A stretch of 64,000 nucleotides of DNA, from contig PABA01000159.1 in the NCBI GenBank assembly GCA_002699025.1, positions 1-64,000 of the forward strand, in the 5' to 3' direction. Shown one piece after another: positions 1-64,000 of the stretch (positions are counted from its first letter, which is position 1; each line of letters opens with the position of its first letter). The notes below the pieces were generated by a model that saw nothing but the letters and a program-made list of their open reading frames with translations, searched no databases and was not told the origin of the DNA. Both the position numbers and the translations under genes were made by a program. The stretch is from Sandaracinus sp. (GTDB lineage Bacteria; Myxococcota_A; Polyangia; Polyangiales; Houyiibacteriaceae).

Positions 1-392
1 GTGCGCTTTCCGCTGTCCGGGCTGGCGCTCGGCTGCGGCGGTCCATGCCGCCTTCGCGGAGCGGCCGGAGTGTGAGCTGGCGCGGGCCGGGCGCGCTCCC
101 TTCGGTCGCGCGGCTGTCTGCCGTCCGCTTTCCGCTGTCCGGGCTGGCGCTCGGCTGCGGCGGTCCATGCCGCCTTCGCGGAGCGGCCGGAGTGTGAGCT
201 GGCGCGGGCCGGGGCTCGCAAGGAGTCGTCCGATCGACCTCTGCGACGCTGACGCGACGCAGTGACCCGCGCGAGGAGTCGTCTGGGGACTCCCGAAGAG
301 TCGTCCCGGGCTCGCGAGCCCGGCGAGGGAGGAGCTCGCGAGCGCGAGTCGCCCGGCCGGGGGTCCTCGTCGGCTTCGAAGGACAGCGATCG
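1..392. repeat. Gene-free left edge with an 88-bp direct repeat
   Basis: No convincing gene is visible here. Positions 4-91 and 126-213 are direct repeats with essentially no differences. The second copy is preceded (98-110) by a CTCCCTTCGGTCG core, so it belongs to the same intergenic repeat family seen near 3044-3150 (minus orientation) and 61459-61550. Farther right an 18-bp perfect palindrome lies at 306-323 and the octamer GAGTCGTC occurs three times (around 224, 272 and 298). The AMP-ligase stop codon on the minus strand ends the gap at 393. Confidence 0.75.
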
Positions 393-1802
393 TCAGGAGC
401 GCGCGTCGAGGAGGCGGCGGAGCGCGGCGCGGTCGAGCTTGCCGCGCGGCGTGCGGGGGAGCGCGTCGACCCGCTCGAGGCGCGGGCGCCACGCGGCGGG
501 TAGCTCGCGGACGTGTGCCCGGAGCGCCGAACGCTCCACCGGCCCCGCGACGAAGGCGACCAGGCGCGGGCTCGGGGCACCCTCCATCACGAGGGCGAGG
601 ACGGCCGCCTCGTCGACGCCGGGGCAGGCCTCGAGGGCGCGGGCGACGGCCAGCGTGCTCACGCGCTCGCCCGCGATCTTCACGAGGTCGTCCGCGCGCC
701 CGGCGAGGTGCAGCACGCCGGCGGCGTCGCGATGGCCGCGGTCACCGGTGCGGAGGCCCTGGGGCCCGAGGGCCGCCGCCGTGGCCTCGGCGTCGTCGAG
801 GTAGGCGAGCATCACGTTGGGGCCGCGCACGACGAGCTCCCCCTCCTCGCCCGGAGCGCAGAGGCGCCCGCCCGCGCGCACGTCGACCTCGACGCCGGGG
901 AGCGGGCGACCGATGGCGCCGGCCCCGAACGCGGCCGGGTCGGAGGCGTCCTCGAGGAAGGCGACGCGCGGGGAGGCCTCCGTGAGGCCGTACTGGTTGA
1001 AGCGGCGGGCCGCGGGGAAGGCCTCGCGGAGCAGGCGCGCCGTGAGAGGATCGAGGGACGCGCCGGCGGAGGCGACGTAGGCCAGGGGAGGCGCAGGCTC
1101 GCCCTCGAGGACGGCCTGGGCGAGCCGGCGAAGCTGAGCCGGCACGGAGGAGAGGCCCTCGGCGCGGACGGCGCGGAGCGCCTCGAGCTGGCTCGAGGGG
1201 AAGGGGCCGCCGCGGCAGAGGCCGAGGGCGCCGCCGGCGCGGAGCGTGACGAGGGCCTGACCGACGAGCCCGTAGCTGTACCAGAGCGGGAGCAGCAGGC
1301 CGGTGCGCGGGTGCGCGCGGACGGGCAGGTAGCCGAGGATGGCGTCGACGTTGGCCTGGAGGCCGGCGCGACCGAGGACGACCCGCTTGGGGACACCCCC
1401 CGAGCCGGAGGTGGCGAGGACGAGGCCCGCGTCGGCGAGCGGGCCCTCGAAGCGGCGCGGATCGGGGCGCGCCTCGAGGGTGGGTGCCGTGAGCGTGCCG
1501 CCACAGACGAGGGCCGGGCGCACGGCGCCGAGGACCGCGTCCCGGCGAGGCGTCGCGAGCGTGCGATCGACGGGGAGGACGACGGCGTCCGCGGCGAAGG
1601 CGGCGAGGACGGCGACGAGGTAGGCGGCCTCGCTCTCCGCTTCGACGGCGACGGCGCGGCGGGCGACGGCGGCCTCGGCCTCGAGGCGCTCGGCGAGCGC
1701 GCCGACGCGGCGCTCGAGCTCGGCGTAGGAGAGGGGCGGGCCCGCGGGCGTCATGAGCGCCGGCGCCTCGGGCTCACCGCCGAGCCAGCTCAGCAGCGCC
1801 AC
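393..1802 (-). CDS. AMP-dependent acyl ligase (class I adenylate-forming)
   Basis: Predicted to activate a carboxylic acid as acyl-AMP and load it on CoA or a carrier protein. The 469-residue protein carries the family signatures in order: a TSGSGGVPK phosphate loop, the NQYGLTEA adenine motif, a TGDRG aspartate motif and a PRTPRGKLDR C-terminal hinge with the catalytic lysine. It is somewhat shorter than typical acyl-CoA synthetases (500-550 aa). I chose the GTG at 1802, because the residues after it (a short helix, then a YAEL segment) match the usual N-terminus; an in-frame ATG at 1754 is the alternative. Its start overlaps the end of the upstream KAS III gene by 13 bp, so the two are surely co-translated. 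The nearby ACP at 4286 is a plausible loading partner (inference). Confidence 0.88.
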   Translation of the reverse strand: MALLSWLGGEPEAPALMTPAGPPLSYAELERRVGALAERLEAEAAVARRAVAVEAESEAAYLVAVLAAFAADAVVLPVDRTLATPRRDAVLGAVRPALVCGGTLTAPTLEARPDPRRFEGPLADAGLVLATSGSGGVPKRVVLGRAGLQANVDAILGYLPVRAHPRTGLLLPLWYSYGLVGQALVTLRAGGALGLCRGGPFPSSQLEALRAVRAEGLSSVPAQLRRLAQAVLEGEPAPPLAYVASAGASLDPLTARLLREAFPAARRFNQYGLTEASPRVAFLEDASDPAAFGAGAIGRPLPGVEVDVRAGGRLCAPGEEGELVVRGPNVMLAYLDDAEATAAALGPQGLRTGDRGHRDAAGVLHLAGRADDLVKIAGERVSTLAVARALEACPGVDEAAVLALVMEGAPSPRLVAFVAGPVERSALRAHVRELPAAWRPRLERVDALPRTPRGKLDRAALRRLLDARS

Positions 1803-2824
1803 CGGGCCGCTCCCCAGGACATCCCGCCCCCCACCGCCGCGACGAGCAGCTCCGTCCCCGCGGCGGCCCGGCCGGCCGCGCGCGCGGCGGCGAGAGCGGC
1901 GACCCAGCCCGCCGAGCCGATGTTCGCGTGGTCGCCGACGCCCGCCGTCCAGGTGCGCTCCTCGGGGACACCCGCGTCCTCGGCGACGCGCTCGATGAGC
2001 GGCCGGCTGGTCTGGTGCGGGACGAAGAGCGCGGGAGCGACGGAGCTCGCGGGGAGCACGGCGTCGATCGCCTCGGCGTACTTCTCCGGGAGGACCTCGG
2101 CGAGCGCCTCGGGCGCGCCGCTCAAGCGGTAGCCGCCGCGGACGCGCTCGCTCTCGGTCGGCGGGAGGGCGCCGTCGGTCGTGATCAGGCCGCCGAGGCG
2201 GCCGTCGGTCTTCAGCGCGAGGGCGTGGAGGCGGGCGCCGTCGCGGCGACCGAGGACGAGCGCGGCGGCGCCGTCGCCGAGGGAGAGGAGCGCCATCTTG
2301 TGATCGGGGGGCAGCACCTTGGAGAAGGTCTCGGCGGCGACGAGGAGCACCGGGCCCGCGGCATGCTGGAGGTACGTGGCCGCGGTCTGGAGCGCGAAGA
2401 GGCCCGCCGCGCAGCCCGTGCGCACGTCCATGGCGGGCGCCGTGGTGCCGAGGACCGCGCCGACGGCGGCGCTCAGGGTGGAGGTCATGCGGTGCGGCGT
2501 GGAGGTCGTCGCGAGGAGGAGGCCGAGGTCGCGGGCACGGAGGCCGGCGTCGGTCAGGGCCGCCCGCGCGGCGGCCACGGCGAGGTCGGCGGTGCTCGCC
2601 TCGGCCCAGGGCGCGAGGGCGTCGCCGGGGCGGTGGACCCAGTGGCGGGCGCGGAGACCGAGGGGGCGCTCGACGCCCGCGGCGGCGAAGGCGAGGCGCT
2701 CGGGGGTGGCGTCGCGGTGGCCCGGGAGGAGCCGGAGGGCCTCCGTATTGTCGACGGGCGGGCCGGGGAGGTGGCGCGCCGCGCCGAGGAGCGCGACGCC
2801 CTCGAGGGGTCCGAGGGGCGTCAT
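1790..2824 (-). CDS. KAS III-type 3-oxoacyl synthase (first copy)
   Basis: Thiolase-fold condensing enzyme of the FabH/KAS III family, 344 aa. The catalytic triad is visible as Cys138 (in TGCAAG), His270 (VPHQ) and Asn301 (HANIGSAG), so it should be active, either in chain initiation or as an acyltransferase like other stand-alone KAS III proteins. The ATG at 2824 is fixed by a TATCCT hexamer ending 7 bases upstream and no Shine-Dalgarno sequence. The stop overlaps the AMP-ligase start, suggesting a two-gene leaderless operon. A second, divergent KAS III lies at 4510. Substrate unknown. Confidence 0.88.
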   Translation of the reverse strand: MTPLGPLEGVALLGAARHLPGPPVDNTEALRLLPGHRDATPERLAFAAAGVERPLGLRARHWVHRPGDALAPWAEASTADLAVAAARAALTDAGLRARDLGLLLATTSTPHRMTSTLSAAVGAVLGTTAPAMDVRTGCAAGLFALQTAATYLQHAAGPVLLVAAETFSKVLPPDHKMALLSLGDGAAALVLGRRDGARLHALALKTDGRLGGLITTDGALPPTESERVRGGYRLSGAPEALAEVLPEKYAEAIDAVLPASSVAPALFVPHQTSRPLIERVAEDAGVPEERTWTAGVGDHANIGSAGWVAALAAARAAGRAAAGTELLVAAVGGGMSWGAARWRC

Positions 2825-2831
2825 CGCGGCG

Positions 2832-2837
2832 AGGATA
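2832..2837 (-). promoter_or_regulatory. -10-like TATCCT, leaderless promoter of first KAS III
   Basis: TATCCT ends 7 bases before the ATG at 2824; no Shine-Dalgarno between them. Confidence 0.6.
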
Positions 2838-3043
2838 GAGCATCGCCTCCTTCGGTCGGGATGGGATCCCCCGAGCCCACTCCGACCCGCTCCGCGAGCG
2901 CGGGCAGCCTCGCACGGACGGCGGAGCGCGGACACGACGCGCATCCCGAGCCGAGGGAGGCATCCCCTTGCTCCCCGTTCACGGTACGGGCGGTGAAAGC
3001 GCCGAGCGAAGGGAGGTCTCCCCCGCGCGCCGCCTATGCGTCG

Positions 3044-3150
3044 TCACTCCGCGAAGCGGCATCGACCGTGAAGTCCGGCGACAGCACGGAGAGCGGAGAG
3101 CGGAGAGCGGAGAGCATCCCGACCGAAGGGAGGGATCCCCCCACGGCGGC
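3044..3150 (-). repeat. Intergenic repeat (CTTCGGTCGGG family) with 8-bp tandem repeats
   Basis: Read on the minus strand, this segment runs from a G-run and TCCCTCCCTTCGGTCGGG core, through about four copies of an 8-bp TCTCCGCT unit (3087-3118), to a CGGTCGATGCCGCTTCGCGG end. The same order is found at 61459-61550 and in reduced form at 98-213. A partial core in the opposite orientation lies at 2850-2865. It fills most of the gap between divergent genes starting at 2824 and 3179. Confidence 0.7.
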
Positions 3151-3165
3151 GCCGAGCGTGCGCGC

Positions 3166-3171
3166 TATGCT
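3166..3171 (+). promoter_or_regulatory. -10-like TATGCT, leaderless promoter of SMP-30-like gene
   Basis: TATGCT is followed by 7 bases and the ATG at 3179. The upstream in-frame ATG at 3167 lies inside the hexamer, so 3179 is the better start. Confidence 0.6.
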
Positions 3172-3178
3172 CGCGGCC

Positions 3179-4204
3179 ATGCGACGGCTCCCGCTCCTCC
3201 TCGCCTCCACCCTCCTCTTCGCCGGCTGCGGCGACGACGACGGAGGCCGGGACGCGGGCACGCTCGACGCGGGCAGCGGCGTGGACGCGGGCGGCGAAGA
3301 GGACGGCGGCGCCACGGACGCGGGCGGAGGCGAGGAAGACGCTGGGCCCGAGGACGCAGGGCCCGAGGACGCAGGTCCGCCGCCGAACCCGCTCGAGGGG
3401 CTCGGCGAGGTCCGCACCCTGGACACGGGCTACATGTTCCTCGAGGGCCCGGTCTGGCGCCCGGGCGACGGCGACCTCCTCTTCAGCGACATCCCCGCGC
3501 AGACCATCTACCGCTTCGCGCCGCCCGACACCTTCGAGCCCTTCCGGACCGAACAGGACTCGAACGGCCTCCTCCTCGACCTCGACGGAGAGCTGCTCAT
3601 CGCCGGGCACGGCGGACGCGCCGTGTGGCGCCTCGCCGACGGGAGCCTCGAGGTCCTGGCCGAGCGCTTCGAGGGGCAGCGGCTCCACTCGCCGAACGAC
3701 CTCGACCAGCGGAGCGACGGAACGATCTACTTCACGGACCCGCCCTTCGCGGTCTCGCCCGGGGACCGCGAGCTCGACTTCGTCGGCGTCTTCCGCATCG
3801 ACCCCGAGGGGGCGCTGACGGCCGAGTGGCGCGGCGCGCTCGACACGCGCCCGAACGGCATCGCGCTCAGCCCGGACGAGAGCACGCTCTACGTTGCCGA
3901 GAGCCGCGACCAGGTGCTCTACGCCTTCCCGGTGGAGGCGGGCGGCGCCCTCGGCGAGCCGGCCACGCTCGCGGACACGGCCCCCACCGGCGACGGCATG
4001 GCGGTGGACGTGCGCGGGAACGTGTACCTGACCACCCGCGAAGGGGTGGAGGTCTACGCACCCGACGGGACGCAGTGGGGCACCATCGAGGTGCCCGAGG
4101 TGCCGGCGAACTGTGCCTTCGGCGGCGCGGAGAGGCAGACGCTCTACATCACGGCGCGGACGGGCCTCTACGCCGTCGACACGCCGCTCGCCGGCCTGCC
4201 CTGA
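3179..4204 (+). CDS. SMP-30/gluconolactonase-family lipoprotein
   Basis: Predicted lipoprotein of 341 aa. A short charged start and hydrophobic stretch end in a LFAGC lipobox. Then comes a linker of about 50 residues rich in Asp-Ala-Gly and Glu-Asp, including three 15-bp repeats coding for GPEDA. The rest is a beta-propeller of the SMP-30/gluconolactonase/LRE type (FLEGPVW, SPNDL, RPNGIALSPDE). Family members are metal-dependent lactonases; the Asn and Asp of NGIALS and DGMAVD fit metal-binding positions. DAG-type linkers are typical of myxobacterial surface lipoproteins. It stands alone between two lipid gene pairs. Substrate unknown. Confidence 0.85.
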   Translation: MRRLPLLLASTLLFAGCGDDDGGRDAGTLDAGSGVDAGGEEDGGATDAGGGEEDAGPEDAGPEDAGPPPNPLEGLGEVRTLDTGYMFLEGPVWRPGDGDLLFSDIPAQTIYRFAPPDTFEPFRTEQDSNGLLLDLDGELLIAGHGGRAVWRLADGSLEVLAERFEGQRLHSPNDLDQRSDGTIYFTDPPFAVSPGDRELDFVGVFRIDPEGALTAEWRGALDTRPNGIALSPDESTLYVAESRDQVLYAFPVEAGGALGEPATLADTAPTGDGMAVDVRGNVYLTTREGVEVYAPDGTQWGTIEVPEVPANCAFGGAERQTLYITARTGLYAVDTPLAGLP

Positions 4205-4272
4205 GCGCCGGGCGCGCTCCGCGGAGCGGGCTCGCGAGGCGCGTCGGCGCGGCCCTTCGGCGCGTTCTCCGG

Positions 4273-4278
4273 TAGGCT
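4273..4278 (+). promoter_or_regulatory. -10-like TAGGCT, leaderless promoter of ACP gene
   Basis: TAGGCT, 7 bases, then the ATG at 4286. Confidence 0.6.
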
Positions 4279-4285
4279 CGCGGGC

Positions 4286-4513
4286 ATGGAGGACGCGCTC
4301 GAAGAGCAGGTGCGCGCGGTGATCGCGGAGCACGCGGAGCTGCCGGCGGACGGGGCCGCGCCGCTCGAGGTGGAGTCGCTGGTGCTCGTGCAGATCGCCG
4401 AGGACCTCGAGGCGCGCTTCGACTTCGTGCTGCGCGGCCGCGAGCTCACGCCCGAGCACTTCGGCAGCGTCGCGGCGATCGTCGCCTTCGTGCGCACCAA
4501 GGTCGCCCCGTGA
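4286..4513 (+). CDS. Acyl carrier protein, atypical ESL motif
   Basis: A 75-residue acidic helical protein with the size and pattern of a type II acyl carrier protein. The phosphopantetheine serine is Ser31, but the usual Asp-Ser-Leu is Glu-Ser-Leu. Its TGA overlaps the GTG of the following KAS III (GTGA), so the pair is translationally coupled and likely works together. The AMP-ligase and the other KAS III start 1.5-2.5 kb away on the opposite strand. Whether the Glu-Ser-Leu site is recognised by the standard phosphopantetheinyl transferase cannot be told from sequence. Confidence 0.82.
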   Translation: MEDALEEQVRAVIAEHAELPADGAAPLEVESLVLVQIAEDLEARFDFVLRGRELTPEHFGSVAAIVAFVRTKVAP

Positions 4514-5559
4514 GGGTACTCCGGCCGGCGGCCTTCGGGCGTGGCGTGCGCCTTCTCGCGACGGGCGCGGCGCTCCCCGCGCGGGTGGTGACGAACGCGG
4601 ACCTGGTCGCCCTCGGCGCCCCGCTCGAGCCGGAGGAGATGGAGAAGCTCACGGGCATCCGCGAGCGGCGCTGGGTCGAAGGGGACGAGGCGACGAGCGA
4701 TCTCGCCGTGGGCGCGGCGCGAGAGGCCCTGGGGCGCGCCAGCGTCGCCGCAGAGGACGTCGCGCGGCTCGTCCTCGCGACGGTCTCGCCGGACCGGCTC
4801 TCCCCCTCGGCGGCTTGCGTCGCGCACGCGAAGCTCGGCCTCGGCGCGGTGCCCGTGCACGACCTGACGGCCTCCTGCAGCGGCTTCGTCTACGCCCTGG
4901 ATGCGGCCGCGCGCGCGGTCCTCACGGGCGACGCGCCGACGCTGGCCATCGGCGCCGACGTGCGCTCGCGCTTCGTGGACCCGACCGACCGCGCCACCTG
5001 CGCCCTCTTCGGGGACGGGGCCGCGGCCGCGCTCCTGGGCGAGGGACCGCCGGACGAAGGGCTCCTCGCGATCGGTCTGACGGCGGATGGGCGCGGGGCC
5101 GAGAGCGTCTACGTGCCCGCCGGGGGGAGCCGCGAGCCGGCGAGCGCCGAGACGGTCGAGGCCGGGCGCCACACCATCCGCATGGCCGAGGGGCCGCGCG
5201 TCTACCTCGAGGCCGTCGAGGGGATGATCGGCACGGCCGAGGCGCTCCTCGAGGCGACGCAGACCCGCTGGGAGGACCTCGCGCTCGTCGTCCCGCACCA
5301 GCCGAACCGCCGTATCCTCGACCGGCTCGCGCGCCTCGGCGACTTCGACGCGGACAAGCTCGTCGTCGACATCGAGGACAAGGGCAACATGTCGGCGGCC
5401 TCGGTGGGCGTCGCCCTCGACCGGGCCCTACGCGAGCGCGCCCGCGTCGGTGACCTCGTCCTCGTCGTCGCCGCCGGCGCGGGCTACACGGCCGGCGCCG
5501 CCCTCCTCCGCGTCGACGCCGCCCTGCTCGCCGCCCTCCGTCCAGGCGACGCCCCGTAG
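4510..5559 (+). CDS. KAS III-type 3-oxoacyl synthase (second copy)
   Basis: FabH-family condensing enzyme, 349 aa, with a complete triad: Cys123 (TASCSGF), His263 (VPHQPN) and Asn293 (DKGNMS). These are closer to canonical FabH than those of the copy at 1790. The GTG at 4510 overlaps the ACP stop. The catalytic core ends near the glycine-rich GAGYTAGAAL strand; about 20 more residues follow, and the last 132 bp overlap the antisense 3' end of the hexapeptide transferase gene. Likely elongates or transfers acyl chains on the adjacent ACP (inference from coupling). Confidence 0.88.
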   Translation: MRVLRPAAFGRGVRLLATGAALPARVVTNADLVALGAPLEPEEMEKLTGIRERRWVEGDEATSDLAVGAAREALGRASVAAEDVARLVLATVSPDRLSPSAACVAHAKLGLGAVPVHDLTASCSGFVYALDAAARAVLTGDAPTLAIGADVRSRFVDPTDRATCALFGDGAAAALLGEGPPDEGLLAIGLTADGRGAESVYVPAGGSREPASAETVEAGRHTIRMAEGPRVYLEAVEGMIGTAEALLEATQTRWEDLALVVPHQPNRRILDRLARLGDFDADKLVVDIEDKGNMSAASVGVALDRALRERARVGDLVLVVAAGAGYTAGAALLRVDAALLAALRPGDAP

Positions 5560-6267
5560 GACGTTCGTCCCCGCCGGGACGCGCACCCCGGGCGCCACGA
5601 CGCTCTGGCCCTCGAAGCGGACGCCGGCCTCGATCACCGCCCCCGCGCCGACCCGGGTCCCCGGGCCGAGCTTCACGCCGGCGAGCACGCGCGCGCCCTC
5701 CCCCACGACGACGCCCGGCCCCACCAGCACCTCGGCGGCGAGGAGCGCCCCCTTCTCCACGCGGACCGGCTCGAGGCGCAGCTTGCCGGCGTCGACGTAG
5801 TGGCCCGCGATCATGCAGCGGGCGCCGATGGTGGCGCCGGGGCCGACCTCGAGGAGGGGCGGGTCGAGGAGCTCGACGTCGGTCGACATGTTCGCCGAGA
5901 AGGCGACGCGGGCGCCGAGGGCGCGGAGGGCGAGGAAGCGGAGCGTGTTGAAGGTGAAGACGATGGGCTTGAGCGGGCCCGGGAGGAGCACGCGGCGGTA
6001 GAGGGAGCGGATGAGCCAGGCCCAGAAGCGGCGGCCCTTCATGAGCTCGACGCGGCCGGCGTCCGGGCGGGGGGTGAGGAGACCGAGGGCGCCCACGGCG
6101 AGGATGGCGGCGAGGAGGCCGGCGAGGAGCGCGGCCGGGATGGCGAGCCAGGGGCCGAAGGGGGCGAGGGCGGCGTGGACGCGCGCGCCGACCCAACCCG
6201 CGCCGCCCCAGAGGCCGACGGCGAAGGCGAGGAGCAGGAGATCGTAGACGAGGAGCCCGGCGGCCAC
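5428..6267 (-). CDS. Hexapeptide-repeat (left-handed beta-helix) transferase
   Basis: 279 aa. Two hydrophobic segments at the N-terminus (about residues 4-28 and 38-64) are followed from about residue 120 by a run of hexapeptide-like repeats (VGPGATIGA, VGPGVVVGEGARV, LGPGTRVGAGAVI), typical of O-acyltransferases. The last 45 residues are acidic and low-complexity and lie antisense to the KAS III 3' end. The start is a GTG with TACCGT ending 7 bases upstream. It could acetylate a sugar or a product of the neighbouring lipid genes; that link is only contextual. Confidence 0.8.
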   Translation of the reverse strand: MAAGLLVYDLLLLAFAVGLWGGAGWVGARVHAALAPFGPWLAIPAALLAGLLAAILAVGALGLLTPRPDAGRVELMKGRRFWAWLIRSLYRRVLLPGPLKPIVFTFNTLRFLALRALGARVAFSANMSTDVELLDPPLLEVGPGATIGARCMIAGHYVDAGKLRLEPVRVEKGALLAAEVLVGPGVVVGEGARVLAGVKLGPGTRVGAGAVIEAGVRFEGQSVVAPGVRVPAGTNVLRGVAWTEGGEQGGVDAEEGGAGRVARAGGDDEDEVTDAGALA

Positions 6268-6274
6268 GTCGGCG

Positions 6275-6280
6275 ACGGTA
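6275..6280 (-). promoter_or_regulatory. -10-like TACCGT, leaderless promoter
   Basis: TACCGT, 7 bases, GTG start at 6267 of the hexapeptide transferase. Confidence 0.55.
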
Positions 6281-6416
6281 GCACCGGCGACGCGGTGCGG
6301 GTGGTGTCGCGCCGCGGCGGGGGAAGGCGAGATCGACTTCGCGCCGGGTCGCGGAGCGGGCTCGCGTTTCGTCGCCTTTGCTCATGGCGGAGCGAGTGCG
6401 AGACGCGCCCGCGTGC

Positions 6417-6422
6417 TATGAC
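6417..6422 (+). promoter_or_regulatory. -10-like TATGAC, leaderless promoter
   Basis: TATGAC, 6 bases, GTG start at 6429 of the FG-GAP protein. The last base departs from TAnnnT. Confidence 0.45.
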
Positions 6423-6428
6423 CGGCGG

Positions 6429-7955
6429 GTGAGCGCTGTCGGGCCGAAGATCGTCTCCGTGCTCCGGGCCCTCGGGCTCCTGGTCGCGACGTGGGCGCTG
6501 CTCGGGCTGATCGGCTGGATCGCCGGCGCCATCCCTCCCGAGGACGCCGCGGGGGTGACGGGCGGCGACGAGGGCGCTGACGGCGAGGAGGCCCTCGCCG
6601 CGCGCGACGCCGGCGCCCCGGCCGCGCCGACGGACGCCGGCCCAGCCCATGCCGAAGCCGCGGGCGACGGAGGCCCCCACGCGCCGGAGCCCGAGGTCGA
6701 CGCCGGCCCGCCGAGCCCGCCCTCCCCCGCCGCGGAGAGCGGCACCGTCCTCTGGCGCGCCCAGCTCGTCGCCCGGGAAGGCGGCCCGGCGCCCACCGAG
6801 CGCGCCACCATCACCGCGGCGAACCTCTTCGGCGACGGGCGCCCCGAGCTCCTCGTCGGCGCGGGCGGCGAGGTCCACGTCGTCGGCGTGCAGGCCGGGC
6901 GCCCCCAGCGGCTCGCCCGCGTGACCTACCGCGGCGGGCCCGCCCCGATCCGCCCCGCGCGCCCCCTGGCGGCCGACCTCTCGCACGACGGCCGCCCGGA
7001 CCTCGTCGTCGGCTTCGTCGACCTCGACGCCGGCGGCGCCCCGACCGGAGGCACGCTCGAGCTGCTCGTCCAGGAGCCGAGCGGCGCCCTCGCCGCCCCG
7101 CGCGGCCTCGCTCCCATCGCGGCGGTGGACGTGCTCGCCTTCGGCCCGGAGGACCGCCCCGAGCTGGCCGCGGTGAACTGGGCCGACGGCTTCGGGCGAC
7201 GCGCCAGCGAGCTCTGGCTCTTCCGGGGCGGCGCCGCCCCCGGCCGGCGGGCGCGCGTGCGCCTCGGGAACGACGGCGCGGCCGTCGTGCTCGCGGACCT
7301 CGACGGGGACGGCGAGGCGGAGCTCGCCTCGGTGGACGCGGAGGCTGTCCGCCGGGTCGGCTTCGATGGCGCGCTCCTCGGCGCCGTCGAGCTCCACGGG
7401 GGGCGCGCCGCCGTCGGGGTGGACCTCGACGGCGACGAGCGCCGCGAAGCGCTGGTCTTCGGAGAGGGCCTGCACCGCGTCCACCCGGCGCCGCCGCCGG
7501 TCGCGCCGAGCGAGCCGGCCGAGCCCCCCGACGAGGGCCCAGGCGACGAGGGCCCAGGCGACGAGCCCCCCGCCGAGACCCCGGCCCCCATCCCCACGGC
7601 GACGCCCATCGACGCCCCCCGCGGCGCGCGCGCGCTCCTCCCCTACGACGTCGACGGCGACGGCGACCTCGACCTGCTCGCGGTCCTCGCCGAAGGCGTG
7701 AGGCTCCTCCGTCGCGCGCCCGGCGAGCCGCTGGCCTTCACCGAGGAGCTCTTCGTCGGCCTCCCGGGCACCCTGCGGGCGCGCGACGCCGCCGTCCTCG
7801 AGGGCGAAGGCCAGGCGCCGGCGCTGGTGCTCGTCGGGCAGACCCTCGCGGGGTGGGAGCTCGTCGCCGTGCCCCTCCTCCGCACGGAGGTCCCCGCCGA
7901 GGACCCCCCGGCGCTCGAGGACGGCCCGCTGATGCTCGAGTACTCCGTGCGCTGA
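6429..7955 (+). CDS. FG-GAP/VCBS-repeat membrane-anchored protein
   Basis: 508 aa. One N-terminal transmembrane segment (about residues 7-30) is followed by a Pro/Ala/Glu-rich linker. A seven-bladed-propeller-like domain then has several FG-GAP/VCBS calcium loops of the D-x-D-G-D type (DLSHDGRPD, DLDGDGEAE, DLDGDERRE, DVDGDGDLD). A second low-complexity insertion holds a duplicated 15-bp unit (around 7534-7563). It is probably held in the inner membrane with the propeller in the periplasm. FG-GAP proteins often bind other proteins or glycans; no partner is evident. Confidence 0.8.
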   Translation: MSAVGPKIVSVLRALGLLVATWALLGLIGWIAGAIPPEDAAGVTGGDEGADGEEALAARDAGAPAAPTDAGPAHAEAAGDGGPHAPEPEVDAGPPSPPSPAAESGTVLWRAQLVAREGGPAPTERATITAANLFGDGRPELLVGAGGEVHVVGVQAGRPQRLARVTYRGGPAPIRPARPLAADLSHDGRPDLVVGFVDLDAGGAPTGGTLELLVQEPSGALAAPRGLAPIAAVDVLAFGPEDRPELAAVNWADGFGRRASELWLFRGGAAPGRRARVRLGNDGAAVVLADLDGDGEAELASVDAEAVRRVGFDGALLGAVELHGGRAAVGVDLDGDERREALVFGEGLHRVHPAPPPVAPSEPAEPPDEGPGDEGPGDEPPAETPAPIPTATPIDAPRGARALLPYDVDGDGDLDLLAVLAEGVRLLRRAPGEPLAFTEELFVGLPGTLRARDAAVLEGEGQAPALVLVGQTLAGWELVAVPLLRTEVPAEDPPALEDGPLMLEYSVR

Positions 7956-8026
7956 CGCGGCAGGGGCGAAGGCCTGCGCCCCGCCCCCCGAGCCCCGCAC
8001 CCACCCGAGCCTCGGCCCAGACGCTT

Positions 8027-8878
8027 TCAGGCCGCCGGATCGGCGCGGAAGTAGCGCGCGAGCGCCTCGTAGAGCGCCGGGTGCTTCCGCTTCAGCTGGC
8101 GGGGCCGTTCGAAGAAGGTCTCCACGGCCACCGCGAAGAGCTCGGCCTGGTTCGTCCCCGCGTAGTCATCGAGCTTGGAGCGCCCCCGTCGCACGCGCTG
8201 CAGCTCGTCCTTCACCAGGCTCTCCCACTCCCCCTGCGCGTCGACGGGCACGCCATCGGCGAAGCCATCCGCCAGGTCGAGCACGTGGGCCCACTCGTGG
8301 ATGGACACGTTGTGGCCGTCGGTCTCGGCCTTCCAGCCCCGCCGCAGGGAGCGCGCCGAGAAGATGATCGGCCCCTGCCGGTGCACCTGCCCCGCCGTCC
8401 GCGCGTGCGGCCCGAGGTCGTAGCCCTCGTCGAAGGCGTCCGGGTAGACGAGGATGCTCCGCCGCGCCGGCATCTCCCACCCCTCGAGCCCCTGGAGGAG
8501 CACCGCCGCGCCAGCGAGCGCCAGCACGCGGACCACGTCGTCGATCTCCGCCCCCTGCACCGCCTCGATCGGGTAGTCGGCGGCGAGGATCTGCATGTTG
8601 CGCTCGAAACGCGCCCGCCCCGCCTCGTCGAGGAGCCGGTAGAAGCGCACCCGCTCCTCGAGCACCCGCCGCCACCCCTCGGGGAAGGGCCCCGCGAGCG
8701 CCCGCCGCCGCCGGAGCGGCCGCTGCACCGCCACCGCCACCCAGATCGCCGCCACCAGGGCCCCGGCGATGACGGCCCAGGTGGCCCCCCGCGCCAGGCC
8801 GAGCGCGATCAGCCCGCCGGAGACGCCGCCCCCGACGACCAGGTGGAAGACCAGGCGCCGCCGATCGGCCGCCGTCAT
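8027..8878 (-). CDS. mtfA: MtfA-like zinc peptidase with N-terminal membrane hairpin
   Basis: 283 aa. Two transmembrane segments (about 10-30 and 32-50) precede a domain matching the MtfA (DgsA anti-repressor) family. The zinc site is HEWAH (His194, Glu195, His198), with a downstream Glu (246 or 253) in NQAELFAVAVETFFE as third ligand. MtfA in Escherichia coli is soluble, so the membrane anchor is a variation. The ATG at 8878 has a GGAGAGG Shine-Dalgarno 8 bases upstream. Physiological substrate unknown. Confidence 0.82.
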   Translation of the reverse strand: MTAADRRRLVFHLVVGGGVSGGLIALGLARGATWAVIAGALVAAIWVAVAVQRPLRRRRALAGPFPEGWRRVLEERVRFYRLLDEAGRARFERNMQILAADYPIEAVQGAEIDDVVRVLALAGAAVLLQGLEGWEMPARRSILVYPDAFDEGYDLGPHARTAGQVHRQGPIIFSARSLRRGWKAETDGHNVSIHEWAHVLDLADGFADGVPVDAQGEWESLVKDELQRVRRGRSKLDDYAGTNQAELFAVAVETFFERPRQLKRKHPALYEALARYFRADPAA

Positions 8879-8953
8879 CGGCGCCGCCTCTCCCCTCGAG
8901 CGCCGACCCCGCGTGTCATGCTCTCCCTCCGACCGCCACGAGCCTCTCGGGCC

Positions 8954-9520
8954 TCAGGCCTCCGGGTGGCAGTGGTGGCAGGTGTAGTTCTCGATGCCGA
9001 GGAGCGTGCCCATGGTCGGCGTGACCTCCGCCTCCATGAACTCCACCACGTCCGGGAAGATGCGGCGCATGTTGTCGTAGGCGGGCGTCCCGGCGGCCGG
9101 CACCCGGTACTGGTTCGACGCCGGCATCTCGTAGCCGACCTCCCGCATGTCGGGCCCGTGGCAGGTCGCGCAGCCGTAGTCGGCGGGCGCCCAGCGCTCC
9201 GCGTCGTGGTTCGCGAAGACCTCCTTCATGATCGGGAGGACCTTCCCGATCATGTACCACTCCTGCTCCTCGTGGCTCATCTCCGCCCAAGGCTGATCGG
9301 GACCGGAGATGCCGATGGACTCGATCGCGCCGTGGTGGGACTCGACCTCGGGCTCGGCGCCCTCGTCGTCGCCCCAGTCGTCCCAATCGTCCTCACCGCC
9401 GGCGCTCGTATCCCCGCCCGTGGCGGTCTCTCCCTCCCCTCCGCCACCGCACGAGGCGGTCGGCGCGACGAAGAGCAGCGCGAGCAGGCAGAGGGCGGGG
9501 CGGGAGGGCGTCGTCTCCAT
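8954..9520 (-). CDS. Cytochrome c-like lipoprotein with two CxxCH motifs
   Basis: 188 aa. A signal sequence ends in a TASC lipobox (Cys24), followed by an acidic Gly-rich linker. Two haem-binding motifs are present: CATCH at 117-121 and CHHCH at 181-185, the second only three residues from the end. The spacing resembles small photosynthetic or methylotrophic-type cytochromes with one CxxCH near the C-terminus. Start: the ATG at 9520, because TACTCT ends 6 bases upstream; an ATG five codons earlier (9535) overlaps that hexamer. Probably an electron carrier on the outer face of a membrane. Confidence 0.8.
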
Positions 9521-9526
9521 GCGGAG

Positions 9527-9532
9527 AGAGTA
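9527..9532 (-). promoter_or_regulatory. -10-like TACTCT, leaderless promoter
   Basis: TACTCT, 6 bases, ATG at 9520 of the cytochrome lipoprotein. Confidence 0.6.
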
Positions 9533-9611
9533 CACCGAGGGGCCCGATCCGGGTCAGGCCCGCCCCCGACGGCGGACGCGCGGAGCCGCTCCTGCGCGCG
9601 CCGGCAAAGAC

Positions 9612-9642
9612 TTGCAATTTCCGGCGCATCGTCCCATATCAC
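9612..9642 (+). promoter_or_regulatory. Candidate housekeeping promoter of ferredoxin gene
   Basis: TTGCAA (9612-9617) and TATCAC (9637-9642) stand 19 bases apart in a locally AT-richer patch about 100 bases upstream of the ferredoxin ATG. Spacing is slightly long, so this is tentative. Confidence 0.35.
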
Positions 9643-9741
9643 GCCCGGCGCCGACGGTCGGCGTCTCCATCCGTTTTCGGCGCCCCACGCCGCGCATCGC
9701 TCGCGGCCCGGCGCCCGCCCCAGCGAGCCACGAGGAGCCCC

Positions 9742-10095
9742 ATGACCTGGGTCATCACCCGTCTCTGCCGCGATTGCGTCGATCAGGCCTGCGTCGACGT
9801 CTGCCCCGTCGAGTGCATCTACGAGTACAAGGGGTCGGACGCGGACAGCTTCCCCAACCAGCTCTACATCGACCCCGAGGAGTGCATCGACTGCGGCGCT
9901 TGCGAGCCGGAGTGCCCCTGGGAGGCGATCTACGAGGACGTGAGCGTGCCGGGGGTCTTCGAGGAAGACACCAAGCTGAACGCGAAGATCGTCGACGCGA
10001 AGGACGACTTCGAGGTGCCGACGCACACCGAGAAGGACCAGCCGACGCCCGAGCAGGTCGCCGAGAACAAGAAGAAGTGGGGGCTGGACGCCTGA
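9742..10095 (+). CDS. fdxA: 7Fe-8S ferredoxin
   Basis: 117 aa, cytosolic electron carrier. The first cluster motif is C-x2-C-x4-C-x3-CP (3Fe-4S type region within residues 9-25), the second is the canonical 4Fe-4[13 protein letters not shown], with the acidic C-terminal extension usual for FdxA. The ATG has a GAGGAG Shine-Dalgarno 4 bases upstream, unlike the leaderless genes around it. A strong terminator hairpin follows immediately. Confidence 0.92.
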
Positions 10096-10120
10096 CCTCG
10101 GTCGGGACGATCCCCCTTCG

Positions 10121-10147
10121 GGCCGCGGCACCTGCCGCGGCCTTTTT
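10121..10147 (+). terminator. Rho-independent terminator after ferredoxin gene
   Basis: A 10-bp perfect G+C stem (10121-10130 with 10133-10142) and 2-base loop are followed by five T. The run of T in such G+C-rich DNA makes this the clearest terminator in the window. Confidence 0.85.
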
Positions 10148-10150
10148 CGT

Positions 10151-10183
10151 GGGGCGCGCCGCGGCTTTCCCGTGGCGCGCCCC
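10151..10183. repeat. Second perfect inverted repeat behind the terminator
   Basis: GGGGCGCGCC at 10151-10160 is exactly mirrored at 10174-10183, loop 13 bases, only 24 bases before the DoxX start. No T-run follows. It may be a backup hairpin or a control site for the DoxX gene. Confidence 0.6.
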
Positions 10184-10206
10184 GCCCATCGCCCCATGAG
10201 GGAGCC

Positions 10207-10617
10207 ATGAAGGAAGCGACCCGAGACCTGCTCCGCGACGTCGGCCTGCTGATCCTGCGCGTCGGCGCGGGCGGGCTGATGCTGGTGCACGGCGTGCCGA
10301 AGCTCGAGCGGCTGCTGGACGGAGGTGGCTTCGCCGATCCGATCGGCATCGGACCCACGCCGAGCCTCGCGCTCGCGGTCTTCGCCGAGGTGGGGTGCTC
10401 CATCGCCCTCGCGCTGGGTCTGCTCACCCGCCTCGCGACGCTGCCGCTGATCACGACCATGCTGGTCGCGGTGCTCGTCGTGCACGCCGACGACCCCTGG
10501 TCGAAGAAGGAGCTCGGGCTCCTCTACCTGGTGCCCTACCTCACCTTGCTCCTCGCCGGCCCGGGGCGTTTCGCCGTGGACGCGAAGCTGAAGGGACGCC
10601 TGGGCGCGCTCCGCTGA
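10207..10617 (+). CDS. DoxX family membrane protein
   Basis: 136 aa with four hydrophobic segments and the DoxX hallmarks (LRVGAGGLMLVHGVPKL at the start, GLLTRLATLPL, then LYLVPYLTLLLAGPGRFAVD). The family is linked to redox and sulfur metabolism or quinone oxidation but is poorly defined. A GGGAG Shine-Dalgarno sits just upstream. It follows the ferredoxin after a terminator, so is probably a separate unit. The TetR gene is convergent, with 148 bp between the stops. Confidence 0.85.
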   Translation: MKEATRDLLRDVGLLILRVGAGGLMLVHGVPKLERLLDGGGFADPIGIGPTPSLALAVFAEVGCSIALALGLLTRLATLPLITTMLVAVLVVHADDPWSKKELGLLYLVPYLTLLLAGPGRFAVDAKLKGRLGALR

Positions 10618-10765
10618 CGACCGGCCGGCCGCTCACTCTGGCGACACTCCGGTACCCGGACGTGGGCGTGCGCCGACGCGGCCGCGCGAGCGCGCGGATC
10701 CGGCGATGGGCGCGTCGCTCGTCCGGCCCGGAAGCGAAGACGGCTCCCGGGCCGACGAGCCAGGC

Positions 10766-11575
10766 TCAGGCCTCGGCGGCGACCGGGTCGAGCAGGGTCT
10801 CGCGGGAGAGCTTCTCGAGCACCCCCGCCGCGCGGCGCTGCAGCTCGCCGATGCGGCTGCCGTCCGCGCCCCAGCCGACGAGCAGCCCGCGCACGACGTC
10901 GGCGGTCATCGCCTGACCGGCGAGCTCGGCGTCGAAGCGGCGGAGCTTGTCGAGCTGCATCACGCCCTGCACCGAGCCCCAGAGCACGACGACCCGACGG
11001 AAGGCGTCGCCCTCCTCCAGCGCGCCGACCTTCGACGCGGCCTGGACCTGCTCGGCGACGTGCCCGAGCAGCTTCCGGAGGGGCGGGAGGATGCCCATGT
11101 CCACGACCTCGTGCGCGAGGAGCTCGCGCGGGTCGCCGAGCGAGAGCCCGAGGAGCTTGAAGTGCGTGGGCTGCCGCTCGATGAGCGACTCGTACACGCC
11201 GATCGCGCAGAGCACCCGGAGGAGCACCGCGTCGGCCTCGCCGAGGTCGCCCTCGCGCGCGATGAGCGCGTCGGCCTCGGCCGCGGCCGTGCGGAAGTCG
11301 ACCCCGATCTGGTCGACGACACGGAGCTGGAGCGCCGCGAGGATGGCGTCCTTGCCCTTGAAGTACCGATAGAGGGCGCCGACCGCGTAGTTCAGATCGC
11401 CGGCGAGCCGAGCGATCGTGAACGCCTCGTAGCCCTGCTCGGCCATCAGCCGCATGGCGGCGTCGAGGATGCGTTCGATGGTCTCCTGGCGCCGACGCTC
11501 ACGACGCGTCGGCTCCTTCGGGGAGTCGTTGGGGGAGGTGGGGGAGGAGCTGGTCATGAGCTGAGACACGTTCAC
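10766..11575 (-). CDS. TetR-family transcriptional regulator
   Basis: 263-269 aa depending on start (GTG 11575 or ATG 11557). The N-terminal helix-turn-helix is typical (ILDAAMRLMAEQGYEAFTIARLAG, then YAVGALYRYFKGKDAILAAL). It is followed by a helical ligand-binding domain of unknown specificity and a longer than usual C-terminus. The 464-bp gap upstream is AT-richer and holds paired inverted repeats that may be its operators. A role in controlling its own gene is likely; targets among neighbours are not provable. Confidence 0.88.
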   Translation of the reverse strand: MNVSQLMTSSSPTSPNDSPKEPTRRERRRQETIERILDAAMRLMAEQGYEAFTIARLAGDLNYAVGALYRYFKGKDAILAALQLRVVDQIGVDFRTAAAEADALIAREGDLGEADAVLLRVLCAIGVYESLIERQPTHFKLLGLSLGDPRELLAHEVVDMGILPPLRKLLGHVAEQVQAASKVGALEEGDAFRRVVVLWGSVQGVMQLDKLRRFDAELAGQAMTADVVRGLLVGWGADGSRIGELQRRAAGVLEKLSRETLLDPVAAEA

Positions 11576-12039
11576 GGCGTACCGGATTGAATCCCCGAGT
11601 CAAGCTCGAAGCATTGCACGCGTGGCGCGAAAACGCCGTCTTTTCAGGGCAATATTCTACATCAAACGGAATCCAGTGAAACCCGTCCCCGTTCGCGGAG
11701 GGGGTGCTCACACGAAGGAGCGTCACGCGAAAACGTCGGAGAACATGCGTGTTTTCAGCGCGAGCAAGTAGTGAGAAGTCGTACTTTTAGCAAGATGCGA
11801 CTCCCCCAGGTGGGACACTTGCTCACATGCCCGTCGCAGACGAGAAGAGTGCGCGCGCCGTGCGTCATCTCACAGCCGAGGGACCTCTCGGGGATCGCGG
11901 CGAGCCCTCCCGACGCGGATGTCCGTCGGAGCTGCTACTTCGGAGACCTGCTCCGCGGATCGGAGTGGGGCACGCTTCGGAGTGCGCGAGGTCGTCCGAG
12001 GGCCTCGCTCCGGGCGCGCCCGCGGCTGGGAATCGACGC
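11576..12039. promoter_or_regulatory. AT-richer regulatory gap with two dyads and a nested inverted repeat
   Basis: No gene seen. Two dyads share the half-site GCnC(T)GAAAA: one at about 11623-11650 with 5 bases between CGCGAAAACG and TTTTCAG, one at about 11725-11762 with 16 bases between them, i.e. one helical turn more. Further on, GAGCAAGT (11762-11769) pairs with ACTTGCTC (11817-11824), with AGTCG/CGACT (11777-11781/11798-11802) nested inside. The T- and A-runs contrast sharply with the surrounding DNA. Likely the control region of the TetR gene. Confidence 0.6.
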
Positions 12040-13416
12040 ATGAGCCAACGCACCGGCACCGCCAACCTCCCCCTCCACGGCGGCCGCGTCCCCGAGTGGT
12101 TGCGCCAGCGCATGGCCCGGCTCGGACGCGTGATCGTCGAGGCCATCGCGCTCCGCTACGGTCGCGACGCCGTGCTCGAGCGCCTGGCCCACCCCTTCTG
12201 GTTCCAGGCCTTCGGCGCCGTCATGGGGATGGACTGGCACTCGTCGGGCATCACGACCTCGGTGGTCGGGGCGCTGAAGCGCGGCCTCGGCCCGGTCGAG
12301 GCGGAGCTCGGCCTACGCGTCTGCGGTGGTCGCGGCCGGCACTCCCGCGCCACCCCGCGCGAGCTCCGCGCGGTCGGGGAGCGCACGGGGCTCGACGGCG
12401 ACGCGCTCGCCCGCACGAGCCGCCTGGTCGCGAAGGTCGACTCGGCGTGCTTGCAGGACGGCTACCAGCTCTACCTGCACGCCTTCGTGGTGGCCGACGA
12501 CGGTCGCTGGGTGGTCGTGCAGCAGGGGCTCTGTGACCGGCGTCGCGAGGCGCGGCGCTACCACTGGCGCTCCGAGGGGCTGCGGGACTTCGTGGACGCC
12601 CCGCACGCCGCCATCGACGGTCGCGAGCGGGGCCGCATCGTGAACCTCACGGACCGGCGCGCGGCGCCCTCGCGCGAGGCCCAGCTCCGGCTCGTCACCC
12701 ACCCCGACGACGCCTTCGCGACCTATCGGCGGACGCTGCGGCCGCACGGCCCGGCCCAGGCGACGCTCCCTCACCTCCAGCTCCCCGCCCATCACGACGT
12801 CCGCCCGAGCGACGTGCACATGCGCCGGATCCACGCGGCCTTCCGCGCCGCCGCCGAGCGCGCCGAGGACTTCCCCGAGCTCCTGCTCACGCCCGGCCTC
12901 GGCGCGCGCACGCTCCGCGCCCTGGCCCTCGTCGCCGAAGTGGTGCATGGGGCTCCCCACCGCTTCTCCGACCCGGCGCGCTTCTCGCTCGCGCACGGCG
13001 GCAAGGACGGGCACCCCTTCCCCGTCCCGCTGAAGGTCTACGACGAGACGCTCCACATCCTGAAGGGCGCCGTGCACCGCGCGAAGCTGGGCGAGGCCGA
13101 TCGGCTCGCCGCCCTCGAGCGCCTCGACCGGGAGAGCCGCCGCCTCGAAGCCATCGTCGAGGGGGGCGAGAGCCTCGAGGCGCTCCTCGCGCGCGAGCGG
13201 CGGGAGAGCCATCGCTGGGGCGGCCGCTCGGTCTTCGGCCCCGCCGCGCCCCCCCGCGCCACGGCAGATGCGGGACAGGCGGGAGATGGACGGGCGGGAG
13301 GGGCGAAGAAGCCCACCGCGAAGCGGCGCCCCGGCGGCAAGACGCCGAGCGCCACGACCGAAGCGAGCGCCGATCAGCTCGCCCTCCCCCACACCCGCCG
13401 CCGTACGGCCCGATAG
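12040..13416 (+). CDS. DUF763 family protein
   Basis: 458 aa. The N-terminal two thirds match the conserved DUF763 family (start MSQRTGTANLPLHGGRVPEW; DWHSSGITTSVVGALK; the YQLYLHAFVV and WVVVQQG strands; PSDVHMRR). The last 80 residues are Ala/Arg/Lys-rich and probably disordered. The family is conserved in archaea and scattered bacteria, without an established function. The start follows the family N-terminus; no Shine-Dalgarno or -10 hexamer is evident. It does not overlap its neighbours. Confidence 0.85.
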   Translation: MSQRTGTANLPLHGGRVPEWLRQRMARLGRVIVEAIALRYGRDAVLERLAHPFWFQAFGAVMGMDWHSSGITTSVVGALKRGLGPVEAELGLRVCGGRGRHSRATPRELRAVGERTGLDGDALARTSRLVAKVDSACLQDGYQLYLHAFVVADDGRWVVVQQGLCDRRREARRYHWRSEGLRDFVDAPHAAIDGRERGRIVNLTDRRAAPSREAQLRLVTHPDDAFATYRRTLRPHGPAQATLPHLQLPAHHDVRPSDVHMRRIHAAFRAAAERAEDFPELLLTPGLGARTLRALALVAEVVHGAPHRFSDPARFSLAHGGKDGHPFPVPLKVYDETLHILKGAVHRAKLGEADRLAALERLDRESRRLEAIVEGGESLEALLARERRESHRWGGRSVFGPAAPPRATADAGQAGDGRAGGAKKPTAKRRPGGKTPSATTEASADQLALPHTRRRTAR

Positions 13417-13512
13417 AGCGCGGGAACGGGACGAACCCGCCCCGGGCTCGACGGCGCTCCTCGCACCGCTTCCCCAGCGCGGGCGCCGGAGACCACGCGC
13501 CCGGCCGACTGC

Positions 13513-13518
13513 TACGGT
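13513..13518 (+). promoter_or_regulatory. -10-like TACGGT, leaderless promoter of def
   Basis: TACGGT, 7 bases, ATG at 13526. Confidence 0.6.
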
Positions 13519-13525
13519 GCAGCCC

Positions 13526-14110
13526 ATGAGCACCGAGGCGCCGCTGCCCATCGCCCAGATCGGCGAGCCCATCCTCCGCGAGGTCGCCCGCGAGGTGACC
13601 CCCGAGGAGCTGGCCACGCCGGAGACGCAGGCCTTCATCGACCGGCTCGTCGGGACCATGCGCCACGCCCGGGGCGCCGGGCTCGCGGCCACCCAGGTCT
13701 TCGACGGCCGCCGCATCTGCGCCATCGAGGTCGGCGAGAACCCGCGCTACCCCTACAAGCCGCGCATCCCGCTGACCGTCCTCGTGAACCCGAAGCTCAC
13801 CCCGCTGAGCGACGAGACCTTCATGAACTACGAGGGCTGCCTGAGCGTGCCCGACCTGCGCGGCCTCGTCCCCCGTCATGTCGGTGTCCGCGTGCAGGCC
13901 CTCGACCGCCACGGCGCCCCCATCGACCGCGAGGTCTGGGGTCTCAGCGCCGGCACCTTCCAGCACGAGACCGACCACCTCCTCGGCACGCTCTTCGTCG
14001 ACCGGGTCCAGGACCCGAAGACCCTCTGCACCTGGGCCACCTTCGAAGCGCACCACAAAGCGGCCTTCGTCGAGCGGGTCGAGGCCCTCGTCGCCCGCTT
14101 CGGCGCCTGA
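13526..14110 (+). CDS. def: Peptide deformylase
   Basis: 194 aa. Removes the formyl group from nascent proteins. All three motifs are present: GAGLAATQ (50-57), EGCLS with metal ligand Cys105, and QHETDH with His147 and His151 and the catalytic Glu. Slightly longer at the C-terminus than type 1 enzymes. The usual fmt neighbour is absent. Leaderless-type promoter. Confidence 0.95.
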   Translation: MSTEAPLPIAQIGEPILREVAREVTPEELATPETQAFIDRLVGTMRHARGAGLAATQVFDGRRICAIEVGENPRYPYKPRIPLTVLVNPKLTPLSDETFMNYEGCLSVPDLRGLVPRHVGVRVQALDRHGAPIDREVWGLSAGTFQHETDHLLGTLFVDRVQDPKTLCTWATFEAHHKAAFVERVEALVARFGA

Positions 14111-14177
14111 CCCCGACCCCGCGACGCCGCGGCCACGCGGCGCCACGGGCCGCACGGGCCCGCTGGTAGGCCCAGTG

Positions 14178-14209
14178 AAAACGCCCCCGCCGGAGAACCG
14201 GCGGGGGCG
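14178..14209 (-). terminator. Terminator of the desaturase gene
   Basis: Read on the minus strand, a 12-bp perfect G+C stem (14198-14209 with 14182-14193) and 4-base loop are followed by TTTT (14181-14178). It lies 25 bp past the desaturase stop. Confidence 0.8.
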
Positions 14210-14234
14210 CAGAAGAGCGACGGTCGAGCGCGCG

Positions 14235-15170
14235 TCAGGCGGCGGGGTCGAGCGCCGGCTGCGCGGGCGGCTCGGTCCCCTTCACGGTGGCGGGGGTGCG
14301 GCCGGCCTTCCGGTCCGTGTCCGCCGCGCGCCCCTCCGCGAGGATCTTCTCCGGCACGGGGCGCAGGTCCCAGACGAGGCCGAGGGCGCTCAGCACCTTC
14401 AGCACGTAGAACGTGATGTCGAACTCCCACCAGTAGAAGCCCTGGCGCGTGGACGCCTGGAAGCGGTGGTGGTTGTTGTGCCAGCCCTCGCCGAGCGTGA
14501 CGATCGCGAGCAGCCAGTTGTTCCGGCTGTCGTCCGTCGTCTCGAAGCGGCGCTTGCCGAAGACGTGCGAGAGCGAGTTGATCGTGAAGGTGCCGTGCCA
14601 GACGAGCACCGAGCTCAGGAAGAAGCCGATGAAGAGGCCCGGCGCGCCCATGGTCACGAAGCAGATCACGCCGAGCACGATGGGCGGCACGAGGTGGTGC
14701 TCGTTCAGCCAGACCAGCTCCGGGTAGCGCGAGAGGTCCTTCACCCGGTCGTACTCGGTCTCGTCGGCGCCCTTCACGAAGAGCCAGCCCATGTGGCTGA
14801 ACCAGAAGCCGTCCCGCACGGGCGAGTGCATGTCGCCCTCGAGGTCCGAGTACTTGTGGTGGCGCCGGTGGTGCGACGCCCACCAGAGCACGCCCTTCTG
14901 GATGCTCGTCTGCGCGAGGAAGGCGAGGATGAACTGGAAGACGCGACCGGTCTTGAAGGTGCGGTGCGAGAAGTAGCGGTGGTAGCCCGCGGTCACGGCC
15001 CAGAGGCGTACGACGTAGGAGACGATGCACGTGACGACCGCGGCGGTCGTCCACTCGACGAAGAAGGCTCCGCCGATGCCGAGGATGTGAATGACGACGA
15101 AGGGGATGGCGCCGAGCAGCGTGTACTCGCGCTTCTCCATCCACTCGGGGACGCGGTTGGGGTCGCTCAT
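14235..15170 (-). CDS. Acyl-CoA (stearoyl-CoA-type) fatty acid desaturase
   Basis: 311 aa membrane di-iron enzyme introducing a double bond into fatty acyl-CoA. The three histidine boxes are visible: HRYFSH, HRRHH and HNNHH, between hydrophobic segments. The last 30 residues are a Pro/Ala-rich tail. The ATG at 15170 has TACGTT ending 7 bases upstream, and a perfect palindrome lies at 15286-15304 as a possible operator. Its own terminator follows. Likely sets membrane fluidity. Confidence 0.92.
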   Translation of the reverse strand: MSDPNRVPEWMEKREYTLLGAIPFVVIHILGIGGAFFVEWTTAAVVTCIVSYVVRLWAVTAGYHRYFSHRTFKTGRVFQFILAFLAQTSIQKGVLWWASHHRRHHKYSDLEGDMHSPVRDGFWFSHMGWLFVKGADETEYDRVKDLSRYPELVWLNEHHLVPPIVLGVICFVTMGAPGLFIGFFLSSVLVWHGTFTINSLSHVFGKRRFETTDDSRNNWLLAIVTLGEGWHNNHHRFQASTRQGFYWWEFDITFYVLKVLSALGLVWDLRPVPEKILAEGRAADTDRKAGRTPATVKGTEPPAQPALDPAA

Positions 15171-15177
15171 GGGTACG

Positions 15178-15183
15178 AACGTA
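15178..15183 (-). promoter_or_regulatory. -10-like TACGTT, leaderless promoter of desaturase
   Basis: TACGTT, 7 bases, ATG at 15170. Confidence 0.6.
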
Positions 15184-15285
15184 CGCGGGCGAGCGCGCGC
15201 TCACCGTCACCGTTCCGTCCCGCTCCGTAATTGTTCTGTCATCGCCGCGTCATCCAGCGGCGAATCGCCCCTTTCCCCCGTGAAA

Positions 15286-15304
15286 ACGTGACGTTCCGTC
15301 ACGT
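15286..15304. promoter_or_regulatory. Palindrome ACGTGACG-N3-CGTCACGT
   Basis: A 19-bp perfect palindrome about 105 bp upstream of the desaturase -10. Eight-base arms with a 3-base centre are typical of dimeric repressor sites. It lies 126 bp past the response-regulator stop and has no T-run, so a terminator is less likely. Confidence 0.5.
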
Positions 15305-15429
15305 CACCCGACCCTCCGGCACGCCTGGGGACCGCCCGCCGCGCCCCTCACCGAGGGCGCTCCGGCGACCCCGCGCGGGTGCGACCTGTGCGACCCGTGA
15401 CGACCGGCGCGACGCGAGGCCGAGCCCGC

Positions 15430-16161
15430 TCAGGAGGCCGTCGCGGTCGCGTCCGGATCCGGCACGAACTTGTAGCCGGCCCCGCGCACGCTCAGGAAGT
15501 GCTGCGGCTGCGAGGGGTTCTCCTCGAAGTGGCGCCGGAGCCGGGCGATGAAGTTGTCCACCGTGCGCGTGTAGCTGTAGTTGCGCAGCTTCCAGACCTT
15601 CTCCATCAGCTCGTCGCGCGAGAGCACGCGGTGCGGGTGCTCCCCGAAGTAGCGCAGCAGGTCGAGCTCGAGCTGCGTCAGCTTCTGGGGCTCCCCCGAC
15701 ACGAGCACCTCGTGCGTGTCGAAGTCGATCTTCGCGCGCCCGAACTCGAGGGTGCGCGGCGGCTCCTCGTTCTCGCGGCTCCCCTGCTCCCACTCGCGCC
15801 GCCGAAGCACCGAGCGCACCCGGGCGAGCAGCTCCTCGAGCGAGAAGGGCTTGACCAGATAGTCGTCCGCCCCGACCTCGAGCCCGCGCACCCGGTCCTC
15901 GGCGCTCGAGCGCGCCGTCAGCATGATCACGGGCACGAAGTTCCCGGCGTCCCGGAGCCGCTTGCACAGCTCGAAGCCGTCGAAGTCGGGGAGCATGATG
16001 TCGAGCACGATCGCGTCGTAGCCCGCCGGGCCGAGCAGCTGCTCCCCGGCCTCCCGCGCCGTCGTCGCCACGTCGACCTCGTAGCCCTCGAGCTCCAGGT
16101 TCAGCTTGAGCCCGGCCGCGAGGTGCTCCTCGTCCTCCACCACCAGAAGGCGTCCGCTCAT
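15430..16161 (-). CDS. OmpR/PhoB-type response regulator
   Basis: 243 aa. Receiver domain with acidic pocket, phospho-acceptor Asp54 (IVLDIMLPD), and the conserved Thr and Lys (MLTAR, VKPFS). A winged-helix DNA-binding domain follows (about 140-235; VLSRDELMEKVW, RTVDNFIARLRRHFEENP, VRGAGYKF). Its ATG overlaps the stop of the kinase gene (ATGA). Target genes unknown. Confidence 0.93.
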   Translation of the reverse strand: MSGRLLVVEDEEHLAAGLKLNLELEGYEVDVATTAREAGEQLLGPAGYDAIVLDIMLPDFDGFELCKRLRDAGNFVPVIMLTARSSAEDRVRGLEVGADDYLVKPFSLEELLARVRSVLRRREWEQGSRENEEPPRTLEFGRAKIDFDTHEVLVSGEPQKLTQLELDLLRYFGEHPHRVLSRDELMEKVWKLRNYSYTRTVDNFIARLRRHFEENPSQPQHFLSVRGAGYKFVPDPDATATAS

Positions 16162-17147
16162 GCGACCGCCACCTCCTCCGCCCCCGCGTCGTCCGTCTTC
16201 TCACCGCGCGCCGCCGGGTGCCCGTTCGCGGGCAGGGTCACGCGCATGGTCGTGCCCTTCCCCAGGCCCTCGGAGCGCGCCTCGATCCTGCCGCCCAGGT
16301 TCCGCACCAGCGCCGACACCACGAAGAGGCCGAGCCCGGTGCCCTTCCGGCCCCGCACGTCCTCGCTCTGCACGCGGTAGAAGCGCTGGAACACCGACTT
16401 CAGGTGCTGCGACTCGATGCCGATGCCCCGGTCGCGCACCTCGATCGTCGGGCGCCCCTTCTCGTCGTGGAAGGCGGCCACCTCCACCTCCACCTCGCCG
16501 CCGCGCGAGTACTTCACCGCGTTGTCGACCAGGTTGCGCAGCACCACGCGGAGCGCGGCCTCGTCGGTGCTCACGCGCATGTCCTCGGAGATCGCGTAGC
16601 GGATGGCGGCCGGGTCGAGCTTCCGCCGCTTCGTGACCTTCGCCCCGACCTGCTCGGCCACCTCGAGCACGGGCACCTCGACGAGCGTGAGCCCGACGTT
16701 CTCCTCGTTGGCGAGCCGGCTCGCCTGGAGCACGTCGTCGATGAAGGAGGAGAGCCGATCGACGTCCTCGAGCATCATGGTCTGGAGCTGGGCGCGCTTC
16801 TCCCCGGGGAGGTCGTGGCGCGCCATGGTCTCCAGGCAGAGCTTGATGGAGGCGAGCGGGCTCTTGAGCTCGTGCGTGACCGAGTCGATGAAGCTGTCCT
16901 GGCGGCGCACCTCGAGGATCTCGCGCACCAGGTAGACGCTGAAGAGCACGAGCACCGTGACGATGACGGCGAAGCTGATGGCGCCGAGGACCAGGAGCCA
17001 GACGTCGAGGGTGATCTCGGAGGACTCGACGAGGTTCTGCGCGACCAGGAGGGTCCAGCCGACCAGGAGCGCGACGCTGAGCGGCACGCTGACCGCGCCG
17101 AGGATGATCGGCGTGGTGATCGACTTGAGGTTGCGGCGGCGGGCCAT
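16158..17147 (-). CDS. Sensor histidine kinase
   Basis: 329 aa. Two transmembrane helices (about 11-36 and 50-73) with almost no periplasmic domain between them. The H-box has phospho-acceptor His92 (SVTHELKSP), then come the N-box (LRNLVDNAVKYS), DRGIGI and GTGLGL. The minimal sensor loop suggests it senses the membrane itself or a partner protein. Overlaps the response regulator by 4 bp. A TATACC hexamer sits about 40 bases upstream of the ATG, so this gene probably has a leader. Confidence 0.93.
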   Translation of the reverse strand: MARRRNLKSITTPIILGAVSVPLSVALLVGWTLLVAQNLVESSEITLDVWLLVLGAISFAVIVTVLVLFSVYLVREILEVRRQDSFIDSVTHELKSPLASIKLCLETMARHDLPGEKRAQLQTMMLEDVDRLSSFIDDVLQASRLANEENVGLTLVEVPVLEVAEQVGAKVTKRRKLDPAAIRYAISEDMRVSTDEAALRVVLRNLVDNAVKYSRGGEVEVEVAAFHDEKGRPTIEVRDRGIGIESQHLKSVFQRFYRVQSEDVRGRKGTGLGLFVVSALVRNLGGRIEARSEGLGKGTTMRVTLPANGHPAARGEKTDDAGAEEVAVA

Positions 17148-17249
17148 GGACCGGATCGTGGGGCGCGGAGCGTCTCCCCTGCAGAGGGTATAGACCGGAT
17201 GGGTGGGGAGGCCACCGAACGGGGCTCACGGGCGGGCGCCCGCCCTCCC

Positions 17250-17906
17250 TCAGCGGACCTCGATGACCTCGGCCTCGAGGCGGTACTCGCCGTGGGGTCC
17301 GGTGGCGTCGTCCTCGACCACGAGGCGGGCCTGGCCCAGCCGGGTGTCGAGCTGCATGGAGGCGTCCGTGTCCTGCGAGGTGGTCTGGCCGTCCTGGCCG
17401 GAGACGTCGCGGCGCGTGCCTTCCTGGAGGGTGCAGGGGAAGTAGCCGGACTGGGGGCCCCCGTAGAGGAGCTTGCCGGCGCAGAGGATCTGGGCGCGGC
17501 ACCAGTAGCCGGGCGGCTCGGGGCGCGCGTGGCGCTCGACGGCGAAGGAGCAGCTCGCGCCGGGCTCCACGGGGCGGCTCCCCGTGACCGTGCGGACGGT
17601 GGCACGGACGACCCGGGGCGGGCCGCCGAAGTCGGGCGGGGGCGGGAGCGCCGGGCCGGGGGCCGGACCGCCTCCGCCGGGGGGCGCCGGCACCGGGCCG
17701 ACGCCGGGCGGCCCAGGGGGAGGCGCCGGGGCGGGGGCAGGCACGGGCGGGGCCACGGGGGGCGCGACGGCTGCGCGGCGGCTCCCCTCCACGACGATGT
17801 AGACGCCGTAGCCGGTGGCCGCGCAGAGCCCGAGCACGAGCAGCCCCGCGCAGCCGACGAGCACGTACATGAGGTTGTTGGACTGACCGCCGCCCGCGTC
17901 GCTCAT
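17250..17906 (-). CDS. Membrane-anchored Pro-rich protein
   Basis: 218 aa, not recognised. A transmembrane segment (about 13-38) is followed by a Pro/Ala/Gly-rich linker of about 60 residues and a C-terminal domain of about 120 residues with four or five Cys (CSFAVERHARPEPPGYWC, then ILCAG, FPCTL). The domain ends in a hydrophilic beta-rich segment (RLVVEDD, YRLEAEVIEV). Probably periplasmic. The ATG at 17906 is chosen for the transmembrane start. It is transcribed toward the kinase gene but 102 bp separate them. Confidence 0.65.
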   Translation of the reverse strand: MSDAGGGQSNNLMYVLVGCAGLLVLGLCAATGYGVYIVVEGSRRAAVAPPVAPPVPAPAPAPPPGPPGVGPVPAPPGGGGPAPGPALPPPPDFGGPPRVVRATVRTVTGSRPVEPGASCSFAVERHARPEPPGYWCRAQILCAGKLLYGGPQSGYFPCTLQEGTRRDVSGQDGQTTSQDTDASMQLDTRLGQARLVVEDDATGPHGEYRLEAEVIEVR

Positions 17907-18101
17907 GATCGTGCTCCGGGTGTACCACGCGCGCGGCCGGCGGAGCGCGGAGAAAGGGCGGGGCGCGGGAGCGGGCCGGAGCGCGTGGGCACGGCGAGGC
18001 AACGGTCCAGGGGGCGCGCCTCTTCCGGGCCGGCCTCTTGCCGGCCACCTCCTCCGCGGCTGGGCCTCGGGCGGCGGGCGGCGCGGACCGCACGCGCGGT
18101 G

Positions 18102-18107
18102 TAGGGT
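18102..18107 (+). promoter_or_regulatory. -10-like TAGGGT, leaderless promoter
   Basis: TAGGGT, 7 bases, GTG at 18115 of the MutS-like gene. Confidence 0.6.
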
Positions 18108-18114
18108 CCGCCGG

Positions 18115-19971
18115 GTGAGCGATTCGGATCCCCGCGCCGAGCACACGCGGCGCGAGAAGCGCTGGGCCGACGAGGTCGCCCGCCTCGAGGGGCGCGCCAG
18201 CCGCCTCTCGCTCGGCCGCCTCGTGCTCTTCCTCGTCGTGATCGTGCTCGCGGGCACCGGCTTCAGCCAGGACGACGCGCTCTCCCTCGGCGGCGCCGGC
18301 CTCGCCACGGCGGCCTTCTTCGCGCTCGTGCTCCTCCACGGCCGCACGCTCGCCGCCCGCGACCGGGCCGAGGCGCACCGCGCGGTGCACGCCCGGCATC
18401 TGAAGCGCCTGGACGGCGCCTGGACCGAGCTCCCGCCCTCGGGGAAGGCGCCCCCCGGTCATGCCTACGCCGGCGACATCGACCTGCTCGGCGCGGGCAG
18501 CCTCGCGCAGCGTATCGACGTCACCCACACGGTGCGCGGCGAGGCCACGCTCGGCGCCTGGCTCGGCGGCCCGGCCGACGACGCGACCCTCCGCGCGCGC
18601 CAGGAGGCGGTGCGCGAGCTCGCCGCAGACCTCGACTTCCGCGAGCACCTCGAGGCGGCCGCGGGCCGGGTCGGCGGCGAGGGCAAGCTCGACCCCTCGC
18701 CCTTCCTCTCGTTCACGGCCCGCGAGCCCTTCGTGCTCGGGAGCCCGCTCGCGATCCTCATCCACGTCTCCCCGCTCGTCGTGCTCGGCCTCTGGATCGC
18801 CGGCGGCATCGGCGCGCTCCCGGGCTGGGCCTGGCTCGCCGCCCTCGGCGCCCAGTCGCTCCTCGCCCTCGGCCTCGCGAGCCGCGCCGTCGACGCCTTC
18901 CAGCTCATCGCGGCCCGCCGCGGCTACGTGGAGGCCTTCCAGAGCATGCTCGTGCAGGTCGAGCGCGCCCGCTTCGAGAGCCCGCTCCTCCGGCGGCTCC
19001 AGGAGCGCCTCTCGATCGGCGAGGGCGAGCGCGCCCGACCCCCCTCCGCCTACATGGCGCGCCTCGATCGCTGGGCCGGCTTCGCCGAGTTCCACACGCA
19101 GTTCCCGATCCACTTCGTCGTGAACCTGGCGACGCTCTACGACCTGCACGTGCTGCTTCGGCTCGAGCGCTGGAACGCCGACGTGGGCCAGGGGCTCGAC
19201 GACGCCTTCACGGCCCTCGGCGAGCTCGAGGCGCTCGCGAGCCTCGCCACGCTGCTGCACGGCGACCCGGACGCCCGCCTGCCCGAGCTGGTCGCCGAGC
19301 CCGTGCCCTTCGAGGCCGAGGCGCTGGCGCACCCGCTGCTCGCGCCGGGTGAGCGGGTGGCCAACGACGTGCGCATGCCGGCCGCGGAGGGCGCCGCGCT
19401 GATCGTCACGGGCTCGAACATGGCCGGCAAATCGACGCTGCTCCGGGCCGTGGGCCTGAACGTCGCGCTCGCCCTCGCGGGCGGGCCCGTGGTGGCGAAG
19501 CGGCTCCGGCTCGCGCGCGTGCGCCTCCGGGCCTCGATGCGCGTGGACGACTCGCTCCAGCAGGGGGCGAGCTACTTCCACGCCGAGCTGACGAAGCTGC
19601 GGAGCGTCGTCGAGGGGGCGGACGAAGCGCCGCCGCTCTTCTTCCTCCTCGACGAGCTGCTGCGCGGGACCAACGCCCGGGCCCGGCACGTCGGGGCGCG
19701 GGCCATCCTCGAGCACCTCCTCGCGCGGCGCGCCTGCGGGCTCGCGGCGACGCACGACATCGCGCTGGCGAAGCTCGCCGACGAGCACCCGGGGCGCGTG
19801 GAGAACGTCCACTTCACGGACGTGATGCGGGACGGCGAGATGATCTTCGACTACCGGCTGCAGCCGGGGGTCGTGAAGACCAGCAACGCGCTGCGGCTCC
19901 TCGAGATGGCCGGCATCGAGGTCGAGGTGGACGACGCGCTCCCGGCCCTCGACGGCCCGCCGGGCGCCTAG
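18115..19971 (+). CDS. Membrane-anchored MutS-family ATPase
   Basis: 618 aa. The C-terminal 200 residues are a MutS-type ABC ATPase: Walker A GSNMAGKST, a SLQQGASYFHAEL signature region, Walker B LFFLLDELLRGTN, and ATHD. The N-terminal half has hydrophobic segments at about 35-75 and 225-270, so the protein is predicted to sit in the membrane. No mismatch-recognition domain and no Smr domain are visible, so it is not MutS1 or MutS2. Similar membrane MutS-like proteins are annotated in several phyla without known role. GTG start set by the TAGGGT hexamer. Confidence 0.85.
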   Translation: MSDSDPRAEHTRREKRWADEVARLEGRASRLSLGRLVLFLVVIVLAGTGFSQDDALSLGGAGLATAAFFALVLLHGRTLAARDRAEAHRAVHARHLKRLDGAWTELPPSGKAPPGHAYAGDIDLLGAGSLAQRIDVTHTVRGEATLGAWLGGPADDATLRARQEAVRELAADLDFREHLEAAAGRVGGEGKLDPSPFLSFTAREPFVLGSPLAILIHVSPLVVLGLWIAGGIGALPGWAWLAALGAQSLLALGLASRAVDAFQLIAARRGYVEAFQSMLVQVERARFESPLLRRLQERLSIGEGERARPPSAYMARLDRWAGFAEFHTQFPIHFVVNLATLYDLHVLLRLERWNADVGQGLDDAFTALGELEALASLATLLHGDPDARLPELVAEPVPFEAEALAHPLLAPGERVANDVRMPAAEGAALIVTGSNMAGKSTLLRAVGLNVALALAGGPVVAKRLRLARVRLRASMRVDDSLQQGASYFHAELTKLRSVVEGADEAPPLFFLLDELLRGTNARARHVGARAILEHLLARRACGLAATHDIALAKLADEHPGRVENVHFTDVMRDGEMIFDYRLQPGVVKTSNALRLLEMAGIEVEVDDALPALDGPPGA

Positions 19972-20010
19972 GCGTGCGTAGGCGTGCGTAGGCGTGCGTA
20001 GGCGTGCGTA
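19971..20010 (+). repeat. Four perfect 10-bp tandem repeats
   Basis: GGCGTGCGTA occurs four times without change, starting on the last base of the preceding stop codon. It directly abuts the MITE-like element beginning at 20021. Confidence 0.9.
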
Positions 20011-20020
20011 CGCGCTCCTC

Positions 20021-20173
20021 GCCCGGATTCGTCCCCCGTCGACGCGCCCTCGCCCGACCCCTCGCAGCGGACGCGAGCTCCGCCGAGCTACCGCCTGTCT
20101 TCCTCGCTTCGCGAGCCCCCCGCGAACCCGAGACCTCGCCCGATCAGCACACCGTGTGGTGACTCATCCGGGT
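20021..20173 (-). repeat. MITE-like element, copy C (reverse orientation)
   Basis: Its two ends match the reverse complement of copy B (38782-38930). The right 33 bases agree at about 28 positions; the left about 45 bases share GATTCGTC and a CGTCGACGCGCCCTCG block. The centre is diverged. The ends form an imperfect terminal inverted repeat GCCCGGAnnnGTCAC. No open reading frame. Confidence 0.75.
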
Positions 20174-20263
20174 TCGAGCGGACGCGTCGGCGTGAAATGC
20201 GCGAGCCGCGTCGAACGTAGTCCTCCGTGCGCGCCCGCCCCGCGGCGGGCATGCTGAGGTCCC

Positions 20264-20920
20264 GTGAGCGAAGACGAGAGCACCGACTGGGTCGGCGAGA
20301 TCAAGCGCATCGCGCTCGTGATGGGCACGTTCGTCGCCCTGATCTGGGGCATCGAGATCGTCGACCAGCTCCTCTTCGGCGGCGGCCTCGATCGCTTCGG
20401 CATCCTCCCGCGCCGCGTGGACGGGCTGAGCGGCATCCTCGTCGCGCCCCTCCTCCACGGCGGCTGGTCGCACCTCACGGCGAACACCAGCTCGCTCCTG
20501 CTCTTCGGGGGCATCGTGCTGGTACGGAGCCGCGGGGAGTTCGCGCTCGTGACGGCCATGGGCTGGCTGCTCGGCGGGCTCGGCGTCTGGCTCTTCGGGA
20601 GCCTCTTCACGCTGCGGAACGCCGTGCACATCGGCGCGAGCGGGGTGATCTTCGCCTACTTCGGCTACCTGCTGACCATCGGGCTCTTCGAGCGGCGCTT
20701 CCTCTCGGTGCTCCTCAGCGTCGCCATCGCGGTGACCTATGGCGGCGTGCTCTTCGGCGTGCTGCCGGGCCAGGAGGGCATCAGCTGGGAGGCCCACCTC
20801 TTCGGCTTCCTCGCGGGCGTCGCGGCCGCGCGGCTCGTGGCCCGGCGGAAGAAGAAGCGCGAGGCGGAGGCGAAGGCCGACCCGCTCGGTCCTCTGCGCA
20901 CCAGCGACCGACGCCCCTGA
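20264..20920 (+). CDS. Rhomboid-family intramembrane serine protease
   Basis: 218 aa with six hydrophobic segments. The catalytic Ser126 is in GASG, His178 in the last helix (WEAHLFGF), and the WSHLTAN motif in the early loop matches the rhomboid WR/HxxxN region. It cleaves transmembrane proteins within the bilayer; substrate unknown. The C-terminal tail is short and lysine/arginine-rich. GTG start with a GAGG close upstream; a CATGCT hexamer 8 bases upstream is a weaker leaderless candidate. Confidence 0.9.
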   Translation: MSEDESTDWVGEIKRIALVMGTFVALIWGIEIVDQLLFGGGLDRFGILPRRVDGLSGILVAPLLHGGWSHLTANTSSLLLFGGIVLVRSRGEFALVTAMGWLLGGLGVWLFGSLFTLRNAVHIGASGVIFAYFGYLLTIGLFERRFLSVLLSVAIAVTYGGVLFGVLPGQEGISWEAHLFGFLAGVAAARLVARRKKKREAEAKADPLGPLRTSDRRP

Positions 20921-20974
20921 CGCCAGCGGCCCGCCCGGGGCGGAGGTCCTCGCCCGAGCTGGCCGGGCGCGCGC

Positions 20975-21544
20975 TCAGTCCGGCCAGCCGAGGGCCTCGA
21001 TGGGATCGCCGACGCGGAGGCGGCCCCCCTCGAGGACCCGCGCGACGATGCCGCCCATGCCCATCATGGCGATGAACCCGCCGGGGCCGAGGGCGTCGTC
21101 CATCTTCGCGCAGGGGGCGCAGGCGCCGCTGCCCTCGAGGACGACCTCGCCGATGCGGAAGCGGAGACGCCGGAGCGCCTCGAGGTTCACGCCCCCGACG
21201 ACCAGGTTGCGACGGACGAGCGCGGGCGGGACGGCCTCGCGGCCGAGGAGCCGGGCGATGACCGGCAGGTGCTCGGCCTGGATCAGCGAGACCTGCCGTT
21301 TGCCGTTCGCCCGCCCCCTCCAGCGGTCGCCCTCGAGCCCGCGCCCGACCGTCGCGCGCGCCTCGTCGACCTCGCGCATCGCCTCGCCCCGGGCCGGCCG
21401 CAGCCCGATCCACCGAAGCGTCCCGCCCGAGGGCACGTCCGCCAGCCGCTCCCGCAACGTCGACACCCCGGGAGTCTGAGGACCCCACCCCACCCCGTCG
21501 ACCCGCCGCGCCTCGGCGCCCGGCCGGAGGGCGGGGCGCTCCAC
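20975..21544 (-). CDS. MOSC domain protein
   Basis: 189 aa. MOSC domains bind molybdenum cofactor or act as sulfur carriers. The recognisable parts are GGTLRWIGLRPARG, GLEGDRW, QVSLIQAEHL, RRNLVVGGVNL and a conserved cysteine region GACAPCAKMD. The GTG at 21544 lies one base past the FHA stop, so the two genes form an operon. A downstream GTG (VSTLRERLAD) is a possible alternative start, since the family begins near there. Confidence 0.85.
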   Translation of the reverse strand: MERPALRPGAEARRVDGVGWGPQTPGVSTLRERLADVPSGGTLRWIGLRPARGEAMREVDEARATVGRGLEGDRWRGRANGKRQVSLIQAEHLPVIARLLGREAVPPALVRRNLVVGGVNLEALRRLRFRIGEVVLEGSGACAPCAKMDDALGPGGFIAMMGMGGIVARVLEGGRLRVGDPIEALGWPD

Positions 21545-21545
21545 A

Positions 21546-22088
21546 TCAGACCTCGCTGTCGGCCACGACCCGCCGGCGCTCCACCAGCTCGAGGAAGCCC
21601 TCGGGCGTGTAGAAGAAGAAGCGGTAGGGCCCGAAGCCCACCTCGCAGGCGTTGCGGAGCTCGGTCGGCGTCTTCGGCTCGGCGCGCTCCCCGTCCACGG
21701 TCGTGCCGTTCTTGCTGCCGGCGTCGGTCACGAACCAGCGGTCGTCCTCGCGGGTCACGTAGGCGTGGTACTTCGACATCTTCGCGAGGAAGAGGCAGAC
21801 GTCCGCGTTCCGGGCGCGCCCGATGCCGATGCGGTCGGCGAAGATGCCGCCCTTTCGCTTCGTCACCTCGTGGACGCTGCCCACGCGGGAGGGTCCGCCC
21901 GCCTTGTCGAGCTCCGCGAGGCGCGCCGCCATCTCCTCGCGGTTCATGAAGCCCGTGTGGAATTCCGGCGCGTCGTCGTCGTCGGTCGAGTCGCGCCGCA
22001 CCAGGACGGCGTGATCATGGGCCGCTCGAAAGCTCGCCGGCCCCGCCGCGCGCAGCTCCGCGACGTAGTCGTCCACCCGCTTTCCCAC
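21546..22088 (-). CDS. FHA domain protein
   Basis: 180 aa. The C-terminal half is a forkhead-associated phosphothreonine-binding domain (IGIGRARNADVCL, then SKYHAYV, then DAGSKNGTTVDG). The N-terminal 80 residues are unassigned. Such proteins read Ser/Thr kinase signals, which are abundant in myxobacteria; no kinase lies nearby. The GTG at 22088 is picked because TAGACT ends 7 bases upstream. Confidence 0.88.
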   Translation of the reverse strand: MGKRVDDYVAELRAAGPASFRAAHDHAVLVRRDSTDDDDAPEFHTGFMNREEMAARLAELDKAGGPSRVGSVHEVTKRKGGIFADRIGIGRARNADVCLFLAKMSKYHAYVTREDDRWFVTDAGSKNGTTVDGERAEPKTPTELRNACEVGFGPYRFFFYTPEGFLELVERRRVVADSEV

Positions 22089-22095
22089 TCGCGAC

Positions 22096-22101
22096 AGTCT
22101 A
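22096..22101 (-). promoter_or_regulatory. -10-like TAGACT, leaderless promoter
   Basis: TAGACT, 7 bases, GTG at 22088. It faces the divergent TACCCT at 22150 only 48 bp away. Confidence 0.6.
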
Positions 22102-22149
22102 CCCCGTATGGGCGGCGACACGAAAGCCAGGCGCGGCGGCGCGATTCGC

Positions 22150-22155
22150 TACCCT
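22150..22155 (+). promoter_or_regulatory. -10-like TACCCT, leaderless promoter
   Basis: TACCCT, 6 bases, ATG at 22162. Confidence 0.6.
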
Positions 22156-22161
22156 GGAGCC

Positions 22162-24882
22162 ATGCGCCCGCTGATCGCCCTCCTCCTGCTCGCCGCCGCG
22201 ACCCCCGCGCGCGCCGAGCCGGTGGCGACCGGGCGGGCCGGGTGGCTCGGCACCTGGCGGGTGCTGGCCAGCGAGCGAGCGCCCCTGAACGCGGACGCCG
22301 AGGCCACCCTCCGCGCCGCCGCCTGCGAGGGTTGCCCCCTGCTGGTGCGAGACGGCGCGCGCCTCGATCTCGACGACGCCGCCGGCCGCGGCGACCGCGT
22401 GATCTACCTCGGCCTCACGCTCGAGGCGCCTCGACCCACCACGCTCCACCTCTTCCTCGGCTTCGCCGGCGAGGCCGAGGTCCGCCTGGACGGGGAAGCC
22501 CTCGCCCGCTGGGAGCGCGCCCACGACCGCGTCGACGATCGGCACGTCGCCCTCCCCCTCTCCGGCGGCGATCACCACCTCGTCCTCCGCCTCGCGCGCC
22601 TGCCCGACCCCGAGCGGGGCCGCCCTCCTCCCTGGAGCCTCCGCGCCCGCTTCCTCTCCGCCGGCTTCCACCCGGGGGCCGGTGAGGTCGGCCTCGACCT
22701 CGGCCCCCTCGAGGCCACGCGCGCCCACGCCGCGGCCGCCGCGGCCGTGCGCCTCGACGAGCGCCACCACCTCGAGGCCGGGGCGCCCGCCGCGACGCTC
22801 CGGCTCCACCTCCCGGCGGGCGGCGTGGCGCGCGAGGTCCCGCTCCGGCTCGGCGAAGAGTCCCTCGCCCACGCGCCGGAGCGCGGCGTCTGGGGCGCCG
22901 GCCTCGCGACCACCGTCCCCCTGCCCGACCGCGGCCCGCTCCGCCTCGAGGCCGCGGTCGCCGGCGAGCGTCGCCGGGTCGGTCAGCTCGTGGCCCTCGA
23001 TCGCCCCTTGCTCGAGGCGGCGGCCGCCTTCGCCGCGCTCCTCGAGGAGGCGCCGGCCTCGGCGCGCGGACCGCTCCAGTGGCGCCACGAGGAGGCGCTC
23101 CGCGTCGTCGCCGACAAGGACCCGGACCGGCGCTGGCGTCAGTGGCTCCGCGACGAGGCCCGCCGGCTCCGCCGCGCCTTCGCCCGGGGTGGCCACCCCT
23201 TCGAGGCGCCGCGCGGCTACACGCGCATGGCCCACGTCTCTGTCCTCGACGGCTCCGCCCAGCCCTACGAGCTCTTCGTGCCGCCGGCCTACCGCGGCCG
23301 CCGCGCCTGGCCCCTCGTCATCACGCTCCACGGCTACAAGGGCAACGCCGGCGACTACTTCCGCAACACCTTCGGCCTCGCCCGCGACTGGCGCGGCGGC
23401 GAGTCCCTCCTCGACCACGGCCGCCACGGCACGGCGCCCACCGAGGGCCCGATGATCGTCCTCGCTCCCCAGGCCCGCGGCAAGAGCCACTACCGCCACG
23501 TCGGCGAGGTGGACGTGCTCGAGGCCCTCGCCGACGTGCGCGCCCGCTACCGCGTGGACCCGCGCCGCATCTACATCACCGGCGGCTCCATGGGCGGCAC
23601 GGCCGCCGCCTACCTCCCCTTCCGCCACCCGGACCTCTTCGCCGCCTCCGCCGCCCTCGCCGGCTACCACGACCAGCGCGTGCGCCAGGACACGCACCAC
23701 CCGGGGCTGAGCGAGGTCGAGCGCTTCCTCGTCGCCCACCGGAGCGACGTCGACTGGAGCGAGAACGCGCTCCACCTGCCCATGCTCCTCGTCCGCGGGA
23801 CGCGCGACCGGCCCCTCGCCTGGACCCGGGTGCAGGCCGCCCGGCTCCGCGAGCTCGGCTACGACGTCGAGCACCGCGAGCCCGAGCTCGGCCACAACGT
23901 CTGGACCGAGACCTACGCGGAAGGCGCCATCTTCGACTGGTTCGCGCGGCACCGCCGCCCCGAGCGGCCGCGGCGGGTGGTGCTGCGGACGGCACGCGAG
24001 CGCACGAACGAGGCCTACTGGGTACGCGTCGACGGTCGCGCCGAGGCCGACGCCTTCGCCGAGGTGCGGGCCGCGATCGAGGGCGGGCGCGTCGTCGTCG
24101 AGACCGAAGCGGTGGCCGGGCTGACGCTCTCGCCGACGCCGCCGCTCGTGCCCGAGGGGCCGCTGCGGGTGAGCATCGACGGGCAGGCGCTCGAGGGCCC
24201 CGCGCCGCTCTCGCTCCACCGCGAGGGGGAGCGCTGGGCGCTCGGCGCGCTCGAGCTCGCGGGGCGGAAGCGCGCGGGGGTCTCCGGGCCGATCCGCGAC
24301 GTCTACCACGAGCCCCTCGTCTTCGTGGTGGGCACGCAGGACCCGGCGCACACCTTCACGAACCGGCAGGTGGCGCGGCATTGGGCGCGCGTGCCCGGCT
24401 GGGACGTGCGCTACCCGATCGTCGACGACGTGGACGTGACGGCGGAGATGATCGCCGATAAGACGCTGGTGCTCGTCGGGCCGCCCTGGTCGAACGCGCT
24501 CCACGCGCGCTGGCGCCGGCAGCTCCCGATCCGCTTCGACCTCGGCGGGCCGGGCGGGGCCGGCCGGGCAGTGCTCGTGGGGGAGGCGCGGCACGCGGGC
24601 GACGAGGTGGGGACCGTCTTCGTCGCGCCGAACCCGGACGTGCCCGCGCGGAGCGTGCTGGTGATCGCGGGGCTCGGGCCACTCGGGACCTGGCGCGCGC
24701 GCTTCCTCCCCGACCTCCTCCCCGACTGGGTCGTCTTCGACGAGCGGGTGGAGCTGGCGCGCGGGCAGTGGTCCTGCGGGGGCGCGCGGCGCGACGACGG
24801 GAGCCCGAACTTCGCCGAGCCGGTGGACTGCGCCTACCGCGACCACGGCCTCTTCGGCATGGGTTGGGAGCTCCGCGAGTGA
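22162..24882 (+). CDS. Large secreted alpha/beta-hydrolase (prolyl-oligopeptidase/esterase-like)
   Basis: 906 aa. A clear signal peptide (MRPLIALLLLAAATPARA) directs export. Residues about 20-350 are beta-rich and unassigned. An alpha/beta-hydrolase domain follows, with an HGYKGNAGDYFRN oxyanion region, nucleophile Ser476 (GGSMGG), probable Asp549 and His578 (LGHNVW). The last 300 residues contain a further beta-rich part and a GTQDPAHTFTNRQVARHW segment as in large planctomycete/myxobacterial hydrolases. Likely degrades a polymer or ester outside the cytoplasm. The stop overlaps the next gene's GTG. Confidence 0.85.
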   Translation: MRPLIALLLLAAATPARAEPVATGRAGWLGTWRVLASERAPLNADAEATLRAAACEGCPLLVRDGARLDLDDAAGRGDRVIYLGLTLEAPRPTTLHLFLGFAGEAEVRLDGEALARWERAHDRVDDRHVALPLSGGDHHLVLRLARLPDPERGRPPPWSLRARFLSAGFHPGAGEVGLDLGPLEATRAHAAAAAAVRLDERHHLEAGAPAATLRLHLPAGGVAREVPLRLGEESLAHAPERGVWGAGLATTVPLPDRGPLRLEAAVAGERRRVGQLVALDRPLLEAAAAFAALLEEAPASARGPLQWRHEEALRVVADKDPDRRWRQWLRDEARRLRRAFARGGHPFEAPRGYTRMAHVSVLDGSAQPYELFVPPAYRGRRAWPLVITLHGYKGNAGDYFRNTFGLARDWRGGESLLDHGRHGTAPTEGPMIVLAPQARGKSHYRHVGEVDVLEALADVRARYRVDPRRIYITGGSMGGTAAAYLPFRHPDLFAASAALAGYHDQRVRQDTHHPGLSEVERFLVAHRSDVDWSENALHLPMLLVRGTRDRPLAWTRVQAARLRELGYDVEHREPELGHNVWTETYAEGAIFDWFARHRRPERPRRVVLRTARERTNEAYWVRVDGRAEADAFAEVRAAIEGGRVVVETEAVAGLTLSPTPPLVPEGPLRVSIDGQALEGPAPLSLHREGERWALGALELAGRKRAGVSGPIRDVYHEPLVFVVGTQDPAHTFTNRQVARHWARVPGWDVRYPIVDDVDVTAEMIADKTLVLVGPPWSNALHARWRRQLPIRFDLGGPGGAGRAVLVGEARHAGDEVGTVFVAPNPDVPARSVLVIAGLGPLGTWRARFLPDLLPDWVVFDERVELARGQWSCGGARRDDGSPNFAEPVDCAYRDHGLFGMGWELRE

Positions 24883-25376
24883 AGCCCGGGCGGCACCTCG
24901 AGGCCTCGAGCACCGTGCGCGCACGCTTCGCCTACGCCTGCGCCGCCTGCGGCTTCGAGGGCGAGGCCGAGGTCGTCGGCGAGGGCTGGGTGGAAGGCGC
25001 CGTGGCGGGCGCGGCCGCGAGCGCGCCGGAGCCCGCCGCCGCGGACGGGAGCGCCGCCGCCGACGCGCTCGAGCATGCCGAAGGAGCCGCCTGGGGCGAC
25101 GCGCTCACGACCGTCGAGCTCGCGCCCTGCCCGCGCTGCGAGGCCCGCGACGGGCGGCGCTGGCGCGCCTGGCTCGGCGCCCAGCTCCCCGGCGCCCTCG
25201 CGCTCGGCGCCCTCGCGGGCCTGGTGGTCGCCCTCGGCTCCTTCGTGCTCCGCCCGGAGCCCGACGGATGGCCCCTGCTCCTCGGCCTGGCCGCCTGGCC
25301 CCTCGCCGCCGCAGGCGTCCTCGGCGCCCGCGTGAGCCGCAAGCGCCGCCGCGCCACGACGCTCCGCTGGCGCTGA
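24879..25376 (+). CDS. Zinc-ribbon membrane protein
   Basis: 165 aa, no named family. Two CxxC pairs about 85 residues apart (CAAC near residue 18, CPRC near 83) could form a zinc ribbon around an Ala/Glu-rich insertion. Two transmembrane helices follow (about 100-122 and 130-148), then a basic tail. The GTG at 24879 overlaps the hydrolase stop (GTGA), so it is co-translated with it and may serve its export or quality control (inference). Confidence 0.7.
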   Translation: MKPGRHLEASSTVRARFAYACAACGFEGEAEVVGEGWVEGAVAGAAASAPEPAAADGSAAADALEHAEGAAWGDALTTVELAPCPRCEARDGRRWRAWLGAQLPGALALGALAGLVVALGSFVLRPEPDGWPLLLGLAAWPLAAAGVLGARVSRKRRRATTLRWR

Positions 25377-25385
25377 TCGCGCGCG

Positions 25386-29090
<3,705 letters not shown>

Positions 29091-29092
29091 GG

Positions 29093-30043
29093 TCATTCCT
29101 TGTGGGCGGCGGCCGTGACGACCGCGTAGTTCGGCTTCTTCCGCTCGCGCGAGGTGCGCGCGCACTGCTCGACCTCCAGGCCCGCGGCGCGGAGGAGAGC
29201 ACGGAGCGCCTTCGGCGAGAAGCCGGGCTGTACGTGGCCGTAGGCGCGCGTCTGGTCGAGCTGATCGTGGGCGTCGAGGGTGACGGCGACGAGGGCGCCG
29301 CCGGGGCGGAGCACGCGCGTGGCCTCGGCGAGGGCGCGCGCGGGATCGTCGGCGTAGGTGAGCACGTGGAAGAGGAGCACGTGGTCGAAGCGCGCGTCCT
29401 CGAAGGGGAGCGCGTCCATGGAGCCGGCCTGGAAGCGCGCGTTGGGGAGGCCCTTCGAGCGGCGGCGCGCGGCGGCGAGGACCTTCTCGCTCCGGTCGAC
29501 GCCCGTGTAGCTGGCGCAGCGCCCGGCGAGGAGGCGACCGGTCCAGCCGTCGCCGCAGCCGACGTCGAGCACGTCGCCCATGCGGAGCAGGCCGGCGAGG
29601 CCGTGCACGAGCGCCTCCCAGGTGCGGCCCGGGGAGTAGTGGCGCTCCATCTCGCCGGCGACGAGGTCGGGCCAGCTCGCGTCCTGCTCGCGGGCCTTGC
29701 GGAGGGCGTCGCGGCGGGCGGCGTCGGCGGCGAGGGTGGCGGCGGCGAGGCGGGCGCGGAGGAGCTCCCAGAGCGTGGCGGCGACGGGGGGCATGGCGCC
29801 GTGGAGCCGGTAGCGGGTGGAGCTGCCGACGCGGCGATCGTGGAGGAGGCCCGCCTCGCGGAGCTTGCCCAGGTGCGTGGAGACGCGGGACTGGGGGAGC
29901 TCGGTGATGGTCGTCAGGTCGGCGACGGAGAGCTCGTCCTCCTCGAGGAGCGCGAGCAGGCGCAGGCGCGTGGCGTCGCCGAAGAGGTGGAGCCACCCCG
30001 TCGAGGCCTCGAGCGTCTGATCGTCCTGGGTCAACGTGCTCAT
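29093..30043 (-). CDS. ArsR-type regulator fused to SAM-dependent methyltransferase
   Basis: 316 aa. The N-terminal winged helix ([19 protein letters not shown], then [17 protein letters not shown]) is followed by a class I methyltransferase domain ([41 protein letters not shown]). This fusion is common beside methionine-cycle genes. Together with its position 2 bp before metH it suggests a regulator that senses S-adenosylmethionine or S-adenosylhomocysteine (inference). The ATG at 30043 has TACACC ending 7 bases upstream; the longer open frame runs into 15-bp repeats and is rejected. Confidence 0.88.
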
Positions 30044-30050
30044 GTCGCAG

Positions 30051-30056
30051 GGTGTA
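30051..30056 (-). promoter_or_regulatory. -10-like TACACC, possible leaderless promoter
   Basis: TACACC, 7 bases, ATG at 30043. The last base departs from TAnnnT. Confidence 0.45.
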
Positions 30057-30081
30057 CGGGCGCCGGTCTGTTCCCGTGCTG

Positions 30082-30156
30082 GTCGGGTCTCGCGCAGTCG
30101 GGTCTCGCGCTGTGGGGTCTCGTGCAGTCGGGTCTCGCGCAGTCGGGTCTCGCGCA
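30082..30156. repeat. Five 15-bp tandem repeats
   Basis: Units of GTCGGGTCTCGCGCA, three identical and two with 1-3 changes, plus a degenerate sixth. There are no spacers, so this is not CRISPR. It lies in the divergent gap between the ArsR-type gene and the TerB-like gene. Confidence 0.9.
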
Positions 30157-30285
30157 GTCGGTTCACGAGGGTCTGCTCGCGAGAGCGGGCCGCGCGACGA
30201 AGCCCATCCGTTCATCAGGATGACCGGATGCGTCGCCGTCCGGTGCCTACTGTGGCGCCTTCCCCCCGCGCCCGCAAGCCCGCGC

Positions 30286-30291
30286 TATGCT
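30286..30291 (+). promoter_or_regulatory. -10-like TATGCT, leaderless promoter
   Basis: TATGCT, 6 bases, ATG at 30298. The 12 bases ending in TATGCTCGCGGC are the same as at the SMP-30-like gene. Confidence 0.6.
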
Positions 30292-30297
30292 CGCGGC

Positions 30298-30747
30298 ATG
30301 AGCAAGGACGTGACGCTGGGCAAGGACGTCTTCATGGGCCTGGCGGCCCTGGGCTGGGCCGACGGGAACCTGGACGCGGACGAGGCGGACGCGATCGCGA
30401 AGCTCGCGCTCGACAGCGGGCTGACGGTCGAGGAGGTCGCAGCCATCGAGGAGGCCACGAAGAACCCCTTCGACCTGGCGGACCTCGACACGGAGGGGAT
30501 GAGCGACGTCGACAAGCTCTTCGTCTACGCCGTCGGCGAGTGGATGGCGACGCTCGACGGGGAGCTCGCGAAGGGCGAGAAGGAGACGCTCCAGAAGCTC
30601 GCGGACCTGCTCGGGCTGGACGAGGCGCAGCGAGCCGACGCCGGGATCCTGGTGCGTGAGGTGGCCTACGCCTCGGGCGGAGACCGCCCCTTCGACTACG
30701 ACCTCACGCAGCTCCGGGACCGGGTGGCCGCGATGGTCGACGCCTGA
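30298..30747 (+). CDS. TerB-like protein
   Basis: 149 aa, all helical and acidic. Two repeats of the TerB/DjlA type carry Asp/Glu-rich loops (ALGWADGNLDADEADAIAKL and ATLDGELAKGEKETLQKLADLLG) that may bind metal. TerB-like proteins sit in tellurite-resistance and membrane stress systems, but no other ter gene is near. No signal peptide, so cytosolic. Confidence 0.65.
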   Translation: MSKDVTLGKDVFMGLAALGWADGNLDADEADAIAKLALDSGLTVEEVAAIEEATKNPFDLADLDTEGMSDVDKLFVYAVGEWMATLDGELAKGEKETLQKLADLLGLDEAQRADAGILVREVAYASGGDRPFDYDLTQLRDRVAAMVDA

Positions 30748-30749
30748 GC

Positions 30750-30771
30750 GCCCAGCCGCGTCGCTGGGCTT
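30750..30771 (+). terminator. Possible terminator after TerB-like gene
   Basis: A 7-bp perfect stem (30750-30756 with 30763-30769) and 6-base loop, followed only by TT. Weak as an intrinsic terminator. Confidence 0.4.
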
Positions 30772-30897
30772 CCGCGGCCGGCCAGGCCATCTCGCTCTCG
30801 AGGTGATGGCCAGCCGTCATGGCCAGCGGGTCGTCGCGAGAGCCCCGCGGAGCGCCGCGCCGCGGGACGCTGCGTCGAGCCGCCTCCCGCTCGACGG

Positions 30898-30957
30898 GTG
30901 ACGGTCGACTCGGGGTCGCTGCAGCCCACCGGGCCGCCTCGCCCCGGGACGCGTATC
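30898..30957. repeat. Diverged duplicate of the 3' end of the next lipoprotein gene
   Basis: About 60 bp resemble 30975-31034, the last 20 codons of the lipoprotein gene, at a constant offset of 77 bp (shared blocks GTGACGGTC, TCGCTGCAG, CCACCGGGCCGCC). It is not in a maintained frame and looks like a decayed tandem duplication. Confidence 0.6.
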
Positions 30958-30967
30958 GCCCTCGCGC

Positions 30968-31627
30968 TCAGCGCGTGACGGTCAGCGTGTAGTCGCTGCA
31001 GTCCACCGGGCCGCCGCGCCGCGAGACGCGGACGTAGAGCTCCGAGGGCCAGGCCACCTCACGCACGCGGTAGTCCTCGACGTCCGGGTCGCGCATGTCC
31101 TCGGGGTTCACCTCCATGGCCGACTGGTCGTCGGTGAAGGTGTAGGAGGTCAGCTCCCGGGGGACGCCTTCGCCGCAGGTCACGGTCGCCTCGCAGCTCG
31201 CGCGCACCTCGAAGACCATCGTCGAGTCGCCCTCGAGCGTGAGCGTGGGCGTCCCGCCGCCGAGCTCGCCCGGCATGCTCAGGGGCGGGAACTGCACGAC
31301 GAACCAATCCGAGTCGCTCAGCACCGGGATCTTGCCGGTCGCCGTCGTGCTCCCGCCGACGTCCACCACGCCGAGCATCTCGGCCATGGCGCAGTCGTCG
31401 GGGATCGTGTCGTCGACGCAGGCCGGCCCCGCGTCCGTGCCGCCCCCGGCGTCCACGCCCGGCCCCGCGTCCACGCCGGGCCCCGCGTCCGCGCCCGGCC
31501 CTGCGTCCACGCCCGGCCCGGCGTCGAGGCGCGGCCGCGGCTCGCCCCCGCCGCCCTTGGCGCACCCGGCGAACGCGAGCGCGCCGAGGAGAGCGACGAG
31601 GGTGATCCGGCGGGCGAGGCGTCCCAT
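30968..31627 (-). CDS. Lipoprotein with DAG-repeat linker
   Basis: 219 aa. Lipobox LAFAGC, then a linker of repeated DAGPGVDAGPG units (15-bp period). A C-terminal beta-rich domain of about 140 residues has four Cys. The domain ends DCSDYTLTVTR and resembles pre-peptidase C-terminal-like beta sandwiches (SDWFVVQF, YVRVSR), but the match is weak. Probably exposed on the outer membrane. Start at 31627 from the signal sequence. Confidence 0.75.
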   Translation of the reverse strand: MGRLARRITLVALLGALAFAGCAKGGGGEPRPRLDAGPGVDAGPGADAGPGVDAGPGVDAGGGTDAGPACVDDTIPDDCAMAEMLGVVDVGGSTTATGKIPVLSDSDWFVVQFPPLSMPGELGGGTPTLTLEGDSTMVFEVRASCEATVTCGEGVPRELTSYTFTDDQSAMEVNPEDMRDPDVEDYRVREVAWPSELYVRVSRRGGPVDCSDYTLTVTR

Positions 31628-31636
31628 GCGCCCCGC

Positions 31637-31642
31637 AAGCTA
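31637..31642 (-). promoter_or_regulatory. -10-like TAGCTT, possible leaderless promoter
   Basis: TAGCTT, 9 bases, ATG at 31627. Spacing is longer than usual. Confidence 0.4.
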
Positions 31643-31812
31643 CCAAAGCCGGCCCCGGGCCGCACCAATCCGCGACGCCCGGCAGCCGCGCGGGGAGAGG
31701 CGGGACGGGCCGCTGCCCCACGCCCGAGCTCCGTCCGCCGCCGACGAGCGCAGCCCCCAGCGGGGCCCCGTTCACCGCGACTCGGCGGCTGGAGAAGACC
31801 GTCGACCTGCTC

Positions 31813-31950
31813 GCCCGGAGGAGTCAGCCCGCGGCGTGATGATCGTGCGAGGCTTCGGCTCGAATACGCGCCCCATTTCGGCGAGGCGAGAATCCGCTGC
31901 GGGCCCGAAGGATCGTGCGAGGGCGCTCCGACTGGTGACGAATCCGGGCT
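31813..31950 (+). repeat. MITE-like element, copy A
   Basis: Shares with copy B (38782-38930) a left block (GCCCGGA, GAGTCA, CGCGGCGTGATGATCG) and a right block (GGGCCCGAAGG, GCGAGGGCGC, GGTGACGAAT, CGGGCTAGAG); the centre differs. The ends are imperfect terminal inverted repeats. Its right edge runs straight into the TAGAGT hexamer upstream of the epimerase gene. The rest of the 31628-31962 gap shows nothing else. Confidence 0.8.
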
Positions 31951-31955
31951 AGAGT
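31950..31955 (+). promoter_or_regulatory. -10-like TAGAGT at the edge of element copy A
   Basis: TAGAGT, 7 bases, GTG at 31963, which opens a 14-codon frame overlapping the epimerase start. Confidence 0.5.
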
Positions 31956-31962
31956 CCCCGCC

Positions 31963-32007
31963 GTGCCGCGCTCCCCGCTCCTCTCGCCCTCCCCGGACCC
32001 GTCGTGA
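31963..32007 (+). CDS. Possible 14-codon leader peptide, coupled to the epimerase gene
   Basis: A GTG placed 7 bases after TAGAGT opens 14 codons (5 of them Pro, 5 Ser) ending at a TGA that overlaps the GTG of the epimerase gene (GTGA). If transcription is leaderless here, ribosomes would reach the epimerase through this short frame. No homology can be judged at this length. Confidence 0.35.
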   Translation: MPRSPLLSPSPDPS

Positions 32008-32852
32008 CGGTCCGCACCGTCCTCGTCGCCGGCTGCGGCTTCGTCGGGACCGCCCTCGCCGTCCGACTCCGCGACGCCGGCCACCGCGTGCTCGGCGTCC
32101 GCCGCCGAGCCGAGCTCCTCCCGCCGGGCGTCGAGCCAGTGGCCGCCGACCTCACCGATCGCGACGGCCTCGCCCGCGCCCTCGGCGAACGCGTCGACGC
32201 CGTGGACGACCTCGTCTACGCCGCCTCCGCGGACGGCCGCTCCGAGGAGGCCTACGTGCGCGCCTACGTCACGGGCCTGGACGTCGCCCTCTCGCTCCTC
32301 GCCGGGCGCCGGCTCCGGCGCGCCCTCTTCACGGCGAGCACGGCGGTCTACGGCGTCGACAATGGCAGCTGGGTCGACGAGGCGAGCCCGACCGAGCCCA
32401 CGCGCTTCACCGGCGCGCGCCTCCTCGACGCCGAGGCGCGGCTCCACGACGCCCCCGTCGAGACCGCGAGCCTCCGCCTGGCCGGCATCTACGGGCCCGG
32501 TCGCACGCGCCTCGTGCGCATGGTCCGGGACGGGCAGCTCGAGCGCGACCGCTGGACGAACCGCATCCACCGCGACGACTGCGCGGGGGCGCTCCACGCG
32601 CTCCTCGAGACGGCGCCGCTCGCGCCGACCTACGTCGGCGTCGACGACGCGCCGGCGCCCCTCGCGGAGGTCGCCGCCTTCCTCGCCGGGCGCCTCGGCG
32701 TCCCCGCTCCCGAGCTCGAGGGCCCGCCGACGGGCAAGCGCTGCGCGAACGCGCGCCTCCGCGGCGCCGGCTGGACGCCGATCCACCCGACCTACCGGGA
32801 GGGCTACCCGGAGATCGTCGATGAGCTCCTCGCCGGCCGCACGCAGGGCTGA
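32004..32852 (+). CDS. NAD-dependent epimerase/dehydratase-like protein
   Basis: 282 aa Rossmann-fold protein. The nucleotide motif is VAGCGFVG at the N-terminus, then STAVYG, RLAGIYGPGR and WTNRIHRDD. It resembles the YeeZ-like extended SDRs. The Tyr of TAVYG lacks the usual YxxxK lysine, so classical epimerase chemistry is doubtful. GTG start coupled to the short frame above; the 3' end overlaps the next gene by 32 bp. Confidence 0.82.
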   Translation: MTVRTVLVAGCGFVGTALAVRLRDAGHRVLGVRRRAELLPPGVEPVAADLTDRDGLARALGERVDAVDDLVYAASADGRSEEAYVRAYVTGLDVALSLLAGRRLRRALFTASTAVYGVDNGSWVDEASPTEPTRFTGARLLDAEARLHDAPVETASLRLAGIYGPGRTRLVRMVRDGQLERDRWTNRIHRDDCAGALHALLETAPLAPTYVGVDDAPAPLAEVAAFLAGRLGVPAPELEGPPTGKRCANARLRGAGWTPIHPTYREGYPEIVDELLAGRTQG

Positions 32853-34326
32853 GCGACCCCGTCGCGGGCTCGCCGCGCGCCTCGTCGTCGGCCTGCTCGG
32901 AGCGACCCTCCTCGTCCCTCTCCTCGCGCCCGCGGACGCCGACGCCCAGGAGGGCCCGGACTCGCACGCCTTCACCGAGGATCGCGATCGCAGCGACGAA
33001 GCGGAGGCGCGGGCGAGCGGCGAGGAGGACCGGGCCGAGGACGAGGCGCCGAGCCCCCCCGACCTCGCGCCCCGCGCCGTCCCCGACTACGACGGCCGCC
33101 CCGCCGCGCCCCCCTCCGCCGGGCGCCAGCTCCTCTGGATCCCGCGCATCCTCTTCGCGCCGCTCTACTTCCTCACCGAGTTCGTCCTCCGCCGCCCGCT
33201 CAGCGCCCTGAGCCGCATGGCCGAGCAGAGCACGAGCGACCCCTTGCGCTTCTTCGTCTTCGGCGAACGGCAGCAGGTCGCCATCGCGCCCACGCTCTAC
33301 ATCGACTTCGGCGACCAGCCCTCGGCGGGCCTCTATCTCCGCTGGAACGAGGCCGGCCACCCGAGCCACAAGATGCGCTTCTACTTCGCGACCTGGGGCA
33401 AGGACTGGCTCCGGGGTCGCGTGCTCACGCGCTGGGAGCCGGCGCACGAGCGCTGGCGCTTCGAGGCGCGCTTCCACGCCTCGCGCCGCCCGGACGGGCG
33501 CTTCTTCGGCATCGGCGCCGAGTCGCGGGACGAGGCGGCGCGCTACCAGTTCCGGCAGCTCGATGGCCAGCTCGCCTTCGAGGGGGAGCCCTGGCGGGCG
33601 ACCTTCGTGACGACCTGGGCCGGGGTGCGCGAGGTGCGCTTCTCCGACGACGTCTTCGCGGGCGCGACCATCGAGGAGCAGGTCGCCCAGGGCGCCTACC
33701 CGACGCCGCCCGGCTACGAGGACGGCTACCTGATCTACGCGCAGGGCGCGGAGGTGATCTTCAACACGCGGCGCGCGCGGCCGGCGGACACGAGCGGCGT
33801 GCTCCTCGAGCTCCGGGGCGAGCACGCCTTCGACCTGCGCGACCGGCTCGCGCGCCGCTGGTTCAGCTATGGCGGCGCCGCCGGCGCGTACGTCGACCTC
33901 TCCTCGAGCGGGCACGTGCTCGGCGTCATCGCCTCGGCCTCGCTCGTCGAGCCCCTCGCCGGCGAGGTGCCCTTCACCGAGCTCCCCGACCTCGGCGGCA
34001 ACGGCCCCATGCGCGGCTTCCGCAACGGCCGGCTCCGCGGCCAGAGCGCGGCGAGCGTCGTCGCCCAGTACAGCTGGCCCGTGTGGGTCTACCTCGACGC
34101 CATCGCCCACGTGGGCTTCGGCGGCGTCTGGGGCGAGCGCTTCGAGGACTTCTCCTGGGACGACCTGCGCATGAGCTTCGGCATCGGCTTCGGCGCCATC
34201 CACAGCGTGGACCACCGCTTCGACTTCACGCTCGCCTGGGGCACCGAGCCGATCACCGCCGGCTTCCAGGTCACGAGCTTCCGGCTGGCGCTCGGGGCGA
34301 CCTTCGAGTTCGGCAGCGCCCGCTGA
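32821..34326 (+). CDS. Surface-antigen (D15/BamA-like) outer-membrane protein
   Basis: 501 aa. A signal peptide follows an Arg-rich start; then an acidic linker and a proline-rich stretch. From about residue 150 on, alternating aromatic beta strands suggest a barrel. GNGPMRGFRNGRLRG followed by SVVAQYSWPV matches the D15/BamA-type barrel motif (RGF...QYxxP). No POTRA repeats are seen, so it is closer to the 16-strand bacterial surface antigen family without POTRA. The ATG at 32821 overlaps the epimerase 3' end. Confidence 0.72.
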   Translation: MSSSPAARRAERPRRGLAARLVVGLLGATLLVPLLAPADADAQEGPDSHAFTEDRDRSDEAEARASGEEDRAEDEAPSPPDLAPRAVPDYDGRPAAPPSAGRQLLWIPRILFAPLYFLTEFVLRRPLSALSRMAEQSTSDPLRFFVFGERQQVAIAPTLYIDFGDQPSAGLYLRWNEAGHPSHKMRFYFATWGKDWLRGRVLTRWEPAHERWRFEARFHASRRPDGRFFGIGAESRDEAARYQFRQLDGQLAFEGEPWRATFVTTWAGVREVRFSDDVFAGATIEEQVAQGAYPTPPGYEDGYLIYAQGAEVIFNTRRARPADTSGVLLELRGEHAFDLRDRLARRWFSYGGAAGAYVDLSSSGHVLGVIASASLVEPLAGEVPFTELPDLGGNGPMRGFRNGRLRGQSAASVVAQYSWPVWVYLDAIAHVGFGGVWGERFEDFSWDDLRMSFGIGFGAIHSVDHRFDFTLAWGTEPITAGFQVTSFRLALGATFEFGSAR

Positions 34327-34347
34327 GTCGCGCAGGCCCCGCCCGCT

Positions 34348-34821
34348 TCAGCGGAGGAGGTTGCAGTCGAAGCCCGCGGAAGAGCTCGAGGGGAGGCCGT
34401 CGGTCGGGACGTCCACCACGCCCGAGCCCGAGAAGTCCGGGCAGCGGTAGGAGAGCTGCACCTGCGCACGCCCGTGCCGGTCGCTGCCGACGCCATCGTA
34501 CTGCGGCTCCCCTTGGAGGCTCGCGTCGACCGCGCACTCGCTCTCGGTGACGGTCAAGCGCAGCTCGACGAGCTGCTCGCCGTCCGGGTCCGGTCGGACG
34601 ACGCTCTCCACGTCGACGGCGAACCCCTCCTCCTCCTCGCGGAGATCGCGCACCCCACAGCGCACCTGGCGCGTGATGGCCTCGTCCCCCGGCGCGCCCT
34701 CGGCGCCGAGCGCCGCCGCGTCGAGCTCGAGCACCACGCCGGCCGGCGTCGCCTCGATGTCGTCTCCCCCACACGCCACCCCGAGCGAGATGACGACCCC
34801 AATCATCAGCGTGCGGCCCAT
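34348..34821 (-). CDS. Small lipoprotein of unknown function
   Basis: 157 aa. Short signal ending in the LGVAC lipobox (MGRTLMIGVVISLGVACGGD), then an acidic beta-rich body with Cys pairs (CGVRDL, SECAVDA, YRCPDF, FDCNLL) that may form disulfides. No family recognised. The ATG at 34821 is chosen for the signal peptide. It is convergent with the surface-antigen gene (21 bp between stops) and divergent from the AgmX-like gene. Confidence 0.68.
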   Translation of the reverse strand: MGRTLMIGVVISLGVACGGDDIEATPAGVVLELDAAALGAEGAPGDEAITRQVRCGVRDLREEEEGFAVDVESVVRPDPDGEQLVELRLTVTESECAVDASLQGEPQYDGVGSDRHGRAQVQLSYRCPDFSGSGVVDVPTDGLPSSSSAGFDCNLLR

Positions 34822-34915
34822 GCCCCGAACGCTGCCCCATCGGGCGCGTTCCCGGCAACCCCATCGCCCCCGCGCCATCGAGTCGTCACGCCTGGCACGC
34901 ATGGCGCGAAGCGAT

Positions 34916-34921
34916 CATGGT
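34916..34921 (+). promoter_or_regulatory. -10-like CATGGT, possible leaderless promoter
   Basis: CATGGT, 7 bases, ATG at 34929. First base departs from TAnnnT. Confidence 0.35.
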
Positions 34922-34928
34922 CCCCGCG

Positions 34929-36356
34929 ATGCGCTCCCCGGCCCGCCTGGCTCCGCTCCTCGTGCTCGCCCTCGCCTGCCCCTCGCTGCGCCCGGCGAGC
35001 GAGACGCGCTCCGTCCCGCACACGAACCCCACTCCGCCTCGCCCCGAGCCGCCCGAGACCATGCGCGGCTGGGAGCTCCCGAGCGGCCGCTACCTCCTCG
35101 ACGGGGTGTTCGTGATGCTCCCGAGCTCTCCGGATGCGGGCGTCCTCTACGCCGATGCGCCGCAGCACGTGCAGCGCGACGCGGGCGGCGAGCTCTTCGT
35201 CACGGTGCGGCTCGATGGCCAGCCACTGCGCCTCCGGGTTCATCAGCCCTTCGAGCTGAGCACCTGCCTCCGCGCCCCCAAGGCGGTGCGGGAGAGCGGG
35301 CTCGAGTGGCACCTCGGCGCCGGCGCCCGGGTGTACCTGCGCGGGTCCGTCGACGGCGAGCGCATGCGCATCGCCCTCGCTCCCTGGCTCCACGCCCCGA
35401 CCTACATCGTGCGCCGATCCGACCTCTCCCCCGACGCTTGCTCCCCCCGATGGCCGATGCACGAGGAGCGCGTGGGCCACCGATGCCTTCGCCCGGAGCC
35501 CGGCCCCCCGAGGCCCGAGACCCCCGGCGCCCGCCTCGCCGCCGGTGTGCCCGTCGAGACCATCGAGGCGCGCGACGGATGGACCCACGTTAGGGTCCGC
35601 GACCCCCACCTTCCCGAGGGCGCCCCGGCGGTCGTCACGGGCTGGCTCTCACCGGACGATCGAGGACACGTGCGCGAGGCCGTGTCCCTGCCCGAGGCGC
35701 TCACGGTCAGCGAAGGCTGGCCGCGTCCGAGCGGCGAGGTCGTCTTCCAGTGGAGCACGGACATCAAGCTCGCCTACCCCCGGGTGTTCGGCGACTACTT
35801 CGTGAAGCTCGACGGCGAAGTCGGCACGCTCGCCATCCCCGGCTTCGCCCCGGGCCCGCTGCTCGAGGAGAAGCGGGAGACCGCGGCCGTCTCCCCACCG
35901 TCCCATGGCTTGGCCCGCGCCGTGCTCCCCGTCGGCACGATGGAGTGCACGCCTCGCGCCAACCCGCCGGTCAGCCCCGACGCGCTCGAGGGCGAGGCGC
36001 ACGAGCTGCCCGAAGGTTACGGCTCGCTCCCCCGAGCCGTGATCCGGGAGACGATTCAGCGGAACATCGGCGACGTGCGCGGCTGCTACGAGCGGCAGCT
36101 CGAGTACTCGCCCGGCCTCGAGGGCCGCCTCGTCTACCGCTTCGTGATCGGGCGCGATGGGAGCGTGAGCATCGTCGGCCTCGTCGACCGCTCCGGGGGG
36201 TTCGACCCCTGGGTCGCCGCGTGCATCGCGCGCCGGATGCGGGCCTGGCGCTTCCCGGCGCCGGACGACGGCGGCATCGTGATCGTGACCTACCCCTTCC
36301 AGCTCACCCCGATCCGCGATCTCGGCGCGGTCGACTTCCGGCGGGAGGGAGACTAG
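34929..36356 (+). CDS. AgmX/TonB-like C-terminal domain lipoprotein
   Basis: 475 aa. A signal with LALAC lipobox leads to two beta-rich regions. Residues about 190-240 look SH3-like (ARLAAGVPVETIEARDGWTHVRV). The last 110 residues form the myxobacterial AgmX/PglI-type C-terminal domain (IRETIQRNIGDVRGCYERQL, VYRFVIGRDGSVSI, CIARRMRAWRFPAP, VTYPFQLTP), related to TonB C-termini and linked to gliding or envelope machinery. The MMPL exporter starts 10 bp downstream, so the two are probably one operon. Confidence 0.78.
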   Translation: MRSPARLAPLLVLALACPSLRPASETRSVPHTNPTPPRPEPPETMRGWELPSGRYLLDGVFVMLPSSPDAGVLYADAPQHVQRDAGGELFVTVRLDGQPLRLRVHQPFELSTCLRAPKAVRESGLEWHLGAGARVYLRGSVDGERMRIALAPWLHAPTYIVRRSDLSPDACSPRWPMHEERVGHRCLRPEPGPPRPETPGARLAAGVPVETIEARDGWTHVRVRDPHLPEGAPAVVTGWLSPDDRGHVREAVSLPEALTVSEGWPRPSGEVVFQWSTDIKLAYPRVFGDYFVKLDGEVGTLAIPGFAPGPLLEEKRETAAVSPPSHGLARAVLPVGTMECTPRANPPVSPDALEGEAHELPEGYGSLPRAVIRETIQRNIGDVRGCYERQLEYSPGLEGRLVYRFVIGRDGSVSIVGLVDRSGGFDPWVAACIARRMRAWRFPAPDDGGIVIVTYPFQLTPIRDLGAVDFRREGD

Positions 36357-36366
36357 GCCTCGCCCC

Positions 36367-38769
36367 ATGTCCGCTCGGCGCATCGGCGCGCTCGCGACGC
36401 TCGCTCTCCTCGGGGGGCTCGGGGCCTGGGCCATCCCGCGCCTGCGGGTCGAGGCGGACATCACGCACTTCCTCCCGGCCACCGAGGACCGGCAGCTCGC
36501 CGAGCTCTCGCGCGCGCTGACCTCCTCGGATCTGAACCGCACGGTCACGCTCACCGTCGGCGCCCCCGACCGCGACACGGCCGCCGCCGCCGCCCGGGAG
36601 CTCGGCGACGCGCTCGAGGAGAGCGACGAGGTCGCCTGGGTCCGCGCGGGCCCGGACGACGACCTCCAGGAGGCCTTCTACGAAGCCTACTTCCCGCGCC
36701 GCCTCCACTTCATCACGGACGAGCGGCAGGCCCTCGAGGGCGCCTTCACGGACGACGCCCTCCGCGCCCGCGCCCGCCGCCTCAAGGAGCAGCTCGCGAG
36801 CCCCACGGGCACCTTCGTCCGCCGCATCGCCCCCGAGGACCCCTGGCTCCTCTTCCTCGACCACGTCCAGCGCCTCCGCGGCGGGCTCCAGGGCGACCTC
36901 GAGGTCCACGAGGGCGCCTTCGTCACCGAGCAGGAGGACGGCGTCTGGGGCGTCGTCCTCCTCGCGAGCCGCGCCTCCCCCTTCGACGGCGCCGCCTCCC
37001 GCCACCTCCTCGCCGACCTCGACGCCGCCTTCGCCGAGGTGAACCGGGCCCACGGCGGCGAGCTCGTCTTCGAGCAGGCGGGCGTCCACCGCATCGCCGT
37101 CCGCTCCGAGCGCCTCATCCGCGCCGACATCCAGCGCGTCTCCGTCGTCGGCACGATCGGCGTCGTCCTCCTGCTCCTCCTCCTCTTCCGCTCGCCGCGC
37201 CTCCTCGTCCTCGGCGCCCTCCCGCTCGCGGGCGGCATGGTCGTCTCGGTCGCCACGGTGCAGCTCGTCTTCGGCCGCATCCACGGCCTCACGCTCGCCT
37301 TCGGCGCCACCCTCATCGGCGTCGCCCTCGACTACGTCGCGCACCTGCTCAACCACGACCGGCTCGCCTCCGCCGGCAGCCCGGAGGCGACGGCGAAGCG
37401 CATCTGGCCCGGCCTCGCCCTCGGCGCGGCCACCACCGTCGCCGGCCTCGCGGGCCTCGCCTGGACCTCCTTCCCGGGCATCCGCCAGATGGCCGTCTTC
37501 ACCTCCGTCGGCGTGGCGACGGCGCTCCTCCTGACGCGCTTCGTGCTCCCGCCGCTCATGCCGACCGAGTCCACGCCGACGCGCCTCCACCGCGGGCTCG
37601 CCGCGCGGGTGAGCGCCGCCGTCGAGGGCCTCGCCTCCCGCCGCCGCGCGCTCTGGGCGCTCCCGGTCCTCGCGCTCGTCGTCGCCGCCCTCGGCCTCCC
37701 GCGCCTGAGCTGGATCGACGACATCCGCGCGCTCAACCCGACCGATCCGACCCTCGTCGCCGAGGACGAGCGCGTCCGCGGCCGCGTCGCGCGCATGGAG
37801 GCCGGCCGCTTCGCCGTGGCCACCGGCGACGACCTCGAGGCGGCCCTCGTCGCCAACGACGCGCTCCACGCGACCCTCGCCGAAGGGGTCGAGGCCGGCG
37901 AGCTCGAGCGCACCCGCTCGCTCCACCCGCTCCTCTGGTCCGCGGCGCTCCAGCGCGAGAACCGCGACGCCATCCCGGACGACGCCTGGGAGCGCACCGT
38001 GCGCGCGCTCGAGGCCGAGGACTTCGTCGCCGCGCCCTTCGCCCCCTTCCGCGAGGCCCTCGAGGCCCGCACCGAGCCGCTCCGCTGGGCCGACCTCGAG
38101 GCGACCCCCCTCGGCCGCCTCGCGGGCGCCCATCGCATGCCCTTCGGCGAGGGCGAGGCCCTGCTCACCTTCGTCAGCGGCGTGCGTGACCCGGCCGCCG
38201 TCCAGGCGCGCGTCGACGCCGTCGAGGGCGCCCGCTGGTTCGACCAGAACGCCTTCATGCAGGCCGCCTACCGCGGCTTCCGCACGCGCACCCTCGAGCT
38301 GGTCGGCGTCGGCCTCTTCGCCGTCTTCCTGCTCGTCTTCGTCCGCTACCGCCGGCCGGGGCTCAGCCTCGCCGCCTTCGCGCCGGCCCTCGTCGCCGCC
38401 GGCGCCACGCTCGGCGTGCTCGGCCTCCTCGGCCTCGAGGCCAACCTCCTGCACGTGGTCACGCTCCTGCTCGTCTTGAGCATGGGCGTCGACTACGGCG
38501 TCTTCATGGTCGAGGCGGAGCTCCACGCCCGCGAGGGCGGCGCCGAGGACGGCCCGGCCACCATCGTCAGCCTGCTCACGGCCTGCCTCTCGACCGTGGC
38601 GAGCTTCGGCGTGCTCGCCATGAGCGCGAACCCGGCGCTCCGCGCCATGGGCCTGACCGCCGCCATCGGCGTGCTCCTCAGCCTCCTCCTCGCGCCGACG
38701 GCGTGGATCCTCGTCCGCCGCCCGGACCGGCGAGCCGGCTCCGACGCCAGCTCGGGCGACGACGCGTAG
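36367..38769 (+). CDS. MMPL-family (RND superfamily) lipid exporter
   Basis: 800 aa. Duplicated architecture: one helix, a periplasmic domain of about 230 residues, five helices (SVVGTIGVVLLLLLLF, LTLAFGATLIGVALDYVAHLL), then the same again (LELVGVGLFAVFLLVF, LLHVVTLLLVLSMGVDYGVFM). The GVALDY and GVDYG motifs hold the proton-relay aspartates. MMPL exporters with LolA-like carriers accompany aryl-polyene and related pigment clusters. The five-gene operon ending in a LolA-like gene is convergent with it. Confidence 0.88.
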   Translation: MSARRIGALATLALLGGLGAWAIPRLRVEADITHFLPATEDRQLAELSRALTSSDLNRTVTLTVGAPDRDTAAAAARELGDALEESDEVAWVRAGPDDDLQEAFYEAYFPRRLHFITDERQALEGAFTDDALRARARRLKEQLASPTGTFVRRIAPEDPWLLFLDHVQRLRGGLQGDLEVHEGAFVTEQEDGVWGVVLLASRASPFDGAASRHLLADLDAAFAEVNRAHGGELVFEQAGVHRIAVRSERLIRADIQRVSVVGTIGVVLLLLLLFRSPRLLVLGALPLAGGMVVSVATVQLVFGRIHGLTLAFGATLIGVALDYVAHLLNHDRLASAGSPEATAKRIWPGLALGAATTVAGLAGLAWTSFPGIRQMAVFTSVGVATALLLTRFVLPPLMPTESTPTRLHRGLAARVSAAVEGLASRRRALWALPVLALVVAALGLPRLSWIDDIRALNPTDPTLVAEDERVRGRVARMEAGRFAVATGDDLEAALVANDALHATLAEGVEAGELERTRSLHPLLWSAALQRENRDAIPDDAWERTVRALEAEDFVAAPFAPFREALEARTEPLRWADLEATPLGRLAGAHRMPFGEGEALLTFVSGVRDPAAVQARVDAVEGARWFDQNAFMQAAYRGFRTRTLELVGVGLFAVFLLVFVRYRRPGLSLAAFAPALVAAGATLGVLGLLGLEANLLHVVTLLLVLSMGVDYGVFMVEAELHAREGGAEDGPATIVSLLTACLSTVASFGVLAMSANPALRAMGLTAAIGVLLSLLLAPTAWILVRRPDRRAGSDASSGDDA

Positions 38770-38781
38770 GTGCGCGCCTCA

Positions 38782-38930
38782 GCCCGGACGAGTCACCACG
38801 CGGCGTGATGATCGGGTCGCAGTGGATTCTCGAGACGCACGGGATCCAGGCCGTGTCTCGGCGAAGGGAGAGTCCGATTTGGGCCCGAAGGGTCGCGCGA
38901 GGGCGCGTCGACGGGTGACGAATGCGGGCT
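38782..38930 (+). repeat. MITE-like element, copy B
   Basis: Best-preserved copy. Left end GCCCGGACGAGTCACC and right end GGTGACGAATGCGGGC are imperfect inverted repeats. It fills the gap between two convergent genes, and its terminal CTAG gives the LolA-like gene its TAG stop on the minus strand. Confidence 0.8.
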
Positions 38931-39594
38931 AGAGGCGGAAGACGCGGCGGAGCTCGGCCTCGGACCAGCGCCGGCCGACGTTCACGTCGTGGAAGGTCGT
39001 GACGGTCGTGTCCCCGCTCACCTCGACCATGCGCATCTCCACCACGTTCGTGCCCCGGCCGCGCATCACCATGCGCTCGAGGAACTGGTCGAGGGGCGCG
39101 CCCTTCGGCCGCAGCGTGAGCTCCCAGCCGCCGTCGTCCTCCCGCGCGTAGCCGATGCGGTAGGTCTCCTCGAGGGCCGCCCTATCGCCCGCGAGCACGT
39201 GGCGGAAGCTCGAGACGAAGCCGGCGACGACCGGGTTGCTCGAGAGATCGATCTCCTGCCGCTCGCCGTTCGCCGTCATGGTGAGCCGCCCGTCCTCGAT
39301 CAGCGCGGCGGAGGGGGTCGGCGAGGTGACGCGGCGGAGCAGCCGGCCCGGGGGCGCGAAGTGGATCTCGCCCTCGCTCCGGAGCGGCACGGCGAGGAGC
39401 GCCACACGCTTCTCCTCGCGGAAGCGCGCCGAGAGCCCGCTCATGCCGCGGAAGGCGGTCAGGAGCTCGTCCAGCGAGGGCGCGCGCTCCTGGGCGAGCC
39501 CGGGCGCAGCGAGCGCGCCGATCGTGCCTCCGACGAAGAGGGCCAGGGCGAGCGCGGCGGCGAGCCTACGCGCGAATCCGCTCGAGCATCTCAC
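38929..39594 (-). CDS. LolA-like outer-membrane lipoprotein carrier
   Basis: 221 aa. A signal peptide (cleavage near LAAPGLAQ) is followed by the LolA half-barrel pattern (LDELLTAFRGMSGLSARFREEK, EGEIHFAPPGRLLRRV, then NGERQEIDL). In aryl-polyene clusters a LolA homologue with an MMPL pump is thought to move the lipid product to the outer membrane. The start overlaps the thioesterase gene by 29 bp. Confidence 0.85.
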   Translation of the reverse strand: MRCSSGFARRLAAALALALFVGGTIGALAAPGLAQERAPSLDELLTAFRGMSGLSARFREEKRVALLAVPLRSEGEIHFAPPGRLLRRVTSPTPSAALIEDGRLTMTANGERQEIDLSSNPVVAGFVSSFRHVLAGDRAALEETYRIGYAREDDGGWELTLRPKGAPLDQFLERMVMRGRGTNVVEMRMVEVSGDTTVTTFHDVNVGRRWSEAELRRVFRL

Positions 39595-39973
39595 GGGGCG
39601 TCTCCATCAGCATCGCCTCGTCGCGCATGGCGACGAGCGTCGTCCAGGCCCGCGCCGCGCGCCGGCCATGGGTGAGGTTCCGGATCTCGTAGGCCACCAG
39701 GAGCCGCTGCTCCACGTCCTTGAACCAGGCCTCCACCTGCAGCGTCTCCCCGTAGCGCAGCGGGAAGGCGTAGCGGCAGCGGCTCTCGATCACGACCATG
39801 TGCAGGCCGTGCTCGCGGAAGAACGCCATGTCCATGCCGCGCTCCTCGAAGAGCAGCGTGCGGGCGATCTCCAGGTACTTGTAGTAGTGGCCGTGCCATA
39901 CGATCCGCAGCGGGTCGCAGTCGTGGAAGGGGACGCGCTGCTCGTAGACGGCCGTGGGCCCGGTCTTCTTCAC
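39566..39973 (-). CDS. 4-hydroxybenzoyl-CoA-type (hotdog) thioesterase
   Basis: 135 aa hotdog-fold thioesterase of the 4HBT/YbgC type (VPFHDCDPLRIVWHGHYYKYLEIAR with the catalytic Asp in HDCD). The GTG at 39973 has a GGAGG Shine-Dalgarno 8 bases upstream; the much longer upstream frame is a shadow of the acyltransferase. Probably hydrolyses or trims an acyl-ACP/CoA intermediate of the operon's pathway. Confidence 0.87.
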   Translation of the reverse strand: MKKTGPTAVYEQRVPFHDCDPLRIVWHGHYYKYLEIARTLLFEERGMDMAFFREHGLHMVVIESRCRYAFPLRYGETLQVEAWFKDVEQRLLVAYEIRNLTHGRRAARAWTTLVAMRDEAMLMETPREMLERIRA

Positions 39974-40071
39974 TCTCGGATCCTCCGCAGCAGAACGGGG
40001 GCTGGGGACGGGGGGCTGGGCGGGCGCACTGGGCTGGGCTTGGGACGGCTCGGCCCGCCGGGCAAGCCCCG

Positions 40072-41124
40072 TCAGCTCTCCCCGACCTCCGCGACCTCGC
40101 CCTGCGTCGGCGCGTCGTCCTCGCGCCAGAACTCGAAGAAGTTGAACCAGTTCTCCGGCGCGCCGCGCACGAACTCGGCGAGCTGATCCGCGTACTGCTG
40201 CGCGTACTCCTGGAGCGCCTCCTGCCGGCGCCGGCGCGGGAGCACGATCCGCTCGGCGAAGGGAATGCAGAAGAGCTCGTAGTGGTTCCCGCCGCGGTAG
40301 ATGCCCGCCGTGAAGTAGACCGGGCAGCGCAGCATGGACGCGAGGATGTAGGGCCCGGCCGGGAGCTCGGCCTTCCCGCCGAGGAAGTCCACGGTCACGG
40401 TCTTCGCGCCCGGCTGCGTCCGATCCCCGAGGATGGCCACGAGCGCGCCCTGTTCGAGCTTCTCGCGGATGGAGAGCATGAAGTCGATCTGGCCCCCGTC
40501 GCCGATCTCGATGAGGCTCACCTTCGAGTCCGGGTCGAGCTCCTCGAGCACCTCGTTCCAGCGGCGCGCGTTCTTCGTGTAGACCACCGGGTGGAGCGGC
40601 AGGGCCTCGCGGGCGCTCTGCATGCGCATCGCGTAGAAGCTGCCGAGGTGGCCGCCGAGGAGGATGGCGCCGCGCCCCTCGTCCTTGAGCTTCTCGAGGT
40701 GGTAGTGGCCGTTGCGGCTGACGCGGAAGTACTTCGTGCGCCCACGAAGGAAGAAGAGCGCGTCGAGGGTGACCTCGCTGAAGCGCCGCACGTGGCGGTA
40801 GGACGCGCGGAAGCCCGTCTTCAGGCCGAGCCGGCGGCGGAGCTCGGTGACGGAGCGGCGCGCCGTGCGCGAGAAGAGCGTGAAGTAGAAGGCGACGAAG
40901 GCGACGATCAGGCGCGCGGGCCAGCGCCCGAACATGGTCGCGAAGACGATCAGCGCCTTGATGCCGAGGACCGAGCCGCGCTCCTTCTTCGCGCGCCACT
41001 CGGGCTCCTCCACCGGGGCGGCGGCCTCCACCTCGGGCATGGGCCCCTCGACCGGCGGCGCGGGGGGCGGCTGGGAGCGCTCGCGGGCGAGCTCCTCGGA
41101 GGAGGACGGGGACGCCAGGCTCAC
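40072..41124 (-). CDS. LpxL/HtrB-type lipid acyltransferase
   Basis: 350 aa. A Pro/Glu-rich N-terminus of about 50 residues precedes one membrane segment and an LPLAT domain (ILLGGHLGSFYAMR with the H-x4 catalytic region, ILGDRTQPGAKTVTVDFLGGKAELPAGP). Likely transfers an acyl or polyene chain to a lipid acceptor. The GTG at 41124 overlaps the stop of the COG4648 gene (GTGA). Confidence 0.87.
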   Translation of the reverse strand: MSLASPSSSEELARERSQPPPAPPVEGPMPEVEAAAPVEEPEWRAKKERGSVLGIKALIVFATMFGRWPARLIVAFVAFYFTLFSRTARRSVTELRRRLGLKTGFRASYRHVRRFSEVTLDALFFLRGRTKYFRVSRNGHYHLEKLKDEGRGAILLGGHLGSFYAMRMQSAREALPLHPVVYTKNARRWNEVLEELDPDSKVSLIEIGDGGQIDFMLSIREKLEQGALVAILGDRTQPGAKTVTVDFLGGKAELPAGPYILASMLRCPVYFTAGIYRGGNHYELFCIPFAERIVLPRRRRQEALQEYAQQYADQLAEFVRGAPENWFNFFEFWREDDAPTQGEVAEVGES

Positions 41125-41750
41125 GCCTCCCCCTCCGCGCGCTCGGCCGGGAAGAGCTTCGCCAGGAGCCGATCGTGCAGCCCGGCGCCGTAGTCCCGGA
41201 AGCGGTACTTCCGCAGCACGTACTCCCCGACGAACATCATCCCCATCAAACCGTACGCGATCCCGCCCGAGTACGCCGCCCACCAGCTCAGCGGCGCGGC
41301 GAGCGCGAGCACGCCCGCGGCGGCGCCGTTCAGCGCGAAGAAGACGCACCAGGCGACGGTCACCTGCCGGCAATGGGCCTGCTTCGGGGCGGAGAGCTCC
41401 GGCTCCTGCATGCGCGCGAAGCGCTCGATGATCGGCATCTCGCCCTTCAGCGAGGCGGCGAAGGTGGCGAGCAGGGCCCCGTTGATGAGCACCGGCAGGA
41501 GCAGCATGAAGCGCGCGTCATCGAAGACCACGCCGAGCAGGAGCAGGCTCATGATGACGAGCGGGATGCGGAGGACGGCGAGCAGGTGCCCGCGCTCGGC
41601 CTTGCGGAAGCGGATCGCGATGGCCGGAAGCACGAGCGCCATGACCAGCAGGCCGACGACGCGCGGGCTGAAGTGGGCGAGGCTCCACCAGATGGCAAGG
41701 GGATAGACCACCGCGAGCACGACGTTCAGTACGGTGACGACGACCCGCAT
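41121..41750 (-). CDS. COG4648-type membrane protein
   Basis: 209 aa with seven hydrophobic stretches, including NVVLAVVYPLAIWWSLAHF at the start. Proteins of this type occur almost only in aryl-polyene/xanthomonadin-like clusters and have no known activity. It lies 28 bp behind the ketoreductase and overlaps the acyltransferase, anchoring the operon's identity. Confidence 0.8.
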   Translation of the reverse strand: MRVVVTVLNVVLAVVYPLAIWWSLAHFSPRVVGLLVMALVLPAIAIRFRKAERGHLLAVLRIPLVIMSLLLLGVVFDDARFMLLLPVLINGALLATFAASLKGEMPIIERFARMQEPELSAPKQAHCRQVTVAWCVFFALNGAAAGVLALAAPLSWWAAYSGGIAYGLMGMMFVGEYVLRKYRFRDYGAGLHDRLLAKLFPAERAEGEA

Positions 41751-41778
41751 CCCCCCAGCGCTCCCTCTCCCCCGCCCC

Positions 41779-42501
41779 TCAGAGCCCGCCGCTCATGACC
41801 ACGACCTGCCCGGTGATGTAGCCGGCCAGGTCGCTCGCCAGCCAGCCGACGAGGGAGGCGACCTCCTCGGGCTTGCCGACGCGGCGCATGGGAATGTGCT
41901 TGAGGATGATGTCGACCGGCGCGTCCTCGATCATGTCGGTCTCGACGAGGCCGGGGGCGATCGCGTTCACGGTCACGCCGCGCTTGGCGACCTCCTGCGC
42001 GAGGGACTTGGTCGCGCCGATGAGCCCGGCCTTGGCGGCGGCGTAGTTCACCTGGCCGCGGTTGCCGTCGACGCCGCTGACGCTCGAGATGTTGATGATG
42101 CGGCCCCAGCGGCGGCGGACCATGGGCATCACGAGCGGGCGGGTGACGTTGAAGAAGCCGTCGAGCGTGGTGCGGGTGACCGACTCCCACTGCTCCCAGC
42201 TCATCTGCGGGAAGCTCGCGTCCTTCGCGATGCCGGCGTTGTTCACGAGCACGCCGACCGGCACCTCGTCGGCGATGAGCTTCTCGAGGGCGGCGCCCGA
42301 GGCCTCGCGATCGGTCACGTCGAACTTGAGCAGCGTGACCTGCCCGCCGTCCGCCTCGATGGCGGCCTTCACCTCCTCGGCCGCCGCGTCGTTCGAGCGG
42401 TAGTTGAGCAGGATCGGGTGGCCGGCGGCGGCGAGGGTGTGGCAGATGGCGGCGCCGATTCCGCGGCTTCCGCCGGTGACGAGGGCGTGGGGCTTGCTCA
42501 T
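41779..42501 (-). CDS. FabG-like 3-oxoacyl-ACP reductase
   Basis: 240 aa classical SDR: TGGSRGIG cofactor motif, NNAG, catalytic Ser (NISSVSG) and YxxxK (YAAAK), PGLVETDM. First gene of the five-gene operon, with an AGGAG Shine-Dalgarno 4 bases before the ATG. In this context it more likely serves the pigment/lipid pathway than housekeeping fatty acid synthesis (inference). Confidence 0.9.
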   Translation of the reverse strand: MSKPHALVTGGSRGIGAAICHTLAAAGHPILLNYRSNDAAAEEVKAAIEADGGQVTLLKFDVTDREASGAALEKLIADEVPVGVLVNNAGIAKDASFPQMSWEQWESVTRTTLDGFFNVTRPLVMPMVRRRWGRIINISSVSGVDGNRGQVNYAAAKAGLIGATKSLAQEVAKRGVTVNAIAPGLVETDMIEDAPVDIILKHIPMRRVGKPEEVASLVGWLASDLAGYITGQVVVMSGGL

Positions 42502-42749
42502 CGGGTCTCCTGGGGAATCACGGGGGCGCGCCGGTGGCGGGCCCCGGCGGGATCCTGGGGTCGTCCGCTCGGGCGCGCGAGCCCCGGGACGGCCCGCCGG
42601 TGTAGCAGCCGCGGCGGAAAGGTGCATGCAGCCGCCGATCGCGGGCTGCGAGAACGCGAGGGCGAGGCCCACCCGAGGACGCCCCGACGGGCGCGCCGAG
42701 CGCTCACCGCCCGTCCGAACGGCTTCGGGCGCGGACCGAGGGGCCGCCC

Positions 42750-43043
42750 TCAGGCGTCGACGATCGTGAGGTGCAGCAGGCCGAGCACGGCCTCGTCGCC
42801 GAGCTCCTCCGCCAGCGCATCCGCCGCCCGGCGCGCCCCACCCGAGAGCTCGACCCCCTGCGCCTCGAGGGCGCGCCGGAGCTCCCCGAGGCGCGAGGCG
42901 TGGGCCTCGAAGCGCACCACGAGCGCCGCCCCCTGCTCCGCGCTCTGGCTGACGCGCGCCCCGTGGGCGCGGAAGACCTCGCGCAGCGCCCCACTCCCCC
43001 GCGGGAGCGCGACGCACCCTTCGAGCAGGAGCGGCCGTGCCAC
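42750..43043 (-). CDS. Small hypothetical protein
   Basis: 97 aa, not recognised. Begins VARPLLLEGCVALP and has an ACT-like alternation (ALVVRFEAHASRLGELRRALEAQGVEL), then a helical tail (LAEELGDEAVLGLLHLTIVDA). The GTG at 43043 has TTCCCT 7 bases upstream, a weak form of the leaderless signal. It is transcribed toward the ketoreductase operon, 248 bp away. Confidence 0.5.
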   Translation of the reverse strand: MARPLLLEGCVALPRGSGALREVFRAHGARVSQSAEQGAALVVRFEAHASRLGELRRALEAQGVELSGGARRAADALAEELGDEAVLGLLHLTIVDA

Positions 43044-43105
43044 GGGCCAGAGGGAAGCGCGCCGGGAGCGAGGAGGCAAGCCCGCGCGGCCGGATCGGGC
43101 GGCGC

Positions 43106-43795
43106 TCAATACTCGTCCGGGTACACGCCCTCGAGCCAGGCGTCGACGCACCCCTCGCGGCCCCAGTCGCACGACTTGAGGGTGCAGATCTCGAGCTCGA
43201 TCTGGACGGCCTTCCCGAACCACGGGAGATCCCACGCCAGCCTCTCCTCGAGCTCCCCATCGCAGCCCCCGCCGCACTCCTCGAGCGCGCCGCAGACCTC
43301 TCGGGCCCGCCCCGCGTCGCGCTCCGGCTCGCACTCGGCGAGCGCGTCGCAGGGGGCCGTCTCGTAGCACCGATAGTGCTCGATCACCTCGGGGTCCTCG
43401 ATGCGGGCGAAGTGTTCGCAGGCCGCGACATCCGCCGTGCCTCCGCAGCGCGTCGTCACGCTCGCGAAGGCCGAACGACAGGCCTCGGCGACCTCGGGCT
43501 GCACGGGTCCGCGCACGGCGCGGAAGTCGTTGCGGGGGCAGTAGTAGTTGTCCTCGCAGACGTCCGCGCAGATGCGGATCGAGTCGTACTCCCGGCAGCT
43601 GGTGCAGTCCCGGCCGAAGCAGGTCGCGAGGCACCGATCGAAGAGGCTGCCGACCGCGTCGCGGCAGCGGCTCATGGCCTCCGGGCAGGCCAGGCAGCCC
43701 CCTTCGACGATGAACTCGGCGCCGCCGGTCTCGGCAGCGCAGGCGAAGAGCATGGGAAGGGAGAGGACGAGCGGGAGAAGAGTACGGGCGTGCAT
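43106..43795 (-). CDS. Cys-rich secreted lipoprotein
   Basis: 229 aa. Signal peptide with FACA lipobox-like end, then a body with more than 20 cysteines in irregular spacing (CLACPEAMSRC, CFGRDCTSC, CEDNYYC). This suggests many disulfides, as in myxobacterial DUF-type Cys-rich surface proteins. No enzyme motif. The ATG at 43795 has GGAGG about 10 bases upstream. Confidence 0.75.
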   Translation of the reverse strand: MHARTLLPLVLSLPMLFACAAETGGAEFIVEGGCLACPEAMSRCRDAVGSLFDRCLATCFGRDCTSCREYDSIRICADVCEDNYYCPRNDFRAVRGPVQPEVAEACRSAFASVTTRCGGTADVAACEHFARIEDPEVIEHYRCYETAPCDALAECEPERDAGRAREVCGALEECGGGCDGELEERLAWDLPWFGKAVQIELEICTLKSCDWGREGCVDAWLEGVYPDEY

Positions 43796-43854
43796 GACGG
43801 GCGACCTCCGAAGTGGGCCGCTCTTCGAGCCGACGTCACGCCAGTTGCCGGACA

Positions 43855-43974
43855 GCCGGCCACGGGCTCCGACGCGGCCGAGCTCCCCGACGCTGGCCCC
43901 CTTCGGCGGGCGCCTCGGCGAGCGAAGCCCGCCCGGCGCGCCGGCCACGGGCTCCGACGCGGACGAGCTCCCCG
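43855..43974. repeat. 35-bp direct repeat, 85-bp period
   Basis: 43855-43889 and 43940-43974 differ at one base. Three further CCCTTC(A/G)GCGAGCG-type blocks follow to 44032. The gap between the esterase stop (44057) and the Cys-rich gene start (43795) is thus wholly repetitive. Confidence 0.85.
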
Positions 43975-44056
43975 CCCCCCTTCAGCGAGCGACGCGAGCG
44001 CCCCCCGACCCCCTTCAGCGAGCGAAGCGAGGCCGGTTGGCTTCGCCCGCGCCCGC

Positions 44057-44980
44057 TCAGCCCTCGTGGACGATGCGCGCCGTGGTCTCGGAGGGCTCGA
44101 GCGCCTCGCGGCCGACCTGGTAGCGGAGGGCGCGCTCGATCACCGGCGCCCAGCTCACCCAGGCGTGGTCGCCGACGTACTCCTCGGCGTGGTGGTGGAT
44201 GCCGCTCTCCTCGAGGTGCTCGCTGAAGCGCTCGTTCAGGCGCTTGATGCCGCCCCGGTCGTTCGTGCCCCAGGCCAGGAAGACCGAGAGCCGCACGTCC
44301 TCCGGGTCGTCCCAGCGGAGGAAGAGGTCCTCGTCGCGCACGCGCGCCGGGTCGGGGGGCCCGAAGATGCGGTGCGTCGGGATGAGGATGCTGTAGAGGC
44401 GGTTGTTCGTGAAATCGAGCATCTGCTCGGTGTCGAAGATCGGGCCGCTCAGCGCCGAGACGGAGCGGAAGGCCTCGGGCCGGTCGAGGGCGAAGCGGAG
44501 CGCACCGTGGCCGCCCATGCTCACGCCCATCACGTGGCAGCCCTGGGGGCAGGGCTGGGTGTGGTAGCGGCGCACGACCTCGGGCAGGAGCTCGTCGACG
44601 ACCCAGTCCTGGTAGTGCCGCGTGCCGTCGTGCCAGTTCATCCAGAAGCCGTTGTCGCCCTGGGGGAACATGAGGACGGCGCGCGGGAGGCGACCCTCCC
44701 GGTAGGCGGCGTCGAAGCGGGCCGAGAGGCCGTGACGGTCGAAGACGGCCGGGTCGTCGCCGCCGCCGTGGAGGAAGACGACGAGCGGGAGGCGCTCGTC
44801 CTCGCGGAAGCCCGGGGGCGTGTAGACCGAGTAGCTGAGCTGCGCGCCGCCCATGGTCTCGGCGCGCACGGGGACGTACTCGAGGCGGCGCTCGAAGCCG
44901 CAGCCCGCGAGGAGGACGCCAGCGAGGAGGACGCCAGCGAGGGCGAGGGAGGCGAGCGAGGGCGTGGGGTTTCGCATCAT
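44057..44980 (-). CDS. Esterase D-like lipoprotein (alpha/beta-hydrolase)
   Basis: 307 aa. The signal has a duplicated 15-bp unit (LAGVLLAGVLLAGC) ending in a lipobox. PF00756-type esterase domain: HGGGDDPAVF, nucleophile in GVSMGGHGAL, FLAWGTND acid region, GDHAW histidine. Acts at the membrane surface on an ester such as mycolyl-like or siderophore-type substrates; exact substrate unknown. The ATG at 44980 (or 44977) follows an AAAGG Shine-Dalgarno; a canonical promoter with an operator is upstream. Confidence 0.85.
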   Translation of the reverse strand: MMRNPTPSLASLALAGVLLAGVLLAGCGFERRLEYVPVRAETMGGAQLSYSVYTPPGFREDERLPLVVFLHGGGDDPAVFDRHGLSARFDAAYREGRLPRAVLMFPQGDNGFWMNWHDGTRHYQDWVVDELLPEVVRRYHTQPCPQGCHVMGVSMGGHGALRFALDRPEAFRSVSALSGPIFDTEQMLDFTNNRLYSILIPTHRIFGPPDPARVRDEDLFLRWDDPEDVRLSVFLAWGTNDRGGIKRLNERFSEHLEESGIHHHAEEYVGDHAWVSWAPVIERALRYQVGREALEPSETTARIVHEG

Positions 44981-45037
44981 CACCTTTCCGGCCGGGACCA
45001 CCATCCGGCGCGCGGAGCCGACGCCCCGTCGACATCA

Positions 45038-45065
45038 TGTCTAACACAACCTAGACACGCGTCAA
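45038..45065 (-). promoter_or_regulatory. Esterase promoter with perfect operator TGTCTA-N8-TAGACA
   Basis: On the minus strand TTGACG (45065-45060) and TAGACA (45043-45038) are 16 bases apart, a good -35/-10 pair. The palindrome TGTCTA-N8-TAGACA (45038-45057) covers the -10 and spacer, as expected for a repressor site. Extra half-sites TAGAC/GTCTA lie near 45073 and 45179. Confidence 0.6.
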
Positions 45066-45221
45066 GAATACCTAGACGAGACATGGACAGGCTCCGCGTG
45101 GTGCCCTCGGGCTCGGCGCCGCCGCTCGCATCGCCGCTCGCACCGCCGCTCGCGCACGGGTGACACCCTCGGGCGGATCGTCTAACCATGGAGGTCCGCG
45201 GCGCGGCCGCGGGGAGGTTCC

Positions 45222-46670
45222 GTGGAGCAGCTCTCGGGTCTGGACGCAGCGTTTCTGTACCTGGAGACCCCCCAGATGCACATGCACGTCGCGCTCTGCG
45301 CCGTGCTCGACCCGAGCGAGATGCCGGGCGGCTATCGCTTCGAGGCCATCGAGAACCTCGTGCTGAGCCGCCTCGACCGGCTGCCCCCGTTCACGCGCCG
45401 GCTGGTGATGGACCCGCTCGGCCTCGACCACCCGCACTGGATCGAGGATCCGGAGTTCGATCCGATCCACCACATCCGCCGCGTGAGCTGCCCGGCCCCC
45501 GGCGGCTCCCACGAGCTCGGGCGCCTCGTCGGGCGCATCACCAGCCGCCCCCTCCCGCGCGACCGGCCCCTCTGGGAGCTCTGGGTCGTCGAGGGTCTCG
45601 CCGAGGGGCGCTTCGCCATCGTCGCCAAAGTCCACCACTCGGCCGTCGACGGCATGATGGGCGCCGGCCTGATGGTGAACCTCTTCGGCATGACGCGGGA
45701 GCCCGCCCCGGAGGCGCCGCCGCCGCGGGAGGAGGAGCACCCGGTGCCGCCGGAGCCACGCCCCTCGGACATCGAGATGCTGAAGAGCGCGGCGCGGAAG
45801 CGGCTCGCCCAGCCGCGCAAGCTCGTCGACCTGGCCAAGCGCACGGTCGAGCGGGTCGGCGGCGTGGTGGAGCGGCGCCGCGACCCCGAGCTCGCCCACG
45901 GGGGCACGCCCCTGACCGCGCCGCGCACCCGCCTGAACCGCCCCATCGGCCCGCAGCGGGACGTCGGCTTCGCGCGCCTCTCGCTCGCCGAGCTGAAGGC
46001 GATCAAGGCGGCGGTGGAGGGGGCGAAGCTGAACGACGTGCTCCTCGCCGTCGTCGGGGGCGCGCTCCGCCGCTACCTCGCGCACCACGACGACCTCCCC
46101 GAGGTGCCGCTCGTCGCCACCTGCCCCATCGCGACCGGCGCCGGGCGCGGCAACAACAACGTCGCCGCCATGTTCGTGCCCATCGCCACGCACCTCGCGG
46201 AGCCGGAGGCGCGCCTCGAGGCGATCCAGGCGGCGACGCGGGGCGCCAAGGAGGAGCACGCGGTCCTCGGCAAGGGCGAGCTGCTCCAGGACTGGGCCGA
46301 TCTGGCGCCGACGACGACCTTCTCCGTGGCGAGCTCGCTCTACAGCCGGCTGAAGCTGAGCAAGCACCACCGGCCCGTGCACAACCTCATCGTCTCGAAC
46401 GTCCCCGGGCCGCCCATGCCCGTGTACCTGGCCGGCGCGGAGCTCGAGGCCGCCTACCCCATGGGCCCGATCCTCGACGGCGCGGCCCTGAACGTGACCG
46501 TGATGAGCTACCGCGGGCAGGTCGACTTCGGCTTCATGGTCGCGCGCGACGTGGTGCCCGACGTGTGGCGCCTCGCCGACGCCGTCGCCCCCGCCTTCCG
46601 CGAGCTCCGCGACGCCGTCCTGGGCGCGCCGAGCGAGGCGAGCCCCGAGCGCTCCACACCAGCCGAGTAG
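45222..46670 (+). CDS. Wax ester synthase/diacylglycerol acyltransferase
   Basis: 482 aa WS/DGAT family. Makes wax esters or triacylglycerol from acyl-CoA. The active-site motif HHxxxDG is His138-Gly144 (HHSAVDG), with SNVPGPP and the usual C-terminal GxxLNVTVMSY region. GTG start with GGGGAGG 4 bases upstream. Divergent from the esterase; the shared gap has the operator above. Supports storage-lipid synthesis in this organism. Confidence 0.92.
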   Translation: MEQLSGLDAAFLYLETPQMHMHVALCAVLDPSEMPGGYRFEAIENLVLSRLDRLPPFTRRLVMDPLGLDHPHWIEDPEFDPIHHIRRVSCPAPGGSHELGRLVGRITSRPLPRDRPLWELWVVEGLAEGRFAIVAKVHHSAVDGMMGAGLMVNLFGMTREPAPEAPPPREEEHPVPPEPRPSDIEMLKSAARKRLAQPRKLVDLAKRTVERVGGVVERRRDPELAHGGTPLTAPRTRLNRPIGPQRDVGFARLSLAELKAIKAAVEGAKLNDVLLAVVGGALRRYLAHHDDLPEVPLVATCPIATGAGRGNNNVAAMFVPIATHLAEPEARLEAIQAATRGAKEEHAVLGKGELLQDWADLAPTTTFSVASSLYSRLKLSKHHRPVHNLIVSNVPGPPMPVYLAGAELEAAYPMGPILDGAALNVTVMSYRGQVDFGFMVARDVVPDVWRLADAVAPAFRELRDAVLGAPSEASPERSTPAE

Positions 46671-46742
46671 ACGGCGAGCAGACGACGAGTAGACGGCCCC
46701 GCGCGCTGCCGGCCGGGTGATGGCGGGGCGGGGAGCGCGCCC

Positions 46743-48155
46743 TCAGCGTCGGCGGAAACGGATGGGGAGGCCCCGCGCCGGCGTGAGCGTGATGTTCCGG
46801 CGGACCGTGCGGGGGCGGTAGCCGGGGGCGGCCTCGGGCACGAGGCGGAGGAGGACGGTCGCGAGCACCACGCGCATCTCGTAGAGGGCGAAGGCCTCGC
46901 CGATGCAACGCCGGATGCCGCCGCCGAAGGGGAAGAAGGTGTAGGGGGTCGGGCGGGCGCCGAGGAAGCGCTCCGGGTCGAAGCGCCCGGGCTCGGGCCA
47001 GACGGCCGGGTTGGTGTGCGCGAGGTAGATGCTGCAGCCGACGGCGACGCCGGCGGGCAGCGCGTGGCCGCCGATGGTCTGCGGGCGCTGGAGTACGCGG
47101 CCCACGCCGGGGATCACCGGGTGGACGCGGAGCGTCTCCTTGCAGACGGCGTCGAGGTAGGGGAGCTCGCGGAGCTTCGCCGGGTCGACCTCGCCGTCCG
47201 GGAAGGCCTCGTCCAGCTCGCGCTGCACGCGGGCGAGCACGTCGGGGTGCTCGGTGAGCCGGGACACGGTCCAGCTCAGGGCCGTGGCCGTCGTCTCGTG
47301 GCCCGCGATGAGGAGCGTGAAGAGCTCGTCGCGGATCTCCTCGTCGCTCATGGGCGTGCCGTCCTCGTGGGTGGCGCCGAGGAGCATGGAGAGGATGTCG
47401 TCGCGCTCGGGCCCGCCCGCGTCGCGCTCGCGCCGCCGCTCGGAGACGAGCGCCGCCATCTCGGCGTAGACCTCCTCGCGGAGCCGGAGGAAGCGCCCCC
47501 AGGGGGAGAGCGGGCCGTAGTCCTTCTGGAAGGTGCGGACGATGAAGACCGGGTTGTCGAGGATCCGAAGCGCGCGGACGAGCAGCTCGCGCATGCGGTC
47601 CTGCTGGGCGCCCTCCTCCATGCCGAAGACGGTGCGCAGGATCACGTCGAGGGTGATGTCCTGCGTGGCCGACTGCATGCGGAAGGTGCGGCCGAGGGGC
47701 CAGCGCGCCATGCGCTCGCGGGTGATGTCGCGCATGGCCTCGCCGTAGGCGCGCATGCGCTCGCCGCGGAAGGGCGGGAGGAGGAGGCGGCGCTGGGAGA
47801 GGTGGCGCTCGCCGTCGAGGATGAGCAACGAGTAGGTGCCGAGGAAGGGCTCGAGGACGCTGTTGGCCTCGCCCGCATGCATGTCCTCGTGGCCCGAGGC
47901 GAAGACCTGCTTGATGGCGTCCGGGTCCGAGAACTGGACGATGGGCGGGACGCCCGGGATGCGGATGGTGAGGGCGTCGCCGAAGCGGTCGCGGCAGGCC
48001 TCGAGGAAGGACGCGGGCCGGAAGAGGAAGCCGAACATCTGCGCCACCGGCGGCGACTGGGGGCCCGCGGGGAGCCCGTCCGCGCCGGGGCCGGGCGGCC
48101 CGTCGGCGACGCGACGAGCGACGAAGTCGGTGAGGGCGGTGGCGACGGCTTGCAC
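46743..48155 (-). CDS. Cytochrome P450
   Basis: 470 aa. I-helix AGHETTA, K-helix KETLR, and the haem loop FGGGIRRCIGEAFA with ligand Cys417. No membrane anchor, so a soluble bacterial P450 of the CYP102/CYP110-like fatty-acid type is plausible, but the substrate is not determinable. GTG start is tentative. No redox partner is adjacent (a ferredoxin is at 9742). Confidence 0.93.
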   Translation of the reverse strand: MQAVATALTDFVARRVADGPPGPGADGLPAGPQSPPVAQMFGFLFRPASFLEACRDRFGDALTIRIPGVPPIVQFSDPDAIKQVFASGHEDMHAGEANSVLEPFLGTYSLLILDGERHLSQRRLLLPPFRGERMRAYGEAMRDITRERMARWPLGRTFRMQSATQDITLDVILRTVFGMEEGAQQDRMRELLVRALRILDNPVFIVRTFQKDYGPLSPWGRFLRLREEVYAEMAALVSERRRERDAGGPERDDILSMLLGATHEDGTPMSDEEIRDELFTLLIAGHETTATALSWTVSRLTEHPDVLARVQRELDEAFPDGEVDPAKLRELPYLDAVCKETLRVHPVIPGVGRVLQRPQTIGGHALPAGVAVGCSIYLAHTNPAVWPEPGRFDPERFLGARPTPYTFFPFGGGIRRCIGEAFALYEMRVVLATVLLRLVPEAAPGYRPRTVRRNITLTPARGLPIRFRRR

Positions 48156-48247
48156 GGCGCCTGCATCTTCTCACGGGGCCCCGGAGGCGTACAGGTCGGG
48201 CCGGGCGTCGTGTGGACGCGCTCCGACGCTCGCGGTTGGAACTCACC

Positions 48248-48465
48248 ATGGCCATCGACGTGTTCACCAGCTCGCTCACGGACCAGCTTCGCGGGCTCGT
48301 CGTCGAGAGCGCGGAGGCCTCGGACTCGACGGGGCGACGCTCGAAGAGGAGTTCGACCCGGACGAGTCACGCGAGGTCGAGGACCTCCTCGACGACCCGC
48401 GCCTGCTCTTCTTCCACGTTCGGCACGTCGAGCGGGCGCGTCGTACCATGGGCATTCGGGGCTGA
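48248..48465 (+). pseudogene. Short frameshifted gene
   Basis: The first frame from the ATG at 48248 looks coding for about 24 residues (MAIDVFTSSLTDQLRGLVVE). The coding look then continues one frame over (LDGATLEEEFDPDESREV, ending HVERARRTMGIRG) to a stop at 48465. A single-base change near 48313-48325 would join them into about 72 residues. Either a decayed gene or a sequencing error. No family recognised. Confidence 0.4.
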
Positions 48466-48495
48466 CTGGGCCCTTCGACCGAAGGACGCGCTGCG

Positions 48496-49287
48496 TCAGC
48501 GCCCGAGGCGACCTGGGAGGGGCACGTCCTCGGCGGACTCGAGGCGCGCGGCGAAGGTGCGAGCGAAGCGAGTGGCGGGGGCGCCGTCGACCACGTCGTG
48601 ATCGAGGCTGAGGGTGAGCGAGAGAAGCTGGCGGGGCATGACCCGACCACCGACGAAGCGGGGCTTCTCGAGGAGGCTGCCGACGGTGACGCCGAGGCTG
48701 TGGATGGTGGGGTGCGGGAGGGCGAAGCCGGCGACGCCACGGCCGAACATGCCGACCGAGCTCAGTCCCGCGGTGCCCGCCCAGGCCTTGAGGCGCTCGG
48801 GGGCGGCGAGCATGGCGCGGAGGGCGGCGCGGCGGACCGGGCCCGGGAGGCGCGGGAAGAGGTCGACGAGGCGGCGACGACGCTTCGGCATGCCGCCGCG
48901 CTGGATGGCGCGGAGCTGGACGTGGACCTCCTCGGCGCTGCGGACGTGGAGGTCGCGGAAGACGTGCGGGACGACGACGGGCTGACCGCGGACCTGGGTC
49001 TCGACGATGAGGGAGACGTCGCTCTCGTCGAAGAGGACGAGCCGGTCGCCGACGCGGTAGGCGTGCACCTCGGGGTGCTGGGCCATGGCGCGGCCGAGGG
49101 CGCAGGCGAGGACGCCAGTCGTGGAGAGGCGCTCGAGGCCGGCGTCGGCGCGGGCGCGCTGACGGGCGGCGAGCTCGGTGACGTCGACCTCGAGGAAGCC
49201 GTGCATCATGTGCTTGTGCTCGCCCATCCGGAGGAAGTCGGCGACGACGTCTCGGTCCGGGCTCCAGGGAACGGTGCGCATGCCCAT
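48496..49287 (-). CDS. Stand-alone CoA-dependent acyltransferase (2-oxoacid dehydrogenase E2 catalytic-domain type)
   Basis: 263 aa. Has the E2/CAT fold with the catalytic HxxxDG (HDVVDG, His230) but no lipoyl or E1-binding domain. It is therefore unlikely to belong to a dehydrogenase complex and more likely acylates a small acceptor. ATG at 49287, because TACGAC ends 6 bases upstream; MRT at 49281 is the alternative. Confidence 0.78.
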   Translation of the reverse strand: MGMRTVPWSPDRDVVADFLRMGEHKHMMHGFLEVDVTELAARQRARADAGLERLSTTGVLACALGRAMAQHPEVHAYRVGDRLVLFDESDVSLIVETQVRGQPVVVPHVFRDLHVRSAEEVHVQLRAIQRGGMPKRRRRLVDLFPRLPGPVRRAALRAMLAAPERLKAWAGTAGLSSVGMFGRGVAGFALPHPTIHSLGVTVGSLLEKPRFVGGRVMPRQLLSLTLSLDHDVVDGAPATRFARTFAARLESAEDVPLPGRLGR

Positions 49288-49293
49288 GCGGGG

Positions 49294-49299
49294 GTCGTA
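49294..49299 (-). promoter_or_regulatory. -10-like TACGAC, possible leaderless promoter
   Basis: TACGAC, 6 bases, ATG at 49287. Confidence 0.45.
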
Positions 49300-49487
49300 C
49301 ACCGACCGGGGCGGGGGCGGGGCGAGGGTTCGGTGACGAAGGGCACGGCCCGCGCGGTGGCGAACGGGCTGCGCGGGCGCGCCCGCTCCGTGCAGGCGCT
49401 GCGCACGGCGGAAGGGAAGCGCTGCGCGCGGCGTCGTGGAGGCCGCGGGCGACGTCGCGCGCACGTGCTTTGCAGAGCCGCCGGGGC

Positions 49488-49958
49488 ATGACCGCCGACC
49501 GCGCCACCATCGACGAGCTCCTCGCCCAGGAGCGGCTCCTGCTCATGGGCGCCTCGACCGACGAGAAGGCCTTCTCGCGCGCCGTGATGCGCGAGCTGCT
49601 CGAGAAGGGCTACGACGTCGTCCCGGTGAACCCGCACGTCGAGGGGCCCATCGAAGGGCGCGAGGCCTACACGGACGTGGCCCACGTGCCGGGGGAGGTC
49701 GGCGCGGCCATCGTGATGACCTCCGCCGAGCACGCCGCCGACGCGGTGCGCGAGTGCCTGGCGGCGGGCGTGCCGCGCATCTGGCTCCACCGCGGCGCGG
49801 GCCCGGGCTCGGTGAGCGACGAGGCCATCGCCCTCTGCCGAGAGGCCGGCGTGCCGCTGGTCGCCGGCGAGTGCCCGCTCATGTTCGTGAAGGAGGCGGG
49901 CTTCGTGCACCGCGTCCACCGGTTCGGGAAGAAGGTCGCGGGTACGCTGCCGCAGTAG
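49488..49958 (+). CDS. CoA-binding protein (YccU-like)
   Basis: 156 aa Rossmann-type CoA-binding domain (LLMGASTDEKAFSRAVMRELLEKGYDVVPVNPH, then IWLHRGAG, VAGECPLMF). Cytosolic; family role unclear. Start at 49488, from the family N-terminus. Divergent from the acyltransferase, 200 bp apart. Confidence 0.85.
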   Translation: MTADRATIDELLAQERLLLMGASTDEKAFSRAVMRELLEKGYDVVPVNPHVEGPIEGREAYTDVAHVPGEVGAAIVMTSAEHAADAVRECLAAGVPRIWLHRGAGPGSVSDEAIALCREAGVPLVAGECPLMFVKEAGFVHRVHRFGKKVAGTLPQ

Positions 49959-49975
49959 TCCGCGGCCGCTGCGCG

Positions 49976-50020
49976 ACGGGCTGCTCCCCAACGGGCTGCT
50001 GCCCAACGGACTGCTCCTCG
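49976..50020. repeat. Three 15-bp tandem repeats
   Basis: Three degenerate units of about ACGGGCTGCTCCCCA behind the CoA-binding gene. Same period as at 30082 and 57576 but a different sequence. Confidence 0.75.
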
Positions 50021-50156
50021 CCCTTGCCCGTTCATCTCGGCCGAGGATCGCGGGTCCCCGTCGAACGGCGCGCGATGGCGAGGGCGTTCCGGGTGGGCCC
50101 CTCCGATGCCGAGCTCGAGCGGGGACGAGCACGGGCGCGGGCTCGCCCTCGGCCCC

Positions 50157-51014
50157 TCAGCGCAACCAGGAGTCGAACAGCTCCGCGTGCCGTCGCGCGT
50201 CGGCGCGGCCGCGCTCGAGCGTGTCCGCGACCGGCGCGTGCTCGGTGTAGTCCCAGCGGGTGATCGGGAGCGGGGTCTCGGGGGCGACGTAGAGGCGGTG
50301 GCCCTGGCGGCCGATCACGCTCGGGTGGTGCGGGCGCGTGAGGAGCACGAGGCTCTTCTCGACGCCGGGGACCCGTTCCGCGAAGTCGGCGGGGGCGTTG
50401 TCGACCATGCTCCCGTCGATGAGCTCGAGGTCCGCGTAGCGACCGACGCCGGTGAAGGGCGGCGTGGAGGAGGAGCTGAGGATCAGGTCCACGAGCGCCT
50501 CGGGGCTCTCGCAATCACGCGCGTCCCAGACCTCCGGGCGGAAGCCGAGCTTCTGGGGGAAGCTCGGGTGGACCATGCGCGGGCGCACCTTCTTCTCGAG
50601 CTGGTAGACGCCGAGCCCGGCGGCGACGCCCAGGACGCCGCGGACGCGGCGCGGGAAGCGCGCGCAGAGGACGAGCAGCGGGAAGGGGAGCGCGCGGATG
50701 CGCTCGAAGCCGCCCTCGGAGAACGCGTGGGCGAGCGTGGCCCGGTAGATCTCGTCGTGGGGGAAGGGGCGCTTGCCGTTCAGCCAGCGGCGCATGCTGA
50801 AGTGCCCCTTCACGCCTCGGCGCCGCTCGGCGAAGAAGCGCTCGGCGCGTTCGGTCTCGCCGGCGAGGACCATGGTCGCCATGGCGGCGCCCGCGCTGCA
50901 GGCGGCCACGGCGGCGATGCGGGGACGGAGCGGCTCGAGCCAGGACTCCATCAGGCCGACCTGGTAGAAGGCCCGGCTCCCTCCCCCGGCGAAGGTGACG
51001 GCGACGTCGCGCAT
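50157..51014 (-). CDS. Patatin-like phospholipase
   Basis: 285 aa. Oxyanion loop GGGSRAF, nucleophile Ser40 in ACSAG (first Gly of GxSxG is Ala), and Asp200 of the DG[A/S] motif. No signal peptide. Likely a cytosolic or injected lipid acyl hydrolase. The ATG at 51014 has TACCAC ending 7 bases upstream. Confidence 0.85.
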   Translation of the reverse strand: MRDVAVTFAGGGSRAFYQVGLMESWLEPLRPRIAAVAACSAGAAMATMVLAGETERAERFFAERRRGVKGHFSMRRWLNGKRPFPHDEIYRATLAHAFSEGGFERIRALPFPLLVLCARFPRRVRGVLGVAAGLGVYQLEKKVRPRMVHPSFPQKLGFRPEVWDARDCESPEALVDLILSSSSTPPFTGVGRYADLELIDGSMVDNAPADFAERVPGVEKSLVLLTRPHHPSVIGRQGHRLYVAPETPLPITRWDYTEHAPVADTLERGRADARRHAELFDSWLR

Positions 51015-51021
51015 GGAGCGG

Positions 51022-51027
51022 GTGGTA
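51022..51027 (-). promoter_or_regulatory. -10-like TACCAC, possible leaderless promoter
   Basis: TACCAC, 7 bases, ATG at 51014. Confidence 0.45.
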
Positions 51028-51079
51028 GCGGCTGCCCGCCCCGCCGGCAACGCCGCCCACGCCGCCGCGCCCCCGACGG

Positions 51080-52165
51080 TCAGCCGCTGGAGACGTCCGA
51101 GCGGATCCGCTCGCGGATCATCGCCGCGATCTCGTGCCGCCCTCGGGCCTCCACGCGCCGTCCCACCCGGTCGAGCGCGATGGCGAACGCCTCCTGGATC
51201 GTCGCGTTGGCGGGCGCGCGCTCCGCGGCGCTCTCGATCAGCGGGAGCGCCTCCTCCGCCCGGTCGTCGTCGAGCAGCTCCCGGGCGACGCGATAGTCGT
51301 GGGCGAGAGTCGAGATCGCGCGCTCGCGTCGACCGAGGTCCTGGTCGACCTCCCGGATCGCCAGCGTGTTGCAGCGACTGTGCTGCAGGGCACGCGAGGT
51401 CACGGGCCCGAGCCAGTCGGGGATCAGCGGGTCGAAGCCGCGGCTCCCGACGACGAGCAGGCCCACGTCGGCGGTGGCGTCCACGATGCGCTCGGCGGGC
51501 ACGCCGACGACCACGCTCACGGCGACGTCGAGCCCCTCGAGGTCGTGTTCGGCGAGGAGCGCGTCGACCTGCTCCCGCGTGGACGCCTCGTCCTGCTCGG
51601 CGACCGGGGCCGGATCGCCCTCGCTCGGGATCACCGTCATCACCCGAAGGGGCACGCCGAACGCCCGCGCCATCCGGATGCCGGACGCGAGACCCAGCCT
51701 CGAACGGGGGCTCAGGTCGATGGGGCAGAGCACGGGCTGGCCGACGGGGGGCGCGCCACGCACGACCCAGACCGGGACCGAAGCACGCCGCACCACCGCC
51801 TCGGCCACCGAGCCCACCAGCCAGCGGCGGATCGTCGCGGGCCTGCCGCCGCCGGTGACGATCAGCTCCGCCCCGACCCGCTGGGCGGTCTCCAACACGA
51901 GCTCGGCGGGACGCCGGACCGCCACCTCGACGCGAACGTCCAGGCCGGCGTCGCGGAGCGGTGCGAGGCGAGGCTCGACCAGCTCCTTCGTCTCGGCGAC
52001 GCGAGACGCCTCGGCGGCCTCTCCCTCGAGGCGGCGTCGCTCCAGCGCGTGCACGACCGAGATGGGGCGTGCGAGTCGTAGGCCCAGCTGCGTCGCGGCG
52101 GCCAGGATGTCGTCGGTCTCTTGATCGAGCGGCAGCGCTACGATCACCGGGCGGGGGTCAGTCAT
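51080..52165 (-). CDS. Tandem universal stress protein
   Basis: 361 aa. Two Usp domains (about 1-140 and 145-280) with ATP-loop-like glycines (GGGRPATIRRWLVGSVAEAVV and VGSRGFDPLIPDWLGPVTSRAL), then a helical TPR-like tail of about 70 residues. Lies 21 bp behind the RND pump gene on the same strand, so likely its last operon member. Confidence 0.85.
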   Translation of the reverse strand: MTDPRPVIVALPLDQETDDILAAATQLGLRLARPISVVHALERRRLEGEAAEASRVAETKELVEPRLAPLRDAGLDVRVEVAVRRPAELVLETAQRVGAELIVTGGGRPATIRRWLVGSVAEAVVRRASVPVWVVRGAPPVGQPVLCPIDLSPRSRLGLASGIRMARAFGVPLRVMTVIPSEGDPAPVAEQDEASTREQVDALLAEHDLEGLDVAVSVVVGVPAERIVDATADVGLLVVGSRGFDPLIPDWLGPVTSRALQHSRCNTLAIREVDQDLGRRERAISTLAHDYRVARELLDDDRAEEALPLIESAAERAPANATIQEAFAIALDRVGRRVEARGRHEIAAMIRERIRSDVSSG

Positions 52166-52186
52166 GGCGGCTTCTACCTCGGCTCT

Positions 52187-55100
52187 TCAGTCTTCGGATC
52201 GTTCGGGGCCCGCCGGTGATTCGGCGTCCTCGACCGGTTCGTCGGCGGAGGTCCCCGCCGGTGGCTCGTCGTCGTCTGCGGCGTCCCTCGAAGCCTCGGC
52301 TTCGGCGCCGGAGGGGGGCTCCGCGAGGTCGTCCGAGCCGTGTTCCTCGCTGAGGGGCACGCCCGTCTCGTCCCGGAGGAGCTGACGCCCATCCGTGAGC
52401 CGGCCGAACACGTAGTAGAGGCCGGGGATGAGGAGCACCCCCACCACGGTGCCGAGGAGCATGCCGCCGACTCCGGTCACGCCGATGGTCCGGCTGCCGA
52501 GCGCCCCGGCCCCGTGGGCCACGACCAGCGGGAGGAGGCCGGCGATGAAGGCGAAGGAGGTCATCTGGATGGGCCGGAAGCGCAGCATCCCGCCCTCGAT
52601 CGCGGCATCCTCGAGCGACGCGCCTTCGTTCCGGCGCTGCACCGCGAACTCGACGATCAGGATCGCGTTCTTCCCCAACAATCCCACCAACATGATCAGC
52701 CCCAGCTGAGCCCATACATCGTTGGCCAATCCGGCGAGCTGCAGGAACAGGAAGGACCCAAAGATGCCGATGGGGAGAGAGAATATGACCGCGAGCGGAA
52801 TCAGGAAGCTCTCGTACTGAGCGACGAGCACGAGATAGACGAACACGACCACGATCAGGAAGATGTAGATGGCCTCGTTGCCCGTCCTCGACTCGTCCCA
52901 GGAGAGGCCCTCCCAGCCGAGCGAGTAGCCTCGCGGCAGGATCTCGTCGGCCACCTCCTGGATGGCCTCCATCGCCTGCCCGGTGGAGTATCCCTCTGCC
53001 GGAACGAGCTGGATCGCCGCCGACGGGTAGAGGTTGTACCGAGTGATCTCGTTCAACCCCTGCCGCCGCTCGACCCGCATGAACGCCGAGTAGGGAACCA
53101 TCTCACCGTCTTCGTTCTCGACGAACAGATCGTCCAGATCGTCGGGCATGCGACGGAACTGTGGCCACGCTTGCACGTACACCTTGTAGAACCGATTGAA
53201 TCGCACGAACCCCTGTTCATACGTGCTGCCGATGAGGATATTGAGGTTCGTGAGGGCCGACTCGACGGTGACCCCCTTCTGCATGGCCTTGTCGTTGTCG
53301 ATGAGCAGCTCGTACTGCGGGTAGTTGGCGGCATAGAAGGTGAAGACGGTGCCCACCTCCTCGCGCTCACGCAGGGCTTCGATGAACGCGTCGTTGATCT
53401 CCCCGAGCCGCACGTAGTCCGCCGTGGAGGACTGCGTCTGATCCAGCACGCGCACGGAGATGCCGCCGGCGGCGCCGAAGCCGGGGATCGCGGGAGGCTC
53501 GAAGAACTCGAGCTCGACGTCCGTCATCCCCGCGGTGCGTTCCTCCAGCTCCTCGATGATCTCGGTCGCCGTGATCGAGCGCTCGGACCAGTCCTCGAGG
53601 TTGATGATGGCGGTGCCCGCGTTGGAGCCGCGGCCCTCGGTCAAGACCTCGTACCCCGCCACGGAGGTCACGGAGCGGACCCCTTCGACCTCGCGGGCGA
53701 TCTCCTCGAGCTCCTGCGACTTCGCGTTGGTGTACTCGAGCGTCGAGCCCGGCGGGGTCTGGAGGACCGCGTAGAGGACGCCCTGATCCTCACCCGGGAT
53801 GAAGCCGCTCGGCAGCAGGGAATTCTCGGCGACGATGCCGAATGCGAAGAGGCCGACGGCCGCGAGGGTCAGGATCCGTCGCGCGACGATCGGGCGGAGC
53901 AGCCGCCCCGCGTAGATCTTCGTGACCTCGTCGACGCCGCGGCTGAAGCCCTTCTGCACGAAGGGGACGGCGAGGATCGCGAATCCGATGGGGCCCCAGA
54001 GGTAGTACGCGACGTACGCGAACCCGCCCAGCGCCGGAAGACCCAGGAGCGCGTACGCGAGGAGCTTGCGCGTCCCCATGGCCTGCATCCGCTCCCGGAG
54101 GCCCTTGCTCTCGTTTTCGTGGTGCGGGTCGTGGGGCCGGAGGATCATCGCGCACAGGACCGGCGTCAGGGTCAGGGCGACCACGCCGGAGAGGACGATC
54201 GTCGCGGCCATCGTGACGCCGAACTGGCGGTAGAAGACGCCGACCGGCCCGGGGACGAAGGTCACGGGGACGAACACGGCCGTCATCACCAACGTGATCG
54301 CGATGATCGCGCCGCTGATCTCCTGGAGCACGGCCATCGTCGCGCGATAGGGCGACAGGTTCGTCGCGGCCATCTTCGCGTGAACGGCCTCGACCACGAC
54401 GATGGCGTCGTCCACGACGACGCCGATGGCCAAGACCATGGCGAAGAGGGTGATCAGGTTGATGGAGAAGCCCATCAGCTGGAGCACGAAGAAAGCGCCG
54501 ATGAGCGACACCGGCACCGCCAGCGTCGGGATGATCGTGGACCGCAGGTCTCCGAGGAACATGAAGACCACGAGCGACACGAGGATGAACGCCTCGAGCA
54601 GCGTGTGGAGCACCTGCTCGATGGAGGCGTCGACGAACCGCGAGACGTCGTACGCGATCTCGTAGTCCATCCCGGGAGGGAACGACCCTCGCATCTCCTC
54701 CAGCGTCGCCTTGATCTCCTCGATGACCTCGGCCGCGTTGGAGCCGGGGGTCTGTTTGAGCACGATGGACGCCGCCGGGTAGCCGTTGAGATCCGAGTAG
54801 ATGTCGAAGAACTCGGAGCCAAGCTCGACCCCCTCGTGCTCGTCGTCCCGTGAGGAGGTCGCCTCCGCCCCGTCCGCCGCTCTGGCGCCCGCGGCGTCTT
54901 CGGCGTCTTCGTCGCCGATGGGCTCGGCGGTCGGCGGGCGGACGCAGATGTCCCTCAGCCGCAAGATCTCCCCGTCCGGCTCCGCCCTCAAGACGATGTT
55001 CGCGTACTGCTCTGGCTCCGTGTACCGACCGATGTATGTGATCACATACTCTCTCGACTGAGAGACCATTCCCGTGGCTTGTCCGAGGCGACCTGGAGAA

Positions 55101-55744
55101 CCAATCAAGCTCTGCTGTTCCACGGCCTCCATGACGTCTTCCACTGAAATGTGGTACGCGCGCATCCGCTCGGGGTTGAGCCAGATGCGCATCGCGAAGT
55201 TACGGTTCCCCAGGTTCCTCGGGATGCCCATCCCGCGGATCCGCTTCAACCGAGGCATCACATAGACGTTCGCGTAGTTGAAGAGCTCCGTCTGGTCGGC
55301 GTCCGGATCCGTGCTGTAGAGGTTCAGGTACATCAGCATGCTCGGCACGACCTGACTGACGAGAATGCCCTCTCTCACCACCAGTGGCGGCAGGCGGCTG
55401 AGCACGATGTTGATCCGGTTCTGGACGTTGACGACGTTGATGCTCGGGTCGGTCCCCGGCTCGAAGTAGATCCGGATCGTCGCCTCGCCAGCGCTCGTGG
55501 CGTCGGAGACGATGTAGCGCATGTCCTGGACGCCGTTGATCGACTGTTCCAACGGGATCAGGACCGAGTCCACCAGCACGTCGGCGCTGGCGCCGGGGTA
55601 GGCGATGGAGACGTAGACGGTGGGCGGCGCGACGCTGGGGAACTGCGCGACGGGGAGGCTCTTGACCCCGAGGCCGCCCAGGAACACGACGATGATCGCC
55701 AGGACGATCGCCAGGGCCGGCCTCTTGAGAATGTGCTTGAACAT
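52187..55744 (-). CDS. RND-family (AcrB/MexB-like, HAE1) efflux transporter
   Basis: 1185 aa against about 1040 for AcrB. Standard start (MFKHILKRPALAIVLAIIVV), proton-relay Asp445-Asp446 (GVVVDDAIVVVE), Lys in GLLGKNAILIVEF. The extra length comes from an acidic insertion in the first porter region (about 275-308, Asp/Glu/Ala-rich) and an acidic 65-residue tail. Its DNA is less G+C-rich than the window average. Works with the adaptor upstream; no outer-membrane factor gene is in the window. Confidence 0.93.
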   Translation of the reverse strand: MFKHILKRPALAIVLAIIVVFLGGLGVKSLPVAQFPSVAPPTVYVSIAYPGASADVLVDSVLIPLEQSINGVQDMRYIVSDATSAGEATIRIYFEPGTDPSINVVNVQNRINIVLSRLPPLVVREGILVSQVVPSMLMYLNLYSTDPDADQTELFNYANVYVMPRLKRIRGMGIPRNLGNRNFAMRIWLNPERMRAYHISVEDVMEAVEQQSLIGSPGRLGQATGMVSQSREYVITYIGRYTEPEQYANIVLRAEPDGEILRLRDICVRPPTAEPIGDEDAEDAAGARAADGAEATSSRDDEHEGVELGSEFFDIYSDLNGYPAASIVLKQTPGSNAAEVIEEIKATLEEMRGSFPPGMDYEIAYDVSRFVDASIEQVLHTLLEAFILVSLVVFMFLGDLRSTIIPTLAVPVSLIGAFFVLQLMGFSINLITLFAMVLAIGVVVDDAIVVVEAVHAKMAATNLSPYRATMAVLQEISGAIIAITLVMTAVFVPVTFVPGPVGVFYRQFGVTMAATIVLSGVVALTLTPVLCAMILRPHDPHHENESKGLRERMQAMGTRKLLAYALLGLPALGGFAYVAYYLWGPIGFAILAVPFVQKGFSRGVDEVTKIYAGRLLRPIVARRILTLAAVGLFAFGIVAENSLLPSGFIPGEDQGVLYAVLQTPPGSTLEYTNAKSQELEEIAREVEGVRSVTSVAGYEVLTEGRGSNAGTAIINLEDWSERSITATEIIEELEERTAGMTDVELEFFEPPAIPGFGAAGGISVRVLDQTQSSTADYVRLGEINDAFIEALREREEVGTVFTFYAANYPQYELLIDNDKAMQKGVTVESALTNLNILIGSTYEQGFVRFNRFYKVYVQAWPQFRRMPDDLDDLFVENEDGEMVPYSAFMRVERRQGLNEITRYNLYPSAAIQLVPAEGYSTGQAMEAIQEVADEILPRGYSLGWEGLSWDESRTGNEAIYIFLIVVVFVYLVLVAQYESFLIPLAVIFSLPIGIFGSFLFLQLAGLANDVWAQLGLIMLVGLLGKNAILIVEFAVQRRNEGASLEDAAIEGGMLRFRPIQMTSFAFIAGLLPLVVAHGAGALGSRTIGVTGVGGMLLGTVVGVLLIPGLYYVFGRLTDGRQLLRDETGVPLSEEHGSDDLAEPPSGAEAEASRDAADDDEPPAGTSADEPVEDAESPAGPERSED

Positions 55745-55797
55745 GGTGGTTCTCTTCGATTGGGAAGTCGTCGCTGGTGGGTCCGCGAGCGGGCCGG

Positions 55798-56976
55798 CTA
55801 CTCGGCGTGATGGCGCAGGTTCCGGAGGGACTCCTCCGGAGGGATCCGCTCGGGATCGAGGTGCTCGCCTTCGCGCACCTGCCGGACGCCATCGAGCACG
55901 TATTGCTCGTCGGGATCGAGGCCGCTTTCGATGACGAAGATGTCATCGGTCTCGTGCGCGACGGTGATCTCGCGCTGATGGGCGACGCCGTCTTCGCCGA
56001 CCACGAAGACGTACTGCCGGTCGAGGATGTCGAACACGGCTCGCTGAGGGATGACCCGCGCGTCGTGCAGCGTGCCGTTGATCAGGACGGTGCCGGTTTG
56101 GCCGTGAAGAAGAAGCCCGTCGGGGTTCGGGAAGTCTGCGCGGAACTGAACGTTCCCGGTCGTGCTGTCGAAGTTCGACTCGACGGTGACGGTGTCGCCC
56201 GCGTCCTGGTCGAAGAGCTCACCGTTGGCCAAGCGGAGCTGGATCGTGGCGCCGGGGAACGTGAGCCGATGCGGGCGCTCCGGGTCTCTCGATTCGGGGA
56301 GGGACCGGTACTCGAGATAGTCGGCCTCCGGGACGTTGAAGTAGACCCACATCACCTCGTTGTCGGACACGGTGGTGAGGACGTCGCCCTGCTCGACGAG
56401 GCTGCCTTGCTGGATGTATTGGCGGTCGACGATGCCGTCGAAGGGAGCGACGATGCTGGTGAAGTCGAACTCGGCTCGGGCGAGGTTCAGCTCCGCCCGC
56501 GCCCGATCTCTCGCGGCGGTCACCAGCGCCAGCTCCTGGGCAGAGATCACGTTCTGCTCGGCGAGCATCTGCGCGTTCTGCAGCTCGATCTGGGCGTGAT
56601 TGAACTCCGCCCGATGGGCGTCGAGTCGGGCCCGATAGAGGACGGGGTAGATCCGGAACAGGACCTGGCCGAGCTGGACGCGCTGCCCCTCCTGGACGGG
56701 CACCTCCTCGAGGTAGCCCTCGTCCAGGGCGCGGACCTCGATGTGCCGGCGAGAGTGGATCTGGCAGACGTACTCCTGAGTCGTCGGGACGTCGGTCACA
56801 GCCGGGCTGGTCGTCACGATGGGGTGGTGGCCCTCTTCGCTCTCTTCCCCGTGGGCCTCCGAGTGGGAGCACGAGGTCAGGACGAGGGGGAGCGCGAAGA
56901 CGAGCAGCAGGAGCTTCGCTACGCCTCCAGGGGTCCATCGCTGCTGGGGGTGGCTCACGGCTTCTCCGCTTCTCAC
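55798..56976 (-). CDS. RND periplasmic adaptor (membrane fusion) lipoprotein
   Basis: 392 aa AcrA/MexA-like: lipobox VLTSC, a lipoyl half (RHIEVRALDEGYLEEVPVQEGQRV), coiled-coil hairpin, second half (IVAPFDGIVDRQYIQQGSLV), and beta-barrel region. GTG start with AGGAGA 6 bases upstream. First gene of the adaptor-pump-Usp operon. Confidence 0.93.
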   Translation of the reverse strand: MRSGEAVSHPQQRWTPGGVAKLLLLVFALPLVLTSCSHSEAHGEESEEGHHPIVTTSPAVTDVPTTQEYVCQIHSRRHIEVRALDEGYLEEVPVQEGQRVQLGQVLFRIYPVLYRARLDAHRAEFNHAQIELQNAQMLAEQNVISAQELALVTAARDRARAELNLARAEFDFTSIVAPFDGIVDRQYIQQGSLVEQGDVLTTVSDNEVMWVYFNVPEADYLEYRSLPESRDPERPHRLTFPGATIQLRLANGELFDQDAGDTVTVESNFDSTTGNVQFRADFPNPDGLLLHGQTGTVLINGTLHDARVIPQRAVFDILDRQYVFVVGEDGVAHQREITVAHETDDIFVIESGLDPDEQYVLDGVRQVREGEHLDPERIPPEESLRNLRHHAE

Positions 56977-57644
56977 GGCTGTTCTCCTGGCTCGGTGTCG
57001 GTGCCTACTCCGCGCCTATCGCCCGCCGCAGCGCGGCGTGGGGGAGGTCGCGTGCCGGGTCGGTGCCCGTCGTGGTCGGTTTCGATGGGCGCGAGCTGCG
57101 CAGTCGGGGGATCGCGTCGCGCCATGAACGGTTCGAGGGGGGTCGGATGAAACATGAGCAGAGCTCCGGGAGGGGTCGTGAGCAGCCGCCTCGCCGAGGG
57201 AACCGGGTCGTGGATTGGTGCGTCGCCACGCCGAGCGAGCCGCGGAGAGGAGCAGGCGTCGGCGAGGGAACGGAGAGCGGGCGTCGGCGAGCGGCGCCCC
57301 ATCGACGGCGGCGTCGGCCTCGACGACTCCGCGCGTCCACGGAGACGCGGTGGCGCATCGAGCCCGCACCGGTGGCACCCGGCCAAGCCGAAGCTCGAAG
57401 GTCCGCCCGAGCGTGTGACCGCCGCAGGCCGGGAGGCAGGCCGGGAGTGGCCGGACGGACGGAGCAGGCCGGGCGGAGCAGGCCGCTTCAGCCGAGCTCA
57501 GCCGGGAGGGAGCCCGGGCAGACGGTCGCTCAGGCTCGGGAGCACAGGCTCAGGAGCTGAGAAGCACCGTCTCAGACGGACCGGGCTCGGATGGACCGGG
57601 CACGGACGGACCGGGCTCGGGCGGACCGGCTCAGGCGGACCGGC
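56977..57644. repeat. Gene-free stretch with 14-15-bp tandem repeats
   Basis: No convincing coding frame. Three 15-bp units (57576-57620; ACGGACCGGGCTCGG type) and two 14-bp units (57621-57648) end it, and the preceding 100 bp are loose GCAGGCC/CTCAGG repeats. The left part next to the adaptor start has no recognisable promoter. Confidence 0.65.
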
Positions 57645-58067
57645 TCAGGCGAGCGGGGGCCCACGCGCAGCGTGACGAGCGACCGCGTCCGCGCCGACCA
57701 GAAGGCGCGCGGGCCCGCGCGGAGCGCGCCGCGAGGTCCTCGGCTCGGTGAGCGAGTGATCCCCCGTCGCTCCGTGCTGGCCGTCGCCGTCCTCGAGATC
57801 GTCGATCTCTTCGCACTCGAGCGCAACGAGGTCCGGGCTCACCTCCGGTGAGCGCTCGAGGACCTGAGCGCCGAAGGGCACGGCGCCGTGGTCGGGCTGC
57901 GTCGCGTGAGCGAGCTCGCCCGCCCCGGCCTGCGAAGACGCCACCTCCGCACGACCTCTCTCCGCGGCGGAGCCGGCGGGGAAGATCATGCTCGTCGCGA
58001 GGATGAGGCCCTGGACGAGCGCGGTGAGGCGAGCGGGGGTCAGCGGTCTGCTCCGGAGCTCGATCAT
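57645..58067 (-). CDS. Possible small exported protein
   Basis: 140 aa from the ATG at 58067, with GGAG 6 bases upstream. It has a fair signal peptide (ARLTALVQGLILATSMIFPAGSAA) and an acidic middle (VLERSPEVSPDLVALECEEIDDLEDG), then an Arg/Ala-rich end that reads into the repeats. Only the first half looks coding. It may be a small myxobacterial exported peptide or a remnant. Confidence 0.35.
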   Translation of the reverse strand: MIELRSRPLTPARLTALVQGLILATSMIFPAGSAAERGRAEVASSQAGAGELAHATQPDHGAVPFGAQVLERSPEVSPDLVALECEEIDDLEDGDGQHGATGDHSLTEPRTSRRAPRGPARLLVGADAVARHAARGPPLA

Positions 58068-58325
58068 GGACCGCTCCGACGCGGTCCGCAACCATGGTCG
58101 GGGACCCTCCAGGCCGCACGGACGCCGCCGCGGGCAAGCGACCCGGCCCGCAGGCCGAGCCCATCGAAGACAGCGCGACGCGTCGCCCCCCGGGTCGGAG
58201 GGAAGTGCGCTCCGAAGCGCGACGCGCTCCCACGCGCGCTCTCTGCCCGGGCGTCCGCTGCAAGTCGCGCGGGCCGCCAGCGGAGCCGAAGCCGAGCCGA
58301 CCGGCGCGGCTCGCGGAGGGTCCCC

Positions 58326-58955
58326 TCAGGGTGCATCCGCCTCGGTGCTCGGCGCGCCCGACGTCGGCGCCGAAGGGGTGTCTCGCTCGGCTCGGAGCAA
58401 GAACACCTTCACGGCGTCGGGGGCGACCTGGATGGTACAAGTGGCGGCGAGGTCGGGGCCGTACCCATCCCCCTCGGCGGCCGGAGTGAGCGTGAGCGCG
58501 TCCTGGCACGACGCCGAGACGCTGCGTCCGTGCGCCTCGTCGACCCTCACCCGGATCCGCCGGGGCCCCCGCAGGATCGCGGGGAGCGACTCTCCCCCGC
58601 CGCTCCGAATCTCGCCGATGTCGAGGGTGATCGTGTAGCGGATCTCGTCCGACCCGACCTCCAGCGTCCCCGACTGCGTCTCCTCGGTCGCCGGCCCCAC
58701 GTCCTCGCCGAGGATCGAGCCCGGCTCGCTCGTCGCCGACGTGCAGTGCCAGTCGAGGATGACGGCGCCTGCGGGGGTGGCGTCCGGGCCGCAGCCCGCA
58801 GCGCAGAGCGCCAACACGGTCGCGGCGAGCACGGTCGCGGAGAGCACCGTCGCGGAGAGCACGGTCGCGCGGCGACGCCGCGTTGCTCCCGGATGACGAG
58901 CCGACCCCGAGGGAGCGGCTTCGGGCGGGAGTGCGGCGAGGCGAGTCGGGATCAC
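58326..58955 (-). CDS. Lipoprotein with repeat-built signal peptide
   Basis: 209 aa. A long Arg-rich N-region, then a hydrophobic core made of four 15-bp repeats (ATVLS/ATVLA, DNA 58815-58874) ending in a CAAGC lipobox. The mature part is beta-rich with three Cys and no known family. GTG start with GGAG 5 bases upstream. Confidence 0.65.
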   Translation of the reverse strand: MIPTRLAALPPEAAPSGSARHPGATRRRRATVLSATVLSATVLAATVLALCAAGCGPDATPAGAVILDWHCTSATSEPGSILGEDVGPATEETQSGTLEVGSDEIRYTITLDIGEIRSGGGESLPAILRGPRRIRVRVDEAHGRSVSASCQDALTLTPAAEGDGYGPDLAATCTIQVAPDAVKVFLLRAERDTPSAPTSGAPSTEADAP

Positions 58956-59042
58956 GGGGGCTCCAGCGGGGACGGAGACGGGCTCGAACGGCCGATCGAC
59001 CGCCCAACCCGGGAGCGGAGCGGATGATTCCCGCGGGCTGGC

Positions 59043-60568
59043 TCAGGCACGCAAGCGATCCGCGCCGCGCTCCGCGATCAGGATCGTCGGCAGGTTCGTG
59101 TTCGCCGTCGTCACCGCGGGCATCACCGAGGCGTCGATCACCCGGAGCCCCTGGAGCCCGCGCACGCGCAGCTCGGGGTCGACCACCGGACCGATGGGGC
59201 AGGTGCAGCTCGGGTGGTAGGTCGTGCCGCAGGCGCGGCGCACGAAGTCCTCGATGGCGGCGTCGTCCTCGAGGCGCTCGGCCGGCCGAAGCGGCGCGCT
59301 CCGCCACCCCTCGAACGCGCCCGCGTCGAGGATCCGCCAGGCGAGCCGCACGCCGCGCACGAGGGTCGCGGCGTCCTCGGGCGCCTCGAGGAGCGCCGGA
59401 TCGATCGCCGGGGGCTCCTCGGCGAAGGGGCTCGCCAGCCGCACGCGCCCGCGGCTCCGCGGCTTGCAGAGCGTCGGCGCGAGGATGTAGCCGTCCTCCC
59501 GCGGCCGGCCGGCGAAGTCGTGAGGATCGTGGGCCCAGCCGGGGACGAAGTGAAACTGGATGTCGGGCCGCGGGCCCGGCGCGGTCTTCGCGAAGCCGCC
59601 CGCGCTCGGCAGGGGCCAGGCGAGGAGCCCGCGGCGCCGGGTCAGGTAGCGGAGCAGGGTCGCCGGCGTCTCGACGGTCGTGTTCAGGGTCGGCCGCCGC
59701 GAGCCATCCGCGAGGTGGACGATGGGGTGGTCCTGCAGGCCCTCGCCGACGGGAAGCGCGTGCCGCGGCGTGATGCCCATGGCGCGGAGGTGCGCCTCGG
59801 GGCCGACGCCCGAGAGAAGCAAGAGGTGCGGCGAGCCGATCGCGCCGGCGGCGAGGATGACCTCACGCCGCGCCCGCACCGTCTCCTCCCGGCCCCCGCG
59901 CCGCAGCCGCACCCCCACGCAGCGGCGCCCCTCGAAGAGCAGCTCGCGGGCCTGGACGCCGGTCCGCACGATCAGGTTGGGCCGGCGCATGGCCGGGCGG
60001 AGGTAGGCCCGCGCCGTGCTCAGCCGCCGGCCGCCGCGCACGTGGAAACGGAACACGCCGAGCCCGGCGAGCTCGGGCCCCTGGAACCCGTCCCGATCGA
60101 GCGCAGGCCGAGCTCGGCGCCGGCGGCCAGGTAGCGCTCGACCAGCGGGTGGAGATCCTTCGGCCGCTCGGTGGGCATGCGCCGATCGATGCGCTCGAAG
60201 ACCGGACGCACGTCCTCCCAGGCCCAGCCCTCGGCGCCCATGGCGGCCCACTCGTCGTAGTCCAGGGGCACGCCGCGGATGGCGATCAGCGTGTTCGTCG
60301 AGCCGGAGCCGCCGAGCACCTTGCCGCGGGGCACGTAGACGCGGCGGCCGCCGAGGCCGCGTTGCGGGGTCGTGTAGAAGCCCCAGTCGGCGCTGCTCCG
60401 GTGGAGGCGCGACGCGGCGCCGGGGACGATCACGTCGGGGCGCCGGTCCGTGCCGCCCGCCTCGAGCAGGAGCACCCGGTCGCGCCCGCTCGCGCTGAGC
60501 CGATCGGCGAGCACGCAGCCGGCCGTGCCCGCGCCGATGACGATCCAGTCGGCCTCCACGACCTCCAC
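59043..60568 (-). pseudogene. GMC oxidoreductase, interrupted by a frameshift
   Basis: The N-terminal frame (60568 to about 60100) has the FAD motif IGAGTAGCVLADRLS and PRGKVLGGSGSTN. The rest (about 60098 to 59043) continues in another frame with AAGAIGSPHLLLLSG and the C-terminal active-site region YHPSCTCPIG and NTNLPT. Together they give a normal GMC protein of about 508 aa (choline dehydrogenase/alcohol oxidase-like). Adding one base near 60099 restores it, so either a recent mutation or an assembly error. It lies 9 bp after the PPIase gene on the same strand. Confidence 0.85.
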
Positions 60569-60577
60569 CCGGCCGCC

Positions 60578-61426
60578 CTACTCCGCCGCGTCCTCTTCGC
60601 CGTCCGGGAGGCGCTCGATCAGGTGGAAGCCGTAGACGGTCTCGACGGGCTCGCTGAGCGCGCCGACCTCGAGGGCGAAGGCGGCCTCCTCGAAGGGCGG
60701 CTGGAAGAGGCCCCGGCCCACGGAGCCGAGGTCGCCGCCGCGCTCGGCCGAGCCGTCCTCGGAGTGCTCGCGCGCGACCTCGGCGAAGTCCTCGCCGCCG
60801 TCGATGCGCTCGCGGAGCTGGCGGGTCAGGGCGAGGGCCTCCTCCTGCGTGCGCTCGATCTCCTCGCCGGCGTTCTTCGCGCCGGCGTAGCGCACCAGGA
60901 TGTGGCGCGTGTGCACCTTCTCGACGGCGCAGCGCTCGGCGAAGGCGTAGCCGTAGTCGGCCTCGATGACCGGCGTGAGCGCGCCGACGCCGACGGCGAA
61001 GAGGGGCTCCTCCAGGGCGCCGTGGAGCGCGGGCCAGTCCTCGCGGGCGAAGGTGCCGATGGCGCCGCCGCGGGCCGCGCTCGAGGGGGCGTCGCTCTCC
61101 TCGCGCGCCACCTCGGCCAGCGCCTCGCCGCCCTCGACGCGGGCGCGGAGGGCCTCGGCGCGCTCGCGGGCCTCTTCCTTCGAGCGCGTGATCGTCTCCG
61201 GCGCGTGAGCGGCGCCCTGCCAGGCGACCATCACCATGCGCGCGCAGGCCTCGGAGTTGTCCTCGGGCGGCCCGGGCGGCTCGGTCGCCTCGGCCTCGGC
61301 GGTCGGCTCCTCGGCGGGCTCTTGCGTCGCGGGCGTCTCGGGCTCGGCGGCGGGCTCGTCGTCGCAACCGGCGAGGACGAGGGGGAGCGCGAGGAGACCG
61401 GCGAAGAAGGGGGCGGTGCGGCGCAT
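60578..61426 (-). CDS. Lipoprotein PPIase with two parvulin-like domains
   Basis: 282 aa. Lipobox VLAGC and a Glu/Pro-rich linker. A first degenerate parvulin domain (about 80-165) precedes a second, canonical one (about 170-275; TRHILVRYAGA, FAEVAREHSEDGSAERGGDLG, GFHLIERL). Periplasmic folding helper of the PrsA/SurA type. The ATG at 61426 has TACCCT ending 7 bases upstream. Confidence 0.87.
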   Translation of the reverse strand: MRRTAPFFAGLLALPLVLAGCDDEPAAEPETPATQEPAEEPTAEAEATEPPGPPEDNSEACARMVMVAWQGAAHAPETITRSKEEARERAEALRARVEGGEALAEVAREESDAPSSAARGGAIGTFAREDWPALHGALEEPLFAVGVGALTPVIEADYGYAFAERCAVEKVHTRHILVRYAGAKNAGEEIERTQEEALALTRQLRERIDGGEDFAEVAREHSEDGSAERGGDLGSVGRGLFQPPFEEAAFALEVGALSEPVETVYGFHLIERLPDGEEDAAE

Positions 61427-61433
61427 GGGGGCG

Positions 61434-61439
61434 AGGGTA
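61434..61439 (-). promoter_or_regulatory. -10-like TACCCT, leaderless promoter
   Basis: TACCCT, 7 bases, ATG at 61426. Confidence 0.6.
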
Positions 61440-61458
61440 ACGCGTCGCGGGGGTGGTG

Positions 61459-61550
61459 TGGGGGGCTCCCTCCCTTCGGTCGGGGTGCCATCCGCTATCC
61501 GGGCTGGGAGTCGGCTCCGCGGTCCATGCCGCTGCGCGGAGTCGGGCGGC
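61459..61550 (+). repeat. Intergenic repeat (CTTCGGTCGGG family)
   Basis: Same block order as 3150-3044 (minus) and 98-213: G-run, TCCCTCCCTTCGGTCGGG core, TCCGCTATCCGGGCTGG, then GCGGTCCATGCCGCTGCGCG. Confidence 0.7.
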
Positions 61551-61604
61551 GTGGGCTGCGCGGAGGTGCGGGCGCGCGGGCGGAGGCGGCGTGGGCTGCG
61601 TCGA

Positions 61605-61886
61605 GGGGAGGTGCCCTTCTGTGCGCGGGTTCGCCGCTCTTCGCCGTCGCTGAGAAGGGGGCGTGGTCGGGGGTGTGCCCTTGGTCCACTTCGGATGAGA
61701 GTGGGGTCCTTCCGCCTGCGGGCAGGGGCAGGGGCACGGGCACGGGCACGGTCTTTGGGCAGCGTTGCGGGGAGGTGCCCTTCTGGAAGGGGCGCGGTCG
61801 GGGGGGGCCCTTGGTCCACTTCGGATGAGTGTGTGGTCCTTCCGCCTGCGGGCACGGGCAGGGGCAGGGGCACGGGCACGGGTCTT
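61605..61886. repeat. Imperfect tandem duplication, about 130-bp offset
   Basis: Blocks GGAGGTGCCCTTCT and GCCCTTGGTCCACTTCGG (61677, 61807) and a GGGCACGGGCAGGGG 6-bp-repeat tail recur twice. The first copy holds an extra 40 bp. No gene is seen in 61427-61891. Confidence 0.8.
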
Positions 61887-61891
61887 CGGGG

Positions 61892-62614
61892 CTACTGGAC
61901 CTCGCGGCCCTGGAGCATCTCGGGGGTCGCGAAGGGGAGGTCGTCGAGGTCCTCGCGGCTCCGCACCGGGCGGCAGCCGCCGATCGTGAGCGACTGGCGG
62001 ATGGTCTCCGTCGGCGCGACGTAGAGCGTGATCGACACGCCGCCCGGGTGGACGAGGAAGATGTCCTGCACGCTCACGTGGCTCTTCCGCCAGGTGAAGC
62101 GGAGCGTGGGCACGCCCGCCGCCGACTGCGCCGAGCAGCGCCAGACCCCCGTGGGGCGCCCGTACTGCTCGTTCATCGCGGTCAGGTGCGGGCCCACCCC
62201 GCGCGGGTCGATGCGGCTCAGCACCTGCACCTGCTGGAGCACCCGCTCCTCGTCCCCGAAGGCGAAGAGCGCCTGCGCGCCGTTGCCGAGCCGCTCCTCG
62301 AGCCAGAACTCCCCGGGCGGCGTCCGCACGCGCCGCGTCACCGCCTCGGGCCGCGCCGAGCGCACCTCGCGCTCCGACTGGCCGAGCGCGACCCCCTCGA
62401 GCATCGGCGGCACGAGGCCCGCCGACTCCTCACGCAGCCGCGCCGTCGCCCGCTCGAGCCGCTCCTGCTCGCGCTCCTCCCGCGCCTCCCGCTCGGCCCG
62501 CGCCTCGGCGACCAGCGCGTCCTGGCGCGCCTCGCTCCAGAACCAGAAGACCGCCAGACCGCCGCCGACGACGGCGAGGGCGATCAGGGCGGGCGCGATG
62601 CTTCGGAGCGACAC
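61892..62614 (-). CDS. Coiled-coil membrane protein of unknown function
   Basis: 240 aa. One transmembrane helix (about 8-28), a charged coiled coil (about 30-70; EAREEREQERLERATARL), then a C-terminal beta-rich domain with two Cys (WRCSAQS, IGGCRP). No family recognised. GTG at 62614, because TATGCT ends 6 bases upstream. Confidence 0.68.
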   Translation of the reverse strand: MSLRSIAPALIALAVVGGGLAVFWFWSEARQDALVAEARAEREAREEREQERLERATARLREESAGLVPPMLEGVALGQSEREVRSARPEAVTRRVRTPPGEFWLEERLGNGAQALFAFGDEERVLQQVQVLSRIDPRGVGPHLTAMNEQYGRPTGVWRCSAQSAAGVPTLRFTWRKSHVSVQDIFLVHPGGVSITLYVAPTETIRQSLTIGGCRPVRSREDLDDLPFATPEMLQGREVQ

Positions 62615-62620
62615 GCGCGC

Positions 62621-62626
62621 AGCATA
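62621..62626 (-). promoter_or_regulatory. -10-like TATGCT, leaderless promoter
   Basis: TATGCT, 6 bases, GTG at 62614. Confidence 0.6.
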
Positions 62627-62831
62627 CACGCGGGCCGGCGCGGCGCCGCTGCTCGCCCACCGCGGCGCGCCCTCTCCCAGGAAGCGAGTCGCAACGAGCG
62701 AGCCCCTCACCGGACGGCGCGGGCGGGCGTTCGCCTCGCCGACCGGATCCCGCTCCGCCCCGCTCCGCCCCGTGCATGGACCGACGACCGAGCCCGCCCG
62801 AAGCGCGCCGGCTCCGCTCGAAGGGGCGCGC

Positions 62832-63734
62832 TCAGACCACGTCCGCGAGCGCCGCCCCGAGCTCGGGGAAGCGCCACTGGAAGCCGAGCTCCCGGAGCTT
62901 CGCCGGCACCGCGCGGGTGCTCGAGAGGAGCATCTCGTCGGCCATCTCGCTGCCCATGGCGAGCTTCGCCGCGAACTTCGGCAGCGGCATGAAGGTGGGC
63001 CGCGACAGCGCCTTCCCCAGGGCCTCGGTGAAGGCCCGGTTCGTCGCCGGCTCGGGCGCCGTCGCGTTGAAGGGCCCGCTCAGCGCGTCGGTGTCGATGG
63101 CGAAGCGGAGCATGGCGACCAGGTCGTCGAGGTGGAGCCAGCTCATGTACTGATCGCCGCTCCCGATGACGCCGCCCACACCGAGCTTGAAGGGCGTCTT
63201 CATCTTCTCGAGGGCGCCGCCCTCGGCGCTGAGCACGATGCCGATGCGGGGATGGGCGACCCGGATGCCCGCCTCTCGCGCCGCGTCCGCCGCCGCCTCC
63301 CAGGCCACGCAGACCTCCGCGAGGAAGCCCTCCCCGGCCGGCGCGTCCTCGGCGAGCCGCGCGTCCCCCCGGTCGCCGTAGTAGCCGACCGCCGACGCGC
63401 TCACGAGCACCTTCGGCTTCGCCTCGAGCCCCGCGAGGGCTTCGGCGAGGAGCGTCGTCCCGTCGACGCGGCTGTCCAGGATCCGCGCCTTCCGCGCGTC
63501 GGTCCAGCGGCCCCCGGCGACGCTCTCCCCGGCGAGATGCACCACGGCGTCGACCCCCTCGAGGCCGGCCGCGTCGATGGTCTTCGCGCGGACGTCCCAG
63601 CGCACCTCCCCGGGCTTCGGGTCGCGCCGGACGAGGGGCACGACCTCGATCCCGTCGCGACGCAGCGCGTCCTTCAAGGCGGAGCCGACGAGGCCGGTGC
63701 TCCCGGTGATGGCGACGCGGCGCGGGCTGCTCAT
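62832..63734 (-). CDS. TIGR01777-type NAD-dependent epimerase (SDR39U1-like)
   Basis: 300 aa. ITGSTGLVG at the N-terminus, VHLAGESVAGGRWTDARK, SASAVGYYGDRG and the C-terminal DUF1731-like region (PLPKFAAKLAMGSEMADEMLLSS, ELGFQWRFPEL). Reaction unknown for the family. The ATG at 63734 has CACCAT 6 bases upstream. Confidence 0.9.
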   Translation of the reverse strand: MSSPRRVAITGSTGLVGSALKDALRRDGIEVVPLVRRDPKPGEVRWDVRAKTIDAAGLEGVDAVVHLAGESVAGGRWTDARKARILDSRVDGTTLLAEALAGLEAKPKVLVSASAVGYYGDRGDARLAEDAPAGEGFLAEVCVAWEAAADAAREAGIRVAHPRIGIVLSAEGGALEKMKTPFKLGVGGVIGSGDQYMSWLHLDDLVAMLRFAIDTDALSGPFNATAPEPATNRAFTEALGKALSRPTFMPLPKFAAKLAMGSEMADEMLLSSTRAVPAKLRELGFQWRFPELGAALADVV

Positions 63735-63740
63735 GGAGCG

Positions 63741-63746
63741 ATGGTG
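63741..63746 (-). promoter_or_regulatory. -10-like CACCAT, possible leaderless promoter
   Basis: CACCAT, 6 bases, ATG at 63734. First base departs from TAnnnT. Confidence 0.3.
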
Positions 63747-63847
63747 GGGCTGGCAGCGAGGGGCGTCCAGAGGGGTGTCCAGAGGCCCGCGAAACCGGGG
63801 CCGGGCGGACACGCACGCGCCATGTGGTGGACCGGGCGCTCGGGAGC

Positions 63848-63853
63848 TATGGT
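63848..63853 (+). promoter_or_regulatory. -10-like TATGGT, possible leaderless promoter
   Basis: TATGGT, 9 bases, ATG at 63863. Confidence 0.45.
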
Positions 63854-63862
63854 CGCCGCCAC

Positions 63863-64000
63863 ATGCATGCGATCTTCGTCACCGCCGAGATCACGCCGTA
63901 CAGCGGCGCCGGCCCCGCCGCAGAGGTCTGCGGCGCTCTCCCGAAGGGGCTCCGCTCCCTCGATCACGCCGTCACGGTCGTCTCGCCCCTCTACCGATCC
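63863..64000 (+). CDS. glgA: Glycogen-synthase-like protein, 5' end only
   Basis: 46 residues visible; the gene continues past the window. MHAIFVTAEITPYSG, GALPKGLRSLDHAVTVVSPLYRS matches the GT5 starch/glycogen synthase N-terminus. Where the family has the ADP-glucose-binding KTGGL, this protein reads SGAGPAAEV, so it may be a divergent GT5 enzyme or use another donor. Confidence 0.7.
   Translation, partial: MHAIFVTAEITPYSGAGPAAEVCGALPKGLRSLDHAVTVVSPLYRS

Follow-up and report, generated by a model that had tools for sequence, protein, structure and literature searches.

Does the six-gene module at 36367-42501 of the DNA analysed here belong to an aryl-polyene (APE) or xanthomonadin-type pathway whose chain-building genes lie elsewhere, or does it serve a new pathway in which the export half handles a product made by KAS III? 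Both possibilities were raised by a sequence-only reading of the window, which is the whole stretch under study (bases 1-64000 of C170, a contig of 96,094 bases; 73.6% GC). The source genome (G000) is a 9.24 Mb draft in 238 contigs with 96% completeness, and among the named relatives in which the acyltransferase of the module was found, the nearest were metagenome genomes of Myxococcota/Myxococcales.

All six genes named in that reading were recovered as open frames with Pfam family matches. Gene starts are generally estimates; for the acyltransferase, a longer frame reaches 41373. The plus strand carries an MMPL/RND-type exporter of the ApeM type (36367..38769; PF03176), and the other five genes lie on the minus strand. 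These encode a LolA-like periplasmic carrier of the ApeL type (38929..39594; PF19574, E=3.5e-17), which is related to the NCBIfam flexirubin LolA2 model with a score below the model cut-off, a 4HBT-fold thioesterase (4HBT_2) of the ApeK type (39566..39973; PF13279, E=1e-13), an LpxL-type acyltransferase corresponding to the C-terminal half of the ApeJ type (40072..41124; PF03279, E=1.5e-12), a COG4648/IspA-like membrane protein of the ApeG type with a weak match to PF04279 (41121..41750; 8e-7), and a FabG-type ketoreductase of the ApeQ type (41779..42501; PF13561, E=1e-55) whose closest PDB matches are 7czc, 4iiu and 7caw. The five minus-strand genes overlap or almost abut and look like one operon, with the exporter gene convergent on them. 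As the earlier reading had noted, neither the Pfam scans of chosen genes nor the open reading frames read at 32-46 kb revealed a ketosynthase (KS), chain-length factor (CLF) or dehydratase in the module or next to it.

Three further genes are located beside the module. A lipoprotein-like esterase (44057..45004, minus strand; PF00756), which the earlier reading had not mentioned, is conserved next to FabG on its upstream side in six genomes belonging to a clade that lacks the usual ligase, as described below, and it is restricted to this clade among the loci read. A wax ester synthase/DGAT-like gene (45222-46670, plus strand) and a cytochrome P450 gene (46743-48155, minus strand) were also observed; neither was seen in the joined clusters of relatives.

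The chain-building parts were found elsewhere in the same genome, where a PF00109 search gave fourteen matches. One contig (C109:2419-7985) contains a PRK09185-type KS, a short PF13723 CLF, a PRK09116-type KS, a FAD halogenase-like enzyme, a GT2 and an acyl carrier protein (ACP). The first two form a pair of the ApeO-ApeC type (PRK09185 above cut-off plus PF13723; best PDB matches 6qsp and 7f28), and the third is a second ketosynthase of the ApeR type (PRK09116 above cut-off; best PDB matches 4ewg and 7f27). Among solved structures, the nearest to the three condensing proteins are homologues of ApeO, ApeC and ApeR (PMC8358021). A second contig, C130, contains PlsC, a further KS, two Trp_halogenase-family proteins, an ACP and ApeP, the sole PF22817 match in the genome, whereas ApeI, the sole PF22818 match, occurs on C145 together with a DUF3261 gene; both dehydratase matches are above cut-off. 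C130 and C145 are probably one locus because their left ends (L003:1-42 and L086:1-42) share an exact 42-base terminal overlap in opposite orientation, which fits the gene order in a relative (G003); the ends share further 31-mers, and a large cysteine-rich repeat gene would lie between ApeI and PlsC across the probable join. With the ketoreductase, thioesterase, COG4648 protein, LolA and MMPL of the window and the DUF3261 protein of C145 all present, fifteen of the eighteen named functions of the E. coli ape list (PMC8253772), compared by function and family and not by direct protein comparison, are accounted for at three or more places; of the other three, ApeH was not found, and ApeA and ApeB were left out of the search.

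Three flavoproteins encoded near these genes are halogenase-like (L002:5646-6890 on C109; L003:2877-4442 and L003:4908-6677 on C130). They carry the GxGxxG, WxWxIP and K/H-x-GES motifs that are typical of flavin halogenases, and halogenation of the pigment is possible, as in xanthomonadins. Two other sets of condensing enzymes were not counted among the pathway parts. The KS pair on C141 (L001:5076-11836) occurs with an acyl-AMP ligase, an ACP and an AONS-like enzyme in a type II-like arrangement that looks like a separate cluster, and the KS on C53 adjoins ACP and FabG-like genes and looks like housekeeping fatty-acid synthesis.

Relatives show these separate parts in one piece. In G003 all the pathway pieces and the window-type genes occur on one contig in a run of about 24 kb, in which the esterase adjoins the window-type module; an aconitase gene flanks GT2-ACP both there and in G000. 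The KS set is also contiguous with window-type genes in G034, G066, G073 and G005, with the MMPL gene falling outside the stretch read in the first three of these. The same gene set was found in Paucimonas lemoignei and most of it in a locus of Lysobacter xinjiangensis. In the joined clusters of relatives the 4HBT gene keeps its position and the LpxL-type acyltransferase gene adjoins GT2. The placement of the COG4648 protein is backed by joined or complete clusters in which its orthologue lies between the ACP and the AMP-ligase. The window MMPL has a 46% identical orthologue inside the G003 cluster and orthologues in others too. The proposed assignment of the six genes to an APE/xanthomonadin cluster is thus supported.

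The genes also occur together across genomes. Strong acyltransferase matches were found in 26 of 76 genomes and strong matches to the C109 KS in 25, all 25 being common to both sets (25/26; Fisher p=3e-19). The one carrier without a strong KS match is G013, a genome of 81% completeness in which the contig concerned has other pathway genes. Strong homologues of Hal130a were found in 21 of the 26 carriers and in one other genome. In both the KS tree and the acyltransferase tree, G000 groups with G010 and G015. The presence of the genes, their families, their co-occurrence and their joined arrangement in relatives are direct observations, and from them we consider it highly probable that the module provides ketoreduction, release, lipid attachment and export in a single aryl-polyene/xanthomonadin-type pathway, the genes of which are dispersed over at least three places in G000. 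Of the two possibilities raised at the outset the split cluster is the one supported, KS, CLF and both dehydratases being present in the genome. One part of the earlier doubt persists: the ApeH-type ligase is missing throughout a clade.

We infer the reaction order, product and destination by analogy with the systems characterised in E. coli, Xenorhabdus and Acinetobacter. An ACP-bound starter would be elongated by the KS-CLF pair and ApeR of C109, with each keto group reduced by the window FabG and the product dehydrated by ApeI and ApeP to give a conjugated polyene. The window 4HBT thioesterase would then free the chain, and PlsC, GT2 and the window LpxL-type protein would attach it to a membrane lipid. 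Finally, the window MMPL and LolA, together with the DUF3261 lipoprotein, would carry the product to the outer membrane. Since neither ApeH nor one contiguous gene cluster was found in G000, the pathway is not classed as a canonical APE member although it is predicted to work like an APE or xanthomonadin pathway.

Against this explanation stand the weak family match of the COG4648 protein, the lack of an ApeH-type ligase and the non-contiguity of the parts in G000, and also one feature of the acyltransferase: the putative enzyme appears to be without its usual catalytic acid. The usual catalytic motif of the family is HX4(D/E), in which D/E is the acid; the window protein has HLGSFY at this place. 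The acid is replaced by Y, S, A or H in G000 and a large group of relatives and is retained in G021, G062 and the outgroups.

A surprising departure from the known pathways concerns the starter. Other carriers have an AMP-ligase gene after COG4648 and usually also an aromatic ammonia-lyase gene beside LpxL/4HBT. E. coli APE synthesis involves ApeH (PMC8253772). The best match in G000 to a myxobacterial ApeH-type query is only 3e-13, and with this one query, not a profile, no ApeH-type ligase was found at E<=1e-25 in any of nine genomes of the clade f1 (G000, G003, G006, G007, G008, G009, G010, G014 and G015), which are 82-99% complete, G007 being in about 40 contigs; the ligase is present in 17 of the 26 carriers, that is, in all 17 outside the clade. 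A motif scan for AMP-ligases was discarded as too strict because it missed the Paucimonas ligase that BLAST found. The cluster-type aromatic ammonia-lyase follows the same division, with 14 of the 17 ligase carriers and none of the nine clade genomes having it. Lyase identities to the query are bimodal (at least 56% for the cluster type and at most 44% for the rest); G025, in which no acyltransferase match was found, has a partial match of 60%. The ammonia-lyase that G000 does encode, on C187, was rejected as the pathway lyase because it is not of the cluster type, having 44% identity and a Ser-His pair in place of the Tyr-His of most cluster lyases. Histidine ammonia-lyases usually have Ser-His.

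The clade-wide absence of the ligase and the cluster-type lyase was observed directly, and it means that both the usual starter supply and the usual loading are gone. As both trees unite the nine genomes in a single group (100/100 and 97/96), the pattern fits a single joint loss of the two genes. No ligase occurs among the conserved neighbours of the clade KS set. A lysine-2,3-aminomutase-like gene and a sulfotransferase were seen to adjoin this set in G003 (L072:7278-9761), G006, G007 and G014, and a sulfotransferase is also beside it in G008; neither gene is near the set on C109 in G000.

The clade might have kept polyene building and export and changed the starter, which would be either non-aryl or an aryl unit brought in by an unrelated loader. 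Besides the joint absence of ligase and lyase in nine genomes, this is consistent with the esterase being confined to the clade and with a TIGR04444 search of the 26 genomes, in which no XanB2/FkbO-type chorismatase was above cut-off and one weak match was found in G010; a chorismatase was accordingly dropped as a starter source. Against a changed starter, two ApeR positions, Tyr135 and Phe202, whose proposed role in the A. baumannii protein is aryl-group stacking (PMC8358021), are kept in the clade with Phe replacing Tyr in G003 only, and other AMP-ligases in G000 are candidates for loading. We regard this alternative as a real but lesser possibility; it refines rather than contradicts the scattered-pathway explanation, and under it the clade would make something other than a standard aryl polyene. 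With moderate confidence, we favour a chain that is still of the aryl type but whose starter is loaded by another enzyme. More tentatively, this myxobacterial lineage might make a polyene lipid with aryl-polyene machinery by an undescribed priming route, the ApeH-type ligase and ammonia-lyase having been lost together, and with three halogenase-like flavoproteins the head group is perhaps unusual.

The KAS III genes are very unlikely to supply the product that the module exports. They are present far from the module as the sequence-only reading had described: an AMP-ligase (393-~1770, minus strand), a KAS III (1790-2944, minus strand), a small ACP with no Pfam hit (4286-4513, plus strand) and a second KAS III (4510-5559, plus strand). 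The set surrounds an SMP-30 gene, and it is rare among relatives as judged by its AMP-ligase. A KAS III-made product would be in keeping with the location of these genes on the same contig as the module, but in the cross-genome search, which covered the AMP-ligase and not the KAS III genes themselves, G007 (51% identity) was alone among the eight other clade members in having a near orthologue, which lies about 300 kb from the module there. The set is also missing from the joined clusters, and it is the C109 KS set that co-occurs with the module. For want of co-occurrence with the module, this ligase was also ruled out as a replacement for the ApeH-type ligase, and the new KAS III pathway suggested earlier was abandoned.

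That draft assembly or mixed bins produced the split and the apparent lack of the ligase is most improbable, even with 238 contigs at 96% completeness, several pieces near contig ends and the overlapping ends of C130 and C145, because the module is more than 36 kb from one end of its contig and 53 kb from the other, the two halves are 158 kb apart in G043, which is a single contig, and about 230 kb apart in G058, the ligase is missing from all nine genomes including the little-fragmented G007, and the KS and acyltransferase trees agree on the place of G000. On the distances from the contig ends and on the separation in G043 and G058, we take the split to be real.

The presence of APE genes in such bacteria is not new, as a study using antiSMASH has reported APE clusters in Polyangiales (PMC11821767). 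In a limited and incomplete literature search, we found no paper on scattered APE pathways or on clades without ApeH. Myxobacterial APE pathways can be scattered over at least three loci, and in that state they would be missed or truncated by cluster-finding programs that look for accessory genes adjacent to the core genes. The results also define a clade in which starter loading must happen differently, and how this step is filled is directly testable.

Compared with the known systems, the flexirubin cluster of Chitinophaga pinensis (PMC3992019) has related LolA and ketoreductase families, although the LolA2 and FlxB models were not reached here. The ligase-bearing myxobacterial relatives have the same ammonia-lyase plus ligase start as flexirubin, whereas the ligase-less clade has neither gene. 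The xanthomonadin and Lysobacter xanthomonadin-like clusters (PMC3691225) share the type II KS-CLF and two dehydratases with G000, and halogenase genes occur in xanthomonadin clusters (PMC3691225); the L. xinjiangensis locus has most of the same genes. They differ from G000 in that its genes are scattered and that no XanB2-type chorismatase is above cut-off. Unlike an APE cluster, G000 has its genes at three or more loci, has ApeJ as two separate genes and combines the lack of an ApeH-type ligase with the presence of halogenase-like flavoproteins. Even so, fifteen of the eighteen named functions are held in common with apeA-R of E. coli CFT073 (PMC8253772), and the KS, CLF and second KS of G000 match the solved A. 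baumannii ApeO-ApeC and ApeR structures best (PMC8358021).
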